Shown one piece after another: positions 1 to 64,000 of a stretch of 64,000 bases of DNA (position 1 is the stretch's first letter; every line of letters starts with the position of its first letter). Both the position numbers and the translations under genes were made by a program. Where the stretch lies: contig JAQWOP010000010.1 in the NCBI GenBank assembly GCA_029245795.1, positions 37,143-101,142 on the forward strand. The letters run 5' to 3'. This DNA is from Hyphomicrobiales bacterium (lineage in GTDB: Bacteria > Pseudomonadota > Alphaproteobacteria > Rhizobiales > TMED25). Below the pieces are notes generated by a model. That model ran no database searches. It was given only the letters and a program-made list of their open reading frames with translations, and had not been told where the DNA came from.

Positions 1-555
1 AAAATTTGTGCACGTGAAAACCGACAAGGTGCTGATATAAGTCGTGAGGGTGTTCAGAGAGATCTCTTGCCACTGATTGAAGGAACATCTGTTTCAACAA
101 AACATGGTATAGTGAAAACTGATCATATATTATTTATTACATCTGGTGCATTCCACTTAGCAAAACCATCTGATTTACTTCCTGAATTACAAGGTCGTTT
201 ACCTATAAGAGTTGAACTTACAACTCTTTCAAAAGATGATTTTGTAAGTATTTTAACTGATACAGAAGCAAGCCTAATAAAACAATATATTGCTCTAATG
301 GGTACCGAAGGTCTAAAATTAGATTTTAAGGAAGATGCAATCGAAAAAATTGCGGCAATTGCTGTTGAAGTTAATTCAAATGTAGAAAATATTGGAGCAA
401 GAAGATTACATACTGTTCTGGAACGAGTGCTTGATGAAATAAGTTTTTCGGCACCTGATCTTGATGAAAAAAGTATAATAATCGATGAAAAATACGTAAA
501 GGATAATATTGAAGATCTAGCAAAAGATTCAGATTTATCTAAATTTATACTCTGA
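1..555 (+). CDS. hslU: ATP-dependent protease ATPase subunit HslU, C-terminal part (truncated by window start)
   Basis: Frame 1 is open from base 1 ([36 protein letters not shown]...[29 protein letters not shown]), diagnostic of HslU. Confidence 0.95.
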
Positions 556-1185
556 CTAACTTTTTAGCAAAATGTAATATGCCCCCTTTCCACCATGGCG
601 CTGATTTGCATATCTATAACCATTAACGATACTTTTCAAATTCTCATGTTGCAACCAAATTGGAAGATTTGTATTTAAAACACCTTTTTCTTGATGATGA
701 TAATTATCATTATTTCTAATTGATAGACCTTTTCCAGTTATCACTAAAGCAATTTTATAATTACATTTCTTAGCATTTATAAGAAACTTTATTAATCTAT
801 CTTGTGCTTCTTTTTGTGTCATCCCATGAAGATCAAGAGTATCATCAATTAATATATGTCCCCTTGACATTTTTTGATCAAGCTTACGATGAATACCTGT
901 AAAGTGTATTTCTTTATCATTAATTTTTTTGATTATATCTTTTTTTATATTATCTTGAGATGTCTGATTCATAATATGATGATTATTTGATCCTTTCTTC
1001 TTATTTTCTATATCTTTATTTTCATTAAAAGTATTCTTATTAGGATCAGATTTATTATTCTCTAAATTACTTTTGAATTCCGAAATTTCTGTTTTTTTTG
1101 AAATCTTATATTTACCTAATGGTTTGACCTCTTTTTTGATTTGATTCCATAGACTTAAATCATTATTTGATAATTTCTTAGTCAT
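556..1185 (-). CDS. Smr/MutS2-type endonuclease domain protein
   Basis: Smr motifs LDLHGMTQKEAQDRL, VITGKGLS, HGGKGAYYILLK; sits next to mltA as in other alphaproteobacteria. Confidence 0.85.
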   Translation of the reverse strand: MTKKLSNNDLSLWNQIKKEVKPLGKYKISKKTEISEFKSNLENNKSDPNKNTFNENKDIENKKKGSNNHHIMNQTSQDNIKKDIIKKINDKEIHFTGIHRKLDQKMSRGHILIDDTLDLHGMTQKEAQDRLIKFLINAKKCNYKIALVITGKGLSIRNNDNYHHQEKGVLNTNLPIWLQHENLKSIVNGYRYANQRHGGKGAYYILLKS

Positions 1186-2152
1186 TAAGATTCTCTAATT
1201 TTTTTAATATTACAATATCCCCTTTTGATTTCATAGAACCTGCAGCGTCTCCAGCTTGATTTCCACTTCCAAAATAAATATCCCCTCTAAATATGCCTTT
1301 AATTGCAGAGCCTTGATCTTGAGCAATCATTAATCTTTCAAACTCTTTATCAGAATTATTATTTTTGTTTGGAATTTTTGTCTTAATCCATACAGGGGTA
1401 TTTAATTCATAAATACTCATATCCACAGCTAGAGAACGAAATGGAGATAATCTTATACCTAACTGACCTTTTGGATGATCAGTAGTTTTATTATAAATAT
1501 CTTCCTTGAAAAAAATAAACGACTTGTTTAGATAGCTAATTCTATAATTTTTATCTTCTTTTTCCATCCACTTCTTGATTTTAAACATAGATATTTCATT
1601 TATTTTTAAAAAACCATTCTCAGTTAAATACTTACCTATGGATGTATATTTATAATTATTTTTCCCACTATATATGTACCTTTTGAAACTACCATCTGGA
1701 TACTCTAATAGCCCTGATCCTTGTATATGCATAAAATATAAATCAATTCTATTGTTTAACCATCCGAGTATCGGAAATTCTTTATAGGTATTTTCAATTA
1801 GGTCTTTTCGAGTTAAATTAAAAAGTTTACTGGTCGCATCTGCATCAGAAGGTAGGCCATAAAGTGGATAATGGAATTGATCTGTTTTTATTTTAGATGC
1901 AAGGAGTTTTGGCTCGAAATAACCCGTATATAAATTATTTTCATCAAATATATTTTTTAAAAGGTAAGGCTTATAGTTTTTTTCAAAAAAAAATTTAGCT
2001 TCCAATGTAGTTTGAATATTTTTTCTACTAGATTTACTGCCTATTCCGTTTAATAGTGCATTGTAAGCCTCCAAATGATCGTCCTCTTCCCATCCTGGTA
2101 TATCATTAAATGAAATACCTTGGACCATATTCCTATTAAGCTTTTCAAACAT
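1178..2152 (-). CDS. mltA: MltA-family lytic murein transglycosylase
   Basis: GYFEPKLLAS, YFMHIQGSGLLEYPDG, MIAQDQGSAIKGIFRGDIYFGSGNQAGDAAGSMKSKG. Confidence 0.88.
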   Translation of the reverse strand: MFEKLNRNMVQGISFNDIPGWEEDDHLEAYNALLNGIGSKSSRKNIQTTLEAKFFFEKNYKPYLLKNIFDENNLYTGYFEPKLLASKIKTDQFHYPLYGLPSDADATSKLFNLTRKDLIENTYKEFPILGWLNNRIDLYFMHIQGSGLLEYPDGSFKRYIYSGKNNYKYTSIGKYLTENGFLKINEISMFKIKKWMEKEDKNYRISYLNKSFIFFKEDIYNKTTDHPKGQLGIRLSPFRSLAVDMSIYELNTPVWIKTKIPNKNNNSDKEFERLMIAQDQGSAIKGIFRGDIYFGSGNQAGDAAGSMKSKGDIVILKKLENLND

Positions 2153-2171
2153 TAACTTTTATAAATTATTA

Positions 2172-2816
2172 TCAATTTAATCTATCTATTTCAGCAACCT
2201 TCCAATTGGGGTCTGATGAATTAATATTTTTATCAAACGACCAAGTTTCATTTACGTTAGAATTATTTCGTTTGTTTACTTTTTCATCATCCTTAATCTG
2301 AGATATTATAGAATTATTCAAAGCATTAATTAATACCTTAATTCTAACTACATTTTTATTTATTATAATATCTTGTATCTTTACATCCTCAACTTTAATT
2401 AAACTATATTCTAACTTCTGAAATTTCTCATTTCTAATATTTATTGATTCATTAAATTCTTCATAAATATTTTGCGATAACAAAGATTTAAGTAAGGATG
2501 TATTTTCTTCCGAATAGGCAACTAGAATCATCTCATATGCCTTTTTTACACCCTCAGTAAAATACTCTAACGTGAATTGTTTATCATTTTTATATAAAAA
2601 TTTTAATTCGTTATCGAATTTTTTCTCAAGTTTTGTAAGACCTTCATTATCTATATTGTCATTTGTTATAATATCTTTTTTGATAGGCTGTTTTACTTCT
2701 TTTATATCTTGTATTATCTGTTTTTCAAGACCGGTTCTTTTTCCAAGCACAGATCTAAGAACCAAAAAAATAAAAACTACAACAATTAATAGAATAATAT
2801 TTATTATATCTAACAT
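2172..2816 (-). CDS. Tim44/TimA-like domain membrane-anchored protein
   Basis: N-terminal TM segment followed by Tim44-like C-terminal region (FTLEYFTEGVKKAYEMILVAYSEENTSLLKSLLS...WKVAEID); adjacent to mltA-smr, divergent from secB. Confidence 0.8.
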   Translation of the reverse strand: MLDIINIILLIVVVFIFLVLRSVLGKRTGLEKQIIQDIKEVKQPIKKDIITNDNIDNEGLTKLEKKFDNELKFLYKNDKQFTLEYFTEGVKKAYEMILVAYSEENTSLLKSLLSQNIYEEFNESINIRNEKFQKLEYSLIKVEDVKIQDIIINKNVVRIKVLINALNNSIISQIKDDEKVNKRNNSNVNETWSFDKNINSSDPNWKVAEIDRLN

Positions 2817-2947
2817 TTCTTTCTTCTCTATTCCCTAAGTAAAATTATTTTTATATCAATTATATATTTTTTTATAGTATTAGAATAATTGACCGCGTTC
2901 TATGTTATGATATTATAATATTAAACTAAAGTAACTTGAATTAATAT

Positions 2948-3385
2948 ATGAATGAAGATCTAAAAAGTGGTTTCAAATTTTTAAGCCAATATATTAAGAA
3001 TATATCTTTTGAAAACCCTGAAGTACCTCAAAAATTGCCCCATATGATAGGAAAACCTGAAATAAATGTGGGTGTGAATGTTAATGCTATAACGATTGAT
3101 AGAGAATCTAATATATTTGAAATCGAGATTAATACAAAAGTTGAGGCTATAAAAGATAGTGAAATATCATTTTTAACCGATCTAACATACGCTTCCGTTG
3201 TCCAACTAAATAAAATTAGTCAAGAAAATAAATCCTTTGTAATTTTAGTAGAGATACCCCGATTGCTATTCCCATTCGTAAGAAGAATAATTGCTGATAC
3301 TATAAGAGATGGAGGATTTCCTCCACTATATATAGAACCTATTGATTTCTTAAAACTTTACGAAAATAATATTAGAAAAAACTAA
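2948..3385 (+). CDS. secB: Protein-export chaperone SecB
   Basis: QYIKNISFENPEVP...LLFPFVRRIIADTIRDGGFPPLYIEPIDFLKLY. Confidence 0.95.
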   Translation: MNEDLKSGFKFLSQYIKNISFENPEVPQKLPHMIGKPEINVGVNVNAITIDRESNIFEIEINTKVEAIKDSEISFLTDLTYASVVQLNKISQENKSFVILVEIPRLLFPFVRRIIADTIRDGGFPPLYIEPIDFLKLYENNIRKN

Positions 3386-4077
3386 TTTTTTTTGTTTATA
3401 TTCCAAATTGAATCACTTCCAAAAGTTCTTATATACTTATTGTGCTCTTCAATCTCTTCAAAAGTTAAATTTATTGATAGTCTTTTTTCTCTATTTATCG
3501 TTTTTGTAATAGATTCTGTTTTCTCTATGCTGGTGTTTTCTTCACTTAGCTGAAAATTCCTCTGACGACCTCCGATTAACTCTATATATACCTGAGCGAG
3601 CAACTCACAATCTGATTTTGCATCATGTAAACCTCTTTTTTGTTCTGTAACATTATATCTCTTACAAAGTGCGTCTAAATTATTAGGCATACCCGGATGT
3701 TTTTTACGGGCAATTTTAAGAGTATCAACTACTATTTTTTCATTTATTATTTCTTTATTTTGAAGCGATAACTCATGATTTAAAAAACCCACATCAAAAC
3801 TTGCATTATGAGCTAATACTGGAGATTTATTTATAAATTTCAGAAAATCTTCTGCTACATCTTTAAATAAAGGCTTATCTAGTAAAAAATTACTACTAAT
3901 TCCATGCACTTTAAATGCCCCAGGAGCTATTTCTTTCTCCTCTGGGTTAACATACGTATGAAAATATTGATCCGTTGGGATATGATTAATTAACTCTAGA
4001 CATGCAATTTCTATTATTCGATCCCCTTTTTTTGGATCTAAACCAGTAGTTTCAATATCAACAACAATCTCACGCAT
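3382..4077 (-). CDS. dnaQ: DNA polymerase III subunit epsilon
   Basis: VVDIETTGLDPKKGDRIIEIACLEL, HNASFDVGFLNHEL, KRGLHDAKSDCELLAQVY. Confidence 0.95.
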   Translation of the reverse strand: MREIVVDIETTGLDPKKGDRIIEIACLELINHIPTDQYFHTYVNPEEKEIAPGAFKVHGISSNFLLDKPLFKDVAEDFLKFINKSPVLAHNASFDVGFLNHELSLQNKEIINEKIVVDTLKIARKKHPGMPNNLDALCKRYNVTEQKRGLHDAKSDCELLAQVYIELIGGRQRNFQLSEENTSIEKTESITKTINREKRLSINLTFEEIEEHNKYIRTFGSDSIWNINKKN

Positions 4078-4663
4078 TAACTTTCCTAACTATGTCTTCG
4101 TAAATTTCTTTAACCTCTTTAGTAACATTATCATAATCATAGCTATCAATAATATAATCAGATTTTTTTGCTTTATCTTCTGTTGCCATTTGTCTTTTAT
4201 TTATTTTATTAAACAATTCTTCAGTCATCCCATTTCTTTTCAAGACCCTTTGTTTTTGTATATCTTTTGATGTTCTAACAAGAATAATATGATCTACTTC
4301 TTTTTCTAACTTCTTTTCAAACAATAATGGTATCTCAATAATTACGATGTCCGAATTCTTTTTCATTTCTTCAGAAATAAATTTTTTTCTTTCTTGCTTT
4401 ACAAGCGGATGTATAAAACCTTCTAATTTCATTAATTTTTCTTTATCACTAAATACTACTCTTGCGATTTGTGAATTATTAAAATTATGTTCTGTATATA
4501 AAATTTCTTTTTTAATAAAGTTGATTAATTTAGAGTTTTCCTTATATAAACTCCTTACGCAATTATCAGAATTAAATACTGGTAAAAAATATTTTTCTTT
4601 AAAAATATCTAAAATAAATGATTTTCCAACAGCGATTGACCCTGTCAAGCCTACTTTAATCAT
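4070..4663 (-). CDS. coaE: Dephospho-CoA kinase
   Basis: VGLTGSIAVGKSFILDIF P-loop, IIEIPLLFEKKLE, overall CoaE pattern. Confidence 0.93.
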   Translation of the reverse strand: MIKVGLTGSIAVGKSFILDIFKEKYFLPVFNSDNCVRSLYKENSKLINFIKKEILYTEHNFNNSQIARVVFSDKEKLMKLEGFIHPLVKQERKKFISEEMKKNSDIVIIEIPLLFEKKLEKEVDHIILVRTSKDIQKQRVLKRNGMTEELFNKINKRQMATEDKAKKSDYIIDSYDYDNVTKEVKEIYEDIVRKVNA

Positions 4664-5268
4664 TCTATATAACCACCCCTCCTAAGAAAATCTAATAGCT
4701 CTATAATGGAGATCCCTTGAATAGAAAATAAATCATTGCCTATCTTTTCAAAGAGGTTAATACCTTTACCTTCGATCTCATATCCACCAATAATAGAGAA
4801 AATATTCTCTTTCATATCTGTAATGTAATTTTGGATATATCTATCATTTAGTTGCCTCATTTTCATTTCTTGAATGGAAATATTATACCAAACTTCTTCT
4901 AAGTTTCTTATACATACAGTGCTTGTTATTAATTTATGATATTGACCACTTAACTCTTTGATCTGATTGGAAGCCTCCTCGACGTTTTTCGGTTTTAGAT
5001 ATATTTTTTTATTAAAAAAAAGAACTTGGTCGCATCCTATTATTAGATCATTTTTATAGTTTTTAGAAACACTCATAGCCTTTTCAAAAGCCAGTCTATA
5101 CACAAGTTCTTTTATTAATTCCAATCTTAAATCCATACTTAAATATGCATTTTGCAGATCACTCTCATCATAATCCGATGCAATATTTATGTAATTAATA
5201 CCTGTATTATTTAAGAGCTTATTTCTAATAATACTCTTAGATGCTAGAATTATTTTTGGTTTCATCAC
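4660..5268 (-). CDS. maf: Maf-like nucleotide pyrophosphatase
   Basis: IILASKSIIRNKLL, IIGCDQVLFFNKKIYLKP, YEIEGKGINLFEKIGNDLFSIQGISIIELLDFLR. Confidence 0.9.
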   Translation of the reverse strand: MMKPKIILASKSIIRNKLLNNTGINYINIASDYDESDLQNAYLSMDLRLELIKELVYRLAFEKAMSVSKNYKNDLIIGCDQVLFFNKKIYLKPKNVEEASNQIKELSGQYHKLITSTVCIRNLEEVWYNISIQEMKMRQLNDRYIQNYITDMKENIFSIIGGYEIEGKGINLFEKIGNDLFSIQGISIIELLDFLRRGGYIE

Positions 5269-6094
5269 TGTCTGAATTCCTTTTTCTTAATAAGGACATA
5301 ATCTCCGCTGCCGTTTCTTCTATTGATCGTCTTGATACGTCAATAACAGGCCAAGCATTACTCTCAAATAATTTTTTTGCTTTTACAATTTCTTCACTGA
5401 CATATCTTCTATCAACATAATTAGTATCATTTTCAGCATTTAAAGCCATTAATCTATTTTTTCGAATTTGTATGACCCTTTCAGGTGTGGCAATAAGTCC
5501 TATTATAAGTGGTTTTTGTACTTCATGAAGTTCTTTTGGAAGAGGAATACCCTCAATGAAAGGTATATTAGCTGTCTTGATACCTCTGTTGGCAAGATAA
5601 ATACTTGTTGGTGTTTTGGATGTCCGGCTGACACCAACTAAAATTATATCTGCAAGGTTTAAATCGCCAGAAATAGCTCCATCATCATTTGCTAGAGTAT
5701 AATTCATTGCATCAATTCTTTCAAAATATTCAGAATTTAATTTATGCTGACCACCTATTATAGAGTTACCTTTTATCCCATAAATGTTAGTTATTGATTT
5801 GTGTATTGATTCAAGAGGATCTATAAGTGGAATATTTAAATTCTCACATAAGATCTGTAAGTTTTTACGTAATTCAACATTATTTAAAGTGTATAGGACA
5901 ACACCAGGATCTTTTTTAATAGAATCAAAAACAAGATCTATTTGTTTTTTGCTCCTGACGAGTGAATGCATGTGTTGTTGAAATGTAAGATTTTTATATT
6001 GTACTAAGACTGCTTTTGCAATGGTACTTAATGTTTCCCCTGTAGAGTCACTCACCATATGAATATTATAATTTAGTTTATTTTCAACAGCCAT
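5237..6094 (-). CDS. Pyruvate, water dikinase/phosphate dikinase regulatory protein (PPSR, DUF299)
   Basis: HMVSDSTGETLSTIAKAVLVQY, ILVGVSRTSKTPTSIYLANRGIKTANIPFI, WPVIDVSRRSIEETAAEI. Confidence 0.94.
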   Translation of the reverse strand: MAVENKLNYNIHMVSDSTGETLSTIAKAVLVQYKNLTFQQHMHSLVRSKKQIDLVFDSIKKDPGVVLYTLNNVELRKNLQILCENLNIPLIDPLESIHKSITNIYGIKGNSIIGGQHKLNSEYFERIDAMNYTLANDDGAISGDLNLADIILVGVSRTSKTPTSIYLANRGIKTANIPFIEGIPLPKELHEVQKPLIIGLIATPERVIQIRKNRLMALNAENDTNYVDRRYVSEEIVKAKKLFESNAWPVIDVSRRSIEETAAEIMSLLRKRNSDSDETKNNSSI

Positions 6095-6468
6095 TGTTAA
6101 TAAGTACCCCTAGCATGTGCATTACTATAGATAATTAGTAAAGTACGTATTTATTATACATTTAATTAAATATTAATTAACAATAATAACGATGTGGATA
6201 AAAAGATATGTCTTATTAAGACGTGTCTATTAATACATTTAAACATATTTTATCCACAAATAATTAACAAGTTATTCATCAAATGCATATAGTAAACCAG
6301 TTGGTTTTATGAGATAATAAATGAATATTTATTATTTAATATATTTTTTAATAACTTTACTAACAGTTTAATATTGATAACTAAATATGTTTATAAGATG
6401 TGTAAAAAATATAATTACCATGATTCACAGAGTTAACAACAACAACAACCTTATTTAAGATAGTAGTT
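6095..6468. other. Putative chromosomal replication origin (oriC)
   Basis: 374-bp AT-rich gap between the DUF299 gene (RP001-type) and hemE. Perfect DnaA boxes at 6193-6201 (TGTGGATAA, minus) and 6250-6258 (TTATCCACA, plus); weaker matches at 6272-6280, 6399-6407 and 6421-6429; genes diverge from it. Confidence 0.85.
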
Positions 6469-7494
6469 ATGACAACATTGTGTAAAATCTATGAAGGAAA
6501 AAAAATTTGGCCACCTCCTGTATGGTTAATGAGGCAAGCAGGTAGATATTTACCTGAATATAATAAAGTGAGAAAAAAAGCAGGTAGTTTTTTAGATCTT
6601 TGTTATAATCCGAGGTATTCTTCAAAAGTTACATTACAACCTATAGAAAGATTTGACCTAGACGCTGCAATCATATTTGCAGATATACTCTTAATAGCTG
6701 AAAACCTTAATCTTTCATTACGTTTTGAGGATAATATAGGTCCAATAATATCACCTAATTTATCTAATAAATTTAGTTTAGAAAAATTTATTGAAGTAGA
6801 AAACTCACGACTAATGAACGTCATGGAATCAATCAGTCTAACTCGTGATGTTCTTGAGAAAGATAAAAGTCTGATAGGTTTTTGTGGGGCTCCTTGGACT
6901 GTTTTGACATACTTAATTAATGGTACCTCGACTAAGGATTTTAAATATTGCATTAAATGGATGCATAACAATAAAATTCTAGCTAATGAATTATTAGATT
7001 TACTTGCAAAACTATCAACGGATTATCTAAGTTTACAAATTGAAGCTGGTGCGGATGTTGTGAAAATTTTTGATACGTGGGCCGGGGTTTTAGAAAGAGA
7101 AGATTTTATGAGCTGGGTTGTTGAACCTACAAGTAAAATAGTATCATCTTTAAAAAGAAAATATAAAAATATTCCAATTATTGGTTTTCCTAAGGGAGCA
7201 GAATATTTATATAAGGAATACATTGATTTAACAGGAGTTGATATTATAGCACTTGATCAAGATTTAAATAGAGATTTTTGTAGGAATATTCTTCAGAAAA
7301 GTGCAATATTACAAGGTAATATATCGCCAAATTTATTGAGAACTGGTGGTATAAAACTCGAGAATGATATCCACGATACTATAGAAAAATTCAGAGATAA
7401 ACCCTTTATAATTAATTTAGGGCATGGAATAATAAAAGACACACCAATAGTAAACGTTGAGAATCTTATAAAGATTATCAGAAATTATAATTAA
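6469..7494 (+). CDS. hemE: Uroporphyrinogen decarboxylase
   Basis: PPVWLMRQAGRYLPEYNKVRKKAGSFLDLCYNP, FADILLI, GFCGAPWTVLTYLI, INLGHGIIKDTPIVNVENLI. Confidence 0.96.
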   Translation: MTTLCKIYEGKKIWPPPVWLMRQAGRYLPEYNKVRKKAGSFLDLCYNPRYSSKVTLQPIERFDLDAAIIFADILLIAENLNLSLRFEDNIGPIISPNLSNKFSLEKFIEVENSRLMNVMESISLTRDVLEKDKSLIGFCGAPWTVLTYLINGTSTKDFKYCIKWMHNNKILANELLDLLAKLSTDYLSLQIEAGADVVKIFDTWAGVLEREDFMSWVVEPTSKIVSSLKRKYKNIPIIGFPKGAEYLYKEYIDLTGVDIIALDQDLNRDFCRNILQKSAILQGNISPNLLRTGGIKLENDIHDTIEKFRDKPFIINLGHGIIKDTPIVNVENLIKIIRNYN

Positions 7495-7502
7495 AGGTTT
7501 TT

Positions 7503-8036
7503 ATGAAAGACATTCTTATAATATATTCTTCAACAGACGGTCAAACACGTAAAATATCAGAATATATAGGTAAAATTTTAGGTAAAGAAAGAAGTATTAA
7601 AATCATCTCTATTGAAGATGTTTCCAAAATAGATATAACTTCCTTCAATAATTTTATTATTGGAGCTAGTATTAGGTACGGTAGCCATAGCAAAAAGATT
7701 ATTAATTTTATTAGAAACAATAATAAGTATTTGGAAAATAAATATACGAGTTTTTTTTCTGTAAACGCAGTTGCACGTAAGCCTCAAAAAAATAGCCCAT
7801 CTACAAATCCATATATAAAAAAATTTTTTGATAAAACAAATTGGAAACCGAGTAGAGCACAGGTATTTGCTGGTAAGATTGATTATCCAAGTTATCGCTT
7901 CTTTGATAAAATAATAATAAGATTTATAATGTTAATAACAAATGGTCCAATTGACGTTCATACTTCGCATGATTTTACAAACTGGAACGATGTCAAAAGT
8001 TATGCAATGAAAATAATTAGAGATACAGAAAAGTAA
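7503..8036 (+). CDS. hemG: HemG-type (flavodoxin-like, quinone-dependent) protoporphyrinogen IX dehydrogenase
   Basis: ILIIYSSTDGQTRKISEYI, IIGASIRYGSHS, FFSVNAVARKPQKNSPSTNPYIKKFF, VFAGKIDYPSYRFFDKIIIRFIM; closely follows remembered E. coli HemG motifs along its length. Confidence 0.92.
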   Translation: MKDILIIYSSTDGQTRKISEYIGKILGKERSIKIISIEDVSKIDITSFNNFIIGASIRYGSHSKKIINFIRNNNKYLENKYTSFFSVNAVARKPQKNSPSTNPYIKKFFDKTNWKPSRAQVFAGKIDYPSYRFFDKIIIRFIMLITNGPIDVHTSHDFTNWNDVKSYAMKIIRDTEK

Positions 8037-8141
8037 TTTTAATCCTAATTTAAGTTTTTCTTTGATTAGATTTATATTTTATGATATGTTTATAGAATAA
8101 TTACGTTATTTCTAGTATTTTCATACAAATTTTCATAAAAC

Positions 8142-9434
8142 ATGACAGACATTTCAAAAGATATTATTGCTAACAAAGTGCGTCTTAAAAATCTTAAAGC
8201 AAAAAAACCAGCAGAGTTATTATCTTTGGCTGAAGAGCATGAAATTGAGAATGCTAGTACGCTAAGAAAGCAAGAACTTCTTTTCGCTATTTTGAAGAGG
8301 CTTGCTGAAAAAAATATTATTATAATTGGCGACGGTGTAGTTGAAGTATTACAAGATGGTTTTGGCTTTATTCGCTCTCCTGACGCAAATTATTTACCTG
8401 GTCCCGATGATATATATGTTAGCCCAAGTCAAATAAGAAGGTTTACTCTAAGGACGGGGGATAGTATTGAGGGTGAAATAAGAAGCCCGAAAGAAGGAGA
8501 AAGATATTTTGCTCTATTAAAAGTTAATGCTATTAATTTTGAGGATCCAGATAAAAGTAGACATAAGATTAATTTCGATAATTTAACACCTCTATATCCT
8601 GATGATTCTCTTAGTATGGAGATTCTTGATCCAGCAATTAAGGATAAAAGTGGTAGAATAATTGATATTGTTGCTCCACTTGGAAAAGGCCAGCGTGGCT
8701 TAATTGTTGCTCCACCTAGAACGGGGAAAACGGTACTTCTACAAAATATCGCTCACTCAATAACAGCTAATCATCCCGAGTGTTACCTTATTGTATTGCT
8801 TATTGATGAAAGACCAGAAGAAGACACAGATATGCAAAGATCTGTAAAAGGAGAAGTAGTTTCATCCACTTTTGATGAGCCTGCATCACGGCATGTTCAA
8901 GTTGCAGAAATGGTTATTGAAAAGGCAAAGAGGCTTGTCGAACACGGAAGAGACGTAGTTATCCTTCTAGATTCTATTACACGTCTTGGCAGGGCTTATA
9001 ATACCGTTGTACCATCCTCTGGTAAAGTGTTGACAGGTGGTGTAGATGCAAATGCACTACAAAGACCAAAAAGATTTTTCGGAGCTGCAAGAAATATTGA
9101 AGAGGGAGGTTCTCTCACAATTATATCTACAGCATTAATAGATACTGGAAGTAGAATGGACGAAGTTATTTTCGAAGAATTCAAAGGAACAGGTAATTCA
9201 GAAATTATTTTAGATAGGAAAGTTTCAGATAAAAGGGTCTTTCCATCTATGGATATTCTTCGTTCTGGAACACGAAAAGAAGAATTGCTGATTAACGATG
9301 GCACACTAAAGAAAATGTTTGTTCTGAGAAGAATTCTAAACCCAATGGGCACAGTGGATGCAATGGAGTTCTTGCTCGATAAAATTTCGCAAACAAAAGA
9401 CAATGAAGAATTCTTCAATTCTATGAATACCTAA
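8142..9434 (+). CDS. rho: Transcription termination factor Rho
   Basis: [89 protein letters not shown]. Confidence 0.97.
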
Positions 9435-9437
9435 TTC

Positions 9438-10409
9438 TTATGGAATTATTATAGTTGCACCCATTGTTTCTCTATTCGAGAGAGCATCATGAGCTTTTGC
9501 TACGTCAATCAGGTTATATCTTTGTTGAATATCAATTTTTACATTCTTATTTATTAAGGCTTCAAAAAAACTATTTGATGCAGTGTCTAACTGTTCTCTT
9601 GTCTTAACATAGTCAAACAATGTTGGTCTTGTAACAAAGATAGAACCTTTTTTCATTAAATCTAATATATTGATTGGATCTGGAACTCCAGAAGCATTTC
9701 CAAAGGAGACTAACAATCCCCTTCTCTTTAATGAGTCCATCGAATCTTCTATAGTATTTTTTCCGATTGAATCATAGACCACTGAAACTCCGTCTTTATT
9801 TGTGATATTATCAACCTCATCTTTGAAAGAGCTTGTAGTATAGTTTATTACATGATCACAGCCATTGGATTTAGCATATTGAAGCTTTTTTTCAGATCCA
9901 ACTGTTCCAATGACAATTGCACCTAATGCTTTTGCCCAAGATGTTGCAATAGAACCCACTCCACCTGCCGCAGCATGAAATAATATTGTATCACCCTTAC
10001 CTACATTATAAACATCGTGAAGAAGAAAATAAGCCGTTAAACCCTTTAAAAATCCTCCAGAAATTGTTTCAAATTCTATTTCATTTGGAAGATGTATAAG
10101 TAAATTCTCTGGAACTAAATTATGTGTTGAGTATGCCCCAACGGGTCCATTACAATAGCAAACGCGATCCCCTTCTTTAAAATTTTTGACATTCTCTCCT
10201 ACAGCTTCTACTATACCCGATGCTTCAAGACCTAATCCCGATGGAAGATTTAAGGGGTAAAGTCCACTTCTTTGATATATATCAATGAAATTTACGCCAA
10301 TTGCCATATGTTTAACTAGAACTTGATTGTCATTTGGAGATAAGTCGTCTACTTCATTAAGCTTCATTTGTTCCGAATTACCGAAATTATTTAGTGTGAT
10401 TTTTTTCAT
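9438..10409 (-). CDS. Quinone oxidoreductase / zinc-type alcohol dehydrogenase-like protein
   Basis: MDR family: GLEASGIVEAVGENVKNFKEGDRV, LFHAAAGGVGSIATSWAKALGAIVIGTVGS. Confidence 0.9.
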   Translation of the reverse strand: MKKITLNNFGNSEQMKLNEVDDLSPNDNQVLVKHMAIGVNFIDIYQRSGLYPLNLPSGLGLEASGIVEAVGENVKNFKEGDRVCYCNGPVGAYSTHNLVPENLLIHLPNEIEFETISGGFLKGLTAYFLLHDVYNVGKGDTILFHAAAGGVGSIATSWAKALGAIVIGTVGSEKKLQYAKSNGCDHVINYTTSSFKDEVDNITNKDGVSVVYDSIGKNTIEDSMDSLKRRGLLVSFGNASGVPDPINILDLMKKGSIFVTRPTLFDYVKTREQLDTASNSFFEALINKNVKIDIQQRYNLIDVAKAHDALSNRETMGATIIIP

Positions 10410-10550
10410 TTAAATACCCCTCTTAAATATTAATTTATATATTAGAATAAATTAGAAGAGAATATATTTCTGCAAAATAATTAATTGTTTTAAACTAATT
10501 AGGTATTGTTGTATTAATAGTAAATAAATTATAAACACAATATTATTGGT

Positions 10551-11867
10551 ATGTTACATATTAATCCTAAAACAATTTTTGCTCTTTCAACGGCTCCTGG
10601 AAAAGCAGGTATCTCAGTTATTAGAATTTCTGGATCAAGTGTTAGAAAAGTTTCAGTGATATTTAGTATCGAATTACCAAAGCCTCGCCAGGTTAAGTTA
10701 TGTCAATTAATTCACCCTATAACAAAAGAAGTTATAGATAATTCACTAATAACATTTTTTCCATCACCTAAAAGTTTTACAGGCGAGGATGTAATTGAAA
10801 TATCAATACATGGCGGAAAGGCAATACAGGATCTTATCTTTAGAGTTTTATCTGAGCAAGATGATTTTGTGTATGCTGAAGCAGGTGAATTCACAAAAAG
10901 AGCATTCTTAAATGGAAAATTAGATCTTCTTGCTATTGAAGGGCTAGGTGATTTAATTAACGCTGAAACTGAATTTCAGCGAAAACAAGCTTACGACCAA
11001 ATGGAAGGAAGTCTATCCTCTCTCTATAATAAATGGATTAGCCAACTAGTAAAAATTCTCTCTTATATTGAAGCTACCATAGATTTTGTTGAAGAAGAAA
11101 TACCTGACAATTTAGTGCGGAATCAACTTAAAGATATAAAAAGTACATGTATTGAGATAGAAAATCATCTTGATGACTCTAATAAGGGTGAAAGATTAAG
11201 GGATGGTTTCAGAATTATAATAGCAGGAGCACCCAATACAGGTAAATCAAGTCTACTTAATCATCTATCTGATAGAGATATAGCTATAGTTTCTCCTCAG
11301 GCAGGAACAACAAGAGATAGCCTGGATGTATATCTAGATATCAATGGATTCCCAGTTATAATTACGGATACTGCTGGGATAAGAAAAGCTCGCACAAGCA
11401 TAGAGGGTATTGGTATAAAAAGATCAGAGAGCAAAATATATGAGGCTGATCTTGTACTGTGGTTAATGGATTCTAGTAAGAAAAATAACAAATTAATACC
11501 CGATAATATTAAAGAAAAATCAATTGCAGTTTGGACAAAGTCGGATATAGCAATAAGCAAAGAAAAAGATATCCTTATTTCGACAAAACATAATCTTGGA
11601 TTTGTACAACTTATTGATATAATTGGTAAATATGTAGAAAAAGGATGTAGAACGGAAGGTTTATTCATTACCAGATCAAGGCATAGAGATGCGCTTGAAA
11701 AAACTAGAAAGCATTTACTTAGCATTACCAATGAGAATAATCTAGAAATAGAAGTTATGGCTGAAGAATTAAGGTCTGCTGTAAATTCACTTGGCCGAAT
11801 AACGGGAAATGTTGATGTTGAGGACCTGTTAGAGATAATCTTTGCAGATTTTTGTATTGGTAAATAA
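10551..11867 (+). CDS. mnmE: tRNA uridine-5-carboxymethylaminomethyl modification GTPase MnmE
   Basis: TIFALSTAPGKAGISVIRISG, FTGEDVIEISIHGG, IIAGAPNTGKSSLLNHLSDRDIAIVSPQAGTTRD, C-terminal FCIGK. Confidence 0.97.
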   Translation: MLHINPKTIFALSTAPGKAGISVIRISGSSVRKVSVIFSIELPKPRQVKLCQLIHPITKEVIDNSLITFFPSPKSFTGEDVIEISIHGGKAIQDLIFRVLSEQDDFVYAEAGEFTKRAFLNGKLDLLAIEGLGDLINAETEFQRKQAYDQMEGSLSSLYNKWISQLVKILSYIEATIDFVEEEIPDNLVRNQLKDIKSTCIEIENHLDDSNKGERLRDGFRIIIAGAPNTGKSSLLNHLSDRDIAIVSPQAGTTRDSLDVYLDINGFPVIITDTAGIRKARTSIEGIGIKRSESKIYEADLVLWLMDSSKKNNKLIPDNIKEKSIAVWTKSDIAISKEKDILISTKHNLGFVQLIDIIGKYVEKGCRTEGLFITRSRHRDALEKTRKHLLSITNENNLEIEVMAEELRSAVNSLGRITGNVDVEDLLEIIFADFCIGK

Positions 11868-11904
11868 TTAAGAATAGAATATATATTCATCATAGGATGA
11901 AATT

Positions 11905-13776
11905 ATGAAGTATAATTACGATGTTATTATAATTGGTGGAGGTCATGCTGGATGTGAAGCAGCCTCAGCGGCAGCAAGGTTTGGTGCTAAATCCTTGCTT
12001 ATTACTCACAAAATATCAACTATTGGTGAAATGTCATGTAATCCAGCAATTGGAGGTCTTGGGAAGAGTCACCTAGTGAGAGAAATTGATGCATTAGATG
12101 GTCTGATTGGCAAAGCAGCTGATAAATCTGCAATACAATACAGGGTATTAAATAAGAGGAAGGGTCCTGCAGTTAGGGCTCCCCGTATTCAAGCAGATAG
12201 AAAAATATACAAACAGGCTATGCAAGAATTACTTTCTGGCTATAGCTCACTAAGTATAATGGATAAAGAATGTATTGGACTTGTAGTAGATAACGGTATG
12301 TGCTGCGGGGTAAAGGTTCAGGGAAATGATAATATATATGCAAAAACTGTAGTTATTACTACAGGTACTTTCTTAAATGGATTAATCCATATTGGAACTA
12401 AGACATATCCTGCTGGTAGAGTTGGAGATAAGCCCTCTCTTCATTTATCAGGAACTTTTAAAGAATTTAATTTTCAATTGGGTAGGCTAAAAACAGGCAC
12501 ACCACCAAGATTAGATGGCAAAACTATTAATTGGAAAATCCTTGAAGAACAAGAACCAGATGAAGAACCGACCTACATGTCTTACTTAACAAATTCTGTT
12601 CAGCAAGAACAGGTTTCATGTTTCATTACTAGAACGAATAAAAAAACACATGATATTATCATGAAAAATATTGATAAAGCACCTCTTTATTCAGGGCAGA
12701 TTGAATCAACTGGACCAAGGTACTGTCCATCAATTGAAGACAAAGTTGTAAGATTTGGAGAGAGAAATGGCCACCAAATCTTTTTAGAACCTGAAGGACT
12801 TACAACCAATACAATATATCCAAATGGTATATCAACTTCAATTGATGAAAAAATTCAACATGAAATAGTACATTCTATTTTGGGTTTAGAGAATGCAATC
12901 ATTGAAAGACCGGGATATGCAATAGAATACGATTATATTGATCCCCGTGAGCTATTGCCTACATTGGAAACAAAAAAAATAAAAAATCTGTATTTGGCAG
13001 GGCAAATAAATGGCACAACCGGATATGAAGAGGCGGCTGCACAAGGATTTATATCTGGTTTAAATGCTGCGATGAAATCTTCAACAAGCCAGGAATTCAC
13101 TTTAGATAGATCTGATGCCTACATAGGGGTTATGATAGATGATTTAATAACAAAAGGTGTTACTGAACCATATAGAATGTTTACTTCTAGAGCTGAATAT
13201 AGATTGACTCTTCGTATAGATAATGCAGATCAAAGACTCACACAAAAAGCTATAGATAATGGAATAGTAGGGAAAGATAGAATAAAATCTTTTAGCAATA
13301 AATCAAAGTTACTAGAAAATGCCAATTCTATAATAAATTCCTTATCAATTTCCCCTAATGAAGCAAATAAATTTGGTTTAAAAATTAATCATGATGGTAA
13401 AAAAAGATCTGTACTAGACTTGCTATCCTATGTGGAAATTAAAATTACAGATTTGTATCAAATATGGCCCCAACTCAAACTCATAGACGAATCAATAATA
13501 TCACAAATAGAGTCTGATGCTATCTATTCGAAGTATTTAGATCGCCAGAAACTAGAAATAATTTCTTTCAAGAAAGATGAGGGATTGCCAATACCTTTCG
13601 ATATAGAGTACTCGAATATTAAGGGTCTTTCAAATGAAGCTAGAGATAGAATGTTACGAATAAGACCCACATCAATAGGACAGTTGTCGAGGATGGAGGG
13701 AATAGATCCGTCAACTGTATTAAAAATTTTATCTTATATTAAATCATTAAATAAAATTTCGATTAGGTCAGCGTAA
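11905..13776 (+). CDS. mnmG: tRNA uridine-5-carboxymethylaminomethyl modification enzyme MnmG
   Basis: [62 protein letters not shown]. Confidence 0.98.
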
Positions 13777-13779
13777 ATA

Positions 13780-14409
13780 GTGAAAGAAAAAGATTGGACA
13801 TCGAAAGATATAAGAGAGAAATATAATGTTTCACGTGAAACAATGGAAAAACTCGATTGCTACGTGACGCATTTACTAGAATGGCAAAATAGGTTTAATT
13901 TAATAGGAAATTCTACAGTTGATAATATATGGGGTAGACATGTATTGGACTCATTGCAGTTAATGACCTACATACCAAAAGATTTTAAAGTATTAATAGA
14001 TATAGGAACAGGTGCAGGTTTACCTGGTTTTATACTTGCTATATATTTTGCTGAATCTAATAAAGATATATATCTTGTAGACTCTAGTAAAAAAAAATGC
14101 TCATTCCTCAATTTTGTTTCTGTAAAATGTGACACTCCAGTTATTGTGTTACCTGAACGTATTGAGAATTTAAGTATAAAAGGAAAAATAAAAGCTGATA
14201 TAATTACAGCTCGTGCTTTCTCTGGTATTGATAATATACTAAAGCTATCTAAGCCATACACTTCTCCTCAAACAAAATATTTGCTACAAAGAGGAGCTAA
14301 AGCAAAAACAGAATTGGCCAAATTAAATATTTCATCCCTAATGAATATAGTTTATCATAATAGTATCCTTGATAAGGACTCTTATATTATTGATTTTGAG
14401 TACAGGTAA
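13780..14409 (+). CDS. rsmG: 16S rRNA (guanine-527-N7) methyltransferase RsmG (GTG start)
   Basis: YNVSRETMEKLDCYVTHLLEWQNRFNLIGNSTVDNIWGRHVLDSLQL, DIGTGAGLPGFILAI. Confidence 0.95.
   Translation: MKEKDWTSKDIREKYNVSRETMEKLDCYVTHLLEWQNRFNLIGNSTVDNIWGRHVLDSLQLMTYIPKDFKVLIDIGTGAGLPGFILAIYFAESNKDIYLVDSSKKKCSFLNFVSVKCDTPVIVLPERIENLSIKGKIKADIITARAFSGIDNILKLSKPYTSPQTKYLLQRGAKAKTELAKLNISSLMNIVYHNSILDKDSYIIDFEYR
13827..13842. promoter_or_regulatory. parS: parS centromere site (ParB binding)
   Basis: Exact 16-bp palindrome TGTTTCACGTGAAACA inside rsmG, just upstream of parAB. Confidence 0.95.
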
Positions 14410-15239
14410 TGTTTGGATTTGGAACTAAAAAAAATAACAGTAAGACAAAAGTCTTAGCTTTTGCTAATCAAAAAGGTGGTGTTGGAAAAACGACAACAAC
14501 AATTAACCTAGGTTGTGCAATAGCGGGTACGGGTCAAAAAGTGCTTATTATTGATCTGGATCCCCAGGGAAATGCTTCAACTGGTTTAGGCGTCAATAAA
14601 GAGGATAGAAAGTATTCTATATATGATGTTTTGACCCAAGAAAAGAATATCAATGATACAAAATTAAATACGATTGTTAATAATCTTTATCTTGTTCCTT
14701 CAACACTTGATCTTTTGGGTCTTGAGTCAATATTGGCCAATGAAAAAGATAAATCTTATAAGCTCAAAAGAGCTATTGAATCATTACAAGCTTCTAGTAA
14801 TAGTTATTATGATTATATCCTTATTGACTGCCCACCATCATTAAACTTATTGACTATAAACGCCCTTGTTGCTGCTAACTCAATAATTGTACCTTTGCAG
14901 TGTGAGTTTTATGCATTGGAAGGACTGGGCCAGCTTCTAGAAACAGTTGAGCATGTGAAGCAAAATCTTAATAAAGATCTATTAATCCATGGTATTCTTC
15001 TAACTATGTTCGATGAAAGAAATAACTTGTCAGGACAGGTAGCAAAAGACGTACGAGAATTCATGGGAGATAAGGTATACAAAACAGTCATTCCAAGAAA
15101 TGTTAGAGTCTCTGAAGCGCCCTCTTATGGCAAACCAGTTATTCTCTATGATCATAAATGCCAGGGATCAATAGCATATATGAATCTGGCAACAGAAGTT
15201 TTAAGAAAAGATAAAGCAGTATTAAGTAATAGCCCATAA
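14409..15239 (+). CDS. parA: Chromosome partitioning protein ParA
   Basis: VLAFANQKGGVGKTTTTINLGCAIAGTGQKVLIIDLDPQGNASTGLG, YDYILIDCPPSLNLLTINAL. Confidence 0.97.
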   Translation: MFGFGTKKNNSKTKVLAFANQKGGVGKTTTTINLGCAIAGTGQKVLIIDLDPQGNASTGLGVNKEDRKYSIYDVLTQEKNINDTKLNTIVNNLYLVPSTLDLLGLESILANEKDKSYKLKRAIESLQASSNSYYDYILIDCPPSLNLLTINALVAANSIIVPLQCEFYALEGLGQLLETVEHVKQNLNKDLLIHGILLTMFDERNNLSGQVAKDVREFMGDKVYKTVIPRNVRVSEAPSYGKPVILYDHKCQGSIAYMNLATEVLRKDKAVLSNSP

Positions 15240-15255
15240 TAGAAAGGTATTTATT

Positions 15256-16137
15256 GTGTCAGATGAACAACCAAATGTAACTAAATCAAGATTAGGAAGA
15301 GGTTTAGCTTCTTTAATCGGAGATGCTCCAAAAGACTTGTCCTCAAATATGGATGATGCCCCTGTAAATATTAGCACATTGCCAATTGAGCAAATTCAGG
15401 CAAATAAACAGAATCCAAGAAGTGTTTTTTCTGAGGATGAATTAGTTGATCTTGCAAATTCTATTAAGGAAAAAGGAATTCTTCAACCAATAATTGTAAG
15501 ACAGAGAGGTAACGAAGAATCGTATGAAGTGATAGCTGGTGAAAGAAGATGGAGAGCCGCTCAAATTGCACAATTAGACAACGTACCAGTTATTATAAAA
15601 AATCTATCTGATGATGATGCTCTTGAAATTGCAATCATAGAAAATGTTCAGAGAAGTAATCTGAATCCTATTGATGAGGCCTCAGGTTATAAAAGGTTAA
15701 TGGATATATATAACTACACGCAGGAGGATCTATCGCAAGTTATAGGTAAAAGTAGAAGCTATATAGCCAATATATTAAGGCTAGAAAACCTTCCATTGAA
15801 AGTACAGGAATATTTATCTTCTGGGAAATTGACAATAGGTCATGCTAGGGCTCTAATTTTGAGTGAGGATGCAGAAAATTTAGCCAATTTAGTTATTTCA
15901 AAAGGGCTAAGTGTTAGACAAACTGAAGAACTTGTAAAAAATTCTAATCTGCCAGCCTCTAAAATAACTAGTAAAAAGGTTAAAGATTCAAATATAAAAA
16001 ATCTTGAAAAGCTAATGACTGATAATCTTGGTCTAAAAGTGGAGATTCAAACAAAAGATAACAAATCTGGTAAAGTACTAATAAGTTATTTAGATAATAG
16101 CCAATTAGATAATATTAAGAAGCGTTTAATAAGTTAA
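15256..16137 (+). CDS. parB: Chromosome partitioning protein ParB (GTG start)
   Basis: KSRLGRGLASLIGDAP, IQANKQNPRSVFSEDELVDLANSIKEKGILQPIIVR, VIAGERRWRAAQIA, KSRSYIANILRLENLP. Confidence 0.97.
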   Translation: MSDEQPNVTKSRLGRGLASLIGDAPKDLSSNMDDAPVNISTLPIEQIQANKQNPRSVFSEDELVDLANSIKEKGILQPIIVRQRGNEESYEVIAGERRWRAAQIAQLDNVPVIIKNLSDDDALEIAIIENVQRSNLNPIDEASGYKRLMDIYNYTQEDLSQVIGKSRSYIANILRLENLPLKVQEYLSSGKLTIGHARALILSEDAENLANLVISKGLSVRQTEELVKNSNLPASKITSKKVKDSNIKNLEKLMTDNLGLKVEIQTKDNKSGKVLISYLDNSQLDNIKKRLIS

Positions 16138-17153
16138 CTCTTTATACTTGATATTTTTATCAGAGATCTTTCTGTAATTTCTTTTGAAATCTCACTATAT
16201 GATCTTGTGTCCATAATTGTTTTAGATAATATTTCTAATATTTCTAATAAAGCTTGTCTACTCCATATATTTAATTGCTTTTGAATTGAGTTGTGCCGTT
16301 TAAAAAAGAAACTCGGTTTATAGGTTTCAACAACCTGTTTGGCCGAAGTACTCTCTTTTTCTTTGATTGCTATCATATCTAATAATTTAATTGTATGATT
16401 TGATACTATTTGGAGTATTTGTGGAGGCTGAAATTGATCCAATGTTTTATAATAGGATAGACTTATATCACGAGTTTTCTTCTCGAAAATTAAATCTACT
16501 AAATCTGTAATTATAATATTAGAGGAGTTAACTACAATATTTTCAACATCTTTTTTTGTTATGGTACATGTAGAAGACATATTCATGGTTAAGACTTTAT
16601 CAATTTCTGATAATGTATTCTCGTAATTGTCCCCAAGAGAATAGATTAATAACTCTTTTGCCTCTCTATCCATCTGCATATCTTTTTCAATTAATTTTTC
16701 GTTTAAGAGACTCATAATATCCATAGAGCTGCTACTATAGCAAGGTATAGAAATATAGTTCTTATTTGTTTCGAAACCTTTCCTAAGGATAGATGTCGGT
16801 TTCATTTCATTTGCTGTGATAATTACTAAATTAGAATTATCTTCATTCATTATACACTCAACTTGGTCTTTCTTAAGGTCTTGTGATAATCGAAGATGGA
16901 TCACTTTTCTTGTCCCCATGAGACTGTATGTATCTAGTTCATTGATAAGCAGATCTGGATCCTCTTTTAATATGTCTGAGTTTAATTTTGAGAGTTGGAA
17001 GGGATCAGTTTTATCTGCCACAAAGTAATTTATTAGCGATCTTGCTCTATGTGTGATTAAACCTAGATCTTGTCCATAAATTAATATTCCCTGGGTATCA
17101 TCATTGGGGTTTTGAATAAAATTTTCTGCCTGTTTATTCCTTAAAATAACCAA
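16134..17153 (-). CDS. holA: DNA polymerase III subunit delta
   Basis: ILIYGQDLGLITHRARSLINYFV, LIYSLGDNYENTLSEIDKV, position between parB and lptE/leuS. Confidence 0.85.
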   Translation of the reverse strand: MVILRNKQAENFIQNPNDDTQGILIYGQDLGLITHRARSLINYFVADKTDPFQLSKLNSDILKEDPDLLINELDTYSLMGTRKVIHLRLSQDLKKDQVECIMNEDNSNLVIITANEMKPTSILRKGFETNKNYISIPCYSSSSMDIMSLLNEKLIEKDMQMDREAKELLIYSLGDNYENTLSEIDKVLTMNMSSTCTITKKDVENIVVNSSNIIITDLVDLIFEKKTRDISLSYYKTLDQFQPPQILQIVSNHTIKLLDMIAIKEKESTSAKQVVETYKPSFFFKRHNSIQKQLNIWSRQALLEILEILSKTIMDTRSYSEISKEITERSLIKISSIKS

Positions 17154-17176
17154 TTTGATTTCCTCTTTTGGATATA

Positions 17177-17683
17177 TCAGTCCATTAATTTCAAATAATT
17201 AAGAGATAGTTGATTGGCGATGATACTTCCTGTTTCTTTTGCTATTAAATCAAATGTTTTTATTTCAGCTCTTGAGTTATTGTATTCTGACGTTGATAAA
17301 GTATATGTATTAAAAACATTTGTAGAGTTCGAATAAACTAATTCTTTGTAGTCAGTAACTCTAAATATTGAGTAATCAACTTTAAATTCAATCTGCATTC
17401 TTTTAGCTTCGCCAACTGAGTCAACTAGTAGAGGATTTTTATTTATTGATACTTTAAAAATTAGTTGAAGTGGATTATTCTGATTTCCAGCATTCTCAAA
17501 ATATTTTATTAATTCATTTCTAACTATTTGATGATTTCGATCAATTGCTTCATCAATATAGATATTATTCATTACATACTTTGAATTGCTATTTTCTCCA
17601 TACATTGGATTAAAAGAGCAAGCTGAAAGCATGGGTAATATTAGTAAACTTAGTAAAATATATTTTAATTTATATAACAACAT
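17177..17683 (-). CDS. lptE: LPS-assembly lipoprotein LptE-like
   Basis: Lipobox [26 protein letters not shown]; upstream of holA and downstream of leuS. Confidence 0.85.
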
Positions 17684-20270
17684 TAATGATCCTATTAGGA
17701 ATATATATAATCTTTTTTACTTCAGCACTGATTATTTTTTTAACATTATCTAAATCAAGCGCTGTATTCTCAATTGTACTTTGAGGTGTATCTTTTGGCA
17801 TAACTATTTCACCTCTTTTTTTCCCATTAACTTGGACAATAATAAGAACGGTATCTTCCTCAATATAATCTTTGATAAAATTTGGCCACTCTTTTTCAGT
17901 AATTATACCATTACATTCAAGAATTTTCCAACATTCCTCTGCAAGGTGAGGCGCCATAGGGGAAAAAAGTTGACAATAAGTTTCCAGACACTCTCTTTTT
18001 GAGTATAAAGCACTGTTATCATTATATTTTTTATTATCTCCAAATATTAATTGAATTTGGTTTGTTAATTCATAAACATGAGCTATAGCTCTATTAAACC
18101 TTAAATTATCAAGTGCATCTGTTACATCTTTTATTGCTTTATGTGTAATCTTCCTAATTTCAAGTGCTTCATTTGAAAATTCATCTGGTATTTGGTTATC
18201 TTTTTTAGAGATTTTATTTTTTCCTTCATTTATAATTTTCCACGCTTTCTGGATAAATTTAGAAGAGGCATCTACGCCTTTATCTGTCCATTGAATATCT
18301 CTTTCTGGTGGGGTGTCTGATAGAATAAACCACCTTGCAGTATCTGCTCCATATGTCTCTACAATATTTTGAGGATCTATAGTATTCTTCTTTGATTTTG
18401 ACATCGACTCTATTTGCCCCACAGTTACTGGCTTTCCAGAATTAACATGTGTTGGTTTACCATCACGATAAACAACCTCTTCTGGGAATATCCAATTACC
18501 ATCACTATCTTTATATGTTTCATGAGTTACCATACCTTGGGTGAATAGACCTGCAAAAGGCTCATCTAATTGTAGGTGTTTGGTTTCTTTCATCGCTCTT
18601 GTAAAGAATCTTGAGTAAAGTAGATGTAGGATAGCGTGTTCGACACCACCAATATATTGATCAACCGGAAGCCAGTAATTTACAGCATCATAGTCAACAG
18701 GCATATTTGATTGAGGACTGCAGAATCTTGCAAAATACCATGATGAATCAACAAAAGTATCAAAAGTATCTGTTTCTCTTACGGCATCTCTTTTGCATGA
18801 AGGACATATTACATGTTTCCAAGTTGGATGTCTCTCCAGAGGATTTCCAGGGGATTTGAAATCAACATCATCTGGAAGTCTAACAGGTAAATTACTTTCA
18901 GGAACCTCTACGATCCCACATTCATCACAATGGATTATTGGGATTGGACATCCCCAATATCTTTGTCTTGAAACACCCCAATCTCTCAATCTATAGGTAA
19001 TTTTTGGGTTACCTTGTGATCCACCATCTATAAATTTTGATGACATTTTTTTTACTACTGCATCTTTTGCTTCTGTTATGGATAAACCATTTAGAAAATC
19101 TGAGTTATAAATTTTTCCATCCCCAGTAAAAGCTTCATTATCTATTACAAAGCTGTCTGGACTTTCATTATCGGGGATGACAACGGGGGTTACTTCTAAG
19201 TTATATTTTCTTGCAAAATCCAGATCTCTTTGATCATGAGCTGGACAACCAAATATTGCACCAGTACCATATTCAATAAGGACAAAATTAGCTATAAATA
19301 TATCTAGTTTTTTATTTTCTATAAATGGATGATTAACTTTGATACCTGTATTTAATCCAATTTTTTCAGCTTTCTCAATTTCTGCAAGAGTTGTACCTTT
19401 AGATCTGCAATCTTTGATAAACTTTTCAACTCTTACATCTGATTTTTCAAGTTTTTTTGAAATTGGGTGGTCAGCAGCTATTGCAACAAAGCTAGCTCCA
19501 AAGAGAGTATCTGGGCGTGTTGTAAAAACTTCAAGTGTCTTAAATTCTTTGAAGGGGGAATCCTTTATTTCAAATTTAAACTGTAAACCAGTAGATTTAC
19601 CAATCCAGTGATTTTGCATAATTTTTACTTTTTCAGGCCATTTATCGAGAGTTTGTAACTTATCAATCAAATCTTCTGCATAGTTTGTGATGTTGAAGAA
19701 CCATTGAGTGAGTTCTTTTATTTCAACAACAGCACCAGATCTCCACCCTTTTCCATCAATTACTTGTTCATTTGCTAGAACAGTATGGTCAACAGGATCC
19801 CAATTTACCTTTGATTTTTTTCTACTCACCAATCCACTTTTATGAAATTCTAAAAAAAGCTTCTGTTCGTGGACATAATATTCTGGGTCACAAGTTGCTA
19901 TTTCTTTTGACCAGTCTATTGATAATCCAAGGAGTTTTAGTTGTTTTCTCATATTTGAGATATTTTGGTAAGTCCATTTTGCAGGATGAATATTATTTTG
20001 CATTGCTGCATTCTCTGCTGGCATTCCAAAAGCATCCCAACCCATAGGATGAAGAACGTTATATCCTAAGCATCTTTTGTAACGTGCTACAACATCTCCC
20101 ATAGTATAGTTTCTTACATGACCCATATGTATTTTTCCAGACGGATACGGGAACATTTCTAGAACATAATATTTCTTTTTTGTGAAATCATCACTGGCTT
20201 TATAAGTATTTTGGGTTTCCCATTTTTCCTGCCAGAATTTTTCAACTTCTCTATGGTTATATCTATCCAT
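17670..20270 (-). CDS. leuS: Leucyl-tRNA synthetase
   Basis: [29 protein letters not shown] (HMGH), [11 protein letters not shown] (KMSKS-type motif), full length. Confidence 0.98.
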
Positions 20271-20281
20271 AATACGCGATC

Positions 20282-20842
20282 TTATTTTTGTTTCATTTGT
20301 CTGGCTCTAGTTAAAATAGTATTTTCAAGCTGTATTCTTGAATCATCACCTATATTAACGTTAACCCACTCGCCGTTTTGCAAATTTTGGATAAATAATG
20401 TCACTCTTAAAGCATCCGCTCTTAACCTAGTGTCCAGAATATATACAGTTACTTTAGATCTTTCTAGGGGATTATTAGGGTTTACATACCATTCTGTCAT
20501 GATAATACCTCCATATGGATCAGCTTCTTTTAAGGGCATGAAAGAGATTGTATCAAGAGAAGCTCTCCAAAGAAGAGCATTAACACCAATTAAGGCACCT
20601 GAATCTTTAACATCACTACCAAATAATTTTATTCCGTCTTGAATTTTTCCAGTTGGTCCGCCGTCTTTTTTCTGTTTTCTTGCTTCGTATCGATCTCTTG
20701 ATTTTTCAGCATCCATCCAATCGGGCATACCTATGCCAGTTGTGCAAGCGCTGATAGAGAATGAAAGGAATAAGATTATTATGATATTGGCGAAATTGAT
20801 CTTATGTTTTGAATATCTATTAAATTTTTTAAAATAGTGCAT
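20282..20842 (-). CDS. DUF3576-type lipoprotein
   Basis: Lipobox [48 protein letters not shown]; adjacent to leuS. Confidence 0.8.
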
Positions 20843-21056
20843 TTTTCATAGTTTAAATGGTTATGTTTAGCAGTAAAAAATAAAGCATATCATATGTCAA
20901 CAAAATAAGGATTAACAAAATATTAACAAGTGTATCTTAAAAACAACATTAAGTATTAATCAACATTTACAGTCAGATAATCCATTGACTATTAAACAAC
21001 TAACACTAAAATATAAATATAAAATTACTATATTAAAATAAGCGCACAAATTACAA

Positions 21057-22334
21057 ATGAAAAAACTATTTATTATACTATCTTTGATGATATTTTCTGG
21101 ATTAGCTAACGCAGCTGATGCTCCAGTTGACTCAATACCGCCAGTAAGTTTTAATATAGGTGGTGAAGTAGTTCTTGAAGGTCTTCAGATAAGTAAGTGC
21201 GAAGATCAGGCCTCTGCAGCAGATGTATTTGCAAATGAGCTTGATGATACGGATGATGCTTCTATTACTGCGGATCTCGTAACCTTAGGATTTGCTTCCG
21301 GTACATTATTAACTGATGACGCTTCTTATACTTTTGATGTTAGTCCATGTGGAGCTGATAATCTAAATGAAACTTTCCCACATTTTTCGACAAAGAAGAA
21401 ATTAACATTTGATGCAAGTGCAACATTATATAATGGTCTCCAAGTTGCATTTTCAGATGAGTTAAATCTTGCCGATATTGATGATGAAGAAAGTGCGTTT
21501 GAACTTTCAGTGGGCGGTGCCTTTGGTACAGTCTTATTTAAAGATAATACATCTGCAGTTGATAGCATGCTAATTGGGACTTCTGGATCTGGAGCGGATA
21601 CGGATATTACACTTACATCAGATGGACATATAAAAACAACATCTGGAGGTGATGGTGGTATTAATGTAGTTTATTTTACACCTTCATTTGCTGGAATGGA
21701 CTTGGCCTTGGGATATAACCACAATACAGATAACCTGGGATTAGATAGCTCAGAATTTAAAGATACTATCTCGGTTGGGTTTGGTTATGAAACATATATA
21801 GGGGATGTAGTACTATCTCTGGGAGGTGGAGTTGAGAAAGCATCCAGTGGCACCGATACTCCTGCTAATTGTTTAACAACAGATGAAGCAACAGCTGAGA
21901 GCGCAACAAGCGCCGATACATTTTTTGATGGATTATATGGATCATCTCGTTGCGGAAATGAAACACTTTCTGCTATTGGGGCGGATCTTGCTCTTGGCAA
22001 CTATACAATATCATCAGCATACTCTTCACTCGATACAACAGATGGAGGAGATACAACAGTTTGGTCAGTAGGCTTAGGTAAAACAATAAATGATACAGAT
22101 TATACTATTGGCTACACTCTTGAAACATTAGATTATGCTAGAGAAAAAGTTAACGGTAGTGAGGTCGAAGACCAATCAAAAATATTAATGCTTGAGGCGG
22201 TTCGACCAATTGGTGAAGGTATAGACCTTGGTTTAAATATATCTAATGCTGAAGTGGATAATGCATCACAAGAACTCGGTAATGGAGTCAAAGATGCCTG
22301 GCGCGCTGGGGTATCTTTAACTCTCGGTTTCTAA
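21057..22334 (+). CDS. Outer-membrane porin (alphaproteobacterial beta-barrel type)
   Basis: Signal peptide ...GLANAAD; acidic repetitive beta-barrel pattern (FELSVGGAFGTVLFKDN), C-terminal aromatic VSLTLGF*; homologous to the next CDS. Confidence 0.82.
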   Translation: MKKLFIILSLMIFSGLANAADAPVDSIPPVSFNIGGEVVLEGLQISKCEDQASAADVFANELDDTDDASITADLVTLGFASGTLLTDDASYTFDVSPCGADNLNETFPHFSTKKKLTFDASATLYNGLQVAFSDELNLADIDDEESAFELSVGGAFGTVLFKDNTSAVDSMLIGTSGSGADTDITLTSDGHIKTTSGGDGGINVVYFTPSFAGMDLALGYNHNTDNLGLDSSEFKDTISVGFGYETYIGDVVLSLGGGVEKASSGTDTPANCLTTDEATAESATSADTFFDGLYGSSRCGNETLSAIGADLALGNYTISSAYSSLDTTDGGDTTVWSVGLGKTINDTDYTIGYTLETLDYAREKVNGSEVEDQSKILMLEAVRPIGEGIDLGLNISNAEVDNASQELGNGVKDAWRAGVSLTLGF

Positions 22335-22548
22335 TACGTACTCTCTAATAATTTCATTATAAATAAAAATAAGCACATTTAATAAATCTATTAATTGTGT
22401 TTGTGACATTCGTCTATATGTAAATTATTAATACAATTACTAACAATGTATTAATGATTGTTGTATTTATGTTACACCAAAAAATAAAGTGACTTATTTT
22501 CGTTTTTCTTTCTTGATACACAATGATATTTCGTTAAATTAGACACAT

Positions 22549-22572
22549 GTACACAGTGTGTGCATTGTGTAC
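22549..22572. repeat. Imperfect 24-bp inverted repeat in porin leader (GTACACAGTG-TGTG-CATTGTGTAC)
   Basis: 10-bp arms with one mismatch (G-U in RNA) around TGTG; related TACACAATG at 22517-22525. Confidence 0.6.
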
Positions 22573-22632
22573 GTTATTTTATATAAGATAACTTTTTTAT
22601 TAACTTACTTATTTACGATGAAAGGAAATATC

Positions 22633-23898
22633 ATGGATAAGAAAATACTACTCGGTGGAGCAGCAGCGCTTCTTATGGCCGGTTCTTTTGTAGCCGCACC
22701 TGCTTCTGCATCTATCGAGCTTTCAATTGGCGGTGAAGCTAAATTGACAGCTCTTATGGACGACCATTGTAATGTCGATCAAGCTGATGATACAATTAAT
22801 ATACTAGCTGACTGGGTTGACACAACTTATGGTGGGAATGATAATGCGACTGCTACTACTAAAGTCCTTATCGACGCTATCATGGATGACGTTAACACTG
22901 ATGTTGTTGCATCAGATGATGATTCTGACTTAGATGCTATCACTTACATAGATAGTGGTTGTGGTTCTGATGCAGAAGATAATCCTGTTCTTGGCTTTGG
23001 TAAAGAGCTATCAATTGGTGCTGAAGGAACATTAGCTAACGGTTTAACTGTATCATTCTCAGATACACTAGATCTAACAGATACTTCTGCTGAAGAAGGT
23101 GCCTTTGAACTATCACTAGGTGGTGCATTCGGTACTTTAACATTTAAAGACGGTGCTGACTCAGCTGTTGATGCTGCAATGGTTGGTGATACATCAGGCG
23201 CAGACGTAACTGGTTTTGACCTAGGTGGTCATGTTCTAGCTACAGCTGGTACAGACGGCACAGGTATACTATATCAAGCTCCTTCAGTAGGTGCCCTTGA
23301 TCTTTATATCTCATATGCTCCAAATGCTGACGACTCAGGTCTAGATGATTCAAACTATCAAGACACATTTGCATTCGGTGTTACATACGCTGCTGACATG
23401 TTGACAGTTGGTGCTGGTTTTGAAAGTGCATCAGCTGAATCTGCTTGTACTTCAGGTGGTACACTTGACGGCGATACTTCAGCTGCCGATGCTTATGACA
23501 TGATCTTCGACGGTGAAACAGACTGTGGTGATTTATCACTAATGGCTGTTGGTATGGAGATGAGTGCAGGCGATATCGCTCTTTCAGCTGCATGGTCAGA
23601 ACTAGACACAGATGAAGCAGATCTAACAACAATGTCAATCGGTGCATCAACAGATGTAGGTGATTACAGTGTTGCTGCTGGCTGGGCTAATTCTACTAAA
23701 GCATATGGTTTAGAAAGCATTGAAGACGAGCAAACAGTTATTAATGTTGAGCTATCAACTGCATTAGGAGATGGCGTAGATCTAGGTCTAAACTTCTCAA
23801 CTAATGATGTTAGCGTAGTTTCAGAAGAAAATGGTGCAGGTCACGCTGGTGATATGAACAACTATTTTGCTGAACTATCTTTAACAGTTGGTTTCTAA
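22633..23898 (+). CDS. Outer-membrane porin, paralogue of the preceding gene, likely highly expressed
   Basis: Start placed at ATG 22633 (MDKKILLGGAAALLMAGSFVAAPASAS signal peptide, AAAGGA upstream) rather than the ORF-track start 22558; FELSLGGAFGTLTFKDG, C-terminal ELSLTVGF*. Confidence 0.85.
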   Translation: MDKKILLGGAAALLMAGSFVAAPASASIELSIGGEAKLTALMDDHCNVDQADDTINILADWVDTTYGGNDNATATTKVLIDAIMDDVNTDVVASDDDSDLDAITYIDSGCGSDAEDNPVLGFGKELSIGAEGTLANGLTVSFSDTLDLTDTSAEEGAFELSLGGAFGTLTFKDGADSAVDAAMVGDTSGADVTGFDLGGHVLATAGTDGTGILYQAPSVGALDLYISYAPNADDSGLDDSNYQDTFAFGVTYAADMLTVGAGFESASAESACTSGGTLDGDTSAADAYDMIFDGETDCGDLSLMAVGMEMSAGDIALSAAWSELDTDEADLTTMSIGASTDVGDYSVAAGWANSTKAYGLESIEDEQTVINVELSTALGDGVDLGLNFSTNDVSVVSEENGAGHAGDMNNYFAELSLTVGF

Positions 23899-23933
23899 TA
23901 CTTAGTATTAAAAGCTAAGCTTATAAATACAGT

Positions 23934-23967
23934 CCACTGGGATAGAAATATCCCAGTGGCTTTATTT
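23934..23967 (+). terminator. Rho-independent terminator of porin gene
   Basis: Perfect 11-bp stem CCACTGGGATA-GAAA-TATCCCAGTGG followed by CTTTATTTT. Confidence 0.9.
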
Positions 23968-23976
23968 TAAAAACTA

Positions 23977-24002
23977 AGAGTGGTTCTGCCACTCTTTTTT
24001 TT
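23977..24002 (+). terminator. Second, tandem rho-independent terminator
   Basis: AGAGTGG-TTCTG-CCACTCT followed by a T-tract. Confidence 0.85.
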
Positions 24003-24036
24003 ATGGATAATCCACGAAATATATTATAGTTAATTC

Positions 24037-24729
24037 ATGTATAAAAATTCGATATATGAATCATCTCAAATTATTGAAAATTATTATTCAGTGATAGAGA
24101 ATATGAAGTCTACTGCTAAACAGGCAAATCGTGACCCTCAGTCAGTTAACCTTATTGTTGTAACAAAAACATACTCCATTGAATCAATAATGCCATTAAT
24201 AGAAATAGGCCATAGGCACTTTGGTGAGAATAGAGTTCAAGAGGCTTCTGACAAATGGGCTGAGTTAATAAAGTCTTATCCTGATATAAAACTTCATCTG
24301 ATCGGTCATCTTCAAACAAATAAGACGAAAAAAGCTTTAGAAATTTTTAATACAATACACTCAATTGACTCATTAAAATTGATTAATGAAGTTAATAAGA
24401 ATATGAATAATCAAGATATTAGGTCTAAACAATTTTTTCTTGAGCTCAATCTTGGAAATGAAATTCAAAAAAATGGTATTCTAGTCAGAGATCTGCCAAA
24501 TATTATGTCAGTATTAACAAAGGATATAGAATTTTGTTGCGAAGGCTATATGTGTATCCCACCGTTTGATCAAGAGCCGTCTCCTTATTTTGCGCTATTG
24601 AAAAAAATTGCCGATGAAAACAAAGTTACGCATACATCTATGGGAATGAGCTCTGATTATCAAAAAGCCATAGAATTTGGGTCAACATTTATAAGAGTTG
24701 GAAGTCAAATATTTGGGAAAAGAGTCTAA
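24037..24729 (+). CDS. YggS/PLPBP-family pyridoxal phosphate homeostasis protein
   Basis: VNLIVVTKTYSIESIMPLIEIGHRHFGENRVQEA, HLIGHLQTNKTKKAL, SMGMSSDYQKAIEFGSTFIRVGSQIFG. Confidence 0.95.
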   Translation: MYKNSIYESSQIIENYYSVIENMKSTAKQANRDPQSVNLIVVTKTYSIESIMPLIEIGHRHFGENRVQEASDKWAELIKSYPDIKLHLIGHLQTNKTKKALEIFNTIHSIDSLKLINEVNKNMNNQDIRSKQFFLELNLGNEIQKNGILVRDLPNIMSVLTKDIEFCCEGYMCIPPFDQEPSPYFALLKKIADENKVTHTSMGMSSDYQKAIEFGSTFIRVGSQIFGKRV

Positions 24730-24732
24730 CCA

Positions 24733-25167
24733 ATGATGAAAATAAATGACGTAAGAAATATCTTAGAGAAAACACATACTTTTGGAGGGCAATCTCAGAA
24801 TTTATTAAATATCTTAGCTTTTAGTGCAAAAAAGAAAGAATTTTCGACAGGAGATCTCATTATAAAATCAGAGGAAAAAATATCCAAGTGCATAGTAATG
24901 CTTAAAGGTAGAGCTTTTATTCAGAAAAGAGAAACATCTATTGAAATTGTAGCCGGGGATGTAATTGGTAATCTTGCCCTTGTAAATGATAATGCTATTC
25001 AATATGCAATAATTGGAGGGTCAAAAGGAGAAGTGCTTATTATTGATAGAAAACTATTTAACCAGTTAGCGATTGATTTTCCCGATTTTATAATTTTTTT
25101 AAAAGATAAAATAAAAAGTGATTTTAGAAAAAAGATAAATAAATTATCCAAAGTTGATCTCAAATAA
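24733..25167 (+). CDS. Stand-alone cyclic-nucleotide-binding-like domain protein
   Basis: FSTGDLIIKSEEKISKCIVMLKGRAFIQKRETSIEIVAGDVIGNLALVNDN (cNMP-binding fold pattern); no C-terminal HTH. Confidence 0.65.
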   Translation: MMKINDVRNILEKTHTFGGQSQNLLNILAFSAKKKEFSTGDLIIKSEEKISKCIVMLKGRAFIQKRETSIEIVAGDVIGNLALVNDNAIQYAIIGGSKGEVLIIDRKLFNQLAIDFPDFIIFLKDKIKSDFRKKINKLSKVDLK

Positions 25168-25209
25168 ATACTACGGTAGTTTTTTATCAATATATAGGAT
25201 ATTGGGGTG

Positions 25210-26010
25210 TCATAGTTCAATTAAAACGGGAACATGGTCTGACGGACGCTTAAAATCGCGTGCTTTTTTATAAATATGATGTTCTTTATAATAATCTAGC
25301 AGCCCTTTTGTAGCCCAAATATGATCTAATCTCCTGCCACGGTTAGATTTTTTCCAATCACGATTGCGGTAGCTCCACCATGAATATACTTTTTCTTCAT
25401 CATCAACATAATGTCGCATAATATCTATTAAGGTATGTTCACGAATAATATTATTTATTTTATTTCTTTCAATATCTGTATGACTTACAACATTTATAAG
25501 TTGTTTATGAGACCAAACATCATTAACTTGAGGAGCAATATTCATATCACCAACGATAATGTGGTGATCATTTTGTATTAATTGTTCTTTGAGGTATGTG
25601 TTCATTTCATCTAGAAACTGTAACTTATGTAAGAATTTAGAGTTTACTCTAGGGTCTGGTTCATCACCGCCAGCTGGTACATAAAAATTATGAATTATTA
25701 GGTCACTTTTTATTTTAGGGAATTTAAATCTAGCACCAATATAGCGGCAATCATTTTTGTTGCAAAAATCTTTATTGATTACTTCAGTAAATTTTAAACG
25801 AGATATAATAGCTACGCCATTATATGATGGCTGACCTTTGATCGCGATATATTTATATCCAAGAGATTGAACATCTTTAAGTGGAAAATTATTATCATCA
25901 CATTTTGTCTCTTGCAAGCATATTACATCAGGATCTAATTCACTTATGATTTCACTTATTTGATCGAGTCTTATCCTAATGCTATTGATATTCCAGGTGA
26001 TAATTTTCAC
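25210..26010 (-). CDS. xthA: Exodeoxyribonuclease III
   Basis: MKIITWNINSIRIRLDQI, DVICLQETKCDD, VGDMNIAP, RRLDHIWAT, PSDHVPVLIEL. Confidence 0.95.
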   Translation of the reverse strand: MKIITWNINSIRIRLDQISEIISELDPDVICLQETKCDDNNFPLKDVQSLGYKYIAIKGQPSYNGVAIISRLKFTEVINKDFCNKNDCRYIGARFKFPKIKSDLIIHNFYVPAGGDEPDPRVNSKFLHKLQFLDEMNTYLKEQLIQNDHHIIVGDMNIAPQVNDVWSHKQLINVVSHTDIERNKINNIIREHTLIDIMRHYVDDEEKVYSWWSYRNRDWKKSNRGRRLDHIWATKGLLDYYKEHHIYKKARDFKRPSDHVPVLIEL

Positions 26011-26029
26011 TAATTTTCTCGTTTAAATA

Positions 26030-26653
26030 TTATTTATCTTTCTTCACAACAAAAAAACTATTTTCAGCAATAATTCCATGCTTAACATTAGAGAGTTTGA
26101 CATTAGTTTCAAAACCTTGAGCATCTATAGTATACCATTCATATAACTCTAGGTTTGTATAAGATTCATTAATTTCATCTCTAATATGAAAATGAAGCGT
26201 TATTTCACCAATTTCTTCATCTGTTAATCCCTCTATAGATAAAATGAGAAATTTATCATAAAATTCAATTCCAAGAATACGTGCATCTTCCATTAAATTT
26301 ACATTATCTTTAAAGATAACATAATGAGGTGCAGATCTAATTGGATAACGATCAAGTGTATCAAGATCTCTGTCTATAATTCCTAACCACACTCCATCAG
26401 AAACTACAAGGAGAGATTCAGGTTTAGTATAATCAAATCGAAATCTGCCAGGTTTTCTTATATAAAAACGACCATCTGATACAGAGTTATTTGGATTGAT
26501 TTGAATAAAATCACCTTCCATATGTTCTATATTATTTAAGTATTGGCTAACTGAATTTACTGCCTCTAACTGCAGAGGGTCTAGGAAGCTAGCCTGAGAT
26601 GATGTTGAATTATAAAAAAATAATATAAAGAGTAATAATAATTTTCTAAACAT
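26030..26653 (-). CDS. lolA: Outer-membrane lipoprotein carrier protein LolA
   Basis: Signal peptide; YLNNIEHMEGDFIQINPNNSVSDGRFYIRKPGRFRFDYTKPESLLVVSDG. Confidence 0.92.
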   Translation of the reverse strand: MFRKLLLLFILFFYNSTSSQASFLDPLQLEAVNSVSQYLNNIEHMEGDFIQINPNNSVSDGRFYIRKPGRFRFDYTKPESLLVVSDGVWLGIIDRDLDTLDRYPIRSAPHYVIFKDNVNLMEDARILGIEFYDKFLILSIEGLTDEEIGEITLHFHIRDEINESYTNLELYEWYTIDAQGFETNVKLSNVKHGIIAENSFFVVKKDK

Positions 26654-26706
26654 AAAAAAATTGCATTAATTGTTATTAGTTAATAGGTATTATAGATTAC
26701 TTACAT

Positions 26707-29163
26707 TTATATATTGTCAAAATTTTGTTCATTCAACAATATTTCTCTACTACCTGCATGATCAGCTTCTGAAATGATGCCATCGCTTTCCATTTTATCA
26801 ATAATATCGGCGGCTCTATTATAGCCAATTCTCAGACGTCTTTGTATATAACTAGTGGATACTTTTTGGTCAGATAGGATCAAACGGACAGCATTTTCGT
26901 ATAATTGAGGATCTATATTAGCATCTCCAATATTATTATTATTATTAGTTTCTTCTTCAGGATCTTTTGTTATTTCTTCTAAATATTCAGGGGCACCTTG
27001 TGATTTAAGAAAGTTTACGATACTGGCAACTTCATTTTCATCAACAAAAGCACCATGTATACGGTTAATTCTTGCGCCATCTGACATATGAAGCATGTCT
27101 CCTTTTCCTAATAATTGTTCAGCTCCAGATTCATTTAAAATTACACGACTATCTATCTTAGAGCTTACTTGAAAACTTATTCGTGTTGGAAAGTTGGCTC
27201 TAATCACTCCAGTTATAACATCAGCAGATGGTCTTTGAGTTGCCATTATAATATGTATCCCAGCAGCTCTTGCCATAGCGGCCAGTCTTGCAACAGAAAC
27301 CTCAATTTCTTTACCAGCAACAGCCATCAGGTCTGCCATCTCGTCAACTACCACTACTATAAAAGGCATCTTTTTAAGAAGTATTTCCTCATTATGATAA
27401 TTTGGTTGTCCTGTTATATCATCATATCCAACTTGAACTTTATGTTTAAAGACACCACCTTCTTTTTCAACTTTCTTATTATATCCGTCAAGATTACGTA
27501 CCCCAATCTTAGACATGTTTTTATATCTCTTTTCCATTTCTTTTAGGATCCATTTTAGAGCAACAATAGCTTTCTTTGGTTCAGTTACTACGGGGGTAAG
27601 AAGATGAGGAATTCCTTCATAGATTGACAGTTCTAACATTTTAGGGTCAATCATAATCATTTTACAGTCTTCTGGAGAATATTTATAAAGTAGTGATAAA
27701 ATCATTGTATTAATACCAACTGATTTACCAGAACCCGTTGTCCCTGCAATTAATAGATGAGGCATATTTGCGAGGTCAACAACTACTGGGTTACCGCCAA
27801 TATTTTTACCAAGCGCAATAGCAAGCTTATGATTTGAGTTTTCAAATTCATCAGATTTTATGATTTCGCTAAGATAAACTGTACTTCTATCTTCTAATGG
27901 GAGTTCAATTCCAATTAAATTTCTTCCTGGAATTACAGCAACCCTAGCAGAAACAGCTTTCATAGACATTGCTATATCATCCGCTAAACTTATAACTCGC
28001 TGTGATTTAGTTCCAATAGATGGTTGCAACTCAAAGAGTGAGACAACAGGTCCTGGTCTGATATTAACGATGTCACCAGATACTTTATATTTTAAGAGGA
28101 TTTCTTTTAGTTCAATTGCTTTTTGATCCAGTTCATCCTGGCTTATTTTATTTTCGTAATTAACTTCATTATTTTCTCTTAATAAACTTACAGAAGGAAG
28201 TGAATATTTATCTTTTTCAAACAAATCAAGATTTGCTTTATCCTGTTCTCTTTGTACTACTTTTTTCCTTCTGATTTTTGGACGTATTTCAAAGTTGTTT
28301 TTTGTTGAATCTGCATTAATACTTTCTCCAACAATTATATTATCAATTATTTCCTTTTCATGGACAGAGTCACGTATTTCTTCGAAGCTTAAATCTTGCT
28401 TATCATCTCTGGACAGTAACCCTCGAATATTTTCTATTAAATTTCTGATAATTTTTGATATAAAGATTAAAAGAAATTGAAATGGATTCCATCTTTGTTT
28501 TACTATATTTTGATACATGTTATCTGACTGCAGAAGCTTTGTATCTTTTCTCTTTCTGTAGCGAAGTAGTATTCTATTTAACAGATAAATTACTGCTAGT
28601 AATATGGAGGAAAAAAAGAATATGAATTTTTTTTGATGGTTAACAGGTATTATATCAAGGTAAATATTTATTAGCCCTTGAGTAAACTGAACAAGTAAAT
28701 CACCAAATAATCCTCCTCCACCAACTAAATATGGCCAATTTATTATATTTTTAAATAATCCACTATTAGTGATATCAATGCTAGATAGCATTAATGTGAT
28801 TAAAATGAACGAAAATGGATATTTAATATATCTAGGTAGACCATATATTTTTCTATTTTGTAAAATTAAATCAGCACTAATTAATATTAATATTGATATT
28901 AGGGCAAAGGAGCTTATGCCAAGTATTTGTAACATTAAGTCAGATATAATTGCACCTAATGTACCCAATAAATTCTGTATAATTCCTGTACTATTATTGC
29001 TCAGGCTTGGATCATTAGGGTGCCATGAAAATAGGGACATCGTCAGATAGATAGCTAATAAAAACACAAATATTCCAAAAATTCTTTTGGCCTGTCTTCT
29101 TAGCAATTGTCTCAAACTAATTGGAGCAATGGTCTCAATTAAATTTAAACTAGATAATTTCAT
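26707..29163 (-). CDS. ftsK: DNA translocase FtsK
   Basis: N-terminal TM region, MPHLLIAGTTGSGKSVGINTMI, MATQRPSADVITGVIRANFPTRISFQVSSKIDSRVILNESGAEQLLGKGDML, C-terminal gamma domain. Confidence 0.97.
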   Translation of the reverse strand: MKLSSLNLIETIAPISLRQLLRRQAKRIFGIFVFLLAIYLTMSLFSWHPNDPSLSNNSTGIIQNLLGTLGAIISDLMLQILGISSFALISILILISADLILQNRKIYGLPRYIKYPFSFILITLMLSSIDITNSGLFKNIINWPYLVGGGGLFGDLLVQFTQGLINIYLDIIPVNHQKKFIFFFSSILLAVIYLLNRILLRYRKRKDTKLLQSDNMYQNIVKQRWNPFQFLLIFISKIIRNLIENIRGLLSRDDKQDLSFEEIRDSVHEKEIIDNIIVGESINADSTKNNFEIRPKIRRKKVVQREQDKANLDLFEKDKYSLPSVSLLRENNEVNYENKISQDELDQKAIELKEILLKYKVSGDIVNIRPGPVVSLFELQPSIGTKSQRVISLADDIAMSMKAVSARVAVIPGRNLIGIELPLEDRSTVYLSEIIKSDEFENSNHKLAIALGKNIGGNPVVVDLANMPHLLIAGTTGSGKSVGINTMILSLLYKYSPEDCKMIMIDPKMLELSIYEGIPHLLTPVVTEPKKAIVALKWILKEMEKRYKNMSKIGVRNLDGYNKKVEKEGGVFKHKVQVGYDDITGQPNYHNEEILLKKMPFIVVVVDEMADLMAVAGKEIEVSVARLAAMARAAGIHIIMATQRPSADVITGVIRANFPTRISFQVSSKIDSRVILNESGAEQLLGKGDMLHMSDGARINRIHGAFVDENEVASIVNFLKSQGAPEYLEEITKDPEEETNNNNNIGDANIDPQLYENAVRLILSDQKVSTSYIQRRLRIGYNRAADIIDKMESDGIISEADHAGSREILLNEQNFDNI

Positions 29164-30317
29164 ATCGATTTTACTATATTATTTAATATGTCTACAGCAT
29201 CAGAGATTTCTCTAGTACTTCCAACAAGCGCTATGCGAATATATTTTTTTGAATCTGGAACGTCTTTATTATTGATTGAAAGATAGGAACCAGGAATAAC
29301 TTTTATTCCAGAATTCCATAGTTTTACTGTAATATCTTCGTCATTTCCATATTTAGAGATATCTAACCAAGCAAAAAAACCACCTTTAGGAATTTCAAAA
29401 TTAAGATCTCTATTGATGTTTTTACTAAAAATATCAAATTTATCGTTATATAATTTTCTATTTTCAATTACGTGTTTTTCGTCACTCCACAAATATTCAG
29501 AGGCTATTTGTATAGGAATTGGGACTGTTGGAGCGGCAACATTTCTTAGGTTAAATAACTCATTAATCAATTTTTTATCTCCAGCGACAAACCCAGATCT
29601 AAGACCCGGTGCATTTGACCTTTTTGAAAGTGAATTAAGTGAGAGAACATTTTTAAAATCGTATTTCTCAGAGATTTTTAAAATACTTTTTGGGGCCTCG
29701 TTTCTATATATTTCTGAATAACATTCATCTGAGATAATTAAAAAATTATATTCGAGCGATAGTGAATAGAGTTTTAATAAATAATTTTCATCAGCTATAG
29801 AACCTTGAGGATTAGACGGAGAACATAAATAAAAAGCAATAGTTTTTTCTAAAATTACTTTTGGTATTTTATCGAGATTTGGAAAGTAATTATCTTCTTT
29901 ACTCACACTCATGGAATAGATTTCTTTTTCGGTATAATCAGCTGCAGCAGCATATACAGGGTAAAAAGGATCTGGAAGGATAAATATAGTCTTATCTTTT
30001 TTTATTTTTGTAGCTAATAGACTTGCATAAAACAAACCTTCACGAGATCCAGACACTGGTAAAATATTATCAATAGGTTCAACCTTATTTATTTTGTATC
30101 TTTTTTTTAGCCAAAAAGAGATATTTTCACCAAAATGTATATTCGCTTTTGACGATGGGTAATTAGCGTATTTATCAAAGTTATCATCAATAATTTTTTT
30201 AATAAATGAAGGCGTATCATGACGAGGAGATCCTATAGATAAATCAATTAAATTAGCTGGCTCAGGATGATCTCTAAGAAGATCTCTTGTTCTTTGGAAT
30301 GGAGATATAGGTATCAT
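29160..30317 (-). CDS. PLP-dependent class I/II aminotransferase (possibly DapC-like)
   Basis: DLSIGSPRHDTPSFI, LCSPSNPQGSIADENYLLKL, SLNSLSKRSNAPGLRSGFVAGD. Confidence 0.88.
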   Translation of the reverse strand: MIPISPFQRTRDLLRDHPEPANLIDLSIGSPRHDTPSFIKKIIDDNFDKYANYPSSKANIHFGENISFWLKKRYKINKVEPIDNILPVSGSREGLFYASLLATKIKKDKTIFILPDPFYPVYAAAADYTEKEIYSMSVSKEDNYFPNLDKIPKVILEKTIAFYLCSPSNPQGSIADENYLLKLYSLSLEYNFLIISDECYSEIYRNEAPKSILKISEKYDFKNVLSLNSLSKRSNAPGLRSGFVAGDKKLINELFNLRNVAAPTVPIPIQIASEYLWSDEKHVIENRKLYNDKFDIFSKNINRDLNFEIPKGGFFAWLDISKYGNDEDITVKLWNSGIKVIPGSYLSINNKDVPDSKKYIRIALVGSTREISDAVDILNNIVKSI

Positions 30318-30383
30318 TAACCCTCATACTAAAAATTTATCGTTTTTAGTATAAGTTAATCTGGTTAAACCTATCTTAATTAT

Positions 30384-30420
30384 CAAGAAAAAAGGTGACA
30401 ATTATGCCACCTTTTTCTTG
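30384..30420 (-). terminator. Rho-independent terminator downstream of amtB
   Basis: On minus strand AAAAAGGTG-gcataattgt-CACCTTTTTT; stem followed by T-rich run. Confidence 0.75.
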
Positions 30421-30442
30421 GAGAACATAAGTCGAAATAGAA

Positions 30443-31726
30443 TTATTTTGTGAAGTCGGGGTATGCTTCCATACCAAGCTCTGCTTTATCTACTCCAACT
30501 TGTTCGGATTCTTCGCTTACGCGAATACCAATTGTTGATTTTAATACAAACCAAACAACGGCACTTATTGCGCTAACAAATAGTCCAATTGATATAACAC
30601 CTATAAATTGTGTTATTAAACTTGTGTCAGGATTTGACCACGGAACTACTAATGTTCCCCAAATACCTGCTAATAAATGCACTGGTATTGCACCAACAAC
30701 ATCATCGATTTTTAGCTTATCTAGCATAGGTACTGCAAATACTACAATAACTCCACCAATGCCACCTATAATTATTGCGGATAATGGAGAAGGCATTAGT
30801 GGCTCTGCTGTGATGGATACTAATCCTGCAAGAGCACCATTAAGGCACATTGTTAAGTCTACTTTCTTATACAGAATTTGTGTTAATATTACAGCAGCAA
30901 CAACACCACCAGCTGCAGCTAGATTAGTATTCATGAATATCTTTGATACAGAAGATGCATCTTCTAGTGATCCTAACGCTAATTGTGAGCCACCGTTGAA
31001 GCCAAACCAACCAAGCCATAAAATGAATGTACCTAGTGTGGCTAATGGCATAGAAGAACCTGGCATTGCCGTAACTTTGCCATCAACGTATCTGCCAGCT
31101 CTTGCACCCAATATTAATGCACCCATTAAAGCTGCCCAACCTCCTGTTGAGTGAACGATCGTAGATCCTGCAAAATCACTAAAACCTAATTCTGATAGGA
31201 ATCCACCACCCCATTGCCAGGCGCCTTGAATAGGATAAATAACACCACAGAGTAGTACAACAAAAATTAAGAATGGAATTAATTTTATTCGTTCAGCTAA
31301 TGTTCCGGATACTATTGAAGCTGTTGTTGCACAGAAAACCATTTGAAAGAACCAATCAGATGCTGCTGAATAGTCACCAGCATCAGCCGATGGATCAGGA
31401 ACACTAAATGCTGTGAAGCTTCCGAAGAATCCTCCATCAACACCATCATACATTAAATTGTAACCTAGGACCCAAAAAGCTATACCTGCAATTGCATAAA
31501 GACTAATATTCTTTGTACATTGCATAGCTACACTTTTAGATCTTACCATACCGGCTTCCAACATTGCGAATCCAGCTGCCATCCACATGACAAGAAAACC
31601 GCCAATCAAAAATAACAGTGTATTAAATACATATACTGTATCTTCAGCAGCAGCATTTGCTGGCTCGGTCATGGCGTAAGTTACTGAACTAAACCCTATG
31701 ACCAAAAAAAGTAATTTTTTTAACAT
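30443..31726 (-). CDS. amtB: Ammonium transporter
   Basis: ALMGALILGARAGRY, LGWFGFNGGSQLALG, 11-TM Amt pattern; follows glnK. Confidence 0.97.
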   Translation of the reverse strand: MLKKLLFLVIGFSSVTYAMTEPANAAAEDTVYVFNTLLFLIGGFLVMWMAAGFAMLEAGMVRSKSVAMQCTKNISLYAIAGIAFWVLGYNLMYDGVDGGFFGSFTAFSVPDPSADAGDYSAASDWFFQMVFCATTASIVSGTLAERIKLIPFLIFVVLLCGVIYPIQGAWQWGGGFLSELGFSDFAGSTIVHSTGGWAALMGALILGARAGRYVDGKVTAMPGSSMPLATLGTFILWLGWFGFNGGSQLALGSLEDASSVSKIFMNTNLAAAGGVVAAVILTQILYKKVDLTMCLNGALAGLVSITAEPLMPSPLSAIIIGGIGGVIVVFAVPMLDKLKIDDVVGAIPVHLLAGIWGTLVVPWSNPDTSLITQFIGVISIGLFVSAISAVVWFVLKSTIGIRVSEESEQVGVDKAELGMEAYPDFTK

Positions 31727-31746
31727 TTTTTTCTCCTAATATTAAT

Positions 31747-32085
31747 TTAAAGGGCTTCAGCGTCTACTTCGCCGGTCCTTATTCTTATTGCGCTGTTTAC
31801 ATCAAAAACAAATATTTTACCGTCACCAACTTTATCTGTTTTTGCAGCCTCAACGATTGCGCTTGTTGCTGAATCAAGAATTTCATCCTTAATAACAATA
31901 TCTATTTGAATTTTTGGAATGAAATTTACTTCATATTCAGCGCCACGGTACACCTCGGTATGACCTTTTTGACGACCAAAACCTTTAGCTTCAGTAACAG
32001 TCATACCTTCAATACCTAGGTCAACGAGGGATTTTCTTACATCATCAAGCTTAAACGGCTTAATAATTGCTGTAATTAACTTCAT
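31747..32085 (-). CDS. glnK: Nitrogen regulatory protein P-II
   Basis: MKLITAIIKPFKLDDVRKSLVDLGIEGMTVTEAKGFGRQKGHTEVYRGAEYEVNFIPK. Confidence 0.97.
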   Translation of the reverse strand: MKLITAIIKPFKLDDVRKSLVDLGIEGMTVTEAKGFGRQKGHTEVYRGAEYEVNFIPKIQIDIVIKDEILDSATSAIVEAAKTDKVGDGKIFVFDVNSAIRIRTGEVDAEAL

Positions 32086-32124
32086 TAAATTTCTCCTTAG
32101 TAAGTTTCTTTTATACTTTTATAA

Positions 32125-32141
32125 TTGCAAAAAGCGTGCCA
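32125..32141 (-). promoter_or_regulatory. Sigma-54 (RpoN) -24/-12 promoter of glnK-amtB
   Basis: Minus strand TTGGCACGCTTTTTGCA (ends at the -24 T just beyond 32141): GG-N10-GC spacing, full match to TGGCACG-N4-TTGCA, ~40 bp upstream of glnK ATG. Confidence 0.9.
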
Positions 32142-32227
32142 ACTATTACAGAACATATTGTAAGTTATTGAAATATATATATAATAAATATTATTTGAAA
32201 GAAGAAGAATATAGAAATATAATAATA

Positions 32228-32244
32228 TGCCTATAAAATAGGCA
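32228..32244. repeat. 17-bp perfect dyad TGCCTAT-AAA-ATAGGCA (enhancer site or tesB terminator stem)
   Basis: 7-3-7 inverted repeat between tesB stop and glnK sigma-54 promoter. Confidence 0.6.
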
Positions 32245-32259
32245 ATAATAAGAAGGTGA

Positions 32260-33123
32260 TTAATTATTATGCAATAGTCTAATCATTCCCTCTTGCACAA
32301 TAGTAGCTAATAGATCACCGTTATGAGAGAATATATGTCCAGTAGCAAAGCCTCTATTGCCATAAGTAGTCGGACTTCTTTGTGAATAAAGTAGCCATTG
32401 ATTTATATCAAATGGCCTATGAAACCAGATGGAATGATCAAGGCTCGCAACTTGTAGATCCCTTTGAAATATAGATAAAGCATGAGGCATGAGAGCTGTA
32501 TCTAGGATTGTATAATCACTAGCATATGCCAGAATTGCTTGGCTTAATGGAAGAGTAACTTGAATTTTATCGGCTGCTCTAAGCCAGATTAATTGTTCTG
32601 GCTCTTCTTTTTCTGTTCGGATTATATTTTTTGGATTAACGGGTCTGAATTCTATAGGTCTCTCTCGATTTCTAGTATCTCGGACATTTTTGGGATTATT
32701 TTTGAATGTTTCATTCAAAAGTTCTATTTCATTTTTTAGAGTAGAGGGATCTTTTATATCGCTTGGCATCGGATCCTGATGAATAAGCCCCTCTTCAGTT
32801 TTATGAAATGAGGCCATCATATAAAAAATAAGATGGTTATTTTGATATGATGAGACAATACGCTGAACAAAACTATTCCCATCTCTTAGTTTTTTTACTT
32901 TGTATATTATTGGAATATCAGGATCACCTGCTCTTAAAAAATATGAATGCAGAGAGTGTAATTGTTTTTGTTCTACAGTCTTATATGCGGCCATAATTGC
33001 TTGAGCTACGATTAATCCACCAAAGATCCTTCTCCACCCTGGCTCTTTTGCTGATACGGTAAAAGTTTTTTCATCAATAGATGTAAGATTCAGAATATCA
33101 TTAAGTTTTTTTATAGCACTCAT
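32260..33123 (-). CDS. tesB: Acyl-CoA thioesterase II
   Basis: RRIFGGLIVAQAIMAAYKTV, LHSLHSYFLRAGDP, ASLDHSIWFHRPFDINQWLLY. Confidence 0.94.
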   Translation of the reverse strand: MSAIKKLNDILNLTSIDEKTFTVSAKEPGWRRIFGGLIVAQAIMAAYKTVEQKQLHSLHSYFLRAGDPDIPIIYKVKKLRDGNSFVQRIVSSYQNNHLIFYMMASFHKTEEGLIHQDPMPSDIKDPSTLKNEIELLNETFKNNPKNVRDTRNRERPIEFRPVNPKNIIRTEKEEPEQLIWLRAADKIQVTLPLSQAILAYASDYTILDTALMPHALSIFQRDLQVASLDHSIWFHRPFDINQWLLYSQRSPTTYGNRGFATGHIFSHNGDLLATIVQEGMIRLLHNN

Positions 33124-33201
33124 TATAAAATCAAATTAAATTAATAAACAAAGATGTTGAATGATACGTAATATCTAAATTAGAAAACAACTAGGAATCA
33201 A

Positions 33202-34437
33202 ATGCAACATGAAAATAACATTATTAGTGATTTGTTAATTGTAGGAAACGGAATTACTTCACAGTTTTTATCTCTCGCTTTGTTGAAGTCGCTTGGAAAT
33301 AATATAAAAATAAATGTAATAAATAGGGACATTACAGAAAATTATGCAGAAGAATACGTACGTGCATTATCCATTTCTCTCTCAACTGTAAATATATGCA
33401 AGGCTCTTGGTATTTGGGATAAGGTAAAACAATATTGCTATCCAGTTGAAAGAATTGATGTTTCAAATCCATCACAAAGTGGACCAAAAAAAGGATATTT
33501 GCAATTTGACAATAGAATTAATGATCAATTAGCGTCCTATATTATAAATGAAAGAAAACTTCGAGATATTGTTGCAGAAGAATTATCTCAATTTAATAAC
33601 CTCACCATATTTAATGAGGATATTAAGGATATAAGCATTGATCAAAACCAAGCAAAGTTATTCGTTAAAAATAAAAAATTTATTGCCAAATTATTGATAG
33701 CAGCAGATGGACGAAAATCTATTGTAAGAGATATTTTGGGTATAAAGGCTATTAGTTGGGATTACAAGCAAACAGCTTTATCTTGTGTTGTAAATCATTC
33801 TAAAAGCAATACAAAAACTGCAATAGAAATGTTTTTAGACACAGGACCTTTTGCTATATTGCCATTAGATGAAAAAACATCCTCAATAATATGGTCATCA
33901 GATAATGATATCATGAATGAGATTAAAAATCTAAATTCAGAATCTCTAATAGAAGAATTAAATAAAAGATTTGATAATAGTAAGGGTAAAATACTTAAAA
34001 TAGATAATATAGGTTATTTCAATCTATATTTTAGCATCACAAGAAAAATTATAGACCATAGATTGGTATTGGTTGGAGACTCAGCGCATGTCGTTCACCC
34101 CTTGGCAGGTCAAGGAATTAATATTGGATTGAGAGATGTAGCTCAAATATCTGAAATTATTGTAGATTCAATTAAGTATGGCTTAGATTTTGGTTCAATA
34201 AATATTCTAGAAGAGTATCAAAGATCTAGAATGGGTGATATTATTTCTTCAGCACTTATTTATGACGGAATTAATAAATTATACTCAAATAATATTAAAC
34301 CACTTGAGCCTTTAAAATCTTTTGCAATAAGATTCGTAGATAAAATACCATTAGTAAAGAAAAATCTTGTGGAAGAAGCCTCGGGTATAAAAGAAAATTC
34401 ACCTAAACTTGTTAAGGGTATACCTCTTAATTTGTAA
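33202..34437 (+). CDS. UbiH/UbiF/Coq6-family FAD-dependent ubiquinone biosynthesis hydroxylase
   Basis: IVGNGITSQFLSLAL, LLIAADGRKSIVRDILGI, LVLVGDSAHVVHPLAGQGINIGLRDVAQISEII. Confidence 0.9.
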   Translation: MQHENNIISDLLIVGNGITSQFLSLALLKSLGNNIKINVINRDITENYAEEYVRALSISLSTVNICKALGIWDKVKQYCYPVERIDVSNPSQSGPKKGYLQFDNRINDQLASYIINERKLRDIVAEELSQFNNLTIFNEDIKDISIDQNQAKLFVKNKKFIAKLLIAADGRKSIVRDILGIKAISWDYKQTALSCVVNHSKSNTKTAIEMFLDTGPFAILPLDEKTSSIIWSSDNDIMNEIKNLNSESLIEELNKRFDNSKGKILKIDNIGYFNLYFSITRKIIDHRLVLVGDSAHVVHPLAGQGINIGLRDVAQISEIIVDSIKYGLDFGSINILEEYQRSRMGDIISSALIYDGINKLYSNNIKPLEPLKSFAIRFVDKIPLVKKNLVEEASGIKENSPKLVKGIPLNL

Positions 34438-34507
34438 GGGTTTATTTCCAAAAATATTCATTATTGGTGCAGAATATTTTTAATAGATAAACATATACAA
34501 ATATTTG

Positions 34508-34687
34508 TTAATTATGTTGAATTTTTCTTCCTTCATTTGGGAGCATGATTGGAATACCGTCTCTGATTGGGTAGGCTATACCTGCTTTTTTGGATATTAG
34601 TTCCTGATTTTTTTCATCATAGACAAGGTGCTCTTTTGATAGAGGGCAAATGAGAATATCTAATAATTTAGAATCAAATGAGGACAT
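34508..34687 (-). CDS. Trm112-family small protein (59 aa; below cutoff of supplied ORF track)
   Basis: Own translation of minus strand: [59 protein letters not shown]. Confidence 0.85.
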
Positions 34688-34692
34688 ACCAA

Positions 34693-35346
34693 TTATTGCA
34701 TAAAGTTATTTTTTTTATTATTTCTTGATGCAATTGATATTTCACTTAGAGCTATCAGTATTTCAGATCTATTTTCAATATTTGTTGCTTCTAAAAGAGC
34801 TTGTTTTTCTTTTGATGAGAAGGGGCTTAACATTGCAAAGGCATTTATCAATATTTCTGTATCTGTATCAGTTATTATGGACCAATCCGTTGTTAAATCG
34901 TTAACATTTAGATAGTCTGATATTACATTAAGCAATTTATCTCTATCGACAGATTTTATAGGATCATTCATTTGAAGATCACCTTTAAATAACTGATAGG
35001 AGACTTTCATTTGCTTATATTTTTTATTAGATTTTAATTTCTCAAGGATATTGAACCTACAAATTCCCGTTAATTTTACAATTAATGTGCCATCATCATT
35101 TTCAACATAAGTGGAGATTTTTCCAAGGCAACCGACTTTTTCGGTATCATTATTTTCTTCCTTGCTAATTGATGGCTGAATAATTCCTATATATTTACCA
35201 GACTTAATTGCATCTTCGATCATTTGTAAATATTTTGGCTCAAAAATATTTAAAGGTAATATAGCCTTAGGAAGAAGGACACACTTATCGAGGGGAAAGA
35301 TGGGAATAATTTCAGGTAGTTCCTCAAAAATTATTTCTTTTGTCAT
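34693..35346 (-). CDS. Lon N-terminal (LAN/ASCH-like) substrate-binding domain protein
   Basis: [74 protein letters not shown]. Confidence 0.88.
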
Positions 35347-35358
35347 AATTTGGTTTCC

Positions 35359-36249
35359 TTATGAGAATAGAATAGAAGATAAATTTTTTCTCTTTGCAAT
35401 GGCAACTGGATCAGTAAAACCCCATACTTCAAAAAATTTAAGTAGCTGATTTTGAGCAGCTTTTTCATTCCATTCTCTATCAAGTTTAATAGATTCAATT
35501 AAAAGGTCAGCAGCTTCACTCTGATTTCCATTAGAATTATAATACAAAGATAATTCAATACGCGATTGATGGTCATTTGGATCATTATCTATCTTAGATT
35601 GAAGATCTTTAATTATATTATTATCTGATGGAGCATTTTGTGCTAATTCAATTGCTGTTTTAATCTTTCTTAATTTAGCATCATTTTGTATTTTTTCTGA
35701 AAGACTAGATATAAAAGTAGTTGCATTCTCAAGATTTCCCATTTTCACGTAACAGTCTGCAATCTCAATAATTGCATCAATATTTTCGTTTTCTTTTTGT
35801 ATTATTTCATTTAGTTTTAATAGGGCTTCCTCATAATTTTCTAAATTTTTCATATCAATAGATTCTTGAAGTAATTCAGACACAGTTGAATCTTCGATTA
35901 CAACGTGTTTTTCAAAAAATTTACGCAATTCAGTTTCCGTAATATTTCCCATAAAACCATCTATAGGCTTACCATCTTTAAATGCAAATACGGCTGGAAT
36001 TGATTGAATACCCATCTGTGCTGCAATAGCCTGATTTTCATCAATATTTATTTTACACAGTGTAACTGAGCCAGCATATTCATTTGTAATTTTTTCTAGA
36101 AGAGGAGTTAATTGTTTACAAGGCCCACACCAAGGTGCCCAAAAATCAACTACAACCATTATAGAGCTTGACGCTTGAATCACATCGGTATCAAACGTAC
36201 TTGTTGAAATATCTTTTATATTTTGATTAGTTTCTTGCATAAGTGCCAA
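35359..36249 (-). CDS. Thioredoxin-domain co-chaperone (CnoX/YbbN-like, Trx + TPR)
   Basis: VVDFWAPWCGPCKQLTPLLEKI; TPR-like C-terminus. Confidence 0.9.
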   Translation of the reverse strand: MALMQETNQNIKDISTSTFDTDVIQASSSIMVVVDFWAPWCGPCKQLTPLLEKITNEYAGSVTLCKINIDENQAIAAQMGIQSIPAVFAFKDGKPIDGFMGNITETELRKFFEKHVVIEDSTVSELLQESIDMKNLENYEEALLKLNEIIQKENENIDAIIEIADCYVKMGNLENATTFISSLSEKIQNDAKLRKIKTAIELAQNAPSDNNIIKDLQSKIDNDPNDHQSRIELSLYYNSNGNQSEAADLLIESIKLDREWNEKAAQNQLLKFFEVWGFTDPVAIAKRKNLSSILFS

Positions 36250-36367
36250 TAATATTAAATTTTAAATATACTCAATATAATCAGTAATAACACAAAATCA
36301 ATCTTATTTATGTAATTATTTGCTAGTAAAAAAGAATAAATCCATATATATATTAGTTGTGAATTTT

Positions 36368-36442
36368 GCGGGCGTAGCTCAGTGGTAGAGCACAACCTTG
36401 CCAAGGTTGGGGTCGTGAGTTCGAATCTCATCGCCCGCTCCA
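36368..36442 (+). tRNA. tRNA-Gly (anticodon GCC), CCA encoded
   Basis: GCGGGCG/CGCCCGC 7-bp acceptor stem, GCTC-AGTGGTA-GAGC D-arm, CAACC-TTGCCAA-GGTTG anticodon arm, GTGAG-TTCGAAT-CTCAT T-arm, TCCA. Confidence 0.97.
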
Positions 36443-36489
36443 TTGTTAAGACTTTGAAGTAGGAAACTGCAAAATCTGGAGTTTTACAA

Positions 36490-37899
36490 ATGCCGTCCCA
36501 GAAACTTTTGATCAAATACGGAACGGTAGCACATTCCAATAATTTAGAACCAATAGATATTCTAATTTCAGATCAGAAAATTGTTAATATTGGGAAAAAT
36601 TTATCTGATAAAGTAGATAGAGTAATAAATGCAAAAGGTAAATTAGTTCTTCCTGGTGGTGTAGACAGTCATTGTCATATTGAACAAAAATCTGCTTCTG
36701 GTTTAGTTAATTCTGATACTTTCTACACAGGGACATCTGCTGCAGCTCTTGGGGGTAACACAACAGTAATTCCATTTGCTGCTCAATATGATGGAGACTC
36801 ACTTTTAGAAGTCGTAGATAGATATCACAATTTAGCTAACAAAGGATCTATAGTAGATTATTCAATGCATATGATTATTGCTGGTCCAACAGATAATGTA
36901 ATAAAAAAAGAATTACCAAAATTAATATTGTCAGGTCATAGCTCTATTAAACTATTCATGACTTATGATCGCTTAAGAATTGATGACGAGAATATACTAG
37001 AAATATTAAAGCAGGCTCGTAAATGTGGTGCCATGGTATCAGTTCATGCTGAGAACCATGAAATGATAACTAATAAGGTAAAAGAGCTACTCGAAGATGG
37101 TTGTTATCATCCCAAGTATCACACAGATAGTCATCCGGTTGAGGGAGAGGTTGATGCCTTCAGGCGGATAATTCAAATGTCTGATGAAACAAAGCAACCT
37201 GTAATGATTTTTCATGTATCTTCTGAACAGGGTTTAAATGAAATAAGATCAGGAAAATCAAGAGGTGTAAAATTTTTTGCTGAAACCTGCACCCAATATC
37301 TGACACTAAACTCTCATCTTCTTGATCAGGAACAGATCAATGATGGAGCCAAATGGATTTGTAGCCCACCAATACGTTCCATAAATGACTCAGAAGCTTT
37401 ATGGAAGGGTCTTGAGGATAGAACTTTAGATTTAGTTACCTCTGATCATGCGCCATACAGCTTTGATAATAAAGGAAAATTTTTCAAAGATAATAGTCCA
37501 AACTTTAAGGAAATTCCAAATGGAATACCAGGTTTGCACTGGAGACTACCAATTTTATTAGATAGGGTACTTAATAAGCAATGTAATTTAGATATATCAG
37601 ATTTTGTTAGAATGACTTCAACTATGCCCGCAAAGGTTTATGGATTGTATCCTCATAAGGGAGAAATAAAAATAGGATCAGATGCTGATATTGTAATTTG
37701 GGATACTGATCTAAATATTACTTTATCTGACGATATGGTTGTTGACGGATCGAAATATAACCCATACTCAGGTATGAAAGTAAGTTGTTGGCCAAATGAG
37801 GTTATATTGAGAGGAACTACTATAGTAAAAGATAATATAATTAAAACTGAGGCAGGTACTGGGCAATTTCTATCTACAAAACTTAGCGAGTATATTTAG
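36490..37899 (+). CDS. Dihydropyrimidinase / D-hydantoinase
   Basis: LPGGVDSHCHIEQ, SIKLFMTYDRL (carbamylated Lys), MVSVHAENHEMI, DLVTSDHAPY. Confidence 0.92.
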   Translation: MPSQKLLIKYGTVAHSNNLEPIDILISDQKIVNIGKNLSDKVDRVINAKGKLVLPGGVDSHCHIEQKSASGLVNSDTFYTGTSAAALGGNTTVIPFAAQYDGDSLLEVVDRYHNLANKGSIVDYSMHMIIAGPTDNVIKKELPKLILSGHSSIKLFMTYDRLRIDDENILEILKQARKCGAMVSVHAENHEMITNKVKELLEDGCYHPKYHTDSHPVEGEVDAFRRIIQMSDETKQPVMIFHVSSEQGLNEIRSGKSRGVKFFAETCTQYLTLNSHLLDQEQINDGAKWICSPPIRSINDSEALWKGLEDRTLDLVTSDHAPYSFDNKGKFFKDNSPNFKEIPNGIPGLHWRLPILLDRVLNKQCNLDISDFVRMTSTMPAKVYGLYPHKGEIKIGSDADIVIWDTDLNITLSDDMVVDGSKYNPYSGMKVSCWPNEVILRGTTIVKDNIIKTEAGTGQFLSTKLSEYI

Positions 37900-37902
37900 T
37901 TT

Positions 37903-39471
37903 CTAGTGTTTAAAATGTCTTACTCCCGTGAATACCATAGTTATTTCTGCTTTATTTGCAGTTGTAATCACCTCGTCATCTCGGATTGAACCACCAGGTT
38001 GAATCACTGCTTCTACTCCAAAATCTATAGCTGTACTCAACCCATCAGAAAAAGGGAAGAATGCATCTGATGCAATAACGCAACCAGATTTTTCTTTTTC
38101 ATCACTCAAATTTTCATAAAATTTTTGAATGGCAATTTTGGAGGAGTCAACTCTACTAGTTTGTCCAGCGCCTATGCCAATCGTTTTTCTATTTTTGGCG
38201 TAAACGATAGCATTTGATTTTACATGCTTAGCAATCTTAAATGCAAATATCATGTCATCTAATTGTTTATGATCAGGTTTTTTCTTTGTAACAACTTCAA
38301 GATCTTCTTTTTGGATTACAAACTCATCTCGATCCTGAACTAAATAACCACCAAAGACAGATTTGAGTAATTTCTTATCTAGTCCATCATTAGATATTTT
38401 ATTAAATTTTATTATTCTCAGATTCTTTTTATTCAAAAAAATTTGTAATGCATCTTCAGTAAAATCTGGTGCGATGATTACTTCTGAAAATACTTTTATA
38501 ATTTCTATAGCAGTAAGAGCATCAATAGTTTTATTTGCTATCAAGATACCGCCAAATGCACTTGTTGGGTCGCAAGAAAGAGCTGATTTATATGCATCTA
38601 AAATAGTATCTCTTTGAGCTACACCACAAGGGTTTGTATGCTTGATTATTGCAAAAGTTGGCATATCATCTTTGAAATCATCGATTAATTGAAGGGAGGC
38701 ATCTATATCATTTATATTATTATAAGATAGTTCTTTTCCTTGTAATTGTTCAATTGATCCAAAACCATTTTCTGAATTAATATGAAGAGAAGCATTCTGA
38801 TGTGGATTTTCACCATACCTGAGGACTCTTTCATTTGAAATTTCAGGAATTATATTTTCTGAATTTTTATTCCCTAAATATTTTTTGAACCAACCCGCAA
38901 TTATCCCATCATAAGATGAAGTTAAATTATATGCTTCTGCAGCGAGGTCTGCACGATCTTCTTGAGATAGCCCACCATTTAATTTAATATTATCAAGGAC
39001 CATTTGATATGAATCTATTTTTGTAACTATTGATACACGATCATAATTTTTAGCGCTAGCTCTTATCATTGAGGGCCCCCCAATATCAATATTTTCAATG
39101 ATTTCATTTAAATTATCTGTCGTTTCAATAATTTTTTGGAAGGGATATAAATTGACTACTACGAGGTCAATTTTTTGGATTGAAAGCTTATCAATTATAT
39201 TAGTATCATCAATATTATTTAATCTAGATAGTATACCGGCATAAATATTTGGATGAAGCGTTTTTACCCTTCCATCTAATATTTCTGGGAATTTTGTTAT
39301 TTCTTCAATCTTTTTTACTGTAACACCATTCTCTGATAATAATTTAGCCGTTCCCCCCGTGGAAATTATTTCAATACCTGCATTTTCAAGGCTTTTAGCA
39401 AAGCTTACAATATTTGTTTTGTCGTAAACACTTATTAAAGCTCTCTTTATCTTAATAGTATTTTTTTTCAT
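37903..39471 (-). CDS. purH: Bifunctional IMP cyclohydrolase / AICAR formyltransferase
   Basis: ALISVYDKTNIVSFAKSLENAGIEIISTGGTAKLL, EILDGRVKTLHPNIYAGIL, RYGENPHQNA, IKHTNPCGVA. Confidence 0.97.
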   Translation of the reverse strand: MKKNTIKIKRALISVYDKTNIVSFAKSLENAGIEIISTGGTAKLLSENGVTVKKIEEITKFPEILDGRVKTLHPNIYAGILSRLNNIDDTNIIDKLSIQKIDLVVVNLYPFQKIIETTDNLNEIIENIDIGGPSMIRASAKNYDRVSIVTKIDSYQMVLDNIKLNGGLSQEDRADLAAEAYNLTSSYDGIIAGWFKKYLGNKNSENIIPEISNERVLRYGENPHQNASLHINSENGFGSIEQLQGKELSYNNINDIDASLQLIDDFKDDMPTFAIIKHTNPCGVAQRDTILDAYKSALSCDPTSAFGGILIANKTIDALTAIEIIKVFSEVIIAPDFTEDALQIFLNKKNLRIIKFNKISNDGLDKKLLKSVFGGYLVQDRDEFVIQKEDLEVVTKKKPDHKQLDDMIFAFKIAKHVKSNAIVYAKNRKTIGIGAGQTSRVDSSKIAIQKFYENLSDEKEKSGCVIASDAFFPFSDGLSTAIDFGVEAVIQPGGSIRDDEVITTANKAEITMVFTGVRHFKH

Positions 39472-39509
39472 CTGTAATAGTCTTTTGACAATATAATCAA
39501 TTAGAATGT

Positions 39510-39905
39510 TTAATTTTGATTTGCAAGTTTTTCTATTAATTCATCCAGATTTGTAACGCCAGTATAATCTTCACTGAGTCCACCTGTCCCACTTTTATTC
39601 TTGCAAGTGAAAAACACACACTCATCTCCAAGAACTTTGATTCCATGCACAGTATTTCTTGGGACATAGACAAGGTCACCAGATTCAGCGGTAGTTGTCT
39701 CATCACCCAGTAAAACAGCTAGTTTTCCTGATAATAAATAAATCCATTGCTCATCATTTGGATGGTAGTGTGGGGGAGGAACATCACCTTTTTTATAGTT
39801 AACTATCCCGACTTTAAGTATCTCACCAGCGAATTGTTTCATCATAATATGAGGTCTTGCAACATCTGGAGTTGCTTTCATTTCATTCTTTCTAAAAATT
39901 GGCAT
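39510..39905 (-). CDS. Single-domain cupin protein
   Basis: PPPHYHPNDEQWIYLLSGKLAVLLGDE...SGDLVYVPRNTVHGIKVL. Confidence 0.85.
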   Translation of the reverse strand: MPIFRKNEMKATPDVARPHIMMKQFAGEILKVGIVNYKKGDVPPPHYHPNDEQWIYLLSGKLAVLLGDETTTAESGDLVYVPRNTVHGIKVLGDECVFFTCKNKSGTGGLSEDYTGVTNLDELIEKLANQN

Positions 39906-39950
39906 GGTCTTTTCTCCGGTATTTATGATTTTAGTCTCAATTTTATACTA

Positions 39951-41279
39951 TTATTTTTTTTCGAGTATGGAAATAAAGAAACCATCATTTCCACCATCTG
40001 GTAATATACCTGGCAGTATTCTCATAAATCCTTCTTTTCGGATCGATTTTTTAAACTCAGGTAATTTTTCTAGAATAATTTTTCTTAATTTGATATCTGT
40101 TCTTTCTTTTAATATTCTATTTATTTGATCTTCACCCTCTTCTGGCTCTAAAGAGCATGTGCAATAAATCAAAATACCACCTACTTTTAGCATATTAATT
40201 CCATTATTTAATAGTTTCTCTTGATTGTGTGTGAAAAATTCCAAATTATTTATTTTCCTGCGTAAAATATCTGGATTTCTTCTGATTACACCCGTTGAAC
40301 TGCAAGGAGCATCAATTAGAACACCATCCACTTTTTCTTTTGGGAACCAAATTGTTCCATCAGCATGAACAATTTTAGCTTTATATTTCAACCTATCTAA
40401 ATTTTCTTTTAGTATTTTTAATCTTTCTGCACTTTTATCCACTGCCACAACTATAGCACCTTTAGATAATAAACTAGCTGTCTTTCCGCCCGGTGCCGCA
40501 CATAGATCTACAAATAGTTTATCTTTCAAATTATCTTCAATTAACTTAATTGGAATTGAAGCTGACACGTCTTGGATCCACCATAAACCTTCGTTATAGA
40601 ACTTTATATTTGGGATATATGAATAATCATGCAATCTTATAGATCCTGTCGATAATACAGAACCATTTAAATCTTTAATAACCTCTAGACTGTAATCTTT
40701 AAGACTAATGTCAAGGGGGGGGGATGATAATAGTGTATCTGATATTGTCTTTATTTCATCGTTAGTATAAAAATTCTTCCATCTATCTCTTATCCAATCT
40801 GGTAATAGGTCAAGAGGGTTCATTATTTGGGATAATATAGTATCTTTATCATCACTTATTCTTCTTAAAACGGCATTTACAAGCCCTCTTAGCTTCGATG
40901 ATTTTTTATCATTTTTTGTTAGCTCAATTGCACTATTCACTGCTGCATAAGGGGGGGTATTAAGGTAAAGTATTTGGCATACGGATGTAAGTAATAGAAA
41001 ATGAATTCTTCTAGAATGACTCTCAATTGAGTTCTTTAAGTATTTTGCTAAAATAATCTCAATATGACCCCAACGCCTCAAAGTTGTCATCATAATCATC
41101 ATACAAAAAGCTATATCTTCTTTTGGTAGAGTTAGATATTTATCACTTTGTAATTTTTTTTTCAAGCTTTGGTCAGGATTAGCACCTTTTTCAATAATAT
41201 CTATAAGTATATCAATAACAAGTTCTCTAGATTTTAACCCATTAGATTTTTTTTGATTTTCATTAATTATTATATTCAT
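39951..41279 (-). CDS. rsmB: 16S rRNA (cytosine-967-C5) methyltransferase RsmB-like
   Basis: NusB-like N-terminus, FVDLCAAPGGKTASLL, VLIDAPCSSTGVIRRNPDI, LIYCTCSLEPEEGEDQI. Confidence 0.93.
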   Translation of the reverse strand: MNIIINENQKKSNGLKSRELVIDILIDIIEKGANPDQSLKKKLQSDKYLTLPKEDIAFCMMIMMTTLRRWGHIEIILAKYLKNSIESHSRRIHFLLLTSVCQILYLNTPPYAAVNSAIELTKNDKKSSKLRGLVNAVLRRISDDKDTILSQIMNPLDLLPDWIRDRWKNFYTNDEIKTISDTLLSSPPLDISLKDYSLEVIKDLNGSVLSTGSIRLHDYSYIPNIKFYNEGLWWIQDVSASIPIKLIEDNLKDKLFVDLCAAPGGKTASLLSKGAIVVAVDKSAERLKILKENLDRLKYKAKIVHADGTIWFPKEKVDGVLIDAPCSSTGVIRRNPDILRRKINNLEFFTHNQEKLLNNGINMLKVGGILIYCTCSLEPEEGEDQINRILKERTDIKLRKIILEKLPEFKKSIRKEGFMRILPGILPDGGNDGFFISILEKK

Positions 41280-41340
41280 ATTTAATTTATTTATTTTAAT
41301 TACTATATTAATATTGAAGCATTATTTAGAAATATAAACT

Positions 41341-41526
41341 ATGGCTAATAAAAAAGAAAAAAAACTTTCTCCTGAAGCAAAAAGAGCGCTTGCAGAAGCT
41401 GAAGAGAGAAGAAAAAAGAATAAAGATTCTAAGTCTGTCATGCCAAAAGAAATAAATGGCCCACAAGGACCTGAACCAACAAGATATGGTGATTGGGAAA
41501 GAAAAGGCATAACTTCTGATTTTTAG
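41341..41526 (+). CDS. DUF1674 / SDHAF4-like succinate dehydrogenase assembly factor
   Basis: Small ORF ending KEINGPQGPEPTRYGDWERKGITSDF, the family signature. Confidence 0.9.
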   Translation: MANKKEKKLSPEAKRALAEAEERRKKNKDSKSVMPKEINGPQGPEPTRYGDWERKGITSDF

Positions 41527-43482
41527 TTAGTTGTTCTTTCTATTTTTTATTAATTCTTCAACAACAGCTGGTTCTGCGAGAGTTGATGTGTCACCAAGAT
41601 CAGAGTAATTATTTTCTGCAATTTTTCTTAGTATTCTTCTCATTATTTTACCAGATCTTGTTTTTGGTAAGCCAGTTGTTAGTTGGATATGATCTGGTGT
41701 TGCAATTGGGCCTATTATCTCTCTTACATTTTGAACTAATTCTTGCACTATATCTTTTTCTTCTATTTTTATAGCAGTTCTGAGTGTAACAAAAGCATAG
41801 ATTCCTTGACCCTTTATAGGGTGAGGAAAACCAACTACTGCTGACTCAGAAACTTTCTTATTTGATACTAAAGCTGATTCTACCTCAGCTGTTCCAAGTC
41901 TATGACCTGAGACATTTATGACATCATCGACTCTTCCTGTTATCCAGTAGTAGCCATCTCCATCTCTTCTGCAGCCATCTCCAGTAAAGTACATTTCATT
42001 ATATGTTGAAAAATAAGTTTCTTCAAATCGTTTGTGATCTCCATAAACTGTTCTCATTTGACCTGGCCATGAGTCACAAATTACAAGATTACCGGAACAC
42101 TCTCCTTCTAACTTTTTCCCTTTTGCGTCTACAATTGCTGGTTGTATTCCAAAGAATGGGTAGGTAGCGGATCCTGGTTTTTGATCAATTGCTCCTGGCA
42201 TTGGTGATATCATAATACCGCCAGTTTCTGTTTGCCACCATGTATCAACGATAGGAGATTTTTTTTCACCAACTATATCATAATACCAATTCCATGCCTC
42301 TGGATTTATTGGTTCACCAACTGTACCAAGAAGCTTAAGGGTGCTACGATTTGTAGATTGTACATATTGATCACCAGCCCCCATCAGAGCTCTTATAGCT
42401 GTAGGAGCTGTGTAGAAAATATTTACTCCATATTTATCAATAATTTCCCAACATCTAGAAGCACTTGGGTAGTTTGGTAATCCTTCATATATTACCACTG
42501 TTGCTGCATTTGAAAGAGGTCCATAGACAACATAACTATGGCCAGTTATCCAACCAACATCAGCTGCACACCAATAAATATCATTTGGCTTATAATCAAA
42601 AATATATTGATGAGTTATAGATGCATAAACTAGATAGCCGCCAGATGTATGTAAAACACCTTTTGGTTTTCCTGTTGAACCCGAAGTATATAATATAAAT
42701 AGAGGGTCTTCTGCATTCATTTCTTCAGGGTGGCATATATCAGCTACCTGTTTTTTTTCTTCATGATACCAATGGTCAATTGAATCATCCCAAGAAGTAT
42801 TGTTTCCTGTATGTCGGACAACTAAATTTTTTTCAACATTAGTCCCCATTTTTTTTGCAATTTCTATCGCTTTATCTACATTATTTTTTAAGGGTATTAG
42901 TTTTCCTCCTCTAATACCTTCGTCTGAGGTTATTATAATCTTTGACTGACAGTCATCAATTCGACCTGCTAAGGCTTCTGGAGAAAAACCACCAAAAACA
43001 ACAGAATGTACTGCTCCAATTCTCGCACAGGCCAGCATAGCGAAAGTAGCTTCTGGAATCATTGGCATATAAATTGTGACTCGATCTCCTTTTTTTGTAC
43101 CTAGTTTTTTTAGAACATTTGCAAATTTACATACATTTTTATAGAGATCTTCATACGTGAATATTCTAGTTTCTTTGCCATTATCACTTTCCCATATTAG
43201 GGCTTTTTTTTCTGGATTTTCTTTTACATGTCGATCAATACAGTTTGCTGAAACATTTAGTGTTCCGTCTTCAAACCAGCTAATATTTATATTATTTTTT
43301 TTATAGGAAGTATTCTTTATTTTTGTATAAGGTTTAATCCAGTCAATTCTTTTGCCATGTTCAGCCCAGAATTTCTCAGGTGAAGATATGCTCTCTGCAT
43401 ATAGAGTTTTATATTTTTCATTATTTATATAGGCATTTCTGGACCATTCAGAGCTTACTTTATTTCCTGTAAAATTATTCAT
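41527..43482 (-). CDS. acs: Acetyl-coenzyme A synthetase
   Basis: [73 protein letters not shown]. Confidence 0.97.
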
Positions 43483-43525
43483 ATTATTTCCTACTGTAAG
43501 TGTATTTAATTATTAAATTTATTTA

Positions 43526-43957
43526 TCATTGCGGATCGCCCATATTGCATATGATATTCCATTCATCATTTTTAACTGGTTGGACAGATAGTCTAGAATT
43601 TTTTACTAAAATCATTTCAGAAAGTTTGGGTTTATTTTTAATTTCTTCTAGGCTAACAGGATTTTTGAAACTTTTATGGTAGGCAAGGTCAACACAGCGC
43701 CATGTTTTATTATCTGTAGTTGTATCCATATGTGCTTCTGCAATTACTGACGTGATTCCAACAATAGTTTTTTCTTTAACAGAATGATAGAAAAAGCCTA
43801 AATCACCTAATTTCATTTTATCCATATTATTCCTAGCTTGGTAATTTCTTACACCATCCCATTCAGTGCCAGTAGCTCCTGCATGTATTTGATCTTGCCA
43901 GGACCAGGTTCCGGGCTCTGATTTAAAAAGCCAAAAAGCCATAATGGACGACCTCAT
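43526..43957 (-). CDS. EVE domain-containing protein
   Basis: FWLFKSEPGTWSWQDQIHAGATGTEWDGVRNYQARNNMDKMKLGDLGFFYHS. Confidence 0.93.
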   Translation of the reverse strand: MRSSIMAFWLFKSEPGTWSWQDQIHAGATGTEWDGVRNYQARNNMDKMKLGDLGFFYHSVKEKTIVGITSVIAEAHMDTTTDNKTWRCVDLAYHKSFKNPVSLEEIKNKPKLSEMILVKNSRLSVQPVKNDEWNIICNMGDPQ

Positions 43958-43963
43958 TTCTTA

Positions 43964-44944
43964 TCAAAAATTTTCTTTTTTAAGGGGTCTGTTAATTAAC
44001 AAATCTATCACATCATCTACTGAATGACCATTATATAGTATATTGTATATAGCTTCAATTATTGGCAATGATAAATTCATTTCTTTTGACATATTATAAA
44101 CTGCCTGTGTTGTATATATACCTTCAGTCAGGTTTTGTGTTTCATCTTTGTACTCTCCTGATAAGCCAATTTGGTAGCCTAATTGAGTGTTTCTAGACTT
44201 CATATTGGTGCATGTTAAAACTAAATCACCAAGACCAGAAAGTCCAAGAAAGGTATCTTTATTTGCACCCAATGCTAGACCAAAAATAATAATTTCATTT
44301 ATTCCACGACTTATCAAAGATGCTATTGCGCCATCACCCAATTTTTTACCCATAGCAACCCCAGTTGCTAAAGCGATTATATTTTTTAAAGCACCTCCAA
44401 CTTGTACGCCTATCAGGTCATTATTGTAATAAGGACGAAAATTATTATTTGCAATTATCTTTCCAACTTGCTCGAGAAGATGATTTGATTCAGAGGCAAG
44501 TGTCAATGCTGTGGGAAGCCCGTTTGCTATATCAATAGCAAATCCTGGACCAGATAGGATTAGCGGTTGTGAATTTGGTAGATTAATTTTGCATATTTGG
44601 TCTAAGAGTAGATTATTATTAGTATCTATACCTTTGGAAGCAATAATAATTGGAATCTTTAAATCTTTTATTTTATAGATTTCTTTTGTTATTTGATCAA
44701 AAACTTGAGTTGGCGCGGCATATATTAAAATATCACAATTTATAGCTTCGTGGAGTTGGCTTATAAAATTAATTTTTTTAGGAATATTAACGCGATCAAG
44801 AGCAGGTATTTGTCTTTTTTCGATCAATAGGTTAGCTTTTTTACTGTCATAATGCCATATATTAACATTATGACCATTTCTGTGGGCATTAATTCCTAGA
44901 GCTATACCCCAAGCCCCGGCACCTATTATTCCAATATTACTCAT
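43964..44944 (-). CDS. gpsA: Glycerol-3-phosphate dehydrogenase [NAD(P)+]
   Basis: IGIIGAGAWGIALGINAHRNGHNVNIW, GGALKNIIALATGVAMG, GLGDLVLTCTNMKSRN. Confidence 0.96.
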   Translation of the reverse strand: MSNIGIIGAGAWGIALGINAHRNGHNVNIWHYDSKKANLLIEKRQIPALDRVNIPKKINFISQLHEAINCDILIYAAPTQVFDQITKEIYKIKDLKIPIIIASKGIDTNNNLLLDQICKINLPNSQPLILSGPGFAIDIANGLPTALTLASESNHLLEQVGKIIANNNFRPYYNNDLIGVQVGGALKNIIALATGVAMGKKLGDGAIASLISRGINEIIIFGLALGANKDTFLGLSGLGDLVLTCTNMKSRNTQLGYQIGLSGEYKDETQNLTEGIYTTQAVYNMSKEMNLSLPIIEAIYNILYNGHSVDDVIDLLINRPLKKENF

Positions 44945-46008
44945 GCTTTTACACCAGCTCCACGCAATGTAACAGCCCTTTTATCAAGTGGCCATCTCGG
45001 TTTTACAATCACTGGACTTATTTCAATATTTTTCATTCTTAATCTTTCAATTCCACACCATGCAATCATAGCCGCATTATCGGTGCATAGATCTTGAGGT
45101 GCAACAAAAACATTAAATTTTTGATCTTTGCTTATTTTCTCTATTGATGAAAAAATTTTTTTATTAGCTGCAACCCCGCCTGCTATGACGATATTTACAT
45201 TACTGATCTTATACTTATTTTTAAATATATTTAGTGCTAAAGATAGCTTACTCAAAATAACATCAATTACAGAGTCTTGAAATTCAGCACATATATTATA
45301 AGCTTTTTGATTATCTATAGGTTTAGAATTCTCAATTTCCCTTCTGACAGCAGTTTTTAGGCCAGAAAATGAAAAATTGAGATCCTTTGAATTTATTAGA
45401 GGTCTTGGAAATTTTATATCGCTTGGACTATATTTTTCAGCCATTCTTTCAACGATTGGGCCACCAGGATAACCAAGATTTAGAGATTTAGATACTTTAT
45501 CGTATGCTTCCCCAAGTGCATCGTCTATTGTTGTCCCTAATATTTCATAATCACCAACATCTTTAACAATTATTAGTTGTGTATGTCCGCCCGTAACCAG
45601 TAACAAAAGATAAGGAAATTGAATTTTTTTAACCATTCGTATTGTAAGAGCATGACCCTCAAGATGGTTTATACCTAATAAAGGTATTTTTAAAACACTT
45701 GCCATTGCTTGCGCAAAAGTTACGCCAACCAATAACCCCCCCTTTAATCCAGGGCCAGAGGTTACAGCAATAGCATCTAAATCTCTAAGCTTAATTTTTG
45801 ATTCACTTATAGATTTTTCTATTACTGTATCAATATTTTGTATATGAGATCTTGCAGCAATTTCTGGAACCACACCACCATAATCTGTGTGTTCTAAAAT
45901 TTGTGAATGAACTATATTTGCTAAAATCTCGCATTGTCCATTTGATCCTTCTTTGACAATTGAGGCAGAAGTCTCATCACAGCTGGTTTCAATTCCAAGG
46001 ATAATCAT
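44941..46008 (-). CDS. tsaD: tRNA N6-adenosine threonylcarbamoyltransferase TsaD
   Basis: ILGIETSCDETSASIV, GINHLEGHALTIRM, LLLVTGGHTQLI, VAGGVAANK-type motif. Confidence 0.97.
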   Translation of the reverse strand: MIILGIETSCDETSASIVKEGSNGQCEILANIVHSQILEHTDYGGVVPEIAARSHIQNIDTVIEKSISESKIKLRDLDAIAVTSGPGLKGGLLVGVTFAQAMASVLKIPLLGINHLEGHALTIRMVKKIQFPYLLLLVTGGHTQLIIVKDVGDYEILGTTIDDALGEAYDKVSKSLNLGYPGGPIVERMAEKYSPSDIKFPRPLINSKDLNFSFSGLKTAVRREIENSKPIDNQKAYNICAEFQDSVIDVILSKLSLALNIFKNKYKISNVNIVIAGGVAANKKIFSSIEKISKDQKFNVFVAPQDLCTDNAAMIAWCGIERLRMKNIEISPVIVKPRWPLDKRAVTLRGAGVKA

Positions 46009-46113
46009 TTTTTTCGTTTGCTATTAAATTAGATTTGTTCTAAACCATGTATGATATGAATAATATCATCAATAATATTATTTATATAATATTTTATCAA
46101 ATTTGAAATTTTC

Positions 46114-47064
46114 ATGCCCAAATCGGATTCTAATAAGAAGCTAAGAATAGGTACAAGAGCAACTAAGTTAGCCATTAAGCAGGCTGAAATACTTTCACAA
46201 GAAATCATTAATAAAGGTATAGAGAAAAAAGATAATATTGAAATTATTACAATAAAATCTTCTGGGGACTATGTCTCCGCATCTATTGGACCTTATGATG
46301 GAAAGCTTCTTTTTACTAAAGAAATAGACCAAGCTCTTATTGATAATAGGATTGATATAGCAGCACATTCAGTGAAAGATATTGAGAGTAATTTATTTGA
46401 TGGATTGGAATTATATGGTGTTCTTGAGCGGGAAGATCCTAGAGATGCATTAATTACCGCAAATAAAATTAAAAATATAGAGGATTTACCCCAAAACTGT
46501 CTTCTTGGAACCTCTTCACCTAGAAGAGAAGCAATTATAAGATCAATCCGAAATGATATAAGAGTTATAGAGTATCGTGGTAATTTTGAGACTAGAATTA
46601 AAAAATTGATAAATAATGAAGTGGATGCAACATTTTTAGCTATGGCAGGAATTAAGAGGCTGGGCTATGAGGGCTGTCATATTCTACCAATTGATACTAA
46701 TAAGTTTCTTCCAGCAGCTGGTCAGGGTGCTATTGGTTTAATAGCAAGAAAAGATGACGAAATAATGAAAGATGTAATAGAAAAAATAAATCACCAAAAA
46801 TCATACATTTCTATTTTAGCTGAAAGAAAAGTCCTTGAAAAATTTGGAGGATCTTGTTATCAACCAATTGCTATTTTTTCTAGATTCTTAAATGAAAATG
46901 AAGTATCTATTGATGCAATGATATCAAATAAAAGTGGGTCAAAGAATTTTTATTTAAGTAAGATTGGTACAAAATCCTCTATAATCAATATTGCTGGAGA
47001 TATTGGTCAAAAATTGCTAGAATATTATAATAAATCTTTGTCAAATGATTCTATTAAGAGCTAA
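46114..47064 (+). CDS. hemC: Hydroxymethylbilane synthase
   Basis: LRIGTRATKLAIKQAEIL, AAHSVKDIES, LGTSSPRREAIIRSIRNDIRVIEYRGNFETRIKKL, AAGQGAIGL. Confidence 0.97.
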   Translation: MPKSDSNKKLRIGTRATKLAIKQAEILSQEIINKGIEKKDNIEIITIKSSGDYVSASIGPYDGKLLFTKEIDQALIDNRIDIAAHSVKDIESNLFDGLELYGVLEREDPRDALITANKIKNIEDLPQNCLLGTSSPRREAIIRSIRNDIRVIEYRGNFETRIKKLINNEVDATFLAMAGIKRLGYEGCHILPIDTNKFLPAAGQGAIGLIARKDDEIMKDVIEKINHQKSYISILAERKVLEKFGGSCYQPIAIFSRFLNENEVSIDAMISNKSGSKNFYLSKIGTKSSIINIAGDIGQKLLEYYNKSLSNDSIKS

Positions 47065-47762
47065 TGAAATTAATTCTTACAAGGCCACTGGATGATTCAA
47101 GAAAAATATTAGATCTACCAAGAGATAAAGGTTATGAACCAATAATAAATCCCCTTTTAGAGATTCTATATTTAAAAAATAATCGTAATATTGATCAATT
47201 CACCTCATTACTTTTTACTAGCAGGCACGCTATTAGGTCTCTAAAGAAGAAAAAAAATCTATTTCTTTCAAATAAAAAAATTTATGTTTGTGGTAAATCT
47301 ACATATCAAGAAGCATGTGAATTAGGTATAAATAATGAATATATATTATTTGAAGACAGTACAGATCTTATAAATAAATTACCTAAGATTAAAGATATAA
47401 AAAGAGAAAATATTCTATATCTTCGTGGACAACATATTTCCTCCAATATTATTGAATCTCTTAAATGTAAAAGTATATCTTTAGAAGAAGAAATAATCTA
47501 CGAGGCCATAAAAAAAGACAGCTTTAATCAGGATGTAATTAATGCATTTGCAAAAGATACTCAATTAGCTGTTCTTATATATTCAGAAAGAACAGCGCAG
47601 ATATTTATAGATACACTTGAGAAATATGAATTAGGTAATAAAACGTCAATCATTTTAGCTTATTGTTTGTCTAAGAACATTGCACAAGTTTTAAAAAGAT
47701 TTGGTATAAGTACAAGATACTCAGAAAGACCAACAAACGAGGCAATCTTCGAGTTAATATAA
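47064..47762 (+). CDS. hemD: Uroporphyrinogen-III synthase
   Basis: LILTRPLDDSRKI, SLLFTSRHAIRSL, operon position after hemC (1-nt overlap). Confidence 0.85.
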   Translation: MKLILTRPLDDSRKILDLPRDKGYEPIINPLLEILYLKNNRNIDQFTSLLFTSRHAIRSLKKKKNLFLSNKKIYVCGKSTYQEACELGINNEYILFEDSTDLINKLPKIKDIKRENILYLRGQHISSNIIESLKCKSISLEEEIIYEAIKKDSFNQDVINAFAKDTQLAVLIYSERTAQIFIDTLEKYELGNKTSIILAYCLSKNIAQVLKRFGISTRYSERPTNEAIFELI

Positions 47763-47776
47763 TAATGAATAAATGA

Positions 47777-48865
47777 ATGAATATTAATTCTCGCAAAAAA
47801 CAAATCAAACCAAAGGTCACTATTGACCAGAATAAAGATGATAGATCAGTCTTTAAAAAATTTAAGCAGAGATTCTTAGATATTCTTAGTATTTTTTCAA
47901 AAAAGAAATTATTTTTGTTTGGGGTATTATTGATTTCGATTCTTTTATTATTCTTATATATTCCAAATATTCAAAATCTAACTAGCCTCAGAATTATGGA
48001 TAATTCTTTTATTGATGACCAAAAACAAAAAATTTCTGAAATAGAGAGTAATATAGTAAATAACAACGAAAGATTAGATCTATTGCAAGAAAAAGATCAG
48101 CACTTATTAAATTTAGAAGTTAAAATATTTGAACTAAATACAAAAATTAAAGAAATCTCAGAAGAAAATAATTTAATAACTCAAAAGAATAATGAATTGA
48201 TTGAACATATAAAAATAATAGCTGACAAACCTTCAAAAGAAATCAAATTAAAAGAAGAGTCTTTCGGAGCAGGAGAAGAGTTAATAAATAATAATGAAGA
48301 TCTTTCAAATATTGATGAGATAGATAATAATCTAAGAAAAATAGATAAAATTGAAGATAGCATAATTGATAAAGAAATAGATCCAAAAAAAGTAAATTTA
48401 GTTAGTTTGATTATTAAAAGAATTGAAGAAAGTGTAATATTTAAAGAAGATTTTGATGATGAAATAGAGCTATTAGTATCTCTTAATATTAATTATGAAA
48501 ATATGGATGAATTGAGGGATCTTTCGACTAAAAGAATAGCAACTCCCGAGGAAATAATTAGAGACTTGGATGAATATTTGAAAGAAAATATAAATCTATA
48601 TAAGGGAGATAATAAATTTAAATCAAAATTTTTCGAAATTTTATCAAAGGAAGTAAACGTAGCACGTTTGAATTATAGCGAAAACGTTTCTTTGATTGAA
48701 GAATTAAAGTCTAATATTTATAATGATGATCTAACCAATGCAATGAGTATAATAAGAAAGACAGAATTTAGTGAGGATTTAATAGATCTATCAAAGAATA
48801 TAGAACTAAGAAGCTTATATCTTAACGAAATTAAATATTTAAAGCATAAGTTTGAAAATAATTGA
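47777..48865 (+). CDS. Mitofilin/Mic60-like coiled-coil inner-membrane protein
   Basis: Single N-terminal TM helix, long coiled coil, C-terminal helical region; located between hemD and hemY as for alphaproteobacterial Mic60 homologues. Confidence 0.65.
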   Translation: MNINSRKKQIKPKVTIDQNKDDRSVFKKFKQRFLDILSIFSKKKLFLFGVLLISILLLFLYIPNIQNLTSLRIMDNSFIDDQKQKISEIESNIVNNNERLDLLQEKDQHLLNLEVKIFELNTKIKEISEENNLITQKNNELIEHIKIIADKPSKEIKLKEESFGAGEELINNNEDLSNIDEIDNNLRKIDKIEDSIIDKEIDPKKVNLVSLIIKRIEESVIFKEDFDDEIELLVSLNINYENMDELRDLSTKRIATPEEIIRDLDEYLKENINLYKGDNKFKSKFFEILSKEVNVARLNYSENVSLIEELKSNIYNDDLTNAMSIIRKTEFSEDLIDLSKNIELRSLYLNEIKYLKHKFENN

Positions 48866-48888
48866 AACCATCATAGGAACTATGATTA

Positions 48889-50445
48889 ATGATTAAGTTA
48901 TTTCTTTTACTCGGATCACTGATAGGAGTAGTTTATTTTTTCAATTGGCTGACGTCATATTCGGGACAAATATTATTCCAGATCAATGAATATGAAATTA
49001 CAGTATCACTTGTATTTTTTATAACAGCATTAGCGGCAATAATTATATCTGCAATAATTCTCTGGATTATTTTAGCGTATTTCTTTTCTCTTCCAAAAAA
49101 GATTCAAAAATTTAAACAAGCAAAAATTAATCAAAGAATTCAAGAATCTATAACTAACGGTCTTGTTCACGCATCAACCGGAAATAGTAATGCAGCTGAA
49201 ATTGAGATAAAAAAAATTGATCGTCTAATAAAAAATAAACCTGATGTTATGACACTGGTATTGAAAGCACAAAATGCTAGCCTAAAGAAAGATAACGTAC
49301 AACTAAATAAAATATTTCAAACGATGAATGGTGTTGAGGCTACAAAAATGCTTAGTTATAGAGGTCTTTATACATTATCAAAAAATTCAAAAAATACACA
49401 GAAATCAATAGAAATTTTAAAAGATGCAGAAACTTATAACTCAAATGAACCATGGGTAATGGAAGAAATGTTGAAATGTTATTTGATGACTAAAAACTGG
49501 AGTGGAGCTGCGGACATAATAGAAAAAAAATATAAAAACAAATTAATTCAAAGAAAAGACTATAATACCCAAAGAGCTATAGTATTAGCAGCTCATGCAA
49601 AATCTATTGAAGATGAAAATCCAGATGAATCACTTAATTTAGCTCTTGAAGCAAATAAATTAGACAAAAATCAAATAATGGCAGCGTCATTAAGTGCAAA
49701 ACTTTTATCAGAGCAAGGCAATAATTCAAAAGCTGAAAAAATTATTATAGATATTTGGAAATTAAATCCCCATGAGGATCTCGCTTATTTATATAGTCAT
49801 GTATTACCGGGTATATCTCCAAAACAACGAATTGAAAGAATTAAGAATGTAATTAAAAAAACAAAATCAAATAATGTAGAAGGTGCTGTTGCAATATGTA
49901 GAGCTTATATGGATGATAAAAACTATCAGGAGGCAAGAACTGTTTTGGAGCCATTTATTAGTGAAAATTCTAGTAAAAGAATTTATCAACTATTGGCAGA
50001 GATAGAGATTGAATTATCTGAAAGTAGAACAAAATCTCGAGAATGGATGCGTAAAGCAATGAATTCAAAATATGATACAAATTGGTATATTGATGATTTT
50101 ACTTCGCATGTTTGGCTACCTTGTATACCAGATACAGGTGAAATAAAATCATTCAAATGGGGGGATTGTCTAATTAAATCAATTGATATGAACCATCAAT
50201 ATTTAGATTATTTTGCAAATAATAAATTAATTTCTAACGATATTAATAAATCGGATGAAGTCATTGATGATATTGAAATTAAGGTTTTTGAGGAGCCTAA
50301 GATTATTGATATAGAACATAAACACTCGGTGGTCAAAAAAAGGAATACTAAATCTGTCAAAAAAGATGATAAAAAAAATACAGAAAAGATTCACGCTCCA
50401 GATGATCCTGGTATTATAGCTGAAGACGAAATCAATGAACTATAG
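48889..50445 (+). CDS. hemY: HemY-like membrane TPR protein
   Basis: Two N-terminal TM helices with HemY_N pattern (MIKLFLLLGSLIGVVYFFNWLTSYSGQILFQINEYEITVS), TPR region, WLPCIPDTGEIKSFKWGD. Confidence 0.85.
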   Translation: MIKLFLLLGSLIGVVYFFNWLTSYSGQILFQINEYEITVSLVFFITALAAIIISAIILWIILAYFFSLPKKIQKFKQAKINQRIQESITNGLVHASTGNSNAAEIEIKKIDRLIKNKPDVMTLVLKAQNASLKKDNVQLNKIFQTMNGVEATKMLSYRGLYTLSKNSKNTQKSIEILKDAETYNSNEPWVMEEMLKCYLMTKNWSGAADIIEKKYKNKLIQRKDYNTQRAIVLAAHAKSIEDENPDESLNLALEANKLDKNQIMAASLSAKLLSEQGNNSKAEKIIIDIWKLNPHEDLAYLYSHVLPGISPKQRIERIKNVIKKTKSNNVEGAVAICRAYMDDKNYQEARTVLEPFISENSSKRIYQLLAEIEIELSESRTKSREWMRKAMNSKYDTNWYIDDFTSHVWLPCIPDTGEIKSFKWGDCLIKSIDMNHQYLDYFANNKLISNDINKSDEVIDDIEIKVFEEPKIIDIEHKHSVVKKRNTKSVKKDDKKNTEKIHAPDDPGIIAEDEINEL

Positions 50446-50526
50446 GATGCAACTATAGAAATAATAAAATATAATATTTTTTTATTCTGTTTTTGTTATA
50501 ATGAGTAATTACCACTATTTACATTA

Positions 50527-50599
50527 GCCCCTGTAGATCAGATGGTAGAGTATTACAAAAGTCTTATAAGTTGAGATAATCAAAAATCAGTGGCACCCA
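50527..50599 (+). pseudogene. Degenerate tRNA-like sequence (tRNA remnant)
   Basis: GCCCCTGTAGATCAGATGGTAGAGT... with 6/7 acceptor pairing to CAGTGGC-ACCCA; D-arm degraded, no credible T-arm. Confidence 0.6.
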
Positions 50600-50616
50600 G
50601 ATATGAGGATAATAGC

Positions 50617-51675
50617 ATGAAGTATAACTTACTAGGTAAATCAGGATTAAAGGTTTCAAATTTAGCAATAGGAACTATGAACTATGGAAAGGGTGATGCA
50701 AATCAGCCACTTTTTTCACTTGGTGTAAAAGAAGCAAAAAGAAATATTGATTTATGTATAGACGAGGGAATCAATTTAATTGATACATCTGATGGGTATG
50801 CGAAGGGTGCATCGGAAGAAATTTTAGGAAACGCAATCAAAGATAAAAGAGAGAATTTATTAATTGCCTCGAAAGTATGGAATCCAATGGGTGATGGGCC
50901 GAATGATATAGGTCTTTCAAGATATCATATTATCTCAGCGTGTGAAGCAAGTTTAAGAAGATTACAAACAGATAGAATTGATATCTATTTAGCTCACAAA
51001 TGGGATGGTATGACACCTATAGAAGAAATTGTCGAAGCATTTGATAATTTAATTAGAACCGGGAAAGTTAGATATATAGGGTGCTCTAATTTTTCAGGTT
51101 GGCATCTAATGAAATCTCTAGCTGCTGCGGATAGAGCAAATCGTGAGCGTTTTGTTTGCCAACAAATTCATTATTCATTGCAAGCTCGAGAGGCAGAAAA
51201 TGAATTGATACCAATTGGAATATCAGAAAATATTGGTACTTTAGTATGGAGTCCTTTAGCAGGAGGTTTACTCACGGGGAAGTTTAGGAGAGGTGAAGCA
51301 GGTCCAAGTGGTTCCAGACATTTTGAACGTAAATGGAAAAATCCACCAATTTATGATGAAGAAAAGTTATATAATATTGTTGAAGTTATCATTGATATTG
51401 CAAATCAAAGGTCGATTGCTCCTTCACAAGTATCGCTAGCTTGGTTATTAAGTAGACCGACGGTGACTTCTCTAATCGTTGGAGGAAGAAGCGAAGAACA
51501 ATTTAAGCAAAATATACCAGCTTCTGACTTGGTGTTAAGTGATGATGAATTAGAAAAATTAAATAATGTTAGCCGACCAAACCTACTATATCCATATTGG
51601 CATCAGCAATTTATGGGAAAAGAGAGATTTTCAGAGGCAGACTTAGGTTTACATAAGTGGCATTCAGGCTATTAA
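50617..51675 (+). CDS. Aldo/keto reductase
   Basis: MKYNLLGKSGLKVSNLAIGTMNYG, LIDTSDGYAKGASEEILGNAI, IDIYLAHKWD, YIGCSNFSGW; ATG 50617 with GAGGA upstream preferred over GTG 50590. Confidence 0.93.
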   Translation: MKYNLLGKSGLKVSNLAIGTMNYGKGDANQPLFSLGVKEAKRNIDLCIDEGINLIDTSDGYAKGASEEILGNAIKDKRENLLIASKVWNPMGDGPNDIGLSRYHIISACEASLRRLQTDRIDIYLAHKWDGMTPIEEIVEAFDNLIRTGKVRYIGCSNFSGWHLMKSLAAADRANRERFVCQQIHYSLQAREAENELIPIGISENIGTLVWSPLAGGLLTGKFRRGEAGPSGSRHFERKWKNPPIYDEEKLYNIVEVIIDIANQRSIAPSQVSLAWLLSRPTVTSLIVGGRSEEQFKQNIPASDLVLSDDELEKLNNVSRPNLLYPYWHQQFMGKERFSEADLGLHKWHSGY

Positions 51676-51764
51676 GTTAAGCATAAAAAAAACTTTTTTC
51701 TAAAATTATAGTAAGTGATTTTATGAATAAAGCTATTAAGTGAAAATTATGAGCTCTAGTATTG

Positions 51765-51959
51765 CTAGACTGGGCAAGACATATCTTGCCCACAGCACAT
51801 TGGTGACTTTACTTTACCATGACCATTTGGGCATTCTGAAATATGTACGTTACTACCATCAGGTTTTGTAACTGTATTATGGACCAGCTCATCATCACAT
51901 TGACCACAAGTCATAGTACCAACGCTCATTCCACATTTTTCACAGGTATATTTTGCCAT
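51765..51959 (-). CDS. Small cysteine-rich zinc-ribbon-like protein
   Basis: MAKYTCEKCGMSVGTMTCGQCDDELVHNTV...HISECPNGHGKVKSPMCCGQDMSCPV; multiple CxxC motifs; start at ATG 51959. Confidence 0.75.
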   Translation of the reverse strand: MAKYTCEKCGMSVGTMTCGQCDDELVHNTVTKPDGSNVHISECPNGHGKVKSPMCCGQDMSCPV

Positions 51960-51980
51960 TATCAACTCCCTAAGTTTAAT

Positions 51981-52661
51981 TTAAAATAATAATAAATCAA
52001 AAAAATCATTAAGCCAAGTTTTTACATGATGATCATGCATAAATCTTCCTTCGAAGTGATTTTTTCTATCTTGTGCTCCATCTAAAATGAGTCGATGTTC
52101 TGCTTTAACAAGCCAACGATTTAACATAGCCAAGGTGAGCTCACTATGGAATTGTATTCCGAATGCATTATCAGCATAACGAAAGGCTTGAGGTTCCCCA
52201 TCATTTCCAAATGCCAAAATTTTAGAATTTTTTGGTGGTTGCATCCATTCGCGATGCCATTGATGAACAAAAGGTGGCCATTTTAAAAGATGCTTCCCAT
52301 ATTCTGTTGGTGTTATAGGATAATGACCAATTTCTACATTATTTTTGATTTTAATAGAGCCACCAAGGCTACATGCTAATAATTGAGCTCCTAGACAAAT
52401 TCCAATAAAAGGTTTTTTCTCTTTTAGAGGTATTTGTATCCAATTTTTTTCATATTTTATAAAATCATCATCATCATTGGCGCTCATAGGTCCACCAAAC
52501 ATGATTGCACCATCAAATTCATCTTTTAGAGTTTCGGGCAGCTTATCGCCTAAAGCCGGTCGTCTGATATCTAATTTATATCCTCTTTTTTGTAAAAGTA
52601 TTCCTATTCTTCCTGGGGTAGATGTTGATTGATGTAATATTATTAGTATTTTTTTATTCAT
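51981..52661 (-). CDS. Class I glutamine amidotransferase
   Basis: GAIMFGGPMSAND, FIGICLGAQLLACSLGG (nucleophile Cys), AFGIQFHSELT. Confidence 0.9.
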   Translation of the reverse strand: MNKKILIILHQSTSTPGRIGILLQKRGYKLDIRRPALGDKLPETLKDEFDGAIMFGGPMSANDDDDFIKYEKNWIQIPLKEKKPFIGICLGAQLLACSLGGSIKIKNNVEIGHYPITPTEYGKHLLKWPPFVHQWHREWMQPPKNSKILAFGNDGEPQAFRYADNAFGIQFHSELTLAMLNRWLVKAEHRLILDGAQDRKNHFEGRFMHDHHVKTWLNDFFDLLLF

Positions 52662-52666
52662 TGATT

Positions 52667-53110
52667 TTATTTTAGGAAATCTTTTTTAATCTGGACTCTT
52701 TCTCGGGTACTTATACCTATCAATTCAGCAACTCTCCAAACGAGGTTATTTTCGTAGGGATCAAAATTTTTGTCTGTAATGATTATTTGCCACATCATCT
52801 CTAATATTTTTTTTCTATCAGTTAGAGATAACTCATTTTTGATAACACTCGTATAACTATAGAGATCTATTGCATTTTTTTCTTCTTCTAAACCAACAGA
52901 CATAAGTATTATTGAATCATTTTTATCAAGTAAGAAATATTCAACAAGCAAATCGATAATTTTATCTTCTTCTAATACGTGAAATTCATCATCAATTTTT
53001 GCAGTACGTACCAAAATTGTTGATATTGCTATTTGCAATGGACTTGGATTAAATTTTTTTTCTAGAGGTTCTTTTTTTTCTTTTTTAAAAAGATTTTTTA
53101 TAAAATTCAT
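52667..53110 (-). CDS. TerB-like family protein
   Basis: ISTILVRTAKIDDEFHVLEEDKIIDLLVEYF...RKKILEMMWQIIITDKNFDPYENNLVWRVAELIGISTRERVQIKKDFL. Confidence 0.8.
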   Translation of the reverse strand: MNFIKNLFKKEKKEPLEKKFNPSPLQIAISTILVRTAKIDDEFHVLEEDKIIDLLVEYFLLDKNDSIILMSVGLEEEKNAIDLYSYTSVIKNELSLTDRKKILEMMWQIIITDKNFDPYENNLVWRVAELIGISTRERVQIKKDFLK

Positions 53111-53199
53111 TGTAATTCCAACTTTTATGATGAGTATATTAAATATAAATATAATATATTTAATTTATATAAACAAAAAATAAATATAATATAAAAATT

Positions 53200-54054
53200 A
53201 TGAACCTACAAAAATCAAATATAGATAATATTCAGCTTGGAGTTTTAGGATTTCCCCTATCGCATACTCTATCGCCAGTAATTCATGATTACTGGTTAAA
53301 GAAATATGATATAAAAGGATTGTACGAAGTGGTTGAGGTCAAACCAGATGATCTAAAATCCTTTTTCAATAGAGATATTCATCTATATAGAGGGTTAAAT
53401 GTTACAATACCCTATAAAATAGATGTATTTCAATTTATGGATGAGATAGACCAAAGTGCAAGAGTTATTGGAGCAATAAATTGTATCTCCATAAATAAAG
53501 AAGGAAGATTACTGGGAAAAAATACAGATGCTGATGGTTTTATATCTGGATTAATTGAATTTATTCCTGATATTGATTTTGAAGACGTTAATATAATGAT
53601 CATTGGAGCTGGGGGAGCTTCGCGGGCTATTATTCATTCTTTGATTTTAAAATCTGTAAGAAAAATAACTATTACAAATAGATCTACAGATCGTTTAATT
53701 TCTATCAATAAAGATTTTCATAAAAAATTGACTACTATAGCATGGGGAAAAAAGGATAAAGAGTTATCAAATGCAGATATAATTATTAATTGTACAAGTC
53801 TTGGAATGCTCGGTAATGATAATCTAGAAATAGATATAAACCTATTTAAACCAAATGCAATTATAGTCGATCTCGTTTACAACCCGATTGAGACAGATTT
53901 AATAAAAAGAGCAAAAGTAAGGGGTCATAGGGTGTTGAATGGTCTTCCTATGCTACTACACCAGGCTGCGTTATCATGGAAAATTTGGTTTGATATTATG
54001 CCTGATATTACAAATGAGTTAGTCAAGATTGTTGAAGGTAAATTAGAAATATAA
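53200..54054 (+). CDS. aroE: Shikimate dehydrogenase
   Basis: LGVLGFPLSHTLSPVIHDYWLKKY, GLNVTIPYKIDVFQFMDEID, GKNTDADGFISGL, IIGAGGASRAII, GLPMLLHQAALSWKIWF. Confidence 0.96.
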   Translation: MNLQKSNIDNIQLGVLGFPLSHTLSPVIHDYWLKKYDIKGLYEVVEVKPDDLKSFFNRDIHLYRGLNVTIPYKIDVFQFMDEIDQSARVIGAINCISINKEGRLLGKNTDADGFISGLIEFIPDIDFEDVNIMIIGAGGASRAIIHSLILKSVRKITITNRSTDRLISINKDFHKKLTTIAWGKKDKELSNADIIINCTSLGMLGNDNLEIDINLFKPNAIIVDLVYNPIETDLIKRAKVRGHRVLNGLPMLLHQAALSWKIWFDIMPDITNELVKIVEGKLEI

Positions 54055-54062
54055 ATGATTAC

Positions 54063-55448
54063 TTATAATAAGTTTTCATATTTATTGCCAATTAAAATTT
54101 CAATCTGTGAAGCAATAGATAATAGTTTTCTTTCAGAATGCGCTGGTGTCACTAATTGAAGTCCAATTGGCATTTTATTATGATCTAAGGCAACCGGTAT
54201 AGTAATTGCCGATAGACCAAGAAGATTTATAGGTGCGGTATTTCTTAACATTAGACCATTCGCCTCGGAGTATTTTTTTTGATCTTCTAATTCTTTAACA
54301 GTAGGAGGAGATATTGGAACCGTGGGAGAGATGATGACATCAAAGTCCTTAAACTTATCTTGAATAGATTTTTCCATATCTTCAAGGAGATCCTTACGTT
54401 GCAGGTATTCTATTGCTGAAAAAGTATGCATATCTTTTATTCTAAATGAAACATTTGGATCTAATGTGTCTTTCATTTCGATCATTTCACCATTTATGAA
54501 TGAAGCAAATTCAGCTGCAGCAAGCCCACCTTTTGTAAATAAATTATAAGATTCATCTATTTCTTTGATGGATTGAACATTTTTGATTTTATTTTTTGTT
54601 TCAATCTTTTTTAATACTTGATGTATTTCTTCGTAAATACTAGCTTCACATTTTTCAAAGAACCAATCACATATTATTGCAGTAAATTTAAAATCATTTT
54701 GGATTTTTTGATTTTTTTCTGCGGAATAGTATAGGCTAGTTTTATCCAATTCTGCAAATGCATAAATAGCATCTTTAACAGTATTAGTAAGTATACCTGG
54801 GGTATCAAAACTTTTACTTAGTGGAACAATACCATTTGTTGACCATCTATTTTTTGTTGTTTTTAAACCAACGTTTCCAGTTACTGAAGCTGGTATTCTT
54901 ACTGATCCAGCTGTATCAGTTCCAAGAGCAATTGATGCAGTATTCGTACAAAGACTGACTCCAGCACCAGCACTAGATCCTCCAGGAACTCTATGGTTTT
55001 TTGAATCCCATGGGTTTATTGGGGTTCCCCAATGTGGATTTATACCTACACCACCAAAAGCAAATTCTACAGTATGAGTTTTTCCAGTAATAAGTGCATG
55101 ATTTTGATCTAAAATATTAATGATTGGGCCTTGAGATTCCCACTTCTTTGGGAGCTCTTTGGGAGTGCCTGCTCTAGTTTTGTAATGATTGACACCAAAT
55201 AAATCTTTGGCAGAAATTGGGATACCACATAATGGAGGACATTTTATAGTTTTTAATTTTTTATCTATATTTATTGCAGATTCAATTATTTTTTTATCAT
55301 CAAATTGAACAAAAGCGTTTTGGCTTGAATTAGATGATTGGAAGTTATTTATAACTTCTTCCGCAATATCTATAGCGGATATATTGCCATCACATAAATC
55401 TTTATTGATTTCAACAATTGATTTTTTATCCAAAATATTTTTTTTCAT
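54063..55448 (-). CDS. Amidase-signature family hydrolase
   Basis: GIPISAKDLF, RVPGGSSAGAGVSLCTNTASIALGTDTAGSVRIPASVTGNVGLKTT (Ser-Ser-Lys region). Confidence 0.94.
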   Translation of the reverse strand: MKKNILDKKSIVEINKDLCDGNISAIDIAEEVINNFQSSNSSQNAFVQFDDKKIIESAINIDKKLKTIKCPPLCGIPISAKDLFGVNHYKTRAGTPKELPKKWESQGPIINILDQNHALITGKTHTVEFAFGGVGINPHWGTPINPWDSKNHRVPGGSSAGAGVSLCTNTASIALGTDTAGSVRIPASVTGNVGLKTTKNRWSTNGIVPLSKSFDTPGILTNTVKDAIYAFAELDKTSLYYSAEKNQKIQNDFKFTAIICDWFFEKCEASIYEEIHQVLKKIETKNKIKNVQSIKEIDESYNLFTKGGLAAAEFASFINGEMIEMKDTLDPNVSFRIKDMHTFSAIEYLQRKDLLEDMEKSIQDKFKDFDVIISPTVPISPPTVKELEDQKKYSEANGLMLRNTAPINLLGLSAITIPVALDHNKMPIGLQLVTPAHSERKLLSIASQIEILIGNKYENLL

Positions 55449-55518
55449 TTCACTTTGTGTATCTTTTAGCTAGTATGTATTTATTTTATAACATAATTGA
55501 ATTTTAAGAGGGAATAAA

Positions 55519-56610
55519 ATGTCGCACAGTGTAATCGATACACCTAAATTAGGTGATAGCTTGAATAGATACGGACCAACATCAGCAAGAAAAGTATCAA
55601 CAAATAAAATAAAAATGGAATCTATTGCCATTGACACTCATGCCCATGTTCTTATTCCAGAAGCGCATGACTTTATAAGTCCTTTATATAACTTGGGAGA
55701 CATTCCTTTTGTTCATAATTCTAGTGCAGAAACTCTAAATATTCAGCAAATACAAGATAGAGATAGAACTGTTGCATTATCAAGCATTCCCGATCGTCTA
55801 GAATTATTAGAAACTCAAGGTATTGATATGCAAGTTATCGCATCTGTGCCAAATCAATGTTACTATATGGCAAAGGGTGAGGATGCCAATAAAGTTTCAA
55901 GAATAGTTAATGATGGTATTATGAAATGGGTGGATGCTTATCCAGATAAATTTGTAGGATTAGGAACTGTTCCATTACAAGACCTCTCAATAGCCTTAGA
56001 TACCCTAGATTATATAAAAAAAGAGACTGATCTAAAGGGATTACAGATACTTACTAATGTTAATGGTATGGAAATATCTGATAAATCACTAGAGAAATTC
56101 TGGGCAAAGGTTGAGGAATACGATTTGGCAGTAATGCTTCATCCATTAGGTTTTTCTCATGGCGAAAGGTTTGGTAACTATTATTTTACAAATGTCATTG
56201 GAAATCCTCTAGATACAACAGTTGCCCTTCATTATATAATTTTTAATGGTCTGTTAGAGAGATATCCAAATTTAAAAATACTAGGTGTTCACGGTGGTGG
56301 CTTCTTACCTGCTTACTCAGGACGTATTGATCATGCTTGGGGGGCAAGGAAAGATTCATATGGAAATCTTCCAAATCCACCTACTAGTTATTTAAAGAAA
56401 TTATATTTTGATACAACAGTATTCACGCATGAACAGTTAGAATATCTAGTAAATAATTATGGAGATGATCATATTGTCATGGGAACAGACTATCCCTACG
56501 ATATGGCAGAGTACTTCCCAGTTCAGCATATAGTTGATAGCAATCTCACTGATGAGCAAAAGAAGAATGTTGTAGGTCAGACTGCACTTAAATTATTTAA
56601 TATTGAATAA
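55519..56610 (+). CDS. ACMSD-type amidohydrolase/decarboxylase
   Basis: IDTHAHVLIP, VMLHPLGF, LGVHGGGFLPAYSGRIDHAW, HIVMGTDYPYDM. Confidence 0.87.
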   Translation: MSHSVIDTPKLGDSLNRYGPTSARKVSTNKIKMESIAIDTHAHVLIPEAHDFISPLYNLGDIPFVHNSSAETLNIQQIQDRDRTVALSSIPDRLELLETQGIDMQVIASVPNQCYYMAKGEDANKVSRIVNDGIMKWVDAYPDKFVGLGTVPLQDLSIALDTLDYIKKETDLKGLQILTNVNGMEISDKSLEKFWAKVEEYDLAVMLHPLGFSHGERFGNYYFTNVIGNPLDTTVALHYIIFNGLLERYPNLKILGVHGGGFLPAYSGRIDHAWGARKDSYGNLPNPPTSYLKKLYFDTTVFTHEQLEYLVNNYGDDHIVMGTDYPYDMAEYFPVQHIVDSNLTDEQKKNVVGQTALKLFNIE

Positions 56611-56612
56611 TA

Positions 56613-57593
56613 TTATATACTTGTAAGTTTTCTATCTCTCTCTGTTGAGGTTTTTGATACCTCTTTCTTGGCATATTTTCCTGTGAGCTGAGGCGTGTGA
56701 GCGCCTTCAAGCCCTCTATCTTCGATATGAGTTTTTCTCGTAACTCTCTCCCAAGTGCGTTTTAATGGATCACTTACGTTGAAGTTTAGAGTACCAATTT
56801 TTTCAATTTCCAATTCAACTTTATCCCCATCCATAAATGGATTTAATCCTCTATGATTAGTGCCCGTAGCGATAATATCACCAGGCTCAAGAGCATGGAT
56901 TGAGCTCAACCACTCTATACAACGGGGTATATTATGAGCCATATCATCGGTATTAAAGTTTTGCATAACTACACCGTTATTACGAAGAAGGATTTGGAGA
57001 TTCTGCGGATCATTAATTTCATCTTTGGTAACTAAATATGGTCCAATAGGAGTATAACTCGCACGGGATTTCATTTGAAAAAAGAAGTTTGAAGCAATAA
57101 GACCCCTCGCAGAACCATCAATTAGATTTGTATAACCAAATATATAATCCATGGCATCTTTTTCACTTACATTTTCAGCCCTTTTACCAATCACAATGGC
57201 AAGCTCTGCTTCTCCCTCAAAAATTGTTGCAGGTATATCAGTTAATTCCATTGTGTCGCCATGACCAATAACAGTACTTGTTGCTTTGTGAAATGCATTT
57301 ATTGGTGCAGCTTCTTTTCTTGTGCCATCTTCCATATAATTAACAGCCATACAATCTATATTAGATGGTCGCGGACATGGACTTCTAAGCCTCACACTAT
57401 CGATATCAACTCCATCATTATTATTAACATAATTCTCAATAGGGTCTTTATAAGTATCGTACTTCTCAATCAGTCCATTGATTAAATCTCTAGAGTCTCT
57501 ATTGGGTATATCAGAAAGTTGATCTGTTATATCAATGACTTTATTTTCTATTAAAACACCAAGTCTGAAGTCGTTAAAATATAGAAATTTCAT
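56613..57593 (-). CDS. Fumarylacetoacetate hydrolase (FAH) family protein
   Basis: IFEGEAELAIVIGKRAENVSEKDAMDYIFGYTNLIDGSARGL, LEPGDIIATGTNHRG, GDKVELEIEKIGTL. Confidence 0.9.
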   Translation of the reverse strand: MKFLYFNDFRLGVLIENKVIDITDQLSDIPNRDSRDLINGLIEKYDTYKDPIENYVNNNDGVDIDSVRLRSPCPRPSNIDCMAVNYMEDGTRKEAAPINAFHKATSTVIGHGDTMELTDIPATIFEGEAELAIVIGKRAENVSEKDAMDYIFGYTNLIDGSARGLIASNFFFQMKSRASYTPIGPYLVTKDEINDPQNLQILLRNNGVVMQNFNTDDMAHNIPRCIEWLSSIHALEPGDIIATGTNHRGLNPFMDGDKVELEIEKIGTLNFNVSDPLKRTWERVTRKTHIEDRGLEGAHTPQLTGKYAKKEVSKTSTERDRKLTSI

Positions 57594-57617
57594 TTTTTTT
57601 ATTCTCCATAAATCTTT

Positions 57618-58454
57618 TTAAGATAAATCTTCTTCTGTTACGTCACCTAGATAGACATATCCGGTTTCTTCAACACTACCAGAACCAATATACAGACCGA
57701 CAGCATGAATTGGCTCACTATCACTTATGTTATAAAGCCAGTGTTCTACTCCCTTTGGTATATAATGAAAATGTCCAGCTTCTATTTCTGTTTTTTCACC
57801 ACCAGCTCCAGCTATTCCCCTACCAGAAACAATATAATAAATTTCTTCACAATTAGTATGCATATGTTTTTTATGAATGGCTTTGGGCATAAATCTTGCA
57901 TTAAATACAGTTGTTGTTGAGCCATTCTTTTTACTTATTGGCAACCTAAAATCAGTTATTGACCAACCATCGCCTTTATTCATTTTTTCTGGTTCAACAT
58001 CATCAATATGAACTAGTATTCCCTCACTAAAACCACTTCTTTCTGTATTTAAATCTTCTTCTGTAACGGGTCCGCAATATTGATATCCTGTATCTTCAAC
58101 ATCTTTAGCTCCAATATAGAATCCTATAACTTCTGCATTAGCATCTTGGGTTTCATTATGGAAAAAATGTTCAGAATTTGCAGGCATAACTCTAAAATGT
58201 CCAGCTCGCACGTTTGTTCTTCCAGCTCCTTGACCTACAACTCCATGACCTTTTAAATACATAGCAATTTCTGGACAACGAGAGTGAAGATGTTTGCTAT
58301 GTGTTGATCCAGGTTTAAAAATAGAATGGAAAACTGTTGTAGAGGACCCACTCTCTCCGGTTATAGGTAATTTAAATTCAGATATATTCCAGCCATTTTT
58401 AGCTTCCATTTTAGTAATGGGAACGTCTCTAACATGAATTGGAGGATATTTCAT
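57618..58454 (-). CDS. Bicupin protein with internal duplication
   Basis: Two homologous halves, each with HxH-x4-E...H metal motif (HLHSRCPE / HMHTNCEE) and matching ends (DTGYQYCGPVTEEDL / ETGYVYLGDVTEEDL). Confidence 0.88.
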   Translation of the reverse strand: MKYPPIHVRDVPITKMEAKNGWNISEFKLPITGESGSSTTVFHSIFKPGSTHSKHLHSRCPEIAMYLKGHGVVGQGAGRTNVRAGHFRVMPANSEHFFHNETQDANAEVIGFYIGAKDVEDTGYQYCGPVTEEDLNTERSGFSEGILVHIDDVEPEKMNKGDGWSITDFRLPISKKNGSTTTVFNARFMPKAIHKKHMHTNCEEIYYIVSGRGIAGAGGEKTEIEAGHFHYIPKGVEHWLYNISDSEPIHAVGLYIGSGSVEETGYVYLGDVTEEDLS

Positions 58455-58465
58455 TTCTTTCTCCT

Positions 58466-58648
58466 TTAGATAAATTTGTCAATAAGTGTAATTAACCAGC
58501 CATATACTAGGGCGCCAAGGATTGCGCCATAAATTAGGAACTGTCCAGGACCTGGTATTTCTCTTTTACCCCTATAGAGGATCCAAGAGAACTGCATAAT
58601 CCCAAGAATTGCACCAAGTATAAACCACTTATAATTTAATAAATCCAT
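58466..58648 (-). CDS. Small two-TM membrane protein, coupled to upstream permease
   Basis: 60 aa, two hydrophobic helices; start codon shares 1 nt with permease stop. Confidence 0.65.
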   Translation of the reverse strand: MDLLNYKWFILGAILGIMQFSWILYRGKREIPGPGQFLIYGAILGALVYGWLITLIDKFI

Positions 58649-60081
58649 TATGTAACTATAAATTCATTTGCAATTATAATCCAGACAGATAATAATAGTC
58701 CACCAATAATTGTAAACCATCCGTTCCAATTCAAACCAGCATGGTGAGGGGTAACCTTTCCCAATCTTGCTATTAATAGTGTGGATGCCGTGAAAGGAGA
58801 GCTAATACCTGTTATTGCCCACCCTGCTGTAAGAGCTACTATTATACTATTTGGTGAAATTCCCATTACTGCAGCCGAGGGTATAAGAGGGCCAATCATA
58901 TAAACAGCTAATATAGGATTCATACCAATTTGACCACAAAGGGGCATAATCCATATAATAGAAATCAAAATAATAGAGGCAGGTAAAGCATCAAGGAAGC
59001 TCATACTATCTCCAGCAAGTTGATCAATTAAACTTGACCCCATGATTCCTATAAAGGCTGCCATAATGAGAACAATTAGCTCGGCTTTGTAATTATAAAT
59101 ATCATCATTGATAAATTCATCTACCCTATGTTTTGTGCTATAAAACATTTTTTTGGTATTGCCCATATTTTGATAAGCAACCCAAGCAATACTATAAATA
59201 GGCACAACTAACATAACTATGGGAACAGCTTTTAAATCTGTATAGTCCATTAATATAAATATCATTCCCAAAAGTGTTATAAAAATAAAGGCAAGCGGAA
59301 TTAGAGTATGCCAAGTTCCGTTTGAAGAAAAATCTTCCAATTCTATTTTAGATTTTAATTTCTGGCTACTTAAATAATCAAGAGCCCAACCTAGTAAGAT
59401 CAATATAAAAGCACTTATTATACATGATATAGCAGCACCTTTCCAGGAGGTGTCAGGTATAACAGATGTCGTTATAGCTATTGAGAATGTGAGAGGAGAC
59501 CAACAGGTCATGGCAACAAAACCTCGTTGAACGGCAAGAAGCATAGACTTTCTTTTGATTGCCCTCATCTCAAGATTTTTAATATCACTACTTCCTTTTT
59601 CAGCTAAGCTGCCAAGAAGTGATATTGATCCAAAACTAAGAATAACTCCAAACATATGCCCACCAAAACTGAGAGTTAAATATCTTAGATTTGATTTTTG
59701 TTCTGCCAGATATTTACCACATTTTTCCATGGAAGGAGAAGATGCAGCAGCTTTTCTAAGACAGCACAAAGATAGAAAAAAAGTTGCTACAAATGTAGAC
59801 TTTGTTAGTGCTTCAATCGATACAGAGAACCAATCTGGTAATAGGAATATAGAACAAAATGTTAAAAAAAGTCCAACTATGAGAAACAATTTTCTGGATA
59901 GAGATAAATTATTTAATGATAGGGATAAATATATAATAATTAAAAAAGCAGATATGATATAAGGTGCTCTGATTCCTGACCATTCAGAAAGTATTACATT
60001 AATCATAACAAATGGCATGAGTAATGTTGCAATTGTGCGAAGCTTTGACTCACTTTTTCGATAGGTTTCAGCGATATTCAT
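58648..60081 (-). CDS. Polytopic membrane transporter of uncertain family
   Basis: ~12 hydrophobic segments, RKAAASSP and ITGISSPFTASTLLIARLGKVTPHHAGLNWNGW; family not recognised with certainty. Confidence 0.7.
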   Translation of the reverse strand: MNIAETYRKSESKLRTIATLLMPFVMINVILSEWSGIRAPYIISAFLIIIYLSLSLNNLSLSRKLFLIVGLFLTFCSIFLLPDWFSVSIEALTKSTFVATFFLSLCCLRKAAASSPSMEKCGKYLAEQKSNLRYLTLSFGGHMFGVILSFGSISLLGSLAEKGSSDIKNLEMRAIKRKSMLLAVQRGFVAMTCWSPLTFSIAITTSVIPDTSWKGAAISCIISAFILILLGWALDYLSSQKLKSKIELEDFSSNGTWHTLIPLAFIFITLLGMIFILMDYTDLKAVPIVMLVVPIYSIAWVAYQNMGNTKKMFYSTKHRVDEFINDDIYNYKAELIVLIMAAFIGIMGSSLIDQLAGDSMSFLDALPASIILISIIWIMPLCGQIGMNPILAVYMIGPLIPSAAVMGISPNSIIVALTAGWAITGISSPFTASTLLIARLGKVTPHHAGLNWNGWFTIIGGLLLSVWIIIANEFIVT

Positions 60082-60090
60082 TTATTTGAT

Positions 60091-61293
60091 TTACGTATTT
60101 TTGATGAATATAAAATTTAATACGATTATTGTAATCATTGCAAGACTTGTTGTTGTTAATTGAGCAATACTAAAAACGAAGGAGGAGGTCATTTCAATAT
60201 TAGCTAATATTACTGTTATTATTGCACCCCAACCAAAATGAAGAAACCCCCCTAATGCAGAGGCAGAACCTGCTATTTCAGGTTTAACAGTATTCAGAGC
60301 GGAAGCATAGCAATTACCAAGTAATAATCCTGTCCCAAAATTTGAGATAGCAAAAGCAATCAGAACTGGCAATGGTGTCTGTACTTCGATAATTCCGAAA
60401 AATAATTGCAATACCCCACCTGAGCAACTAAATATTCCGCCAATTATAATAATCTTATCGACAGTAATATAATCCATTAATTTTCTTGAAAGAAAAGTTG
60501 CTGCAACAAAAAGTGATGGCATAACCATTACATAAAAACCAAAAACTTCTGGACTAACTCCCATTATAACAATGAAAATAATTGGAGAAGCTACAACGTA
60601 AGCTTGCATCGCTCCACTTGCAAAAGCTGTAATCAGGCTATATGAGGTGAATTCTTTATTTTTTAAAAGTGTAATATAATTGCTAAAAAGAGTTTGTATT
60701 TTTGGGGGCTTACGTAGTTCTTTCGGCAAGGTTTCTTTAAGGTTAATGAATGTAAGAATTAAAACAACAAATCCAATAATGCTAGTGAAGAGGAATGTTG
60801 CTCTCCAGCTAAACCAACTTGTAAGGAATCCTCCTATGAAAGGAGCCATGATTGGACCAATTGCCATTGCAATCGCAACATAGGACATAGCTTTAGCAGC
60901 AGCTAATCCCTCAGATGTATCTCTAATAATTGCTCTGCTTATGACTAAAGTTGAGCAGGCACCTGTAGCTTGTACAACTCTACATAAAAGAAGGGTTTGA
61001 ATATCATTGGCATTTGCGCATAAATAACTAGCAATTGTAAATAGTAATATACCCAACATAACAATTGGCTTCCTACCAAATTTATCGGATAAAGGCCCGA
61101 TAATCAGTTGCGTTGAGGCGAATGCCGCAAGATATACAGGAACCATAGTTTGGACAATGGATCTAGATATGTTTAATTCAACCGCAATTGATGGCAAGCC
61201 AGGCAAGAAAATTGTAGATGCTACTTGCCCTGCAAATAACATTGTAAAAAGTACTGCAATTGGAGCTTGTTTTTTTACCTGCGTATGGGGCAT
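60091..61293 (-). CDS. MFS transporter, Bcr/CflA drug-resistance type
   Basis: IFLPGLPSIAVELNISRSIVQTMVPVYLAAFASTQLIIGPLSDKFGRKPIVMLGI, RVVQATGACSTLVISRAIIRD. Confidence 0.9.
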   Translation of the reverse strand: MPHTQVKKQAPIAVLFTMLFAGQVASTIFLPGLPSIAVELNISRSIVQTMVPVYLAAFASTQLIIGPLSDKFGRKPIVMLGILLFTIASYLCANANDIQTLLLCRVVQATGACSTLVISRAIIRDTSEGLAAAKAMSYVAIAMAIGPIMAPFIGGFLTSWFSWRATFLFTSIIGFVVLILTFINLKETLPKELRKPPKIQTLFSNYITLLKNKEFTSYSLITAFASGAMQAYVVASPIIFIVIMGVSPEVFGFYVMVMPSLFVAATFLSRKLMDYITVDKIIIIGGIFSCSGGVLQLFFGIIEVQTPLPVLIAFAISNFGTGLLLGNCYASALNTVKPEIAGSASALGGFLHFGWGAIITVILANIEMTSSFVFSIAQLTTTSLAMITIIVLNFIFIKNT

Positions 61294-62537
61294 TATATTT
61301 TATAAGATCTACTATATATAATTAGGAGTGCTTGAGTAATTATTACTAGAACTATTCCTGAAATGCCAACATAAAAAAAAGTATTTGATATTCCATAAAT
61401 ATCAGAAAAAACTCCATTCAAAATTGACCCTAATGCATTACCCCCTATTGCCGTAGCTAGCCACAAACTCGCGACTCTGGCTCTATAGGTATCAGTTAAT
61501 TGCATTTGAACTGTCGATTGCATATCAATGGCAACATTTGTTACAGATGCGCCTCCTATAAAAGCCGCTAATAAAGCCATATTCCAAGTATCAGCTTGAC
61601 CAAGCATTGTCACGGATAATAAGCCAACTATGAGAGAACCTTTTGCAATCAGAGGAATACCATTATCGTTATATGTTTTTTTTCTTGAGGCGATAAGGAA
61701 AGCGCTTATGAGAGCGCCAGCACCTGCTACCGCCATAATCTTTCCTAATCCCTCCGCTCCCATATTAAATTTACCATCAGCTAAAGCAGGAAGAAGTTCA
61801 TGACAACCCCTAATAATTACCGAAGATATTAAAGTTAATATTATACATTCAAGGATTATTATATTTTTATATACAACTTTAGCACCATCATATAATTCAT
61901 ATAAGAAATTTGTATCCGTTGATTTCTTATCACCCTTTTTAGGGGTAAGTTTTATCAAAGATAGGGTAATAAGAGCTGGCAGAAAAAAGATTGTAGATAT
62001 TAAAATTGTATATTTTGTACCAACTAACCCTATCATTATTCCACCAATGCTTGGGCCGACAATCCGAGCCACTTGGAAATTCATGGCATTAAAAGCAACA
62101 GCATTTGCAATTGTTGGTTTATCGACAATTCTTGGCACAATAGTTTGTCTTGCCGAACCATGCGCACTGTTGGCTGTCCCAATAATTAATGCTACAAAAC
62201 AAAGTGTGGAAATTGAGAGTGTATCTGTTACATGCATCAGAAAAATTGTAAAAGCCATAAGAGCCTGAATTAGCTGAGCCAGAATTGCAGTGCGCAGAGG
62301 TTCTATGCGATCCAGTAAAACTCCAAAAAAAGGAATTGTTGTAATGTATGGAAGAAATAAGAAGAAAGATAATAATCCAACATATGTACTCGAACCGGTT
62401 AGGTCCCAGGCAATCCAGCTTATGACAATTCTTGTTATCCATACAGCTAGCATGGAAGGTGTCATACCAAATAAATAGTATCGAAAATACTTATTATGAA
62501 GCGCAGGGTATCGAATAATTTTTCCTTTTATGGACAA
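61293..62537 (-). CDS. MFS transporter (EntS-like exporter type)
   Basis: 12 TM pattern; FFGVLLDRIEPLRTAILAQLIQALMAF, ANSAHGSARQTIVPRIVDKPTIANAVAFNAMNFQVARIVGPSIGG. Confidence 0.85.
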   Translation of the reverse strand: MSIKGKIIRYPALHNKYFRYYLFGMTPSMLAVWITRIVISWIAWDLTGSSTYVGLLSFFLFLPYITTIPFFGVLLDRIEPLRTAILAQLIQALMAFTIFLMHVTDTLSISTLCFVALIIGTANSAHGSARQTIVPRIVDKPTIANAVAFNAMNFQVARIVGPSIGGIMIGLVGTKYTILISTIFFLPALITLSLIKLTPKKGDKKSTDTNFLYELYDGAKVVYKNIIILECIILTLISSVIIRGCHELLPALADGKFNMGAEGLGKIMAVAGAGALISAFLIASRKKTYNDNGIPLIAKGSLIVGLLSVTMLGQADTWNMALLAAFIGGASVTNVAIDMQSTVQMQLTDTYRARVASLWLATAIGGNALGSILNGVFSDIYGISNTFFYVGISGIVLVIITQALLIIYSRSYKI

Positions 62538-62631
62538 ATCTTGTGGTGTTTAATTTATACGTGGTATTTTATATATAATTTACTATATTATTCTATACAA
62601 ATTCAAATAAATTGTTTAAGAAATTTATATT

Positions 62632-63468
62632 GTGGAACAAATAAATAAACAAATAGAAACTATAAAAAATCTCTCAGAGCAGAAGATTATTCTCTCTAAG
62701 GAAAATACTAAGATCTCATTTAGAATCTGGGGTCAATCTGGTCCTATCCTTGTCTTATTACACGGCGGCTATGGATCTTGGATGCATTTTTTGAAAAATG
62801 TCGAAGAATTATCAAAGAATTTTCAGGTCATAGTCCCCGATATGCCAGGATTTGGTGAATCTGAACCTTTCCCAAAAGTACCAAATCTCGATGAGTATGC
62901 TCAAACTTTAGTTGATGCCCTCTACTCCCTCACTAATGGAAGTAACTATAATATTATTGGTTTTTCTTTCGGATCAGCAATTGGATCTCATATGATCAAG
63001 TTTGCTGGGGATAAGGTTAATAGACTGACGCTAGTTGGGTATAATAGAACAGGTAATATGCCTTTTAAGAGACCCAAAATGATCAGTTGGCGTGATGCAA
63101 AAACAGAAGAAGAATTAAATGCGGCGCAAAGACATAATTTATCGGTCATGATGATACATAAGCAAGAAAAGATTGATGAAATGGCAATTAATCTGCAGAC
63201 TTTAAATACTCGTGGAACAAAAGTTAGAAGTCTTGAGATTGTTGCATCGCATGATCTACCAAATAGGATTCTAAACATATCTCAGCCTATTGATATTATA
63301 TGGGGTGAATTTGATGTCACACTAATCAAAGGAATTGATGATGCTCAAAGCAGGATGAAAGAATTAATTCCTGATGTTAAATTTCATATAATACCAAACT
63401 CAGGCCATTGGATTCAATTTGAGGAGTATGACAAATTTAACTCAACTATTGAAAAGATTTATCTATAA
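62632..63468 (+). CDS. Alpha/beta hydrolase (GTG start)
   Basis: LLHGGYGSWMHFLKN, VIVPDMPGFGESEPF, IIGFSFGSAIGSHM (nucleophile elbow), IPNSGHWIQFEEYDKF. Confidence 0.9.
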   Translation: MEQINKQIETIKNLSEQKIILSKENTKISFRIWGQSGPILVLLHGGYGSWMHFLKNVEELSKNFQVIVPDMPGFGESEPFPKVPNLDEYAQTLVDALYSLTNGSNYNIIGFSFGSAIGSHMIKFAGDKVNRLTLVGYNRTGNMPFKRPKMISWRDAKTEEELNAAQRHNLSVMMIHKQEKIDEMAINLQTLNTRGTKVRSLEIVASHDLPNRILNISQPIDIIWGEFDVTLIKGIDDAQSRMKELIPDVKFHIIPNSGHWIQFEEYDKFNSTIEKIYL

Positions 63469-63522
63469 AACGAGCTAATAATCAAAAATATATTGGTTAA
63501 AATATACTGAGACAATCACATA

Positions 63523-64000
63523 TTATTGTTTCGACCAATCAATGAAGGATCCATAACCTGGATGTTTAAAATCGCAGGGCACTTCAATAAGAGTAGGTCC
63601 AACATTATTTAATGCAGCGCTAGCTGCCTCTCCTACTTTTGATAGATCATCAACACGAATAGCATTCGCACCAAACGATTTTGCAAGGCCAACAAAATCC
63701 GGAGATTTAATATCCACTCCGCTTCTTCTTCCATATAAGTGATCTTGGTGACGTCTTTCAACACCATAACCTTGATCATTGAATACAAAAAGAATTACTG
63801 AAATTTGATGTTCCACGGCAGTCATTAAATCTTGAATCGTAAACATCACTCCAGCATCGCCATGCATTGCAACGACTGGTACGTCTGGTCTTGCAACTTT
63901 GGCGCCTATTGCCGACGGAAGTGCAAATCCCAATGTTCCGAAACCAGATGGGACAAACCAAGTTCTTGGAAGGTATGTTTTCCAATAGGAGCGCATCCAA
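63523..64000 (-). CDS. Thiamine-pyrophosphate-dependent enzyme, C-terminal part (acetolactate synthase/benzoylformate decarboxylase superfamily; truncated by window end)
   Basis: VPSGFGTLGFALPSAIGAKVARPDVPVVAMHGDAGVMFTIQDLMTAVEHQISVILFVFNDQGYG (TPP-binding GDA...N motif). Confidence 0.9.
   Translation of the reverse strand, partial: WMRSYWKTYLPRTWFVPSGFGTLGFALPSAIGAKVARPDVPVVAMHGDAGVMFTIQDLMTAVEHQISVILFVFNDQGYGVERRHQDHLYGRRSGVDIKSPDFVGLAKSFGANAIRVDDLSKVGEAASAALNNVGPTLIEVPCDFKHPGYGSFIDWSKQ

Follow-up and report, generated by a model that had tools for sequence, protein, structure and literature searches.

Is the 374-bp gap between ppsR and hemE, in the 64,000-nucleotide stretch of DNA analyzed here (the window), the chromosomal origin of replication, as had been predicted from its sequence? 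We examined all 24 contigs of the fragmented genome assembly (1,357,382 bases) and conclude that the gap is almost certainly an oriC of the known hemE type, on the grounds of a unique pair of DnaA boxes, a strand-corrected step in GC skew and synteny. Both the location of the origin and the DnaA-box anatomy of the gap are computational results.

The ppsR-hemE gap and its relatives

The gap has a GC content of 21%, against 32% for the genome, and Pfam searches bore out the flanking genes as ppsR (COG1806/DUF299) and hemE (Table 1), the neighbors between which a hemE-type oriC is found. The DUF299-hemE junction had been named as a known alphaproteobacterial origin site, rightly so given the precedents in Caulobacter and Rickettsia (PMC1914354). 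Since the location is exactly that of relatives such as Caulobacter, the finding is correct but expected; it fixes the origin for a streamlined, small-genome alphaproteobacterium otherwise represented by a fragmented assembly, so that the position of the gap can be used to read gene dosage and growth rates based on coverage.

With a HemE alignment query of genome contigs we gathered 110 hemE loci. Of these, 69 have ppsR and hemE as a divergent pair separated by about 360-850 bp; they come mostly from named Alphaproteobacteria and include Mesorhizobium, Rhizobium, Devosia, Nisaea, Roseomonas and Erythrobacter. Among the 110 loci fetched, the pair was missing from those of Bradyrhizobium and from nearly all of Rhodobacterales. 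DnaA-box words were the most enriched 7- and 8-mers of the ppsR-hemE gaps, with TGTGGATA occurring in 24 of 64 gaps (0.3 expected).

Table 1. Features of the proposed origin and its surroundings (window coordinates).
Feature	Position	Strand	Basis or remark
ppsR, kinase/pyrophosphorylase, DUF299	5237..6094	-	Pfam Kinase-PPPase PF03618, E = 1.8e-88
ppsR-hemE intergenic gap, proposed oriC	6095..6468	.	exact-box pair, skew step, synteny
Two overlapping TTAA-N7-TTAA, possible CtrA sites	6162..6180	.	motif match
3-bp spacer and five NAN triplets beside inverted box 6193-6201	6175..6192	+	DnaA-trio (BUS) pattern
Exact DnaA box TTATCCACA	6193..6201	-	not conserved as exact box in genus
Exact DnaA box	6250..6258	+	genus-conserved as TTATMCACA or TTATCTACA
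Least stable AT-rich tract of gap, candidate unwinding element	6314..6353	.	stability ranking
Weak DnaA box TTTTACACA	6399..6407	-	2 mismatches
G-box-like DnaA site TGATTCACA	6421..6429	+	2 mismatches; deeply conserved position
(AAC)5 tract, (GTT)5 on opposite strand	6435..6449	+	directly after G-box-like site
hemE, uroporphyrinogen decarboxylase	6469..7494	+	Pfam URO-D PF01208, E = 9.5e-98
Exact parS palindrome TGTTTCACGTGAAACA	13827..13842	.	exact match
parA and parB	14409..16137	+	domain search

DnaA boxes

The two exact boxes in inverted orientation on which the original prediction was built are present and are the only ones in the window. Genome-wide, TTATCCACA occurs in 12 copies (19 expected under a first-order Markov model), and the gap is the sole 380-bp stretch of the 1.357-Mb genome with two of them. 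Their chance expectation in the gap, predicted to be well under 0.01, was computed as 0.005, and the probability of at least two exact boxes there, given the observed genome density, is about 5e-6. The gap is also the best-scoring 380-bp segment of all 24 contigs (8.25 vs 4.75); a stronger cluster elsewhere, including at dnaA, had been named as a check on the prediction and was not found in these contigs. The absence of another DnaA-box cluster is likewise what a hemE-type oriC leads one to expect.

In the alignment of relatives, 6250-6258 is the one exact box that is conserved in the genus; the inverted box at 6193 was found there only in degenerate form, in the closest relative. Exact boxes differ among relatives, some close ones having none at all. 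Of the three weaker boxes that had been predicted, those at 6399-6407 and 6421-6429 hold up, whereas 6272-6280 (TTATTCATC) has three mismatches and was rejected. In three relatives the block of 6399-6407 contains an exact box, TGTGGATAA, about 12 bp closer to ppsR.

GC skew and other locations for the origin

Raw cumulative GC skew had no clear minimum at the gap, either on its contig (C24, where the gap spans 43,237-43,610) or on contig 1 of the nearest relative (G003). As raw skew is dominated by gene strand, we did not use it and fitted instead a per-gene step in third-position G versus C, with separate levels for the two strands. On C24 the optimum for a change from C-rich to G-rich falls at 42,458 (interval 41,191-43,464), adjoining the gap within about 1-2 kb. 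Steps of that sign on the remaining contigs do not come near it in strength (LR/phi 37 on C24 vs ≤8.4, the latter at a contig end). In a random-effect fit of the same genome, the preferred position was 1.2-2.4 kb to the left of hemE, and the gap fitted worse by 4-6.5. Since these fits are off by kilobases, skew positions the origin to a few kb and not to the base; to that precision, and once strand is corrected for, the gap shows the skew switch of a hemE-type oriC. As to the GC-skew check proposed with the prediction, the strand-corrected step supports the gap; raw cumulative skew was not decisive. By mean skew, the majority of the large contigs separate into a positive and a negative class, as would be expected of two replichores. 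The strongest step of opposite sign, from G-rich to C-rich, is near 5.3 kb on contig C3 (LR/phi 9), a candidate for the terminus region.

Two other locations have to be weighed against the gap. As dnaA shares its contig, about 19 kb away, the origin could lie there, the gap being merely a divergent promoter regulated by DnaA. Some 670 bp upstream of dnaA, a box with one mismatch lies next to a TTA-repeat tract, which would fit such an origin, but around the gene there are just two one-mismatch boxes and no exact one, the dnaA-dnaN gap is devoid of boxes, and a skew step at dnaA (C24 22.8-24.2 kb) is rejected in this genome (scaled LR 21), in G003 and in a further relative, G006 (deficits 19-39 across the three), the rejection still amounting to about 20 or more in all three when two porin-like genes are dropped. 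We therefore consider an origin at dnaA very improbable. The upstream box (TTATCAACA, C24:22101-22109, followed by TTATTATTATTCTTC) possibly serves dnaA autoregulation.

The porin-like genes bear on the other location, about 18-19 kb beyond hemE, to which the first fits in G003 and G006 had assigned the step (in G003 some 18 kb to the hemE side, a displacement owed largely to these genes); in the uncorrected G003 fit the gap was worse by a scaled 19-23. Yet at the displaced step all three genomes carry this gene pair with its strong preference for C-ending codons. When the pair was dropped, a choice made only after the first skew fits had been seen, the step of G006 returned to the gap and the interval of G003 became broad (5.5-43 kb), the gap still being worse by 5.6. 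Together with the step that adjoins the gap in the genome studied here, this makes an origin beyond hemE scarcely credible. In the window, the pair corresponds to two adjacent plus-strand genes (21057-22334 and about 22549-23896) whose C-ending third positions distort the local skew; their label as porin-like was judged by eye.

AT-rich tract, DnaA-trio pattern and CtrA-type sites

An AT-rich tract predicted near 6317-6360 is real: among the 40-mers of the window, 6314-6353 ranks in the least stable 0.04%, and it provides the low-stability tract of a hemE-type oriC. The inverted box also resembles the B. subtilis-type basal unwinding system, in which a DnaA box is followed by a short spacer and at least three NAN triplets (PMC8287927): at 6175-6201, an exact box, a 3-bp spacer and five such triplets are found. 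However, this box is one of 5 among the 12 exact boxes of the genome with at least four NAN triplets within 16 bp, and since such triplets are common beside boxes in this AT-rich genome, the fit is weak and not significant. As for the (AAC)n tract next to hemE, it fits the trio rule poorly.

The pair of overlapping TTAA-N7-TTAA sites reaches weak significance (P = 0.02 for at least two such sites in shuffled gaps) and is kept only in the nearest relative, G003. Among the proteins encoded by the genome are GcrA, three members of the HU/IHF family and an orthologue of CtrA, which scored 412 bits against a cut-off of 350. Control of the origin by CtrA is possible.

A conserved module next to hemE

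An alignment of ten members of the genus and family shows conserved blocks in the gap, the longest of which spans roughly 6385-6450, immediately ahead of hemE, and has the pattern ...AATAATTACC....CACAG.GTAACAACAACAAC. The site at 6421-6429, which had been called weak, and the (AAC)5 tract after it form the most deeply conserved module of the gap. TGATTCACA differs by one base from the Caulobacter G-box, which we take to be TGATCCACA. The T-to-G class of this box has been described (PMC4468827). The sole GANTC of the gap, a CcrM-type methylation site, is at 6422-6426, inside TGATTCACA. Repeats of at least four AAC units occur at three places in the genome, one of them being the (AAC)5 tract, a candidate for single-strand contact with DnaA or for an unwinding region.

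Many Alphaproteobacteria have the same layout upstream of hemE, a box and then an A/C-rich strand. In distant relatives a similar box mostly lies 95-175 bp ahead of the hemE match; around it, mean A+C is 0.74-0.78 at +10 to +29 and 0.41-0.45 at -40 to -21, and this contrast is positive in 20 of 21 loci. Compared with boxes outside the gaps, the A+C content that follows is 0.69 vs 0.52 (p = 4e-9, for sequences that are not independent). An AAGATTCTTTTATT-like word, resembling the E. coli 13-mer, recurs past the A/C-rich strand in order-level hemE gaps (for example L044, L051, L055 and L226); none was seen in this genus.

To our knowledge, the opening site of hemE-type origins is not settled for Alphaproteobacteria. 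The layout resembles E. coli R1 and the adjacent unwinding element, where DnaA holds the T/G-rich complement. We tentatively suggest, with considerable reservation, that hemE origins might share an unrecognized opening module composed of a hemE-proximal DnaA site, an A/C-rich strand and AT-rich DNA. The site would often be TGATCCACA or TAATCCACR, the A/C-rich strand would adjoin it directly over about 25-30 nt, and the G/T-rich complement would, by analogy, be comparable to the TTGTT/TTATT strand held by DnaA in E. coli; the (AAC)5 tract would represent an extreme form. This is a concrete, testable guess as to where hemE-type origins open.

The same block could instead be a promoter or leader of hemE, for instance a translation enhancer, a reading that rivals the proposed anatomy and not the gap being the origin. 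In its favor, a TATAAT word is present at 6410-6415, and in the genus the distance from the block to the hemE ATG is 20-50 bp. In distant relatives, however, a similar layout is found about 95-175 bp ahead of the hemE match, which indicates that its position follows the box rather than the start of hemE, and the rarity of such AAC repeats in the genome also speaks against a leader element. We regard this explanation as possible but doubtful. The hemE-proximal box with its A/C-rich strand is the part of the gap that merits further work.

Proposed mechanism

For the origin as a whole, we infer that DnaA binds the gap, which melts and fires. DnaA would occupy the strong boxes at 6250 and 6193 and spread onto weaker sites, including the G-box-like one at 6421. 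AT-rich DNA would then open, with 6314-6353 and the hemE-proximal tract 6430-6465 as the alternative sites; in the latter, DnaA could hold the (GTT)n strand. Helicase loading would be followed by the departure of two forks. The new origins would be segregated by parS and parAB; these had been predicted close to the origin and were indeed located 7-10 kb away.

Comparison with known origins

Cori of Caulobacter crescentus has the same flanking genes, hemE and DUF299/COG1806, and shares with the gap DnaA sites, including a G-box-like one, and an AT-rich tract; genes for CtrA and GcrA are likewise present in the genome studied here. The gap differs in having two exact high-affinity boxes, the sites of Cori being two G-boxes and very weak W-boxes (PMC4468827), and in the possible CtrA sites, of which there are two overlapping matches here and five in Cori. 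The in-silico origins of Rickettsia and Wolbachia are likewise AT-rich gaps adjoining hemE in which DnaA boxes and possible CtrA sites occur (PMC1914354). In Wolbachia, ppsR is no longer beside hemE, while the arrangement is intact here.
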